Assembly (NCBI RefSeq): GCF_001597725.1
Contig: NZ_LUTR01000029.1
Span: forward strand, 1-38,086
Source of the DNA: Neptuniibacter marinus
GTDB lineage: Bacteria > Pseudomonadota > Gammaproteobacteria > Pseudomonadales > Balneatricaceae
DNA: 38,086 nucleotides
Direction of reading: 5' to 3'
Position numbers and translations under genes: made by a program. Numbering within the stretch: position 1 is the first letter of the stretch; each line of letters opens with the position of its first letter. This document shows positions 1 to 38,086 of the stretch, in pieces. Under the pieces are notes generated by a model that worked only from the letters and a program-made list of their open reading frames with translations, had not been told where the DNA came from and did not search any database.

Positions 1-8
1 AAAGAGCG
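1..8 (-). promoter_or_regulatory. boxA-like antitermination element of an rRNA leader (cut by window edge)
   Basis: Read on the minus strand, the first bases give GCTCTTT preceded by C, matching the core of the rrn boxA antitermination signal (TGCTCTTTA). It lies about 50 bases downstream of the rrn promoter at 62-89, where boxA is expected. The window edge cuts it, and the 16S gene itself would lie to the left, outside. Confidence 0.6.
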
Positions 9-61
9 TTGCTTGGAACCAACCTAACGCTGCGAAGCGTTTCGTCTCAAGCGAGGCGCAT

Positions 62-89
62 ATTCTACTTTGCGCCGTTTCAAAGTCAA
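62..89 (-). promoter_or_regulatory. rRNA operon promoter, downstream (P2-like)
   Basis: On the minus strand there is a -35 TTGACT (84-89), a 16-base spacer and a -10 TAGAAT (62-67). A GC-rich discriminator, GCGCC (55-59), follows directly. A near-consensus -35 with a GCGCC discriminator is the signature of stringently controlled rrn promoters. It would fire leftward into a 16S gene outside the window. Confidence 0.8.
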
Positions 90-259
90 CCGTTATTTTG
101 TGTTTTTCTGAATTAATTCGCAATCAATTCCAACACAACAACCAACCTTGAAACTTTCAAACCAAACCCAACAAAACCAAAGGTTTTCAAGGAGTTAATT
201 CAACCTTTACTTAGGTCATTCAGCGCTGCTTTGCAGGCCTCCCTTAGCAAGGACGGCGA

Positions 260-287
260 ATTATAGACTCTTCCCAAACAACGTCAA
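260..287 (-). promoter_or_regulatory. rRNA operon promoter, upstream (P1-like)
   Basis: On the minus strand there is a -35 TTGACG (282-287), a 16-base spacer and a consensus -10 TATAAT (260-265), followed by a GC-rich TCGCCG. The A/T-rich tracts upstream at about 290-350 could serve as an UP element. With the promoter at 62-89 it forms a tandem pair about 200 bases apart, as in E. coli rrn P1/P2. The remaining bases to the pfkA start (about 350-541) hold no gene I can support. Confidence 0.8.
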
Positions 288-541
288 CAGGCAAAACTAA
301 AAAACTGTGAAATAAAGGTAAAAAAACACCTTAGTTAAGAGTTTTGTTCAAACAATAAACAAAATATTCAACTTAATAAGCCATATCGGTAATAGATCAA
401 CTTACCTAATCTACTCCGCTACTCTAGTCCCTCACCTACCCCGACCCAAAAGCAGACGAAAGAAGCTACAAATAGATTTGCCCTAAACGCCGATCGCAAT
501 TACAGTTTAAGCATATATAAAGCTCTTAATTGAGGTTATAC

Positions 542-1549
542 ATGTACAAAATACCCTCTTTGCCTACAAACAAGACAAAACCTCAAGCTATTGCAATTTT
601 GACCAGTGGCGGAGACTCTCCAGGAATGAATCCTGCCATTCGAGGCGTTGTTCGTGCAGCCCTACATAAAGGTATAAAAGTTTACGGTATCAACAAAGGG
701 TACAGCGGCTTAATTATTGGGGACATGGTGGAGATGGATTCCGCATCCGTTACTAACATTGTTCAACGCGGGGGGACCTTATTAAAAAGTGATCGCTGCT
801 TAGCATTCAAAGACCCAACTGTCCGCCATCAAGCCGCCCTAGTATTAAGAGAAAAAAATATCGATGCGTTAGTTGTAATTGGTGGCGATGGATCTCTTAC
901 CGGCGCTCACTTACTAACACAAGAAAACGATATCAAAGTGATTGGGCTACCCGGCACTATTGATAATGATATTTATGGAACAGACGACACTATAGGGTTT
1001 GACACAGCCGTTAATACAGCTCTAGATGCAATCGACAAAATACGCGATACAGCCCTCTCACACGAAAGCCTCTTTTTAGTCGAAGTCATGGGACGAAATT
1101 CAGGCTTCATCGCCACACATGTAGGTATAGCCTGCGGTGCAGAAATGGTTGTTGTACCCGAATATGAAATCAAGCCTGAGACCATCTGCTTTCAGCTAGC
1201 CAATAACCGCTTATTAGGCAAAGGAGCAAGCGGTATTATTGTTGTTGCTGAAGGCCAAACCCCTGGTCTAACAACCCACTTAGCCAACGTATTAGCTCAA
1301 CGTCAATTAGAAGCGAAAGTATGCATATTAGGCCACATACAACGAGGTGGTAGCCCGTCCGGCCATGACCGCGTGCTAGCATCTTGCCTTGGTTCAACTG
1401 CCGTTAATTATCTATGCGCAGGCTATAATGATGTGATGATTGGAGTACGAGATAACGCCATAACAGAGACTCCATTAAAAGATATTATCGAAAAAAACAA
1501 AAAGCTCGATGATACATTTTTTGAATTAGCCTTACTTCTGCATAAATGA
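542..1549 (+). CDS. pfkA: ATP-dependent 6-phosphofructokinase
   Basis: Cytosolic glycolytic kinase that phosphorylates fructose 6-phosphate to fructose 1,6-bisphosphate. The product is 335 residues, close to the family's usual 320. Visible motifs are the nucleotide loop GGDSPGMN (23-30), GGDGS (114-118) and PGTIDND (137-143). The glycines in GGDGS and PGTIDND, where pyrophosphate-dependent enzymes carry Asp and Lys, indicate ATP as donor; that rule is family knowledge. I start at ATG 542 because GAGG at 532-535 is six bases upstream; an in-frame TTG at 530 would overlap that site. The gene diverges from the rrn promoters and stands alone, with zapE 56 bases downstream. GpmI at 23678 is another glycolytic enzyme in the window. 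Confidence 0.95.
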   Translation: MYKIPSLPTNKTKPQAIAILTSGGDSPGMNPAIRGVVRAALHKGIKVYGINKGYSGLIIGDMVEMDSASVTNIVQRGGTLLKSDRCLAFKDPTVRHQAALVLREKNIDALVVIGGDGSLTGAHLLTQENDIKVIGLPGTIDNDIYGTDDTIGFDTAVNTALDAIDKIRDTALSHESLFLVEVMGRNSGFIATHVGIACGAEMVVVPEYEIKPETICFQLANNRLLGKGASGIIVVAEGQTPGLTTHLANVLAQRQLEAKVCILGHIQRGGSPSGHDRVLASCLGSTAVNYLCAGYNDVMIGVRDNAITETPLKDIIEKNKKLDDTFFELALLLHK

Positions 1550-1605
1550 TCGCTGACTATATGATCACCACTCCAACAACCTTCTAAGTTTATAATAGCT
1601 TCCTT

Positions 1606-2796
1606 ATGAAGATAATTATTCGGTCTATAGAAAAACAGTATCAGCAACTACTTGATCAATCCCAACTATCACCGGACCTTGCACAAACAGAGGTTGTTAA
1701 ACAACTTCAGCAGCAACTAAACCACCTTTCTCATAAACCGATAAAGTGGGGTAAAAGATGGTTCGATAAACCGCCTTCTAGCCTTGGCATTTATATCTGG
1801 GGGCCTGTAGGTCGAGGCAAAACAATGCTAATGGATCTATTTTGCCAATGCCTAGCACCAAAGACTTATATCAGACTCCATTTTCATCGCTTCATGGTGA
1901 TGGTTCATCAACAACTTTTTTTACATTCAGGAAAACCCGATCCTTTAGCTCATATTGCCAACAAACTGAGTCTTAAATACAAGGTAATATGCTTCGATGA
2001 GTTTTTTGTCTCTGACATTGGTGATGCCATGTTATTAGGACGGCTTTATCAGGCTCTGTTCTCCAAAGGGGTCACCATTATCAGCACATCAAATATAGAA
2101 CCCGATGATCTATACTCAGACGGCCTTCACCGTGATCGATTCCTGCCCACGATCAAATTAATCAAGGACAATATGCAGGTCATTCCTCTAGATAATGGCA
2201 ACGATCACCGCCTCAGTTACTTAGCTTCAAACCCAGCTTATTTTATTCAAGATAACCAAGCCTTAAAAAAGATCTATTACAAACTAACCCAGCACGAGGC
2301 ACAGCCTAACAGCAACAGCGTCACACTCTGCGGGCGAAAAATTAACTGCATAGCTAGAGACGATTCTGTAATTTGGTTTGATTTTGCCGAACTCTGTGTG
2401 GGCCCAAGATCAGCACGAGATTACATTGAACTTGCTTCGAACTATTCACACCTCATTTTAAGTAACGTCCCACGCTTTCAAGGCCAAAGCAAAGAGCAGA
2501 TAAAAGCGAGAGGAACGGAAGATAGTTATGGCTTATTTAACACCACCGGCTTAAGAAAGGTCGTGCAAAGTAATCATGATGATCCAGCAAGACGCTTTAT
2601 CAGCCTAGTTGATGAGCTTTATGACTGTAGAGTAAATTTATATCTCAGCGCAGAAGACACTGCAGAGCAACTCTACAAGGGGGTTCTATTGAAAAAACCA
2701 TTCAAGAGAACACTCAGTCGCTTACATGAAATGTCTTCCACCGCCTATCAAACAACACCCTCTTACGCTGTTAGCGAACGTAAGGATTACTCTTAA
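1606..2796 (+). CDS. zapE: AFG1/ZapE-type cell division ATPase
   Basis: AAA-type ATPase of the AFG1/ZapE family, which in E. coli associates with the FtsZ ring under some growth conditions. Of 396 residues, Walker A GPVGRGKT lies at 66-73 and Walker B VICFDEF at 127-133. The family's LCxGPRSxxDYIELA block appears near residue 265. The E. coli protein is about 375 residues, so this copy is full length. The ATG at 1606 has no strong Shine-Dalgarno, and a TATAAT at 1591-1596 lies only ten bases upstream, so the mRNA leader may be very short (inference). The 3' end overlaps the convergent metallo-hydrolase gene by 26 bases. Confidence 0.92.
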   Translation: MKIIIRSIEKQYQQLLDQSQLSPDLAQTEVVKQLQQQLNHLSHKPIKWGKRWFDKPPSSLGIYIWGPVGRGKTMLMDLFCQCLAPKTYIRLHFHRFMVMVHQQLFLHSGKPDPLAHIANKLSLKYKVICFDEFFVSDIGDAMLLGRLYQALFSKGVTIISTSNIEPDDLYSDGLHRDRFLPTIKLIKDNMQVIPLDNGNDHRLSYLASNPAYFIQDNQALKKIYYKLTQHEAQPNSNSVTLCGRKINCIARDDSVIWFDFAELCVGPRSARDYIELASNYSHLILSNVPRFQGQSKEQIKARGTEDSYGLFNTTGLRKVVQSNHDDPARRFISLVDELYDCRVNLYLSAEDTAEQLYKGVLLKKPFKRTLSRLHEMSSTAYQTTPSYAVSERKDYS

Positions 2797-3400
2797 TCTC
2801 AACACCCAATGTTGAGCGCGGGCCATGACCAGGAATAAACTCGACAGATTCACCTAAAGGAAACAGCTTCATTTTGATAGAATCGATCAGCTCTTGGTGA
2901 TTACCTTTAGGAAAATCAGTTCGACCAATAGAGCCATGGAATATTACATCTCCAACCAATGCCATCTGATCTTTCTCATTATAAAAAACAACATGACCTG
3001 GAGTATGTCCGGGACAGTGGATTACCTGAAAAACACCATCACCCACCTTAACCTCATCTCCATCATCCAACCATCGATCCGGCGTAAAAGAGTCACAATG
3101 TGGAAAATTAAACATTGAGCATTGCTGCGACATGCCTTCTATCCAAAAAAGATCACCTTTATGAGGCCCCTCAATAGGGAGACCTTTATTAGCCGATAAC
3201 TCAGCCGTGCCACCAGCATGATCTATATGGGCATGAGTAAGCATGATCTTTTCCACCAGCACACCCTCCTCTTCAACCGCCATTAATATCCGATCCAAAT
3301 CACCACCAGGGTCAACAATCGCTGCCTTTTTTGTATGCTCGCACCACACTAGAGTGCAGTTTTGCTGGAAAGGCGTTACAGGGATAGTCCGATATTTCAT
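2771..3400 (-). CDS. MBL-fold metallo-hydrolase, YcbL/glyoxalase II type
   Basis: Metallo-beta-lactamase-fold hydrolase resembling E. coli YcbL, a type II glyoxalase-like enzyme that binds two metals; its physiological substrate is uncertain. In 209 residues the ligands are all present: THAHIDH with H56, H58, D60 and H61, H132 in PGHTPGH, D151 in VGDV and H192 in PGHG. I start at ATG 3400, six bases after AGAG; in-frame ATG 3406 and an upstream extension to 3436 are less likely. A minus-strand TATAAT at 3435-3440 could be its own promoter. Its tail overlaps zapE by 26 bases. It is also the first same-direction gene downstream of the c-di-GMP riboswitch at 3902-3986, but about 500 bases away. 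Confidence 0.9.
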   Translation of the reverse strand: MKYRTIPVTPFQQNCTLVWCEHTKKAAIVDPGGDLDRILMAVEEEGVLVEKIMLTHAHIDHAGGTAELSANKGLPIEGPHKGDLFWIEGMSQQCSMFNFPHCDSFTPDRWLDDGDEVKVGDGVFQVIHCPGHTPGHVVFYNEKDQMALVGDVIFHGSIGRTDFPKGNHQELIDSIKMKLFPLGESVEFIPGHGPRSTLGVEIKSNPYVR

Positions 3401-3633
3401 ACTCATCTCTAATATAAACGTGCGACAAAGGCTCATTATATCAGCGGATATAGATTAAAAGACAAGATCTAAAGCGTATCTCTCCACTATCCATAATAAT
3501 ATTTATTTTCACGAGAAAGAAATACAACACCGCTACTGCAGAAAAGGGCATAATGAATAATTAATACAAAGACTTGTTTTTTATCACCTTTCTATTCAAA
3601 GTTAACATTTGAGCATCAAATAGAGTGGCTATT

Positions 3634-3897
3634 ATGAAAAAGCACAAACATGAAGCAGAGCTAGTCAAGGAAGCACTTCGCATCGGCTCCATTTACATAG
3701 AAAAACGGGGTGCGGGCCAATTTGAATCTACAGATAGCGCATCAAATAAAATTACTGCCATTTATAGATTATTAGTACAAGATGGGCTCATTCAGCCGCT
3801 AGCCAAAGGCCAAGACAACGAAATCAACATGAGACATAAGCTGGCACTCTGGATCGAGAGACAACTTCCAGCAGAGCACCCTTTAAAACAGAAATAG
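3634..3897 (+). CDS. small DUF5062-like protein of unknown function
   Basis: Predicted soluble, charged protein of 87 residues without signal peptide or membrane segment. It has an ALRIGSIYIEKRG block near the N-terminus and a KLALWIERQLPAEHPL block at the C-terminus. From memory these match the DUF5062 family of Vibrio, Shewanella and marine relatives; I could not verify it by search. No biochemical role is known to me. I start at ATG 3634, preceded by GAGTGG; a GTG at 3625 is in frame but overlaps that site. The stop is only a few bases from the 3' end of a c-di-GMP riboswitch encoded on the opposite strand, whose transcript would run antisense through this whole gene. Confidence 0.75.
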   Translation: MKKHKHEAELVKEALRIGSIYIEKRGAGQFESTDSASNKITAIYRLLVQDGLIQPLAKGQDNEINMRHKLALWIERQLPAEHPLKQK

Positions 3898-3901
3898 TAA
3901 A

Positions 3902-3986
3902 CCTCTCTTTCGGTAGCCCAGCCATCCCTAAGGATCTGTGACTTTGCGTCCTAAGATTACTCTAAGTTTGCCGTTATCGAGAGAGG
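3902..3986 (-). ncRNA. c-di-GMP-I (GEMM) riboswitch, orphan or antisense-oriented
   Basis: The minus strand carries the conserved blocks of the class I c-di-GMP riboswitch in order: GGCAAAC (3966-3972), a P2 hairpin with a GUAA tetraloop (a GNRA loop, as expected), GGACGCAAAG (ending at 3942), a P3 arm and GGGCTACCG (3911-3919). The ends pair as P1, CCTCTCT with AGAGAGG (3980-3986 with 3902-3908). The gene just downstream, 3634-3897, is on the opposite strand. The first minus-strand gene, the MBL hydrolase, starts 500 bases on. No terminator hairpin is visible immediately after the aptamer. I infer it controls an antisense or very long-leader transcript. A weak -10-like TATTTT lies at 4010-4015. 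Confidence 0.85.
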
Positions 3987-4178
3987 ATCTATTCGCTGGA
4001 ACAAGACTTAAAATACCTCTACACTTAATTAGCTAACCAAATGTTCAGGCTCTTCAAGTCCTCTACAAGGTTAGCAGAGTTACAAGATTTTGCTAAATAA
4101 TGATTTCAAATAAATGACAAGAACTAGACTAATATTCACAGACAACTAAATCAGTGACAGAACAAAGGCCAAACGCTA

Positions 4179-4664
4179 ATGAATCATCCGATAAACGAGC
4201 CATCTCCAAGTAATCGCAACGATTTTTTAGAATGTCTTCGCTTGATTGAACGTCTTCACCGACGAATCTTAGATATTCTAAAATTCAGACTTGAAGCACT
4301 CGGATATACGGATATCAACAGTGTACAAGCACTTCTTTTACATAATATTGCTGACCGCGAGATGACCGCTGGTGAACTGCGCACACGCGGCTATTACTTA
4401 GGCTCGAATGTTTCATATAATCTAAAAAAAATGGTCAGCAACGGATACATAATTCAAGAACGCTCAGAACATGATCTACGCTCAATCCGCATAAAACTAA
4501 GCCCTAAAGGCCTAAATATACATACTCTAATTTCTGAACTTTTCGATCAGCAACTTGAATTAATCAATGCCGAGCAAGTGTTACAAGGGGGCGACTTTAA
4601 CCCACTACGCGAACAGCTCCGCCATTTAGAGACTTTTTGGGATCAGCAAGTTAGTTGTTACTAG
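4179..4664 (+). CDS. MarR-type winged-helix transcriptional regulator (LdtR-like)
   Basis: Predicted cytosolic DNA-binding regulator of 161 residues. An N-terminal helical dimerisation part (about 14-45) is followed by a winged helix-turn-helix. The likely recognition helix is at 75-90 (GSNVSYNLKKMVSNGY), and a charged wing with Arg95, Asp99, Arg101 and Arg104 follows. The run GYTDINSVQALLLHNI and the GELRTRGYYLGSNVSYNLKK block closely resemble, from memory, the LdtR regulators of alphaproteobacteria, which control an L,D-transpeptidase and envelope genes. Here no such target is adjacent. The 3' end overlaps the convergent small membrane-protein gene by 14 bases. Family assignment is firm; LdtR function is inference. 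Confidence 0.85.
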   Translation: MNHPINEPSPSNRNDFLECLRLIERLHRRILDILKFRLEALGYTDINSVQALLLHNIADREMTAGELRTRGYYLGSNVSYNLKKMVSNGYIIQERSEHDLRSIRIKLSPKGLNIHTLISELFDQQLELINAEQVLQGGDFNPLREQLRHLETFWDQQVSCY

Positions 4665-4887
4665 CCTCTTTTTCTTTCTGGGCCTCAAGATACTGCTCAT
4701 CTAATTGTCCATATTGACGCTTATATGCTTCAGGATCTGAGCGCCATAAACGATACAACTTACGATCATTTGCAGCTAAAGGCGGTGGAATTTCTTTTCT
4801 GCGACGGAAAGCATTCAACGTCACCACGCCAAAAGCAAAAACAATCATAAATCCGACTGCGATATAGCTTACCCATTCATCTGACAC
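4651..4887 (-). CDS. small single-pass membrane protein, unknown function
   Basis: Protein of 78 residues with one hydrophobic helix (about 7-24), then Arg-Arg-Arg-Lys and a long charged cytoplasmic tail rich in Tyr, Glu and Lys. By the positive-inside rule the N-terminus faces the periplasm. I start at GTG 4887 because GGAG sits six bases upstream; an in-frame ATG at 4905 and TTG at 4911 lack such a site. It is not a family I recognise. It ends convergently inside the MarR-type gene, overlapping it by 14 bases. Upstream on the same strand lies the thiC terminator, so it needs its own promoter or readthrough. Confidence 0.65.
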   Translation of the reverse strand: MSDEWVSYIAVGFMIVFAFGVVTLNAFRRRKEIPPPLAANDRKLYRLWRSDPEAYKRQYGQLDEQYLEAQKEKEASNN

Positions 4888-4920
4888 ATCATTCTCCAAA
4901 AACATCTTCAAAATGACACA

Positions 4921-4948
4921 AAAAAGCCGCTAAAGTAGCGGCTTTTTA
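4921..4948 (-). terminator. rho-independent terminator after thiC
   Basis: A perfect 12-bp stem (4921-4932 with 4936-4947) has a three-base loop and ends in five T on either strand. It lies 15 bases after the thiC stop and closes the thiD-thiC transcript. It is symmetric and could act in both directions, but no plus-strand gene immediately precedes it. Confidence 0.85.
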
Positions 4949-4962
4949 ATAGTGCTACTCAA

Positions 4963-7723
<2,761 letters not shown>

Positions 7724-7727
7724 GACT

Positions 7728-7751
7728 GACCTCAATTATCATACTGAGGCC
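7728..7751 (-). promoter_or_regulatory. thiD Shine-Dalgarno sequestering hairpin (riboswitch expression platform)
   Basis: In the minus-strand RNA, GGCCTCA pairs with TGAGGTC across a ten-base loop, giving seven pairs with one G.U and possibly two more inside. The 3' arm contains the thiD ribosome-binding GAGG, five to six bases from the ATG. No U-tract follows, so this is a translation-blocking platform rather than a terminator. The competing structure that frees the site was not resolved by eye. Confidence 0.65.
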
Positions 7752-7787
7752 AGAAAAAATTATTGAATTGATTTGAGATTATCAACA

Positions 7788-7862
7788 TCTGGGTTTCCTA
7801 CGCCGGAATAAACCGGATCAGGTTCAACGGGTATAGTCTCAGCCCTATAGGGCACCCCGACC
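7788..7862 (-). ncRNA. TPP riboswitch (THI element)
   Basis: The minus strand carries the conserved TPP aptamer segments: GTCGGGGTGCCC at the 5' end, GGGCTGAGA, ACCCGTTGAACCTGATC, CCGGTT with its paired CCGG arm, then GCGTAGGAAACCCAGATG. Order and spacing fit the family. It lies about 65 bases upstream of the thiD start, in the same direction, and so controls thiD-thiC by thiamine pyrophosphate feedback. Confidence 0.95.
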
Positions 7863-8221
7863 AAAAACGCCTATCAGTTTAAGTCCCCTCCCCCCATATG
7901 TCCAGTAAACAGAAAAAACTCATGACTAGCCAAAATCTAAGATACAGGGTCAAAAAAAGAAACTTTATTACCTGCTACGTAATCTAAACCCAGAGATCAA
8001 CGATCACAATGCCCCAACTGGACAAATATCAAACAGATAAAATATCAGGGTTATCCATTCGATAACTATCTTTTTGCCTCCATCAAAAGATAGGAAATCG
8101 TCAAAAGCCACCTAATAGATTAAAACAAGCGTTCCACTCACAATTCAAACTGAAAATTTCCATTAGCTTAGCTAGACCGAAAATTAGGAATTTTTCTTAT
8201 ATCAATACTCCCCGTAAAGGG

Positions 8222-8390
8222 CATAATTGAATACGTGGATCTCCTGTTCATGGAACGAATACGAAGGATGGCCTCGAGAAGCGGAAAGGAAGGCATGATG
8301 CCCTAGGATTTTCGACCGCAAGGATTATGGAAGCCAATAGAGGGGATTCTTCAAGGAATGAAGTATCCCCTTACCCCCCCTTTTTTACAT
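8222..8390 (+). ncRNA. CsrB/RsmZ-type regulatory sRNA (CsrA/RsmA-sequestering)
   Basis: A stretch of about 170 bases without coding potential contains ten GGA motifs on the plus strand, several in the AAGGA or AUGGA form favoured by CsrA/RsmA. The last lies in the seven-base loop of a terminal hairpin: GGGGAT (8342-8347) pairs with ATCCCC (8365-8370) and CTTC with GAAG, the loop being AAGGAAT. A run of C then six T (8381-8386) follows, as in a terminator. Multiple GGA in loops plus a terminator is the hallmark of the CsrB/RsmX/Y/Z family, which titrate CsrA. The 5' end is uncertain and no clear GacA site was found upstream. It sits between thiD and the glycosyltransferase gene; the rest of the 7863-8469 gap shows no gene. 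Confidence 0.72.
8342..8386 (+). terminator. terminator of the GGA-rich sRNA
   Basis: A ten-pair stem with one T.T mismatch and a GGA-bearing loop is followed by a C-tract and six T. The C-tract between stem and T-run is unusual; one or two G of the stem could instead pair with it, shifting the hairpin closer to the T-run. The T-run lies on the plus strand, which sets the orientation of the sRNA. Confidence 0.6.
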
Positions 8391-8469
8391 ATCTCAATTT
8401 AACTAAGCACTAATCTCTAAAGACTATATTACTTACAGTTAGATACGTCTATAAAAGATTAAGGCGGTC

Positions 8470-9510
8470 TTAACGAGAAGGAGTGACGCTATATGAGCTA
8501 TTCCAAGCATCATCCACCACTGACTGCACCGTTCGATTACAACCAGCTGCAATCCATTCAGCTAAAATAGTCGCCAAATCAGGAAACACTTTAGGCTCAG
8601 GCATAGGTAAAGCTAACCACTGAACAAGTCGCTCGGATTGCAAACTATCAATCACAACCCCTAACCCTAAATATTCGAGTATCTCAGCATTAGATTCCTG
8701 CTCTGCCTGCCCGACCTGTGGCAACGTCAGAATTTTTTTACCGTACTGAATCGCCTCACTCAACAAACCAAAGCCAGAATTACAAATCACCCCCGAACAG
8801 TCAGACAAGTCGCGGTGAAACCCATCACGCGAAAAAGGCCGAACATGCATATTCCCATCATCTGTCGCTTTATCAACTCGCGCATAGACAAAAAATTCGC
8901 ACTCGGTATACAGCTGCAACGCCCGACAAATTTGATCTACATTATCATGTGGTAAATAGACAACGACTTTATTGTCACTTTTAACGGGATCGAACAACGG
9001 CGCTTGAATCAACGGCGGGCAGATTGCATGGTTAAAATGGTGCCAATGAATACCAACAGACACTTTAGCAGGTGCAAAGCTTTTGATTTGATGTCTAAAA
9101 ATAAAGCCTGTTTTTGAATCAGGCAAAGCATGCAAAAAAGCATATTGGTGAGCTATACCCACACTAGGAACCCCTTTGAGCTTGGCCGCCCAAGCAGTCA
9201 CGGGCTCAAAATCGGTGATCACTAAATCGTATTGATCCAGATTCAAAGCAAAAATATCTCTGACCAATTTTATTGGATTATTACCCGTAAAGGTTTTCCA
9301 CTGATTAACTTTACTACCTTCCATATAGAAGGTTAAACCTTGTCGGCACTGGTAAGCACCAAAGGGCTCCATATTGAACAACTCTTCAGGATTTCGACCA
9401 CTAAATAAATAATCAACATCCACACCTGCTTTCTCTAAAGCGGGAGCCATCACCCTGGCACGTGTGATATGGCCATTACCTGTCGCTTGAACACCATATA
9501 AAACTTTCAT
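8470..9510 (-). CDS. MJ1255/VC2487-type glycosyltransferase (MurG-like fold)
   Basis: Predicted GT-B glycosyltransferase of 346 residues from the family named after MJ1255 and VC2487; acceptor and donor are unknown. The N-terminus has the family's GNGH loop (11-14) in place of the usual donor-side glycine loop. The C-terminal domain has CNSGFGLLSEAIQYGKK near residue 245, the typical nucleotide-sugar binding turn. No signal peptide or membrane helix is visible, so it is likely cytosolic and membrane-associated. It starts three bases after the PAP2 phosphatase gene, so the two are almost certainly co-translated. A lipid-linked or envelope glycan role is therefore inferred. Confidence 0.85.
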   Translation of the reverse strand: MKVLYGVQATGNGHITRARVMAPALEKAGVDVDYLFSGRNPEELFNMEPFGAYQCRQGLTFYMEGSKVNQWKTFTGNNPIKLVRDIFALNLDQYDLVITDFEPVTAWAAKLKGVPSVGIAHQYAFLHALPDSKTGFIFRHQIKSFAPAKVSVGIHWHHFNHAICPPLIQAPLFDPVKSDNKVVVYLPHDNVDQICRALQLYTECEFFVYARVDKATDDGNMHVRPFSRDGFHRDLSDCSGVICNSGFGLLSEAIQYGKKILTLPQVGQAEQESNAEILEYLGLGVVIDSLQSERLVQWLALPMPEPKVFPDLATILAEWIAAGCNRTVQSVVDDAWNSSYSVTPSR

Positions 9511-9513
9511 ATT

Positions 9514-10050
9514 TTAGAACGTAACCAAAGTAGGCAAAAAACTTAATGCAAACGTTGCACTGCACAAACCTAAGGCAGCACCCGCCAAAATATCAGTAGG
9601 ATAATGAACGCCTAACAATATACGAGAAACACCCACCATCAACGCACAACCATAAGCGAACTCAGCATAATCAGGGTAGAAATTAGCAATAAGGGCTGCA
9701 AAAACAAAAGCCGCTGCGGAATGCCCTGAAGGAAAACTAAACTTATCAGAAGGTACTATATAAGCCTCAATAGAAAGAGACTCACAAGGGCGATCCCGTT
9801 TAATAGTATTTTTAAGTATTAAATACAGAGGTAATTCGATTGAGTAAGCAAACAATCCGGCAATCAGAAAAACGAGCCCAGACTCTGACTCGAAGATTGC
9901 AAGAAAAACACCCACCAGCAAATAAAAGCCGCCATCACCTAAACGAGAAATTTGACGGCTAATTAAAGCCATTTGAGGTGCTTTAGGCAGCCCTAAACAC
10001 CAATTAAATGCCAAAAGATCAAACGCTGTTAGAAACTTTATAGCACTCAT
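9514..10050 (-). CDS. PAP2-family membrane phosphatase
   Basis: Integral membrane phosphatase of the PAP2/vanadium-haloperoxidase superfamily, 178 residues with about five hydrophobic helices. All three catalytic motifs are intact: K80-x6-R87-P88, PSGH (107-110) and S142-R143-x5-H149-x3-D153. Members dephosphorylate lipid phosphates such as undecaprenyl pyrophosphate or phosphatidylglycerol phosphate; the substrate here cannot be told. The glycosyltransferase gene starts three bases downstream, and the pairing suggests both act on one lipid carrier or glycolipid (inference). The alpha/beta hydrolase gene ends 100 bases upstream. Confidence 0.9.
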   Translation of the reverse strand: MSAIKFLTAFDLLAFNWCLGLPKAPQMALISRQISRLGDGGFYLLVGVFLAIFESESGLVFLIAGLFAYSIELPLYLILKNTIKRDRPCESLSIEAYIVPSDKFSFPSGHSAAAFVFAALIANFYPDYAEFAYGCALMVGVSRILLGVHYPTDILAGAALGLCSATFALSFLPTLVTF

Positions 10051-10150
10051 ATTCGGAGTTCTCCAAGTACTCTAGTCATACTTGAAGATAATGAGTAACT
10101 AAGGTGACATTCCGATGAATGAGTATTTACATTTTTATGACAACGATAAA

Positions 10151-11083
10151 TTAAAGAACGGCGTCAGCCATCTCTTTCAAAAACTGCTTTTCAAACCACT
10201 GAGCGGCCATTTCAACAATAAGCTTAGGCTTCATTAATGGCACCATATGCCCTTCATTATCAACAACTAATAGTTCCAATGGCTGGTCGCAGTAACTCAT
10301 CACCCGCCGAGAATAACTAAGAGGCAGCACCTCATCTTGATCGCCATGTAAAATAGCAGAAGAAAAGTCAAACTTTTGGCTAACAATATTACAGCGGTAA
10401 TTAAATAAGCTAGAAAGGGTACGAAGCGGATAATCAAAAACAATCAAAGGATCATTATTGATTTCTTGTGCGGCTGGATGACCTTTTAGTAACTGCTCAA
10501 AATCTACAAAGTTTTTAAGAGGGACTTTATAAGTAGGCATCATTAGAGAAGAAGCCCATGTCCAATTCCAGCCCATACGATAACCCATATCAGGCGCTAC
10601 ATCAGGTACCAATAACGTGCCACATAGAACTGCACAAAGACGATCATCTTGTTCCGCTGCAGCCATCGCAAGCAACGCGCCAATAGAATAGCCATAAATA
10701 CCAAACGGCCCCTCGAAGCGTTGCTGAAGCACATCAAGCACTTCCGATACTGCTTCACACATCTGTTCAACGGTGTAATCCCCTCGAGAACCCGCCGAAT
10801 ATCCGTGCCCTAAAGGGTCAATACCGACCACATTGAACCCTTTTTTAGCCAACTCCGACAATAACTCAGCGTAAAGCTCGCAATACGTGCCAATACCCGG
10901 TAAAAAAACAATCGTGGGAGCATCAGGAGAGTACTCATACAATTCACAGTGAATCGCTTTCTCTCCTACACAAAACGCGGTCCGGTCCTGTAAGTAAGAT
11001 TCAATATTTAGCTTCTTTCGCAGATTAGCGCGAAATACACTTCCTTCTTGCGATAAAACGGGAGGTCTAATCTGTACTGTCAT
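10151..11083 (-). CDS. alpha/beta hydrolase (lysophospholipase/esterase-like)
   Basis: Alpha/beta-hydrolase-fold protein of 310 residues without a signal peptide. The nucleophile elbow is GYSIG with Ser133, the acid is probably Asp248 or Asp250 in HGDQDEV, and the histidine is His279 in EGHM. LPGIG near 61 forms the oxyanion region. The fold is clear, but the substrate is not; lysophospholipase or carboxylesterase are typical guesses. It begins 13 bases after mutM on the same strand, so the two are likely co-transcribed, although no functional link is obvious. Confidence 0.87.
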   Translation of the reverse strand: MTVQIRPPVLSQEGSVFRANLRKKLNIESYLQDRTAFCVGEKAIHCELYEYSPDAPTIVFLPGIGTYCELYAELLSELAKKGFNVVGIDPLGHGYSAGSRGDYTVEQMCEAVSEVLDVLQQRFEGPFGIYGYSIGALLAMAAAEQDDRLCAVLCGTLLVPDVAPDMGYRMGWNWTWASSLMMPTYKVPLKNFVDFEQLLKGHPAAQEINNDPLIVFDYPLRTLSSLFNYRCNIVSQKFDFSSAILHGDQDEVLPLSYSRRVMSYCDQPLELLVVDNEGHMVPLMKPKLIVEMAAQWFEKQFLKEMADAVL

Positions 11084-11096
11084 AAATAATCTCTGG

Positions 11097-11909
11097 TTAT
11101 GTCTGGCAATGCTTACAAAAAACGGTAGAGCGTTGCCCTAATCGCACTTCAGTCAAAGGAGCTAAACAATTAACACAAGGCTCCCCTTTACGGCCATATG
11201 CATGCAGTTTTTGCTGAAAATACCCTGGCTTACCATCACCTCCAACAAAATCTTTCAGCGTAGTACCTCCCTGCTGTATTGCGGCGGCCAGTACACCTTT
11301 AATCTCATTAACCAATATCAGCAACCGCCTCTTAGAAATTTTTCCTGCAGATCTTCGCGGATCTATACCACTTATAAAAAGCGCTTCCGTAGCATATATA
11401 TTCCCTACACCCACTACGATCTTACTATCCATAATTAAGGACTTAATAGCCACTTTTTTGCCCGCACAACAGCCCGCCAAATAATCAACATTAAATGCCT
11501 CACTTAAAGGCTCTGGACCCAGCTTATAGAGCAATTCATGGTGCTCACCTTCTGGCTGCCATAAAACAGAGCCAAAGCGGCGCGGATCGGTTAACCGAAG
11601 AACCTGATTATTAGTAAAGCAAAAATCTACATGATCATGCTTTTGCGGGACTTTATCTTTATCTACAATTCGCAAACTTCCAGACATTCCCAAATGAAGC
11701 ATCACCTGCCCACCGTCAACGCAAACAAGAATGTATTTCCCTCGACGAACAACATCAACTACCGTTTTCCCTTCTATTTTTTCAGCAAGGAAGTCAGGTA
11801 CTGGCCATCTTAAATTCGGATTTCTCACATTCAAGGCAATTAATTTCTCCCCCTTAATGTGAGGGCGAATACCACGACAGGTCGTTTCTACTTCAGGCAA
11901 TTCAGGCAT
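11097..11909 (-). CDS. mutM: formamidopyrimidine-DNA glycosylase
   Basis: Base-excision repair enzyme that removes 8-oxoguanine and formamidopyrimidines and nicks the abasic site. The 270 residues match the usual 269-271. The N-terminus PELPEVE gives the catalytic Pro2 and Glu3, Lys58 lies in RRGKY, and LHLGMSG is at 71-77. The C-terminal zinc finger has C245, C248, C265 and C268. Start ATG 11909 is fixed because Pro2 must follow Met. It is divergent from the Kef-type antiporter, with 158 bases between them, and heads a transcript with the alpha/beta hydrolase. Confidence 0.97.
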   Translation of the reverse strand: MPELPEVETTCRGIRPHIKGEKLIALNVRNPNLRWPVPDFLAEKIEGKTVVDVVRRGKYILVCVDGGQVMLHLGMSGSLRIVDKDKVPQKHDHVDFCFTNNQVLRLTDPRRFGSVLWQPEGEHHELLYKLGPEPLSEAFNVDYLAGCCAGKKVAIKSLIMDSKIVVGVGNIYATEALFISGIDPRRSAGKISKRRLLILVNEIKGVLAAAIQQGGTTLKDFVGGDGKPGYFQQKLHAYGRKGEPCVNCLAPLTEVRLGQRSTVFCKHCQT

Positions 11910-12067
11910 GAATACAACTAATTTAAATAAATAGATAAAGAAAAATCACTATCAGATTAACACAAAAACAAGTAATTAAATGCTTCAGCTAATCCACAGT
12001 ACAAAAACGGCGTGGTAAACTTCGCCTTAACTTAACAAGCTCATTTATTAGGTAGTCTCAATAGCTT

Positions 12068-13648
12068 ATGGATTTTATCTGGATACTTTTTGCATTTGTC
12101 TGCGGCTATACGCTACGTTTAATCGAAATGCCACCACTAATCGGCTACCTTTTTGCCGGCTTTTTCCTCAACTTCCTTGGCATAGAGCCTGTTGATAGTC
12201 TAGATAGCTTAGCAGACCTGGGCATAACTTTGATGCTCTTCACTATAGGTTTGAAACTAAACATAAAAGACCTAATTAGAAAAGAAGTATGGGTAAGTAG
12301 CCTGTCACATATGGGCCTATGGACTCTATTGATCGGATTGCTATTTTTATTGCTGTCGGTCATGTCCGCGCCATTCTTTACTCAGCTAGACCTGAAATCA
12401 GCAGCCCTTATAAGCTTTGCACTCAGCTTCAGCAGTACTGTATGTATAGTTAAACTGCTAGAAGAAAATGGTGAAATGCAAACAAGGCACGGCCAACTCG
12501 CCATTGGCGTTTTAGTAATGCAGGATATTGCGGCAGTCCTTTTCTTAGCTTTTGCCACAGGAAAAGTCCCTTCTATCTGGGCATTAGCTTTATTTGGCCT
12601 ACTTTTCATAAGACCCCTATTAAACCATTTACTCATGCGTGCAGGTCACGGGGAACTACTTCCACTATCAGGTTTTTTCTTGGCTCTCGGCGGTTATGAG
12701 CTTTTCACTCTTGTTGGCGTAAAAGGCGACTTAGGTGCTTTGATCTTCGGCATGCTATTAAGCGCTCACCCTAAAGCAAGTGAGTTGACAAAGTCGCTTC
12801 TGAGTTTTAAAGATTTATTCCTAATCGGTTTTTTCTTATCTATAGGTTTCACCGCTCTCCCTAGCTGGCCGATGTTTGGAATGGCCCTTGCGCTAGCCAT
12901 ATTAATACCGCTGAAGTACTTCATGTTCTTCTTACTGTTTACCAAACTAAATTTAAGAGGACGATCCTCGTACCTTGGCGCCCTCGCACTCAGTAACTTC
13001 AGTGAATTTGGCTTGATCGTAGCTTACCTTTGTGTAGATAACGGCTGGCTAAATAAAGAGTGGCTCGTCATATTGGCACTGGCCGTATCGATCTCATTTA
13101 TAGCCACAAGTCTCGTTTATCGATCAGCACACTCAATTTTCGCCCGCTACAAAAATAATATAAAAAGCTACGAAAGCAATACACCTTTACTGAACGATAT
13201 ATTTGTTCAACCTAAAGACTCAGAAATATTAGTCATTGGACTTGGGCGCGTAGGTAAAGGCGCATTTAGGGCGCTTCACAATATTGTCGGAGATAAAGTA
13301 TGGGGAATGGATGCGGATCGAAACCGTATCAAGAAATTCCAAGAAAAAGGGTTACATGTATTCTATGGGGATGGTGAAGATGCCGATCTCTGGAGCAATA
13401 TGAATACTAGCGGTATAAAACTTGTTCTCCTTGCCCTCCCCTCCATTGATGACACTCTAAATATCGCAGAGCAGCTACACAGTGCAAATTACTCTGGAAC
13501 GATTGCAGCCATTGCACGCTTTCCCGATGAGCATGACATATTAGCAGATGGTGGTATTGATAAAGTGTTCAACTTTTATACTGAAGCAGGCGTAGGTTTT
13601 GCGGAGGAAAGTCTTCAACTAATTGCTAACGCGAATGACCGCGCTTAA
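12068..13648 (+). CDS. Kef/YbaL-type cation:proton antiporter with TrkA-N domain
   Basis: Inner-membrane CPA2-family transporter of 526 residues. About twelve hydrophobic helices cover residues 1-360, including the family's PPLIGYLFAG near 22-31 and the LMLFTIGL stretch near 55-62. A cytosolic TrkA-N/RCK domain follows, starting near 385 with the Rossmann turn GLGRVGKGAF and the acidic MDAD at the end of strand two. E. coli KefB/C are about 600 residues and have a longer C-terminal region, so this is a shorter KefB/YbaL-like member. The ion, K+ or Na+, cannot be decided. A bidirectional terminator follows at 13673-13699. Confidence 0.88.
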   Translation: MDFIWILFAFVCGYTLRLIEMPPLIGYLFAGFFLNFLGIEPVDSLDSLADLGITLMLFTIGLKLNIKDLIRKEVWVSSLSHMGLWTLLIGLLFLLLSVMSAPFFTQLDLKSAALISFALSFSSTVCIVKLLEENGEMQTRHGQLAIGVLVMQDIAAVLFLAFATGKVPSIWALALFGLLFIRPLLNHLLMRAGHGELLPLSGFFLALGGYELFTLVGVKGDLGALIFGMLLSAHPKASELTKSLLSFKDLFLIGFFLSIGFTALPSWPMFGMALALAILIPLKYFMFFLLFTKLNLRGRSSYLGALALSNFSEFGLIVAYLCVDNGWLNKEWLVILALAVSISFIATSLVYRSAHSIFARYKNNIKSYESNTPLLNDIFVQPKDSEILVIGLGRVGKGAFRALHNIVGDKVWGMDADRNRIKKFQEKGLHVFYGDGEDADLWSNMNTSGIKLVLLALPSIDDTLNIAEQLHSANYSGTIAAIARFPDEHDILADGGIDKVFNFYTEAGVGFAEESLQLIANANDRA

Positions 13649-13672
13649 CCAGCAGCTAAATTTCAAAACAAA

Positions 13673-13699
13673 AAAAACCCGATACAAGATCGGGTTTTT
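13673..13699. terminator. bidirectional terminator between antiporter gene and rpmG
   Basis: An 11-bp stem (13673-13683 with 13689-13699) has a five-base loop, and each strand ends in five or more T. It serves both the plus-strand antiporter gene and the minus-strand rpmBG operon, which converge here. Confidence 0.88.
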
Positions 13700-13716
13700 C
13701 TGAAGAACATAAAATC

Positions 13717-13884
13717 TTATTTGATTTTATGTTCTTTATATTCAACATGTTTACGAACTACTGGATCGTACTTTTTGAACACCATCTTTTCAGGAGTGTT
13801 ACGTTTGTTCTTATCAGTAGTGTAAAAGTGACCTGTACCGGCAGAAGAAACCAGTTTGATCTTCTCGCGTGCGCCTTTAGCCAT
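13717..13884 (-). CDS. rpmG: 50S ribosomal protein L33
   Basis: Ribosomal protein of 55 residues that begins [20 protein letters not shown] and ends EHKIK, nearly the same as E. coli L33. There are no CxxC pairs, so this is the zinc-independent (C-minus) form. It follows rpmB by 11 bases, as in E. coli rpmBG, and ends 17 bases before a bidirectional terminator. Confidence 0.97.
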
Positions 13885-13895
13885 GATTCAGTTCC

Positions 13896-14132
13896 TTATA
13901 CTTTAATGCCGTTGGCACGAACATCAGCAAGAACTGCGTCGATACCTTTTTTGTCTATAATACGCATACCTTTGGCAGATACACGGATACGAACAAATTT
14001 CTGCTCGCTCTCTACCCAAAAACGATGCCAATGCAGGTTTGGAAGAAAACGGCGACGAGTTTTACGCTGTGAGTGGGAAACATTGTTCCCTGTAACTGGG
14101 CGTTTACCAGTTACCATACAAACTTTAGACAT
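13896..14132 (-). CDS. rpmB: 50S ribosomal protein L28
   Basis: Ribosomal protein of 78 residues, the usual length. It begins [20 protein letters not shown] and contains the basic [16 protein letters not shown] block, both diagnostic of L28. It is first in the rpmB-rpmG operon. A promoter with -10 TATAAT followed by a GC-rich discriminator (14338-14343) lies about 200 bases upstream, so the mRNA has a long leader, which contains a strong hairpin (14195-14236). Confidence 0.97.
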
Positions 14133-14194
14133 ATTAATAGCCTTATAAATTAATGGTTACGTATCTACCCTTAATATTTATCAAAATAGCCTTC

Positions 14195-14236
14195 GTGCTT
14201 TTACTGAAAGTAGCCACATAGTGACCTTTCAAGCAC
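14195..14236 (-). other. strong hairpin in the rpmBG mRNA leader
   Basis: Three stacked helices form one arm: GTGCTT with AAGCAC, GAAAG with CTTTC and GTCAC with GTGGC, closing on a three-base loop with a five-base and a two-base bulge on one side. There is no U-tract, so it is not a simple terminator. It lies about 60 bases before the rpmB start within the probable transcript. Autoregulation by L28 or L33 is a possibility only. Confidence 0.6.
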
Positions 14237-14337
14237 CTTGGATATATCTGCACTCATCAGATTCCAAGCTATTCCTTAGGCGGAGCGTCCCGTAACTGAA
14301 CAAACTACCGTACCGGAGTGTGGATAGAAGGTCGCGC

Positions 14338-14343
14338 ATTATA
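14338..14343 (-). promoter_or_regulatory. rpmBG promoter -10 with stringent-type discriminator
   Basis: Minus-strand TATAAT is followed directly by GCGCG, a GC-rich discriminator typical of ribosomal and stringently controlled promoters. The -35 region is poor (TAGTGC with a 17-base spacer). Transcription would start about 200 bases upstream of rpmB. Confidence 0.6.
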
Positions 14344-14383
14344 CACAAGGAATACTCTTAGCACTAGCTAAAACAACTTTTAT

Positions 14384-15058
14384 TTATAGTAATCCCCGTT
14401 CAGCAAAAGAAACAACCTCTTGATCACCTACAATCATATGATCGATAACGCGTACATCGATCATATCTAGGGCTTTTACTAAACGATCGGTTATTTGCTG
14501 ATCGGCCATACTCGGTTCTGCAACACCCGACGGATGATTATGCGCAAACACAACTGCAGCCGCATTATTAGCGAGAGATCTAGCCACGACCTCGCGAGGA
14601 TAAACAGCAGCTGCATTAATTGTCCCTAGAAACAATATTTCAAAATTAATCACCTGATGTTTATTATCCAAAAAAAGACATGCAAACACCTCCCTCGATT
14701 GGTGGCGCAGCTTTAAAGTCAAGTATTCTCTGACTTGCTGAGGATTTTCCATAGCATTACCACGCGCCATCGCAGAGCGAAGATGCCTTCGACTCATCTC
14801 CAGTACTGCCTGCAACTGCACATATTTAGCCACGCCTAAACCATGCGCTGCACAAAATGCTTGCTGCTCACTTTCAAGCAATACTCGAAGTGAACCAAAA
14901 CTATTTAAAAGATCCCTCGCTAAATCAACTGCGCTTTTCCCCTTCACCCCCGTGCGCAAGAAAATAGCTAACAGCTCAGCATCAGATAAAGCTGAAGCGC
15001 CCTGCTGTAATAATTTTTCCCTCGGCCGTTCAGACATTGGCCAATCAGTAATAGACAT
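14384..15058 (-). CDS. radC: RadC/YeeS family JAB-domain protein
   Basis: Protein of 224 residues, matching the usual 222-224. An N-terminal UPF0758-type helix-hairpin-helix part ([18 protein letters not shown], 20-37) precedes a JAB/MPN metallo-domain with H173, H175 and D186 in the HNHPSG motif. The original role in recombination repair has been withdrawn in the literature, and the function remains unclear. I start at ATG 15058, seven bases after AAGGAG; the 47-residue in-frame extension upstream lacks any such site. It diverges from coaBC, 168 bases away, the common gammaproteobacterial arrangement. Confidence 0.93.
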
Positions 15059-15226
15059 ACTCAAACTCCTTTTTAAGACCATCAATCCTTGATGTTTTTT
15101 TACATAAATAAGGTTCATACAATCTACGAAACTTTTACTAAAAATGGTATGGTTAACATCAGCTTTAATAGCAAGTGTTAACAAACACTTCTCATCCAAC
15201 CCTATAGATAACAGTATCCAGCAAGT

Positions 15227-16435
15227 ATGCAGAGACTTACTAACAAACGGATCATTTTAGGTATTACCGGTGGTATTGCCGCATACAAAAGCGCCGAATT
15301 AACACGTTTACTAAAAAATGCCGGCGCCGACGTTAGGGTTGTTATGACTCCAGCATCCACTGAATTTATTACCCCTCTAACATTACAAGCACTCTCGGGA
15401 AACACTGTACATCTTCACCTATTAAATGCTGAAGCAGAAGCAGGTATGGGCCATATAGAGTTAGCAAAATGGGCTGATTTAGTATTAATAGCACCCGGCA
15501 GCGCCAATTTTATATCCCGATTAGCTGCTGGCCAAGGTGACGATTTGCTTACCACCCTCTGTTTAGCAACAGATGCTCCTATATGTATCGCTCCAGCGAT
15601 GAATCAAGCGATGTGGCGAGATGCGGGGACACAAGCCAATACCAACTTACTAACAAATCGTGGCATCAAACTCTTCGGCCCCGGCGTTGGCGAACAAGCC
15701 TGCGGAGATAACGGTCCAGGCCGAATGTTAGAGCCGGAGGAGATAGCGAATCTGACGGCTTCACAATTCAATTCAGGCCAGTTGACCGGTAAAACTGTTT
15801 TTATCACAGCTGGCCCTACTCGTGAAGCACTTGATCCCGTACGTTACATATCCAACCACAGTTCAGGAAAAATGGGTTACGCTTTAGCTGAAGCTGCGAT
15901 TGAAGCCGGCGCTAAAGTAAAACTTATCAGCGGCCCAGTGACACTGCCAGCCCCTGAACGTGTAAAAACTGTAAAAGTAGAAAGTGCTCAAGAGATGCTA
16001 GCTGCATCCTTACAAGACTTAGCACTCTGCGATATCTTTATAGCAGCGGCCGCTGTGGCAGATTACCGTCCAACGGCCGTAGCGGAACATAAAATAAAAA
16101 AAGGCTCTGAAGAAATCATGGAGCTTCATCTGGTTAAAAACCCAGATATAGTCGCAACAATTGCAAACACAGAACCAAAACCATTTACTATTGGCTTTGC
16201 TGCTGAAACTCAAGATGTTCTAAATTATGCACGTAGTAAGCTAGAACGAAAAAACTTAGACATGATCATAGCAAATGACGTTTCTCGCACTGATATAGGT
16301 TTTAACAGTGATGAAAATACCGTCACAATTGTGACTGACACCAGTACAGAAACATTGCCGCAAACATCCAAACGTAAACTGGCCATTCAGTTAATTAACC
16401 AAATTGCGATCCAATACAACAAACATGATATTTAA
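15227..16435 (+). CDS. coaBC: bifunctional phosphopantothenoylcysteine decarboxylase / phosphopantothenate-cysteine ligase
   Basis: Carries out two steps of coenzyme A synthesis: ligation of phosphopantothenate to cysteine and FMN-dependent decarboxylation. Of 402 residues, the N-terminal CoaC flavoprotein half shows [10 protein letters not shown] (12-21), catalytic His76, PGSANF (90-95), PAMN (123-126) and Cys159 in the [10 protein letters not shown] loop. The CoaB half begins near 185 with [20 protein letters not shown]. Length and domains match E. coli Dfp. It is followed at 49 bases by algC; in Pseudomonas dut lies between the two, and here it is missing. Confidence 0.96.
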
Positions 16436-16484
16436 TTTTGTATTGGCTACACCTAATTCATTTTATGCAAATTAAAGGATTAAC

Positions 16485-17873
16485 ATGCGCTACACATTAA
16501 ACGAACTTGATCATGCAATTTTTCGTGCCTACGATGTTCGTGGGATAGTTGGCACAGCCCTAACCGACAGTACTGTTTATCACTTAGGCCGAGCCTTTTC
16601 TGCCGAAGCAAAATCTCAAGGCATCAACCATATCAATGTGGCCGCAGACGGCCGTTTATCCAGCCCATCGCTGAAAAAAATATTTAGCCAAGGGTTAATG
16701 GATGGCGGTTGCAAAGTGACCGATATTGGCTATGTCCCTACACCGACTTTGTACTATTCAGCCTATCAAAATGAGCAATGCACAGGCGTGATGATCACAG
16801 GTAGCCACAATCCTGCTGATTACAACGGTTTTAAAATGATGATTAATGGCCACACGCTGTCTGGCGATGACATACAAAGCCTAAAAACACGAATCATCGA
16901 ACAAAACTACACTGAAGGTGAAGGCTCGTTTGAAGAGCTCGATATTCGTAAACGTTATTTAGAACGTATTCTCAGCGACATTAAACTGAAGAAAAAACTT
17001 AAAGTCGTTGTAGATTGCGGTAACGGTATTCCTGGAGAGCTGGCACCACAACTTATTGAGCAACTAGGCTGTGAAATTACGCCGATGTACTGCGAAGTTG
17101 ATGGCACTTTCCCTAATCATCATCCAGATCCCGGTAAACCCAAAAACTTACAAGACACAATCGCGATGGTTAAAGAAACAGGAGCGGATCTAGGCTTAGC
17201 CTTCGATGGGGATGGCGACCGTGTAGGCGTTATCACCAACGAAGGTAATATAGTCTATCCCGATCGCGTAATGATGCTCTTCTCTGAAGAGATCATTAAA
17301 CGTAACCCAGGTGCAGAGATTATCTTTGATGTGAAGTGTTCACGCCTACTTGCCAAAGTCATCGAAGAAGCCGGTGGCAAAGCCACTATGTGGCGAACAG
17401 GCCACTCCTTAATTAAACAAAAAATCAAAGAATCTGGCGCACTCTTGGGCGGCGAGATGAGTGGACACATTTTCTTTAAAGAGCGTTGGTATGGTTTTGA
17501 TGACGCTCTATACAGCGCTGCCCGCCTCTTAGAAATTCTTACAAATACCGATAAAACAGCCGAACAGCTTTTTACTCAGTACCCAGAAGATATCAGCACT
17601 CCAGAGCTAAACATTACAGTAACGGACGAGAACAAATTCAATATAGTTAAAGCCCTGCAAGAGAAAACATTCTCCGGTGGTATCGCTAACCACATTGATG
17701 GGGTTCGAGTTGATTACCCTGATGGCTGGGGTCTTGTGCGTGCATCAAACACTACACCAGTTTTAGTCCTTCGCTTTGAAGCGGAAACTGAAGAAGTATT
17801 ACAAAGAATAAGAAATGAGTTTGAACAGAAGCTGCATGAAGTAGACAGCAGCCTCGTCATTCCTCATGAATAA
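16485..17873 (+). CDS. algC: phosphomannomutase / phosphoglucomutase
   Basis: Alpha-D-phosphohexomutase of 462 residues that interconverts 1- and 6-phosphates of mannose and glucose for LPS and exopolysaccharide precursors. The phosphoserine loop is TGSHNP with Ser107, the metal loop is DGDGDR with D241, D243 and D245, and the sugar loop is GEMSGH (323-328). RASNTTP near the C-terminus binds phosphate. All positions agree with P. aeruginosa AlgC, and the neighbours coaBC and argB are the same as there. AAGGA lies six bases before the ATG. A long hairpin separates it from argB. Confidence 0.95.
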   Translation: MRYTLNELDHAIFRAYDVRGIVGTALTDSTVYHLGRAFSAEAKSQGINHINVAADGRLSSPSLKKIFSQGLMDGGCKVTDIGYVPTPTLYYSAYQNEQCTGVMITGSHNPADYNGFKMMINGHTLSGDDIQSLKTRIIEQNYTEGEGSFEELDIRKRYLERILSDIKLKKKLKVVVDCGNGIPGELAPQLIEQLGCEITPMYCEVDGTFPNHHPDPGKPKNLQDTIAMVKETGADLGLAFDGDGDRVGVITNEGNIVYPDRVMMLFSEEIIKRNPGAEIIFDVKCSRLLAKVIEEAGGKATMWRTGHSLIKQKIKESGALLGGEMSGHIFFKERWYGFDDALYSAARLLEILTNTDKTAEQLFTQYPEDISTPELNITVTDENKFNIVKALQEKTFSGGIANHIDGVRVDYPDGWGLVRASNTTPVLVLRFEAETEEVLQRIRNEFEQKLHEVDSSLVIPHE

Positions 17874-17881
17874 ATGACTAC

Positions 17882-17915
17882 TACGGTTGGTACTACGCTT
17901 GTAGTACTGGCCGTA
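17882..17915 (+). other. 15-bp hairpin between algC and argB
   Basis: TACGG-TTG-GTACTAC (17882-17896) pairs with GTAGTAC-TGG-CCGTA (17901-17915) across a GCTT loop. The three middle pairs are G.U wobbles on the plus strand, so the stem is continuous in RNA. A weak T-run comes ten bases later (17924-17928), so it is at most a poor terminator. It ends 24 bases before argB and could stabilise or attenuate the mRNA. Confidence 0.6.
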
Positions 17916-17930
17916 TTTAACCGTTTTTAA

Positions 17931-18839
<909 letters not shown>

Positions 18840-18849
18840 AGGCAAGACA

Positions 18850-19443
18850 ATGAACGACAACGAAAAACTTTCTCGGCGTGAGCAGATATTGCAATCACTA
18901 GCTCACATGCTTGAAAGCCCAGGACAAAAAATAACAACCGCCGCACTAGCCAAAGAAGTAGGCGTGTCTGAAGCTGCGCTCTATAGGCACTTCCCAAGCA
19001 AAGCACGTATGTTTGAGGGATTAATTGGCTTTATTGAAGAAACTGTCTTCAGTCGTGTAACGGTGATTACACAGGTTGAGCCTGACGGCATAAAGCAATG
19101 CGAGCAAGTACTTACACTTACGCTAGCCTTCGTAGAACGAAATCCTGGCATGGCGCGTATTTTAACGGGTGAAGCACTTGCAGGTGAAACAGACCGGCTG
19201 CGTCAACGTATTAACCAGTTTTTTGAACGCTTAGAAACTCAACTTAAGCAGATTCTACGTGAAGCAGAAGCCAAACATGGTTTACGCACAAAAACGACCG
19301 CAGGTGCGTCAGCTAATCTAATGCTATCTACAACAGAAGGTAGAATTAGACAGTTTGTCCGGAGTGATTTCCGTAAAAAGCCTACCGAACAATGGCAAGA
19401 GCAATGGCCTCGCCTAGCTGAAGGCATTTTTCGCCAAGCTTAA
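18850..19443 (+). CDS. slmA: nucleoid occlusion factor SlmA
   Basis: TetR-like DNA-binding protein that blocks FtsZ assembly over the nucleoid. The product is 197 residues (E. coli 198). The helix-turn-helix is at about 30-52 ([23 protein letters not shown] in part), followed by the all-helical FtsZ-interacting and dimer domain with [14 protein letters not shown] and [23 protein letters not shown] start at ATG 18850, seven bases after AGAGG; the in-frame GTG at 18832 would overlap argB. It shares the argB transcript and ends at a good terminator. Confidence 0.94.
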
Positions 19444-19456
19444 TGACTAAAAAGCT

Positions 19457-19483
19457 AAAGGGAGATCGCTATCTCCCTTTTTT
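19457..19483 (+). terminator. rho-independent terminator after slmA
   Basis: A perfect ten-base stem, AAAGGGAGAT (19457-19466) with ATCTCCCTTT (19471-19480), has a four-base loop and a run of six T. It closes the algC-argB-slmA transcript 13 bases after the slmA stop. Confidence 0.9.
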
Positions 19484-19526
19484 ATTCCAGTTAGCGCTCG
19501 ACCCTATCTTAGAATAAACAGATTTC

Positions 19527-20312
19527 ATGGACATACTTTTAGAACAAAGCACTCTGCTGCTCCTCTCTTTAGTGGCCAACACTCTGTCAGCCATGGCCGG
19601 CGGAGGCGCAGGGCTACTCCAGCTCCCCGTCCTGCTTTTTTTAGGACTTAGCTTTAGCACAGCACTCGCCACTCACAAAATAGCCAGTGTCGCTTTAGGT
19701 ATAGGTGCAACGCTGCGTCATATAAAAGAGGGACATTTAGATTATCGTTTCTGTGGATATATTCTTTTATGCGGCTTACCCGGCGTAGTACTTGGGGCAG
19801 ACATAATCTTAAGAATACCTGAAGGCTGGACTATTCTCAGCCTAGGCATTCTAACAACAGGCTTAGGCATCTATTCCCTACTGCAAAAATCTTTAGGGCT
19901 GACTGAAGAGCCCCGAAATAGAAACCGCCGAGGCATGATTATTGGTGGCTTAGTCCTTTTCATTATCGGCGCGCTAAACGGCTCGCTAACCTCCGGAACA
20001 GGGCTTTTTGTCACAATCTGGTTAGTGCGCTGGTTCGGCCTAGAATACAAAACAGCGGTAACTTACGTTCTGATATTAGTCGGCCTTTTCTGGAACTCTA
20101 CTGGTGCACTTACGGTTTCGCTCCAGCAAGCTCCCCGCTGGGATTGGCTTGCCGCACTGCTTATAGGCGCAACAGCAGGCTCATACTTAGGAGCGCATTT
20201 AGCCATTACCCAAGGAAACAAACTGGTAAAGCGAGCATTTGAAGCACTGACGATGCTCGTAGGCATCAAGCTTATCGTAGATGGCACGTCAATTCTTTCT
20301 AATGTTTTATAG
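19527..20312 (+). CDS. TauE/SafE family membrane protein (putative sulfite/anion exporter)
   Basis: Integral membrane protein of 261 residues with about eight hydrophobic helices in the two-repeat arrangement of the TauE/SafE (DUF81) family. The first repeat carries ANTLSAMAGGGAGLLQLPVL (17-36) and the second carries NGSLTSGTGLFVTIWL (about 151-166), the paired glycine-rich signature. Members export sulfite, sulfoacetate or other organic anions; nothing nearby shows the substrate. It starts 44 bases after the slmA terminator and so has its own promoter. Its 3' end overlaps the convergent yibQ gene by 14 bases. Confidence 0.88.
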   Translation: MDILLEQSTLLLLSLVANTLSAMAGGGAGLLQLPVLLFLGLSFSTALATHKIASVALGIGATLRHIKEGHLDYRFCGYILLCGLPGVVLGADIILRIPEGWTILSLGILTTGLGIYSLLQKSLGLTEEPRNRNRRGMIIGGLVLFIIGALNGSLTSGTGLFVTIWLVRWFGLEYKTAVTYVLILVGLFWNSTGALTVSLQQAPRWDWLAALLIGATAGSYLGAHLAITQGNKLVKRAFEALTMLVGIKLIVDGTSILSNVL

Positions 20313-21156
20313 CGACAGGCATAGAGACACAATGCCCCTCTTTACTATCGCAAGGTTGATCAACCTTGGGCGGACTGATCATTAGGCGTGTTTGGGAGCG
20401 TAAGCTCAAAAGTTCAGAGGCAGAAACTAATTTAATATTTAACTCTGCCAAGATCGGAATAACTTCAGATAAGTAAGCGATAGTTTCAGGGTAAGGATGA
20501 CCTATGACAACTGCATGGCCTTGTGTAACAGCTAAGCTCAAGGCCTGCTTAAACTGGTTATGAATATAAGCACGATGAGGCTGATTATCTAAAAAAACAT
20601 CTCTAATCAAATAAGGAATCTTATATTCATGAGCAAGCTGCCAAGCTACTGTATTAGGTGTTGTTAAACTATCGATAAAAAACATATTCCTTTCACGTAT
20701 AACCGACATAACAATATCCATTCTCTGTCGATCTTCCGTTAAAAGGCTACCCATATGGTTATTCATACCGACAACATGAGGTATTGAATCTAAGTCTTCA
20801 TTTAAAATCTGATTCACTTGCTGCAAACTATGTTGCTGTGTCAGTGCACCCGGCCCTAAACGCAGCCCTGCCTTATTCTCCATAGGCGCATGAAGAATAA
20901 CCTCCTTACCTAAACCATAAGCCGTTTGAGCCAATTCAAAAGAATAAGGAGTATGTGGAAGAAATGCATAAGTGATCACCCCTGGCAATTTTATGGCCGC
21001 CAGCCCCTTCTCTTTGTTATCCCCAATATCATCAATAATAATAACCATAACGGGGTCTTCATTAGTAAATGCTTGATTCGCAACCACATTGCTGACAAGA
21101 CCTATAGGCGATGCCAGTAAAAACAGAAGCAATAATTTATTAACGAAGCCCATCAT
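20299..21156 (-). CDS. yibQ: divergent polysaccharide deacetylase YibQ
   Basis: Predicted periplasmic protein of 285 residues with a signal peptide (about 1-26, cleaved after VVA-N). It belongs to the divergent polysaccharide deacetylase family, a NodB-like barrel, with IIIDDIGD near 40, ILHAPME near 88, MNNHMGS and VVIGHPYPE. The acidic and histidine positions are kept, but activity has not been shown for YibQ. Its ATG overlaps the ctpA stop in TAATG, so the two are translationally coupled. It is the last gene of the gpmI-envC-ctpA-yibQ cluster, a widely kept gammaproteobacterial order, which points to a role in envelope maintenance. Confidence 0.9.
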   Translation of the reverse strand: MMGFVNKLLLLFLLASPIGLVSNVVANQAFTNEDPVMVIIIDDIGDNKEKGLAAIKLPGVITYAFLPHTPYSFELAQTAYGLGKEVILHAPMENKAGLRLGPGALTQQHSLQQVNQILNEDLDSIPHVVGMNNHMGSLLTEDRQRMDIVMSVIRERNMFFIDSLTTPNTVAWQLAHEYKIPYLIRDVFLDNQPHRAYIHNQFKQALSLAVTQGHAVVIGHPYPETIAYLSEVIPILAELNIKLVSASELLSLRSQTRLMISPPKVDQPCDSKEGHCVSMPVAIKH

Positions 21157-22463
21157 TACTTCTGGACGATCACTAGAGCTTTTAACAGATTCAGCGCTTC
21201 ATAAAGTTGATAGTCCTGAGCCGCGAGCCCTGCCACATCAGCATCAGTCTTATCAGTTTTACTTTCATCACCATTTTCTAAATGGCCACTTAGATCTCTT
21301 TCTTTCAAATATTCAGGGCCATTATCCCGTAGAGTAATATCTGCATCTTTTACCTCTATATCAGGCTTAATACCTTGCGCTTGAATCGAACGCCCTGCAG
21401 GCGTGTAATAACGAGCAGTAGTCAGTTTTAATGCACGTTCTTTGGTCAACGGCAGTACCGTTTGAACTGAACCTTTCCCAAAACTCGGCAATCCCATAAT
21501 AACCGCCCGCTTTTGATCTTGCAGCGCACCTGCGACAATTTCTGAAGCAGAAGCAGAGCCTCCATTAATTAATACCACCATCGGTAGATCGGGTACTAAT
21601 GTATCTTGCGTTGCGCCAAAACGTTGCTCAGAATCAGGCAGTCGCCCTTTGGTATAAACAATCAACCCATCATTTAAGAAAGTATTACCAATATCAACAG
21701 CGGCCTGAAGCACACCTCCTGGATTATTTCTCAAATCCAGAACCACCCCTTTAAGGTCATTTTTCATTAAGCGCTTAAGGTGTTTATTAACCTCTTTACC
21801 TGAATCGACTTGAAACTGCGATACACGCAAATAGGCTATATTGTCATCAAGCATCCGGCTTTTAACACTGGCAACCTGGATAACATCCCGTATTACTTCA
21901 ATCTCAAGGGGTTTATCTTCCCCTTGACGTACTACCGTTAAAATTATCTTGCTGCCGGGCTTGCCGCGCATTAACTCTACAGCTTTGCTCAGATCCATCC
22001 CCTGCACAGCGTGATCATCAAGTTTAGTAATTAAATCTCCCGATTTAACTCCCGCCCTTTGTGCAGGTGTATCATCGATCGGTGTAATGACACGGACAAA
22101 ACCATCTTCAATTCCAACTTCTATACCTAGGCCTCCAAACTCACCGCTTGTATGAGCTTGAAGATCTTCAAATTCACTAGGTTCTAAATAAGCAGAATGG
22201 GGATCAAGACCAGCAATCATGCCTCGTAATGCATCCTCTAATAATTGCGCATCATCAACAGGCTCAACATAGGAAGACTTGATGCGCTGAAAAACCTCAG
22301 TAAACAACCGCAATTCATCAAGTGGTAAAACTTTTTCGCTTTTAACTTCTTCAGCATCAGGAACAGGCGCTTCGGCAGCAATGACAGATAATGACAAACA
22401 TCCGCTCATAGCTATACTTATAAGACTGTTTTTTAACCCGCCAGACATAAACACTGACTTCAT
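21156..22463 (-). CDS. ctpA: carboxyl-terminal processing protease (S41)
   Basis: Periplasmic serine protease of 435 residues. An N-terminal hydrophobic signal (about 10-30) is followed by a PDZ domain (about 95-185, with GLGIEV and RAGVKSGDLI) and the S41 catalytic domain. The catalytic Ser lies in GGSASASEIVAGAL and the Lys in GLPSFGKGSVQT, the Ser-Lys dyad of the family. In Pseudomonas, CtpA cleaves cell-wall hydrolases with a lipoprotein partner; its position directly after envC fits control of cell-wall turnover. I start at ATG 22463, seven bases after AAGGGA; the in-frame TTG at 22481 overlaps that site. It is coupled to yibQ through TAATG. Confidence 0.94.
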   Translation of the reverse strand: MKSVFMSGGLKNSLISIAMSGCLSLSVIAAEAPVPDAEEVKSEKVLPLDELRLFTEVFQRIKSSYVEPVDDAQLLEDALRGMIAGLDPHSAYLEPSEFEDLQAHTSGEFGGLGIEVGIEDGFVRVITPIDDTPAQRAGVKSGDLITKLDDHAVQGMDLSKAVELMRGKPGSKIILTVVRQGEDKPLEIEVIRDVIQVASVKSRMLDDNIAYLRVSQFQVDSGKEVNKHLKRLMKNDLKGVVLDLRNNPGGVLQAAVDIGNTFLNDGLIVYTKGRLPDSEQRFGATQDTLVPDLPMVVLINGGSASASEIVAGALQDQKRAVIMGLPSFGKGSVQTVLPLTKERALKLTTARYYTPAGRSIQAQGIKPDIEVKDADITLRDNGPEYLKERDLSGHLENGDESKTDKTDADVAGLAAQDYQLYEALNLLKALVIVQK

Positions 22464-22481
22464 AATCCATTCCCTTATCAA

Positions 22482-23624
22482 TTATCGACTTAACCAACGC
22501 TGAGGGTTACTTGGTTTACCTTTGTAACGTATAGCAAAATAGAGCCCGCTTACTTCATGCCCACCACTATTACCAGCAGTTGCAACAGTATCACCCACGG
22601 AAACCCAATCACCCGTTTCAAGCAACAAGCTCTGGTTGTAACCGTAAAGACTCATATAGCCAGAACCATGATCAATGATCAACACTAGACCATACCCGCG
22701 TAACCAGTCCGAAAAAACAACTCGACCATGATGTACAGCCTTAACCGGCGCGGCTTCATTAGCATTAATCCATATCCCATCATAACGGATATTATTACGG
22801 ACAGAGCCAAAAGTCTGCTTAACTTTACCTTTTAACGGCCAAGGCAGCTTACCTTTAAGCTGAGAAAACTTCTTATCGTCTTTAATTAAACTCGAAAAAT
22901 TAAGACTCTTCTCAATTTCACGCAGTACCGCCTGCAATCTTTTTTGGTCTAATTTGAGCTGTTTAAGCTGTTGCTCATCTGACGAAAGAGTTTTACGCAA
23001 CTGCGCTAAAGTTTCTTTCCGCTGACTTCTTGATGCCCGAAGCGCAGTCACTTCGCTCTTCAATTCATCACGTTTTAAGACCATTTTCTTTTCAGTTTCG
23101 GTCAGTTCACGCTCTGTGCCACCAAGTAAAGCTAATTTTTTTGTAAACGCCTGCATATCATTACGCAGTTCATCATTTATAAAATCATAATAGCGAATCA
23201 TTCGATCTAAGGTTTCCGGATCTCGCTGTGTCAGCAGCAACTGTAAACGAGCTTGATTACCCATTTTATACTGCTGAGCTACCTGCTGTTCGATCAACTC
23301 AGCTCTCTTTTTTAGTTCTGCCTTCAGAGCATCCCTTTTTTCTTCTAAATCTTCCGCATGCTCACTTAAGCCACTCAACTGCTTATCTAAAGCCTGAATT
23401 TGACGAGCGAGTTTACCTATAGCAACCTCACTTTTTCTCAGTTCGCCACTCAATTGACGAGACTCTCCTTCCTGCTGACGCATATTTTTTTGTAGCGAAG
23501 AGATTCGAGAGGAAAGTTGTTTAATCTGCTTTTCAGTCAACACTTGTTTGTCGGCTGCCTGAAGAGCCGAAGCAAGTAGTCCAAAACAGACCAACGAACT
23601 AAGAAGAACGAGAACGCGCAACAT
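22482..23624 (-). CDS. envC: murein hydrolase activator EnvC
   Basis: Periplasmic activator of AmiA/AmiB amidases at the septum. Of 380 residues, a signal peptide (about 1-23) precedes a long coiled coil (about 28-245) rich in Glu, Lys, Gln and Leu heptads, then a degenerate LytM (M23) domain from about 260. In that domain the zinc-binding histidine region reads RYDGIWI and not HxGID, so the active site is lost, as in E. coli EnvC; the YGLVLIIDHGSGYMSLYGYNQ and PSNPQRWLSR parts are typical. The gene lies 53 bases after gpmI, past a terminator-like hairpin, and 18 bases before ctpA. Confidence 0.94.
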   Translation of the reverse strand: MLRVLVLLSSLVCFGLLASALQAADKQVLTEKQIKQLSSRISSLQKNMRQQEGESRQLSGELRKSEVAIGKLARQIQALDKQLSGLSEHAEDLEEKRDALKAELKKRAELIEQQVAQQYKMGNQARLQLLLTQRDPETLDRMIRYYDFINDELRNDMQAFTKKLALLGGTERELTETEKKMVLKRDELKSEVTALRASRSQRKETLAQLRKTLSSDEQQLKQLKLDQKRLQAVLREIEKSLNFSSLIKDDKKFSQLKGKLPWPLKGKVKQTFGSVRNNIRYDGIWINANEAAPVKAVHHGRVVFSDWLRGYGLVLIIDHGSGYMSLYGYNQSLLLETGDWVSVGDTVATAGNSGGHEVSGLYFAIRYKGKPSNPQRWLSR

Positions 23625-23638
23625 ATAATTTTCTAAAG

Positions 23639-23667
23639 AAAAAGGGATAATATTTTATCCCTTTTTT
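23639..23667 (-). terminator. terminator/attenuator between gpmI and envC
   Basis: A perfect 12-bp stem (23639-23650 with 23655-23666) has a four-base loop and a T-run on both strands. On the minus strand it lies 12 bases after the gpmI stop and 15 bases before the envC ATG. It should stop or reduce readthrough, leaving envC-ctpA-yibQ partly independent of gpmI. Confidence 0.8.
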
Positions 23668-23677
23668 CAGTTACAAC

Positions 23678-25225
23678 TTAAAACGATGCCAATGAATTGC
23701 CGCTCATCTCTGCAGGCTTTTCAAGATCCATCATCGCCAATAAGGTTGGAGCTAAATCACATAAGGCCCCATCCGATAAAGTTAAATTATTTTTCCTTGG
23801 TCCATCATAGATAAGCGCAACAGGCCAATTAGTATGGGAGGTATGAGGCTGCCCAGTCTCAGGGTTTACCATTAATTCAACATTACCATGATCGGCTGTA
23901 ATTAAGGCTTCGCCGCCCACCTCTTCCAAAGCGGCGAGTACCTGCTTCACACTTTCATCAAGAACTTCACACGCCTTCACTGCCGCATCAAATTTGCCTG
24001 TATGTCCAACCATATCACCATTAGCAAAGTTACAAACGATCAAGTCATATTTGCCACTTTTGATCGCTTCAACCAATTTAGCAGTCACTTCAGGGGCACT
24101 CATTTCTGGCTGTAGGTCATAGGTGGCAACATCTGGAGAAGGCACAAGGATACGATCTTCTCCAAGGTACTTATCCTCTTCCCCGCCATTAAAGAAAAAC
24201 GTTACATGCGCATACTTTTCAGTTTCAGCGATACGAAGCTGAGTTTTACCTAACCCAGATAAATACTCACCTAGATCGTTAGTGATTTTTTGCGGCGGAT
24301 AAGCGCAGTCTGCATCAATATCGGCTGCATATTGAGTCAAAGTCACAAAACTAGATAATTCTGGGCGTTTTGCACGTTCAAAACCAGCGAAGCTATCTTC
24401 AGTAAACGCTCGGGTAATTTCACGTGCACGGTCGGGACGAAAATTAGCACAAATAACTGTATCGCCGTCACTAATAGCGCCCACCGGCAATCCTTGGTTA
24501 TCAGTGATCACTGTCGCCTGAACAAACTCATCATTTTCATCACGCGTGTAGGCATCGGCTAACGCATCTAATGCGCTCAAAGCCTGACAAGGGGCCTTAT
24601 CTGATGTCATTGCATCATAACCCAGCTGCACGCGGTCCCAGCGGTTATCACGATCCATGCTGTAATAACGCCCAACCACGGAAGCGATAACACCAACACC
24701 TAATTCAGCTAGTTTAGCTTCCGTCAGCTCAATAGATGGTTTAGCAGAACGGGGCGGCATGTCACGACCATCTAGTATGGCATGTATATATACCTGCTTG
24801 GCACCACGTTTAACGGCCATCTCAACCAATGCTAGAATATGCTCTTCATGGCTATGTACACCACCAGGTGACAGCAAGCCCAGAATATGCACAGCTTTAT
24901 CAGCAGAAATTGCAGCATCCATCCCTTTAGTTAAAGCCCTATTCTCAAAGAAGTCACCATCATTTATCGCTTTAGATATGCGAGTGAAGTTTTGATAAAC
25001 AATTCGCCCAGCGCCGATATTCATATGACCTACTTCAGAATTACCCATTTGACCATCAGGTAAGCCGACCGCCAAGCCTGATGTTTGAATTCTTGAGTTA
25101 GGGTTATCTGATAGCAGCTTATCCCAAACAGGTGTATTTGCTGCTTGAATAGCGGATGACTCTGAACTTTCAACACCATAACCATCAAGAATAATTAGTG
25201 CTTTCGTTGCGCGCTTTTGTGTCAT
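23678..25225 (-). CDS. gpmI: 2,3-bisphosphoglycerate-independent phosphoglycerate mutase
   Basis: Glycolytic and gluconeogenic mutase interconverting 3- and 2-phosphoglycerate through a phosphoserine, dependent on two Mn2+. The product is 515 residues (E. coli 514). Metal Asp14 lies in LIILDGYG and the catalytic Ser63 in [51 protein letters not shown] and TADHGNVE give the remaining metal and substrate ligands. I start at ATG 25225; an in-frame TTG at 25234 has no ribosome-binding site. It is first of the conserved gpmI-envC-ctpA-yibQ order and diverges from yibN, 239 bases away. Confidence 0.97.
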
Positions 25226-25464
25226 ATCTGCCAAATTCTGTAATTAACGATAATAAAATGGCTCATAATTTTACTGCGAAAGCCCTAACAACGCCATGAA
25301 TGAACAGGAGGAAAGCAATAAATAATCAAAATTCGACACTTTACTCTACATATCCCCTTATACCGTCAAAAAACGCAAGGTATACTATTGCCCACTTTTA
25401 GTGGATCAATAGCATCCTTAGTTTTTTATCGGCCCAAACTTAAGCGGCCTCATCTGGATACGTA

Positions 25465-25884
25465 ATGGACCAATTTATCGAATTTATCAGCAACCACCCT
25501 CTTATGGTTGCAGCTTGGGTTTTAACGCTAGGCATGTTTCTCTTTTATGAGCGCAGTAAATCAGGCAAGGCTGTCACTCCTGCTCAAGCAACCAGCCTCA
25601 TTAATAAAGAAAATGCTGTCGTTCTAGATATTCGCCCCAAAAAAGAGTGGTCTACTGGCCATATTACTGGTGCGAAGCACATCCCTCTTTCAGATCTTGA
25701 TCACAGAATTGATGAGCTTTCCAAATATCAGCAACGTCCTGTTATAGTCGTATGCAATCTAGGCCAAGCAGCTGGTACCGCTACGCGTAAGTTAAAAACA
25801 GCAGGGTTTGAAAATGCGGTTCGCCTATCTGGCGGTATGACTGAATGGAAGAGTCAAAGCCTTCCTATAATAAAAAGTAAATAA
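25465..25884 (+). CDS. yibN: membrane-anchored rhodanese-domain protein YibN
   Basis: Protein of 139 residues with one N-terminal membrane helix (about 12-28) and a cytosolic rhodanese domain (about 38-135). The active-site cysteine is Cys97 in VVCNLGQAAGT, and the CH2A motif LDIRPKKEWSTGHI is present. A sulfur-transfer role is possible, and YibN has also been linked to membrane-protein insertion; neither can be told from sequence. It leads the yibN-grxC-secB operon, with one base between its stop and the grxC start. This order is conserved across gammaproteobacteria. Confidence 0.93.
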   Translation: MDQFIEFISNHPLMVAAWVLTLGMFLFYERSKSGKAVTPAQATSLINKENAVVLDIRPKKEWSTGHITGAKHIPLSDLDHRIDELSKYQQRPVIVVCNLGQAAGTATRKLKTAGFENAVRLSGGMTEWKSQSLPIIKSK

Positions 25885-25885
25885 T

Positions 25886-26143
25886 ATGAAAGATGTAACG
25901 ATCTATACAACAAAATGGTGCCCATTTTGTATTCGCGCCAAAAAGCTACTTGAACACAAAGAGATCAACTACACAGAAATAAAAGTGGATGGCGATCAAG
26001 CTAAGCGCCAAGAGATGACCGAATTAAGCGGCGGTCGTACCGTTCCACAAATTTTCATTGGTGATACACCTATTGGTGGCTGCGATGAAATATTTGCCCT
26101 TGAGCGCCAAGGCAAATTAGATGCATTGATAAACGCCAACTAA
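25886..26143 (+). CDS. grxC: glutaredoxin 3
   Basis: Thioredoxin-fold disulfide reductase of 85 residues that uses glutathione. The active site is Cys12-Pro-Phe-Cys15 (E. coli GrxC has CPYC). The glutathione-binding TVPQIFIG and GGCDE loops are intact. The start ATG follows the yibN stop by one base, so the two are likely coupled; secB begins 23 bases downstream after an AAAGGA site. Confidence 0.95.
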
Positions 26144-26166
26144 ATATAAAACGCAAAGGAACTAAC

Positions 26167-26649
26167 ATGGCCGATAACGAACAAAATACAGCAGCACAAG
26201 AAGAACAGGGACCACAATTTGCGGTTCAGCGTGTTTACATTAAAGACGCTTCTTTTGAATCACCTAACTCACCTGAAATTTTCATGAGCCCATGGAAGCC
26301 AGAAGTTGGTTTAGAGATGAACACCCAAACAAATCAAGTGGGTGAAAATGCATTTGAAGTTGTATTAACGCTAACCGTAACTGTTAAAAACGATGAGAAA
26401 ACGGCTTTCTTGGTTGAACTACAACAAGCCGGTATCTTTGCTGTTTCAGGCTTAGGCGAACAAGAGATGCACCATACTCTGGGTGCGTTCTGCCCTAGCA
26501 TTTTATTCCCTTATGCACGTGAAGCTATCGATGCAATGGTTATCAAAGCCAGCTTCCCTGCACTAATGTTAGCACCTGTTAACTTTGATGCTTTATATGC
26601 TCAACAGATGGCTCAAGCGCAGCAAGAAGCATCTGAAGCACAGCACTAA
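26167..26649 (+). CDS. secB: protein-export chaperone SecB
   Basis: Cytosolic tetrameric chaperone that holds preproteins unfolded and delivers them to SecA. The 160 residues match the usual 155-165. [19 protein letters not shown] (18-36) and [25 protein letters not shown] are the family's signatures. A short acidic and Gln-rich N-terminal tail and a Gln/Ala C-terminal tail flank the core. AAAGGA lies six bases before ATG 26167. It is the last gene of yibN-grxC-secB and is followed by a strong terminator. Confidence 0.97.
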
Positions 26650-26665
26650 GTATTAGTACACTTAT

Positions 26666-26704
26666 AAAAAAAGAGCCTAATTGTAAAATTAAGCTCTTTT
26701 TTTA
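26666..26704. terminator. bidirectional terminator between secB and the MpaA-like gene
   Basis: AAAAAAAGAGC (26666-26676) pairs with GCTCTTTTTTT (26693-26703), and an inner TAATT/AATTA helix closes on a GTAA loop with one C/A mismatch. Each strand ends in at least seven T. It serves convergent transcripts: secB on plus and the MpaA-like gene on minus. Confidence 0.88.
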
Positions 26705-26745
26705 TATCTAACAAATAGTCTCTAACAGTATCATCAGTCCCGCCG

Positions 26746-27624
26746 CTACGGACCCATCTCGCCCTTGGCCGTTGCAACAGCTGCAGCTTTACGCTTAACT
26801 TTATAATTAAGCCAGCCCACAAGATCTGTCCACATTTTATCTATATCTTTTTTCTTCGGCATAATCCCTGCGTAAGGAAGCTCAATAGTCACGACGGGAA
26901 TATTTTTCACAAACCAACCATAGTTACCTAAAGAGCCAGGATAAGTACCCAACTGACGTAAGTGCAAAGGCCCTAGCTTTCTGGGCGGTTGAATCCCACC
27001 ATCAAAATCAAGAATCCCATGAGGAGCATGCACCGATACAATCACTGTCGGTTTATAACTATCAATAAGCTCATGTATCACACGGCTTTCAGGCTCACTT
27101 AAGGGCTGATGCCCTGGATAGTAACGCAGTCGCTTCTTAGCTTGCTTTTGCCAATGTACTAAAGGTTCTGGGAACTCTGGTGCAGGTAAAAAATTACGAT
27201 TTAAATCAACTTTATTGGCATTTACGCGAGTCGATTTACGCTGTAATAAACCATCCGGATTAAGTACTGGTAAAAAGTACCAATCAAACTTCCCACTGTG
27301 ATGTTTATGAAGCGTATTCAGCCATTTAAAGGTAACACTCACACTAGAATATTCATCTCCATGAATCCCTCCAATAAATAAAATACGAGGAGCATCTTCA
27401 TTGCCTTCACGGGCAGGAAAATGAGTTTCTAAAATTGCATGACCATTAACTGAAAAAAAACGAGGTTCGTTATATTGATGAGTTAGGCACTCCTTCTCAG
27501 AAACACTTGCCAGTTTACGCCCAACCGCTTGACACAGGCTTTTAACATCATCATTCACTGCCGCCACTGGTAGTGGGACACACAGCATTGTTAGCGTAAA
27601 AAAAGACAGGAAGTATTTAATCAT
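26746..27624 (-). CDS. M14-family zinc carboxypeptidase, MpaA-like murein peptide amidase
   Basis: Predicted secreted or periplasmic zinc peptidase of 292 residues. A signal peptide covers about 1-22 (cleaved near VAA-V). The M14 zinc ligands are His88 and Glu91 in GGIHGDE and His199 in VSVHAPHG, and the general base is Glu248 in VTIELPYAG; NPDG and VDLNRNF (139-145) bind substrate. E. coli MpaA, which trims muropeptides, is cytosolic and lacks such a signal, so this may act on periplasmic peptidoglycan (inference). I start at ATG 27624, seven bases after GGA. It follows the unknown gene at 27679 by 54 bases. Confidence 0.85.
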   Translation of the reverse strand: MIKYFLSFFTLTMLCVPLPVAAVNDDVKSLCQAVGRKLASVSEKECLTHQYNEPRFFSVNGHAILETHFPAREGNEDAPRILFIGGIHGDEYSSVSVTFKWLNTLHKHHSGKFDWYFLPVLNPDGLLQRKSTRVNANKVDLNRNFLPAPEFPEPLVHWQKQAKKRLRYYPGHQPLSEPESRVIHELIDSYKPTVIVSVHAPHGILDFDGGIQPPRKLGPLHLRQLGTYPGSLGNYGWFVKNIPVVTIELPYAGIMPKKKDIDKMWTDLVGWLNYKVKRKAAAVATAKGEMGP

Positions 27625-27678
27625 GTAAAAATCCAGCAGCACTCAACCATTGCTTGCAAATTGACCAAATTTCGCATT

Positions 27679-28011
27679 CTAACATGATTTTAAAGAAAGA
27701 CTTTGAAGAATCTCTTCTGCTTTACCTGCGTCAATCACACCCTGCATAGACCTTGCAGCAATGGGTACGCTACTGACTAAAGCAGTAGCAGGTATAGATA
27801 TCCGCTCATCACCGATAATATCTATCTGATCCGATAGAACAACAATGGGAAATACCTGATTTTGGAGCGCCCTAATATTAATCTGCTGCTCAGGAGTTCC
27901 CAATATTGAAATATTACGGTTACGATAATCGATCAGACCAAGGCGAAAAACCTGACCTTCGCACTCTGCCACATAAGATTCAATTTTAGTAAAAATAAAA
28001 GCATGCTGCAT
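27679..28011 (-). CDS. hypothetical protein between trmL and the MpaA-like gene
   Basis: Predicted soluble protein of 110 residues; I do not recognise the family. It appears to alternate beta strands (YVAECEGQVFRLGLIDY, NISILG, VFPIVVLSDQIDIIG) and ends in a helical segment (VIDAGKAEEILQSLSL). It has no signal peptide, membrane helix or metal motif. GGAG lies seven bases before ATG 28011, a convincing start. It is 42 bases after trmL and 54 before the MpaA-like gene, on the same strand, so it may be co-transcribed with both. The reading frame is plausible and fills the gap exactly, which supports it as real. Confidence 0.7.
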   Translation of the reverse strand: MQHAFIFTKIESYVAECEGQVFRLGLIDYRNRNISILGTPEQQINIRALQNQVFPIVVLSDQIDIIGDERISIPATALVSSVPIAARSMQGVIDAGKAEEILQSLSLKSC

Positions 28012-28053
28012 AGAGCAACTCCACCCAAGAGCGTATAAAACGACTATAGCTGA

Positions 28054-28524
28054 TTAACTTTCCTCAGCACCGGAAAAACCTAACTGACGCCAAGCCTCAT
28101 ATACAACTACAGCACAAGCGTTAGACAAATTAAGGCTACGACTATCAGCCATCATTGGCAGCTTAATCCATTGATCTTCAGGTAAGGATTCACGCACATC
28201 AACAGGCAAGCCTCTTGTTTCTGGCCCTAGCAATAACATATCCCCTTCTGAAAAGTCGGCATCTACATGCATCCGGCTGCCCTTAGTCGTTAGCGCCCAA
28301 ACTTTACGCGGTTTAATTTCAGCTAAACACGCTGCTAGATCCTTATGTACTTTTATGGCTGCAAATTCATGATAATCCAAACCAGCCCGACGTAAACGCT
28401 TGTCATCGATATCAAAACCTAAAGGTTCAACCAAATGGAGATGAAAACCCGTATTGGCACACAAACGGATAATATTGCCGGTGTTCGGCGGGATTTCTGG
28501 TTCAAAAAGTACAACGTGTAACAT
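28054..28524 (-). CDS. trmL: tRNA (cytidine/uridine-34-2'-O)-methyltransferase
   Basis: SPOUT-fold enzyme that methylates the ribose of wobble base 34 in tRNA-Leu isoacceptors. The product is 156 residues (E. coli 157). The N-terminal [20 protein letters not shown] and the knotted SAM-binding [11 protein letters not shown] plus [15 protein letters not shown] are diagnostic. I start at ATG 28524 because GGGGA (28531-28535) is six bases upstream. That ribosome-binding site lies within the 3' arm of the ntrBC terminator hairpin, and the T-run ends at the ATG, an unusual arrangement described in the findings. This trmL position next to secB and ntrC is kept in Pseudomonas. Confidence 0.95.
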
Positions 28525-28557
28525 AAAAAATCCCCGCAACGTTTAAGATGCAGGGAT
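28525..28557 (-). terminator. terminator after ntrC, overlapping the trmL ribosome-binding site
   Basis: In the minus-strand RNA, ATCCCTGCA (28557-28549) pairs with TGCGGGGAT (28538-28530) across a ten-base loop, nine pairs with one G.U. Five to six T follow and abut the trmL ATG. It lies about 45 bases after the ntrC stop and should end the ntrBC transcript. The trmL Shine-Dalgarno GGGGA is part of the 3' arm. Confidence 0.8.
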
Positions 28558-28603
28558 TATATAGGAAACTATAAATGAAAGGTGTAGTTATACAAGGTTA
28601 GTG

Positions 28604-30040
28604 CTAAGCGGCACTATCTTGAGAATCGCTTTTATCATCATCCATACCCAGTTCTTTAATTTTACGAGTTAAGGTATTACGTCCCCAGCCCAGTAGCTCT
28701 GAAGCATCACGTCGACGCCCCGCAGTATGCTTCAATGCGGTTTCAATCATGATTTTCTCAAACGCTGGAACAGCTGAATCCAATAAATTCCGCTGCCCCA
28801 AGCTGAGCTGCTGATCTGCCCAATTTCTTAGGGACTGCTCCCAATTACTTCCAGCAACTGGCTCTCCGCCCGCCTGCTCCATTAACTCCGGTGGCAGGTC
28901 ATCAATCAACACTTCACGGCCTGTTGCCATAACTGTTAACCAGCGGCAAGTATTTTCAAGCTGACGGACATTGCCAGGCCAAGCGAGATTACAGATATAG
29001 TTTTCTGTATCTGTATTAAGAATTTTAGGCTCAACGCTTAACTCTTCCGCAGATGTTTGCAAGAAATGCCGTGCTAAACGGGGAATATCTTCTCTACGCT
29101 GAGACAGGGTAGGTAGATGAACACGAATCACGTTTAGACGATGGAATAGATCTTCACGGAAACGCCCTTCTTCAACAAGCTTTTCCAGATTCTGATGTGT
29201 CGCAGCGATAATACGCACATCAACTTTTACTGCTGTATGCCCACCTACACGATAAAACTCACTATCAGCTAATACACGCAACAATCGAGTTTGCGCATCT
29301 GCTGGCATATCTCCGATCTCATCCAGAAACAGCGTACCACCATCCGCCTGCTCAAAACGCCCACGGCGTGCTGCGGCTGCACCAGTAAAGGCGCCTTTTT
29401 CATGACCAAACAACTCGGACTCAATAAGATCATGAGGAATAGCAGCCATATTTAAAGGAATAAAGGGCCGATCTCTTCTTGGACTATGCTTGTGCAGAGC
29501 ATGAGCTACCAACTCTTTACCTGTACCCGATTCGCCATTAATAAGAACCGTAATATTCGATTGTGATAATCGTCCAATGGCACGAAAGACCTCCTGCATT
29601 GCAGGCGCCTCACCAATAATTTCCGTATTATCTTCTAATACCTGCTCCGCAACTTGCTGGCGCTGCTCAATCGCATGAGCCAGTGCTCGTTTAGCCAATG
29701 CAACGGCGTCATCTACATCAAATGGTTTTGGCAGATACTCAAAGGCACCGCCTTGATAAGAAGCAACCGCAGACTCTAAATCTGAGTGCGCGGTCATAAT
29801 AATAATTGGCACTTCAGGATGACTCTCCTGAATACGCTCTAGCATCTGCAAGCCATCGGTTCCTGGCATACGAATATCACTAATTATCGCATCCGGTGTA
29901 TCTTTACTTAATCTGGATAACAGAGAATCAGCGGTTTCAAAAGCTTCAGTATATAAACCTTCAGCAGCTAACGCTTTCTCTAGGACCCAACGAATAGATC
30001 TATCATCATCAACAATCCAAACTTTACATGGTAGATTCAT
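28604..30040 (-). CDS. ntrC: nitrogen regulation response regulator NtrC (sigma-54 activator)
   Basis: Response regulator and bacterial enhancer-binding protein of 478 residues. The receiver domain has the phosphorylated Asp55 in [10 protein letters not shown] with the switch Thr83 and Lys105. The AAA+ domain has Walker A GESGTGKE (169-176) and the sigma-54 contact loop GAFTGA (216-221). A Fis-type helix-turn-helix at about 445-468 ([23 protein letters not shown] in part) binds DNA. It overlaps the 3' end of ntrB by 17 bases, indicating translational coupling. NtrB is the cognate kinase. Candidate target sites lie upstream of ntrB and glnA, so the operon is probably autoregulated. Confidence 0.97.
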
Positions 30041-31148
30041 TGTTAAGCTCCAAAGGGATTAAAAGTTGAAATCTAGTTTCACCAGGGCGTGTTTCACACT
30101 CAATCAGCCCTTGGTGTTGATTAATAATTGACTGAGCAATCGACAACCCAAGCCCAGTTCCTTCAGCACGCCCACTTACCATGGGATAAAATATCTTACT
30201 GAGGATATCTTCTGGAATACCTGGACCATTATCGATAATTTCGACACTACAAACTAAACGATGCTTTTCCGCGCCTAAAGTTACTTGTCGGAAAGCACGT
30301 GTTCTAATCTTAATAGTAGGTACATCTACATCTACATCTACATCTACATCTACATCTACATCTACATCTACATCTGCGCTCAGTATCGCCTGCATACTGT
30401 TACGTAGAATATTAAGCATAGCTTGAATTAACTGCTCTGCATCGCCCATAAATTCTGGAATACTTGGGTCGTAATCCCGCTGAAGAAGAATCTCACCTTT
30501 AGTTTCAGCTTCGATTAGGTGGCAAACTCTTTCTAAGACAGCGTGAATATTAATCATTTTCATATTAGGGAGTTTTCTCGGCCCCAACAGACGATCAACT
30601 AGGTTACGAAGCCTGTCAGCTTCTTCAATAATGACATGGGTATAATCATGCAGACTAGGATCATGAAGCTCACGTTCAAGGAGTTGCGCAGCTCCACGAA
30701 TTCCCCCTAAAGGGTTTTTAATTTCATGCGCTAGCCCTCGCACTAAAGAGCGAGCTGTATCATGTTGAGTCAAAAGATCCTCTTCCCTCTCAATACGCAT
30801 CAAGCGATCTCTTGATTCAATCTCAATCAGCAATTGCTGCCCTTCAGGTGTAATCAAAGGATTGATACTGTAATCCACAGTGAGCGTTGCACCACTTAAC
30901 GTAACAATTTTCGCTTCTCTATGGGTATATGGATGACCGGTCGCTAAACACTCTTGTAAATCTTTCTGCTCCACCGCACACAACGAAAACCACTCAGCTA
31001 TATTAAGTTGACTCAAACGGCGCATACTTGCTTCCAACAGCATTTCAGCCGCTGGATTCGCATATTCAACCACCATACTTTCATCCAACAAAACAACTGC
31101 GGTTGATAGGTTTTCCAAAATCTGTTTATGTAACTCTATTTTTGCCAT
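30024..31148 (-). CDS. ntrB: nitrogen regulation sensor histidine kinase NtrB, with Asp-Val repeat
   Basis: PII-controlled kinase/phosphatase of NtrC, 374 residues (E. coli 349). A PAS domain (about 8-115) is followed by the H-box with His141 in GLAHEIKNPLGG, the N-box NILRNSMQAI (246-255), the G1 box DNGPGIP (near 300) and GTGLGLSI. There is no membrane segment, so it is cytosolic. Just after the N-box, residues 259-276 are nine Asp-Val pairs encoded by a perfect hexanucleotide repeat (30321-30374), absent from homologues as I recall them and accounting for most of the extra length. The catalytic boxes around it are intact. A sigma-54 promoter and an NtrC-like site lie upstream. Confidence 0.96.
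   Translation of the reverse strand: MAKIELHKQILENLSTAVVLLDESMVVEYANPAAEMLLEASMRRLSQLNIAEWFSLCAVEQKDLQECLATGHPYTHREAKIVTLSGATLTVDYSINPLITPEGQQLLIEIESRDRLMRIEREEDLLTQHDTARSLVRGLAHEIKNPLGGIRGAAQLLERELHDPSLHDYTHVIIEEADRLRNLVDRLLGPRKLPNMKMINIHAVLERVCHLIEAETKGEILLQRDYDPSIPEFMGDAEQLIQAMLNILRNSMQAILSADVDVDVDVDVDVDVDVDVPTIKIRTRAFRQVTLGAEKHRLVCSVEIIDNGPGIPEDILSKIFYPMVSGRAEGTGLGLSIAQSIINQHQGLIECETRPGETRFQLLIPLELNNESTM
30321..30374. repeat. hexanucleotide tandem repeat (TACATC)9 inside ntrB
   Basis: Nine perfect copies of TACATC (GATGTA on the coding strand) are uninterrupted over 54 bases and then end abruptly. Because the unit is six bases, gain or loss keeps the reading frame and adds or removes one Asp-Val pair per unit. 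Such perfect short repeats are prone to slipped-strand length changes. Confidence 0.98.
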
Positions 31149-31179
31149 TAGCCTGCACTCAATATCCGTAAGATTACTA

Positions 31180-31197
31180 CTGCAAAAAGCAAACCAA
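31180..31197 (-). promoter_or_regulatory. sigma-54 (-24/-12) promoter of ntrBC
   Basis: On the minus strand TTGG and TTTGCAG carry the invariant GG (31194-31195) and GC (31182-31183) exactly ten bases apart, the defining spacing of sigma-54 promoters. Transcription would start near 31170, about 20 bases before the ntrB ATG. An NtrC-like site lies about 100 bases upstream, suggesting autoactivation. Confidence 0.75.
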
Positions 31198-31281
31198 TTT
31201 GAATTAATACAAAAAAAATAGCCGCAGGGCGCACCATTACTATATCTAAATCATTATAAGTCTAGCCTAGATAATGCAACA

Positions 31282-31298
31282 CGCCCCATATTGGTGCA
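31282..31298. promoter_or_regulatory. NtrC-binding site upstream of ntrB
   Basis: CGCCCCATATTGGTGCA matches one half of the NtrC palindrome (ATTGGTGCA) fully and the other half partly. It is about 100 bases upstream of the sigma-54 promoter of ntrB, in enhancer position. A further half-like GGTGCG lies near 31229. Confidence 0.55.
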
Positions 31299-31396
31299 AG
31301 CCAATATATTGAGTCATTCCCGCCTACACTAACCACCCCTTCAAGCCACCTTATTAAAAGCCTCCCATGAAAATACTCAACTAAAAGCCAAAAACA

Positions 31397-31423
31397 AAAA
31401 AGCCTCCACTAGGGAGGCTTTTT
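31397..31423 (-). terminator. rho-independent terminator after glnA
   Basis: AAAAAGCCTCC (31397-31407) pairs with GGAGGCTTTTT (31413-31423), an 11-bp stem with a five-base loop and T-runs on both strands. It lies 15 bases after the glnA stop and separates glnA from ntrBC, so ntrBC depends mainly on its own promoter. Confidence 0.9.
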
Positions 31424-31438
31424 CAGCGAAAGTTTAAC

Positions 31439-32845
31439 TTATACAGAGTAGTACAGGTCAAATTCAACTGGGTGAGTTGTCATGTTCACTTTCTCAACTT
31501 CTTCACGTTTAAGCTCGATAAAAGCATCAATCATGTCATTAGTAAACACGTTACCTTTAGTCAAAAATTCACGATCTTCATCCAAAGCGTTAAGCGCTTC
31601 TTCTAAAGAGCTAGCAACTGTTGGAATTTCAGCCGCTTCTTCAGCAGGTAGATCATATAGGTCTTTATCTGCAGCATCGCCAGGGTGAATCTTATTCTGG
31701 ATACCGTCTAGGCCAGCCATCATCAATGCAGCAAAGCATAGGTATGGGTTAGCAGATGGATCAGGGAAACGCGTTTCAACACGACGTGCTTTTGGGTTTG
31801 TAACGTAAGGAATACGGATAGACGCAGAACGGTTACGTGCAGAGTACGCAAGCATTACAGGTGCTTCAAAACCAGGAACTAAACGCTTATAAGCGTTAGT
31901 TGATGAGTTAGTTAACGCATTCAACGCTCTAGCGTGCTTGATAATACCGCCAATGTAATAAAGCGACATTTCGCTCATGCCCGCGTAGGCATCACCAGCA
32001 AACAAGTTAACGCCATCTTTAGAAAGAGACATATGAACGTGCATACCAGAGCCATTATCACCAACAAGTGGTTTAGGCATAAATGTAGCTGTTTTCCCGT
32101 AAGCATGGGCAACGTTATGTACACAATACTTAAGAATCTGCACTTCATCAGCTTTAGCTGTAAGCGTGTTTGGACCTACACCAATTTCACACTGGCCCGC
32201 TGTCGCTACTTCATGGTGATGTACTTCAATATGAAGATCCATTGCTTCCATCGCATCACACATAGCGCCACGTAAGTCATGCAAGGAATCGATTGGAGGT
32301 ACTGGGAAATAACCACCTTTAACACGTGGACGATGACCCGTGTTTCCGCCTTCAATACTATGACTAGAAGACCAAGATGCTTCTTCAGAGTCAATAGAGT
32401 ATCCACAACCACTGATATCAGCGTGCCATTTAACAGCATCAAATACGAAGAATTCTGGCTCAGGACCAAACATAGCAGTGTCAGCAATACCTGTAGACTT
32501 TAGGTACTCTTCTGCACGTTTAGCAACAGAACGTGGATCACGCTCGTAACCTTGACCTGTAGCAGGCTCAACGATATCACAACGAACAATAACGGTCGTT
32601 GCTTCAGAAAATGGATCTAGAACAGATGCACTGTCATCAGGCATAAGAATCATGTCAGATTCATTGATGCCCTTCCAACCGGAAATGGAAGAGCCATCGA
32701 ACATTTTGCCTTCTTCAAAGAAGTCATCACCCATATCGGAAACAGGGATAGTAACGTGCTGCTCTTTACCATGAGAATCAGTGAAACGCATATCGATCCA
32801 CTTAGCTTCGCTTTCTTTGATCAGATTCAGAGTCTTCTCTGACAT
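31439..32845 (-). CDS. glnA: glutamine synthetase, type I
   Basis: ATP-dependent ligation of ammonia to glutamate; dodecameric cytosolic enzyme. Of 468 residues (E. coli 469), [10 protein letters not shown] (48-57), the metal and active-site block [20 protein letters not shown] and the C-terminal FDLYYSV are present. The adenylylation tyrosine is Tyr397 in DLYDLP, so GlnE-type control applies (family knowledge). The ATG at 32845 follows GTGGAGAAAGTCAC, with GGAG as its ribosome-binding site. A sigma-54 promoter at 32929-32942 and an NtrC site at 33038-33054 lie upstream; a terminator follows. ntrBC lies directly downstream, the classic nitrogen regulation locus. Confidence 0.98.
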
Positions 32846-32928
32846 GTGACTTTCTCCACTTTGTAATTACCAGGCCGATATTAGCTCAGCCTTGAGAAAT
32901 CAGAATTATAAAATCAGCGAGAATTCAA

Positions 32929-32942
32929 GCAAGTAATATACC
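32929..32942 (-). promoter_or_regulatory. sigma-54 (-24/-12) promoter of glnA
   Basis: On the minus strand TTTTTGG (GG at 32941-32942) and ACTTGC (GC at 32929-32930) are exactly ten bases apart, with the T preceding GC as in the TTGC consensus. The start would lie near 32917, giving a leader of about 70 bases. It is the nitrogen-limited promoter of glnA. Confidence 0.8.
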
Positions 32943-33037
32943 AAAAAGCCACCACTAAGAGCTTCCCGAAATTACTGGCATTACAACGAAAACACCAAAA
33001 GCCAGACGCACCAAAAAAAATCACTCGCAACACAATG

Positions 33038-33054
33038 TGCGCTATATTGGTGCA
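33038..33054. promoter_or_regulatory. NtrC-binding site upstream of glnA
   Basis: TGCGCTATATTGGTGCA differs from the enteric NtrC consensus (TGCAC-N7-GTGCA type) in one arm position only. It is about 100 bases upstream of the glnA sigma-54 promoter, a normal enhancer distance. A half-like GACGCACC lies between them near 33005. The remaining bases to typA (33060-33297) contain no gene; a TATAAT at 33254-33259 is the likely typA -10. Confidence 0.78.
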
Positions 33055-33297
33055 AATAACAATTAACCTGAGCTTCCACCATGATTCTTGCTTTTATAAT
33101 CATACTCCAACAGATACGCAAAAACCTAGCGCAAACGCGAGTTTTAGATACAGATCGACCTAGAGATTGATGATCATCACCCCTTATTGATCTTTAAACA
33201 CACTTTTAGTCCCTTTTGTCTCAGAAATATGCGGTATTTTCTGCATAAATCCGTATAATTCCGCATTCGCAAAAAAATATCTCACAGGTATACACAC

Positions 33298-35109
33298 GTG
33301 ATTGAAAAGCTAAGAAATATCGCCATCATTGCGCACGTTGACCACGGTAAAACAACCTTGGTTGACAAGCTGCTTTCCCAATCAGGCACATTGGGTCGTC
33401 GTGATGAAGGTACTGAGCGCATCATGGACTCCAATGATCAGGAGAAAGAGCGCGGCATTACCATTCTGGCAAAAAATACAGCCATTACATGGAACGACTA
33501 CCGCATCAACATCGTTGATACTCCTGGACACGCAGACTTTGGTGGAGAAGTTGAACGCGTACTTTCCATGGTTGACTGTGTATGCCTTTTGGTAGACGCG
33601 GTAGATGGCCCAATGCCACAAACCCGCTTCGTCACCCAAAAAGCCTTTGACCAAGGCTTACGCCCAATCGTTGTTGTCAACAAGGTTGACCGCCCTGGCT
33701 CTCGTCCAGATTGGGTTATCGACCAAGTTTTCGAGCTTTTCGACAGCTTGGGCGCCACCGATGAGCAACTCGACTTCCCTGTTGTTTACGCATCTGCATT
33801 AAATGGTATCGCAGGCCCAGAGCCTGATGATATGGCCGATGATATGACACCTCTATTTGAGGCTATTGTCGAGCATGTCACACCGCCGCAAGTTGACCTT
33901 GATGGTCCGTTGCAGATGCAGGTTTCTGCCCTAGACTACAACAGCTACCTTGGCGTTATCGGCGTTGGCCGTGTAACCCGCGGTACTATGAAGATCAACA
34001 CTCAGGTAAAAGTGATCGACCGTGAAGGAAAAATTCGCAGCGGACGCATTCTAAAAGTCATGGGTTACCATGGACTTGAGCGTATAGATGTAGAAAGCGC
34101 AACTGCGGGTGATATTATCTGCGTTACAGGTATAGACGAGCTAAACATTTCGGACACTATTTGTGATCCTGAAAAAGTTGAAGCCCTAACAGCCTTAAGC
34201 GTCGATGAGCCAACGGTATCGATGACATTCCAAGTGAATGACTCTCCATTTGCTGGCCAAGATGGTAAATACGTAACAAGCCGAAATATCAAAGAACGCT
34301 TAGAACGGGAACTTATTCATAACGTTGCCCTTCGTGTTGAAGACGGCGAAACTCCTGAAAAATTCAAAGTATCAGGCCGTGGTGAATTACATCTATCCGT
34401 TCTGATAGAAACCATGCGCCGTGAAGGCTTTGAACTTGGCGTATCTCGTCCTGAAGTAGTTCAAAAAGAGGTCGATGGCGAAATCCACGAGCCTTACGAA
34501 GATGTAATGATCGACGTAGAAGATGAGCATCAAGGTGCAATCATCGAAGAGTTAGGTAAACGTAAAGGCGATATGACCAATATGGAAGTAGATGGCAAAG
34601 GACGCTCGCGTCTTAGCTTCATCATCCCTTCCCGTGGTCTGATCGGCTTCCGCTCCCTGTTCTTAACAATGACTTCAGGCACAGGCATCATGACGTCTGT
34701 ATTTGACCACTATGGTCCCGTTAAAGCAGGCGAAGTTGAAAGCCGAAATAACGGCGTATTAGTGTCAATGGTGACAGGTAAAGCACTAGGCTATTCTCTT
34801 TGGAACCTGCAGAGCCGTGGCCGCCTATGTATTGAACCCAACGTTGATGTTTACGAAGGCATGCTTCTAGGCATTCACAGCCGCAGTAACGATTTAGCTG
34901 TTAACCCTATTAAAGGTAAGCAGCTCACCAACGTACGTGCGTCCGGTACTGATGAGAACATTCAATTAACACCTCCGATTAAATTCACGCTCGAACAGGC
35001 ACTGGATTTCATTGAAGATGACGAATTAGTTGAAGTAACGCCTAATTTCATTCGCTTACGCAAGAAACTACTTAAAGAAAACGAGCGTAAACGCGCTAAA
35101 AATAAGTAG
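33298..35109 (+). CDS. typA: translational GTPase BipA/TypA
   Basis: Ribosome-associated GTPase needed for 50S assembly at low temperature and for stress responses. The 603 residues match the usual 603-615. G-domain motifs are AHVDHGKTT (12-20), the Thr of RGITI (switch I), [12 protein letters not shown] and NKVD, followed by domains II, III and V and a lysine-rich C-terminal end ([15 protein letters not shown]). The start is GTG 33298, since no ATG is in frame there and the family begins at this [15 protein letters not shown] lies nine bases upstream. It diverges from glnA with 452 bases between. A palindrome and a terminator follow the stop. Confidence 0.97.
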
Positions 35110-35122
35110 ATCTTCAGATCTA
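35107..35122 (+). other. palindrome over the typA stop codon
   Basis: TAGATCTTCAGATCTA is a seven-pair inverted repeat with a two-base centre (or six pairs with a TTCA loop). Its first three bases are the typA stop. It sits just before the terminator stem. It may help termination or protect the 3' end. Confidence 0.55.
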
Positions 35123-35124
35123 AG

Positions 35125-35152
35125 AGGCAGCCCCATTGGCTGCCTTTTTTTT
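35125..35152 (+). terminator. rho-independent terminator after typA
   Basis: AGGCAGCC (35125-35132) pairs with GGCTGCCT (35138-35145), an eight-base stem with a five-base loop, followed by seven more T. It lies 15 bases after the typA stop. Confidence 0.9.
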
Positions 35153-35224
35153 CATTTCAACGTAGATTGCCACACCTCTCCTCTTTATACTGCTGTGCAT
35201 ACAGCAATAGATAGCGGAGACATA

Positions 35225-36175
35225 ATGCGCACCCTGTATCCCGAAATTAGCTCTTACCATAAGCTTAATCTTCCGGTAGATGACCTTCACACCCTTTATA
35301 TTGAAGAAAGCGGTAACCCTAAAGGGATACCCGTGATTTTCATTCATGGTGGCCCTGGCGGCGGTACAAGCTCCGCGCATCGTCGATTTTTCAATCCTGA
35401 AAAATATAGAATCATATTGTTTGATCAACGTGGCTGTGGTCGCTCAACACCCCACTCAGAGCTACATAAAAATACGACAAATAATTTACTGGAGGATATG
35501 GAAAAAATAAGAAAGCACCTATCTATCGAACAATGGCTTTTATTTGGTGGCTCATGGGGCTCCACCCTCAGTCTGCTATATGCGCAAGCCTTTCCCGATA
35601 AAGTATTAGGGCTGATTTTACGCGGTATATTTTTATGTCGAAAACAAGATATCCAATGGTTCTATCAACGTGGCGCTAGCGCTATCTTCCCCGACTACTG
35701 GAAAGAGTACCAGCACCCTATCCCTACAGCTGAACGTCACGATATGCTAAGCGCGTACTATAAACGCTTAACCTCAGATAATGAGATAGCCCGCATGTCC
35801 GCAGCAAAAGCTTGGTCAATATGGGAAGGCCGCTGCTCTACAATTGATCCAAATACAGACATTGTTGATCACTTTGGCGATCCTCACTTCGCCTTAGCCA
35901 TGGCTAGAATTGAAGCTCATTACTTTATTAATAACGCCTTTATTGACGAAAACCAGATTCTTAATAACTGCGAATCTATTAAAGAGATCAACACAACAAT
36001 TATCCACGGTCGATACGATATGGTCTGCCCTATAGAACAAGCCCAAGCTCTCCATGATCGACTACCTAATTCAAAATTCCATATAGTTCGCGATGCAGGT
36101 CACTCCGCTTTTGAAAAAGGCATTACAGACAATTTAATTAAGACAACTGACGATTTCGCTCTCTCTCTGGCGTAA
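35225..36175 (+). CDS. pip: prolyl aminopeptidase
   Basis: Alpha/beta-hydrolase-fold peptidase (S33) that removes N-terminal proline. The product is 316 residues, the usual length. HGGPGGG (41-47) forms the oxyanion hole, Ser110 is the nucleophile in GGSWGS, the acid lies in HGRYDMVCP and the base in DAGHSAF near the end. DQRGCGRSTPH is the family's other signature. I start at ATG 35225 with GCGGAG seven bases upstream; an in-frame ATG 30 bases earlier has no such site. dtd follows after 19 bases and is probably co-transcribed. Confidence 0.94.
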   Translation: MRTLYPEISSYHKLNLPVDDLHTLYIEESGNPKGIPVIFIHGGPGGGTSSAHRRFFNPEKYRIILFDQRGCGRSTPHSELHKNTTNNLLEDMEKIRKHLSIEQWLLFGGSWGSTLSLLYAQAFPDKVLGLILRGIFLCRKQDIQWFYQRGASAIFPDYWKEYQHPIPTAERHDMLSAYYKRLTSDNEIARMSAAKAWSIWEGRCSTIDPNTDIVDHFGDPHFALAMARIEAHYFINNAFIDENQILNNCESIKEINTTIIHGRYDMVCPIEQAQALHDRLPNSKFHIVRDAGHSAFEKGITDNLIKTTDDFALSLA

Positions 36176-36194
36176 CTAGGAATTGATAATAAAA

Positions 36195-36632
36195 ATGAAA
36201 GCACTTATACAGCGCGTAAGTTCCGCCTCGGTACACATTGATGGCAACTCAGTCGGCCAAATAGAACAAGGGATATTACTTTTGTTAGGAATTGAAAAGG
36301 GAGATACATTCCAAGCAGCCGACAAGCTTCTACAAAAAATTTTGGCCTACCGAGTATTTTCAGATAAAGAGGGAAAAATGAATCTTGACCTTCAACAAAC
36401 CGAAGGAGGGCTACTCATCGTTTCACAATTCACTCTTGTTGCAGATACAAAAAAGGGATTACGACCAGGGTTTTCGGCAGGAGCTTCTCCACAATTAGGC
36501 GAGGAACTCTATAATTACTTTATCGAACAAGCTAAACGCTTACACCCGATCGTTGAAACAGGCCGTTTCGGTGCAGATATGCAGGTCCACTTAATAAATA
36601 ACGGACCCGTTACATTTTGGTTAGAGAGCTAA
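36195..36632 (+). CDS. dtd: D-aminoacyl-tRNA deacylase
   Basis: Removes D-amino acids wrongly attached to tRNA. The 145 residues equal the E. coli length. SQFTLVADT (the SQxT motif) and NNGPVTFWLES (the Gly-cisPro motif) are both intact, as is KKGLRPGFSAGA. I start at ATG 36195 because MKALIQRVSSASV is the family N-terminus; a TTG 12 bases earlier overlaps the AGGAA site. The stop overlaps the convergent tapT gene by four bases. Confidence 0.96.
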   Translation: MKALIQRVSSASVHIDGNSVGQIEQGILLLLGIEKGDTFQAADKLLQKILAYRVFSDKEGKMNLDLQQTEGGLLIVSQFTLVADTKKGLRPGFSAGASPQLGEELYNYFIEQAKRLHPIVETGRFGADMQVHLINNGPVTFWLES

Positions 36633-37303
36633 TCAGCTTTCAACCTACGCAAAAAGGCTTTAGCTTCTGAATTATCATCTAAAGGCCGATTTAAACGGGA
36701 CGCTTTGTAATGATCATTAAAAATTGAAAAGTAAGCCGATAGTATCTCCGCCCCCTTAATATCATTTACTTGCTGTAGCATCAATGCAGCAACCTCAGCT
36801 GTACAAAGCTGCCCATCAACGGCAGCTTTGCGCAAATGGTAGTTAGAGGAAGCGACCACATCAGGTTCGATCACGGGTAGATGATCAAGAAATCGACTCA
36901 GACGAAACATTCTTCGAGCTTGACGCCAAGTACCGTCCAAGACGATAAACACTGGGCGCTTCCCCTTTTTCGGCTCATACTTCACCATTCTACCTTCATA
37001 GCCCTCCCCCTCAGGAAACACAACATAAGGATCTAACTGCGGATCCGTAATAGCACGGAGCAGCTCATCAGAAGGTTCTGTCCTAGACCACTCAAAACGT
37101 CTTGTATCAGCAATACAATCCTCAATTAAACGCCCTGTGTTAGTTGGTTTGAACCCCTCATTATGATGCATTAACAAAAAAAACTGGGCTTCTGACTGAT
37201 AGGACATTTTAAAATCACAAATACAGACATGAGCAGCTAATAAACAGGATCGACAGCGAAGAACACGAGATCCTCGAGCAACAAAAGGTTTTGGTGGATA
37301 CAT
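36629..37303 (-). CDS. DTW-domain tRNA-uridine aminocarboxypropyltransferase (TapT/YfiP-like)
   Basis: DTW-domain protein of 224 residues; family members such as E. coli TapT attach the 3-amino-3-carboxypropyl group of SAM to uridine 47 of tRNA (acp3U). The namesake motif is DGTW (123-126) in VLDGTWRQARRM. An N-terminal zinc-type CRSC-x6-CIC knuckle (C17, C20, C27, C29) is present. It starts three bases after the unknown 167-residue gene, so the two are likely co-translated. Its tail meets dtd, another tRNA enzyme, by a four-base overlap. Which of the TapT or DTWD1/2 groups it belongs to cannot be settled by eye. Confidence 0.87.
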   Translation of the reverse strand: MYPPKPFVARGSRVLRCRSCLLAAHVCICDFKMSYQSEAQFFLLMHHNEGFKPTNTGRLIEDCIADTRRFEWSRTEPSDELLRAITDPQLDPYVVFPEGEGYEGRMVKYEPKKGKRPVFIVLDGTWRQARRMFRLSRFLDHLPVIEPDVVASSNYHLRKAAVDGQLCTAEVAALMLQQVNDIKGAEILSAYFSIFNDHYKASRLNRPLDDNSEAKAFLRRLKAD

Positions 37304-37306
37304 AAA

Positions 37307-37810
37307 TTACTGCAACGTTAAAGAAGAGGTAGAAACATCAGGAGTGAATAACTGATTATCCACACCCCAATCTAATGCTAAAGATCCTCGATGGATAAGG
37401 TAGAGCATCTGATGCAATTCATCATAAGTTAAAACACTGGCAGCAAAAGGGTCTTCATCATCAATAAAGAACAATATACGGTAACGTCCATCCTGATGGC
37501 TTACATCCAATCGACATAATAGAGATGGGTCTTCGGCAAGCAAGTCCTCACTCTCTCGATCAACCTGCAGTCCTTGACGGGCGCTATCATGGTGAAACTG
37601 AGCAAGGTCAGACTTAAGCTGAACCGGAGCTCCAGCAATATCACTCGATGTTTTCTCAATTAACCCTGCCGCTGCCGATAAAAGACGCAGAACAAGCTTA
37701 CGTGTTAACCAAAAATCGACTCTCTGTAGATCATTACCAAGATTACCCACCATCAAAATACGATCTTCAATATGATCATATTTAAATGTAAACGCAGCGA
37801 CATTTAACAT
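37307..37810 (-). CDS. hypothetical protein upstream of the DTW-domain gene
   Basis: Predicted soluble protein of 167 residues that I do not recognise. Segments look like beta strands at the N-terminus (VAAFTFKYDHIEDRILMVGN), a long helix (TRKLVLRLLSAAAGLIEKTS), a variable acidic middle and a second strand-helix part (YRILFFIDDEDP, LTYDELHQMLYLIHRGS). It has no signal peptide, membrane helix or metal ligands. Its stop is three bases from the tapT start, so the two form an operon. No good Shine-Dalgarno precedes ATG 37810. The coding character and tight packing support it as real. Confidence 0.72.
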   Translation of the reverse strand: MLNVAAFTFKYDHIEDRILMVGNLGNDLQRVDFWLTRKLVLRLLSAAAGLIEKTSSDIAGAPVQLKSDLAQFHHDSARQGLQVDRESEDLLAEDPSLLCRLDVSHQDGRYRILFFIDDEDPFAASVLTYDELHQMLYLIHRGSLALDWGVDNQLFTPDVSTSSLTLQ

Positions 37811-38013
37811 TAAGAATACTCGTAGTCCATAACAACTAAATGGATATTAAAAACATGTAATATAGGGAGTGATCAGTAGCAATGATAACAAAAATTAGAA
37901 CATAAACGCATCTTGCATAACACTCCTAAGCAACCTAACACAACTACTAAAAGGTAGCAGTACTTCCTAAGCCCTAACCAAAGCCCCACAAAGTCGTCCC
38001 AAGCCCCAGACGC

Positions 38014-38045
38014 AAAAAACCCCGGCTACGTAGTAACCGGGGTTT
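38014..38045 (-). terminator. rRNA operon terminator
   Basis: On the minus strand AAACCCCGG (38045-38037) pairs with CCGGGGTTT (38025-38017) around an 11-base loop and is followed by TTT. It lies 12 bases after the 3' end of the 5S gene and ends the rrn transcript. The 200 bases between it and the unknown gene hold nothing I can name. Confidence 0.88.
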
Positions 38046-38057
38046 CTCTAAATAAAT

Positions 38058-38086
38058 GCTTGGCGATGACCTACTCTCACATGAGG
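38058..38086 (-). rRNA. rrf: 5S ribosomal RNA, 3' end only (cut by window edge)
   Basis: The last 29 bases, read on the minus strand, give CCTCATGTGAGAGTAGGTCA followed by TCGCCAAGC, matching the 3' end of gammaproteobacterial 5S rRNA. The rest of the gene and its operon lie to the right, outside the window. An rrn terminator follows immediately. Confidence 0.93.

Follow-up and report, generated by a model that had tools for sequence, protein, structure and literature searches.

A conserved c-di-GMP-I riboswitch of Neptuniibacter lies tail-to-tail with a DUF5062 gene and may head an antisense RNA

The window, i.e., the whole 38,086-nt stretch of Neptuniibacter marinus DNA that was analysed, carries a c-di-GMP-I riboswitch on the minus strand between a convergent DUF5062 gene and a divergent gene for an LdtR-like MarR-type regulator (Table 1). 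Scanning the window with cmscan at gathering scores returned two RNAs, both on the minus strand. One is the c-di-GMP-I-GGC aptamer (RF03167, 61.0 bits, E = 3.7e-12, 3981..3908; gathering score 59), which the c-di-GMP-I model RF01051 also matched with 60 bits at 3982..3909 (cut-off 35). Neither model gave a second match at E <= 0.001 in the 3.45-Mb assembly to which the window belongs. With the P1 stem included, the aptamer extends from 3986 to 3902. The GGCAAAC motif, the GNRA loop (GTAA), GGACGCAAAG and GGGCTACCG were all found within it, in agreement with the first-pass annotation, which had described a well-preserved aptamer reading on the minus strand. The other RNA is a TPP riboswitch (RF00059, 75.3 bits, 7778-7869) upstream of thiC and a same-strand ORF (7735-6908) that we take to resemble a ThiD-type kinase; it represents an ordinary thiamine operon leader.

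The distance from the stop codon of the DUF5062 gene is 4 bases to the P1 stem and 10 bases to the Rfam match, confirming that a plus-strand gene of this family abuts the aptamer. Its product is 100% identical in Neptuniibacter sp. 1_MG-2023, and the structure search matched one solved, uncharacterised protein (2m4e, E = 6.2e-8). We found no paper naming the family in the open-licence literature. The next gene on the riboswitch strand encodes a metallo-beta-lactamase-fold hydrolase, whose ATG at 3400 lies 508 bases past the aptamer and is preceded by a promoter-like element of its own, TGATATAAT; both the distance of about 500 bases and the separate promoter had been proposed beforehand. The MarR-type regulator scored 184.9 bits against NF047395, under the cut-off of 250. 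No conserved small ORF past the aptamer was seen by eye.

Table 1. Positions of the features discussed in the text. CHAD genes are numbered within their own loci.
Feature	Position	Strand	Basis
c-di-GMP-I (GGC subtype) aptamer with closing P1, P2 with GNRA loop, and P3	3902..3986	minus	covariance models and alignment
17-nt block TTCCAGCGAATAGATCC, immediately 5' of the aptamer and reaching into P1	3985..4001	minus	0 differences, 17 columns, 9 genomes
Extended -10 promoter-like element TGCTAACCT of the putative riboswitch transcript	4068..4076	minus	consensus match only
TTTAGC, possible -35, 18 nt 5' of the -10 hexamer	4092..4097	minus	weak match to TTGACA
DUF5062 gene (87 aa), tail-to-tail with the riboswitch; would be crossed antisense	3634..3897	plus	PF16691, 110.5 bits, E = 4.2e-32
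Metallo-beta-lactamase-fold hydrolase gene	2771..3400	minus	PF00753
Extended -10 of the hydrolase, TGATATAAT	3435..3443	minus	consensus match only
MarR-type regulator gene, LdtR-like, divergent from the riboswitch	4179..4664	plus	PF13463, PF12802
CHAD gene, G002	L033 7124-7900		
CHAD gene, G008	L042 6741-7502		
CHAD gene, G010	L046 6034-5273		
CHAD gene, G007	L040 2948-3661		

The fold of the aptamer was assessed in an alignment of 10 sequences, comprising nine genomes in which the riboswitch and the DUF5062 gene lie tail-to-tail, together with G005; G009, whose copy is decayed, was omitted. Paired cells made up 94.8% of the total, a value reached in 0 of 500 shuffles, and double-sided changes occurred in 9 of the 27 pairs, again equalled in 0 of 500 shuffles. 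The number of further pair types (17) was equalled in 10 of 500. The structure used here was derived partly from the same sequences, and slid controls were 35.6-42.6% paired. Five of the double-change pairs fall in P2 and four in P3, three of the latter depending on G005 alone, and P1 has 0. The pairing of the aptamer is not due to chance. The P2 loop is of the GNRA type in all 10 sequences, and, among the ligand-contact residues G20, A47 and C92 of Vc2, the equivalents of the first two are invariant, based on our own positional mapping of the residues named in PMC4744006. The element is a real, intact and conserved c-di-GMP-I aptamer, with predicted binding of c-di-GMP.

RF01051 and PF16691 were each searched in 144 genomes, including 11 of the genus. 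The riboswitch model matched 42 and the protein family 87 of these, and all 11 Neptuniibacter genomes were among both sets. The minus-strand arrangement relative to DUF5062, whose conservation the first-pass annotation had raised as a question, is kept in nine of the 11 (G000-G004, G006, G007, G008 and G010), with gaps of 10-26 nt between the riboswitch and the DUF5062 stop. A cmscan search detected it in four further Neptuniibacter contigs (L078, L079, L080 and L083), which apparently duplicate four of the nine. In six of the 11 genomes (G000-G004 and G007), the element is the only c-di-GMP-I match. The two exceptions differ in kind. G005 has a high-scoring riboswitch directly before the hydrolase gene, with the MarR gene on its other side, and no DUF5062 gene in the 14-kb stretch; a diverged copy lies elsewhere, in an unrelated neighbourhood (L125 6987-7205, 55% identity over 73 aa), which suggests that the native gene was lost or replaced. 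G009 has DUF5062, MarR and hydrolase genes in place, and the riboswitch between them (L126 ~6540-6640) is decayed, missing the GGCAAAC and GACGCAAAG motifs and giving no covariance match at the locus. In a tree of neighbour proteins, with G007 represented by MarR and DUF5062 only, G005 branches first in the genus and G007 next, with modest support (0.65 and 0.87).

Outside the genus, reading the coordinates by eye in the 144 genomes and in 369 genomes of the class revealed no riboswitch adjacent to DUF5062, although only a limited number of candidates is scored for each genome in these scans, so that weak matches can be lost. The nearest pair on one contig is about 10 kb apart (G508). Likewise, seven DUF5062 loci from other genera (L082, L084-L088 and L090) gave no c-di-GMP riboswitch at the gathering score. 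A divergent pair of DUF5062 and hydrolase genes also occurs in loci of Pontibacterium and Marinobacterium that have no c-di-GMP riboswitch there, some with intervening genes (CHAD in L082 by tblastn; CHAD-like in L084 and L090 by eye). Two Marinobacterium loci carry a Guanidine-I riboswitch shortly past DUF5062 on the same strand (L086 6443-6543, 91.3 bits; L087 6294-6395, 93.3 bits). Within Neptuniibacter, the riboswitch strand of G002, G007, G008 and G010 carries a CHAD gene (PF05235) past DUF5062; it was not found there in the remaining loci of the genus that were searched and is absent at this position from five of the nine tail-to-tail genomes.

Mean pairwise differences, calculated over the nine tail-to-tail genomes with gaps counted and with G005 and G009 omitted, were 0 for a 17-nt block immediately 5' of the aptamer, 0.146 for the aptamer and 0.194 for the extended -10. 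The leader gave 0.572 and the sequence past P1 0.514, the latter close to spacer values, and the fourfold sites of DUF5062 differed in 0.673 of 890 comparisons. Because the block is identical and the aptamer is far below both the leader and the fourfold sites, and because the stems contain compensatory changes, the riboswitch, judged by its substitution pattern, is under purifying selection in the nine genomes.

The riboswitch apparently has its own promoter. An extended -10 of the TGCTA type lies on its strand 54-73 nt 5' of the block in all nine tail-to-tail genomes, and G005 has a TGTTA variant at 49 nt. TTTAGC, TTTAGT or a near variant is present in eight of the nine, with G002 as the exception. 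Regarding the hydrolase, TGATATAAT (TGATATACT in G009) was found 33-43 nt 5' of the ATG in nine of the 10 genomes read, G005 offering weaker -10 candidates only. This element is retained in the three readable genomes with an intervening CHAD gene; the contig of G007 stops within that gene. A stricter sigma-70 scan reported neither the riboswitch nor the hydrolase extended -10.

With its 0 differences, the 17-nt block is the most conserved part of the element, and the aptamer fold does not account for it. G005 has a variant form. Seven other riboswitches of the genus were read, and six of them have AGATCC at the same position. A listed same-strand ORF begins about 61-66 nt past the aptamer in five of the seven (L037, L038, L041, L043 and L045). 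In four of these (L038, L041, L043 and L045), the ORF is 90-115 aa long with a shared C-terminal FYL-type motif, and in L038, L043 and L045 a gene with EAL-like sequence, recognised by eye, lies just upstream of the riboswitch. The 5' flank of these riboswitches pairs with downstream sequence, mostly a GAGGATCT-type stretch, with z values against shuffles of -1.5, -3.2, -3.3, -2.3, -4.8 and -2.8 in the six AGATCC cases and -0.1 in the seventh (L047). Judging from position and letters, the block would be the counterpart of the 5' strand in the switching helix that ordinary riboswitches of the genus have.

The usual partner is missing at the DUF5062 side. GGATCT is absent from the 560 nt downstream in all 10 genomes with the element, and the same stretch has no shared cis partner of the block (mean z -0.7 over the ten genomes). 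The leader provided no partner either (mean z 0.03). Half of a switching helix, invariant in the nine genomes, thus appears to be selected without its usual other half. Individual pairings in G004 (z -5.4) and G003 (z -2.8) were considered as a common partner and dismissed, as the sites differ between genomes. An extended P1, formed by the block and the stretch over the DUF5062 stop, occurs in several MFE folds but stands out against shuffles only in G005. Pairing of the block with the 3' strand of P3 as an anti-aptamer was discarded, since riboswitches lacking the block (L012, L022 and L031) have the GGCTG variant as well.

A loose pattern of the block matched 28 of 116 genomes of the family, and its reversed control also matched. 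The only listed match beside a riboswitch outside the genus (G044:C66) lies 36 nt beyond it on the opposite strand and is of the downstream-partner type; no further matches adjoining listed riboswitches there were seen by eye. A search for trans targets of the block in the 11 genomes, allowing up to three mismatches, gave scattered matches, none with one mismatch and none convincing. These outnumber the matches of the reversed control, which contains CTAG, and some sites are common to two or three species.

The first-pass annotation had reported that no minus-strand terminator follows the aptamer. Two scans bear this out: no terminator-like site was found on the minus strand between the aptamer and the hydrolase in the window, and a scan for conventional terminators with bulges excluded returned 0 for G000. 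Over about 620 nt past the aptamer, the latter scan gave no site in any of G000-G004 or in G010; G006 had a marginal site at 138 nt, and G008 had hairpins at about 45 and 141 nt, both within DUF5062. G005 has a terminator at 70 nt; its P1 comprises at least 12 bp, with TTTTTCTTTTT following. In G007 (L040 ~2598-2625), a strong terminator with the sequence AAGGAGA-GCC-TCTCCTT and a T-rich tail uses the P1 3' strand as its 5' half, and a second terminator lies at 231 nt. Among the nine tail-to-tail genomes, G007 is thus the only one with a conventional terminator in the first 30 nt past the aptamer; tail scores past P1 in the other eight were 1.75-3.47, below 3.73, the 95% point of scores in the antisense DUF5062 background.

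A conserved expression platform inside DUF5062 was considered and rejected, since the 3' end of the gene shows no synonymous constraint: the last three 10-codon bins gave 0.54-0.66 versus 0.41-0.68 elsewhere, so that the last 30 codons are unconstrained. Eight genomes entered this comparison, with the decayed G009 and G003, near-identical to G000, omitted. No ligand-dependent terminator or switch before the antisense stretch, of the kind present in two published cases, is conserved among the nine. Gating by c-di-GMP is suggested by the sequence of G007 only, with the geometry of an ON switch. A terminator adjoining the aptamer may be ancestral and may have been lost in the rest of the genus.

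Starting from features that can be read in the DNA, namely the aptamer, the conserved promoter-like element, the conserved geometry, the missing terminator here and the terminator in G007, we infer transcription, ligand binding, read-through and an effect on DUF5062. The riboswitch RNA would be made from its own promoter between the DUF5062 and MarR-type genes. Past the aptamer, the polymerase would meet no recognisable intrinsic terminator and cross the whole of DUF5062 antisense, an extension predicted provided that the promoter is active. The transcript, or the polymerase traffic, would probably lower DUF5062 output. Binding of c-di-GMP probably alters P1 and hence the share of transcripts extending past the aptamer. 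In the early-branching G007, P1 and the terminator share a strand, which is 3' in P1 and 5' in the terminator; c-di-GMP would therefore favour read-through, making the element an ON switch for the antisense RNA.

We tentatively regard a transcript that binds c-di-GMP and runs antisense across DUF5062 as the best reading, at somewhat less than even confidence. The covarying aptamer, the tail-to-tail geometry in nine of 11 genomes and the TGCTA-type -10 in nine of nine argue for it. Against it stand the lack of a conserved switch and of synonymous constraint, the missing 5'-flank partner, the states of G005 and G009, and an adjacency seen within the genus only. DUF5062 itself is a possible target: the antisense geometry fits, but G005 and G009 respectively have a riboswitch with no DUF5062 beside it and a DUF5062 with a decayed riboswitch. 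A close rival, quite possible though itself doubtful, is a stand-alone c-di-GMP small RNA consisting of promoter, block and aptamer and ending just past P1, which would serve as a store or act in trans via the block, with DUF5062 as a mere neighbour. Conservation covers the block and the aptamer and ends at P1, the block retains one strand (5') of a switching helix with no cis partner, the G005 element with its long P1 has no adjoining DUF5062, G007 has a terminator directly past the aptamer, and the merRNA of Bdellovibrio offers a precedent (PMC3627812). The eight tail-to-tail genomes with no recognisable terminator and tail scores below the background threshold count against such an RNA, as do a block-tail pairing that stands out only in G005 and the lack of a convincing trans target.

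The first-pass annotation had posed a choice between an antisense RNA and a very long leader for the hydrolase. The former side is strengthened by the antisense orientation in nine of 11 genomes; the latter is weakened. As a 5' leader of the hydrolase, and of CHAD in the genomes that have it, with DUF5062 antisense as a by-product, the transcript would fit the next same-strand gene of all 10 intact copies (CHAD in G002, G007, G008 and G010, the hydrolase in the other six) and the G005 riboswitch directly before the hydrolase. We nevertheless judge such a leader quite unlikely, because the hydrolase has its conserved extended -10, even behind an intervening CHAD gene, and because the divergent orientation without a riboswitch in Pontibacterium and Marinobacterium indicates that the orientation was inherited; moreover, five of the nine have no CHAD gene at this position. 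With the hydrolase having its own promoter element, the DUF5062 antisense is the only gene-sized stretch left to act on in those five. Descent from a conventional riboswitch whose gene has disappeared would agree with the AGATCC flank and the downstream ORFs of the other genus riboswitches, the missing downstream half of the switching helix and the decay in G009, but it is very improbable in view of the purifying selection (block 0 and aptamer 0.146 versus leader 0.57 and fourfold sites 0.67) and the compensatory changes in the stems. A broader scheme, in which a genus-wide c-di-GMP-sensing RNA with its own promoter uses the aptamer to gate RNA-RNA action, on DUF5062 antisense in cis and possibly in trans via the 17-nt block, seems unlikely.

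Riboswitches are normally read as leaders, and here a conserved sensor, a promoter-like element and an invariant block occur without a dedicated gene. If the product is an antisense or free RNA, the locus would allow a natural comparative test of c-di-GMP action through non-coding RNA, with the arrangement kept in nine genomes, DUF5062 gone from its place in one, and the riboswitch decayed in one. It would also give a first regulatory handle on DUF5062.

Our searches of the open-licence literature, on which this statement is based, found no description of the Neptuniibacter riboswitch, and the locus appears undescribed. The conventional riboswitches of the genus (L037, L038, L041, L043 and L045) share the aptamer and the 5' AGATCC flank with the DUF5062-side element but have a same-strand ORF 61-66 nt downstream and a GAGGATCT-type flank partner, neither of which the latter possesses. 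The merRNA of Bdellovibrio is an abundant transcript that carries a c-di-GMP riboswitch, with no conserved reading frame behind it (PMC3627812); it is similar in lacking a conserved downstream frame, but its massive expression was demonstrated, whereas the present RNA is a prediction from sequence. According to PMC9943018, the SAM riboswitch antisense to ubiG-mccBA and the B12 riboswitch antisense to pocR also produce a transcript antisense over a gene; there, a terminator forms at high ligand, whereas no conserved terminator was found here. The accessible part of PMC3649979 contains no c-di-GMP case of this kind. The first-pass annotation had stated that none was established, and in the part of PMC9943018 available to us, from which the word 'experimentally' is absent, we saw no experimental test. 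That survey, in the same text, nevertheless lists 152 antisense versus 2,554 sense c-di-GMP riboswitches, the strongest antisense tendency of any family, predicted from orientation in annotated genomes, so that as a class they have already been predicted in print. Its antisense cases share with ours a c-di-GMP-I aptamer transcribed opposite to the neighbouring gene. PMC9943018 is an orientation survey, whereas the present analysis examined genus-wide conservation, the promoter, the 5' block and alternative targets.
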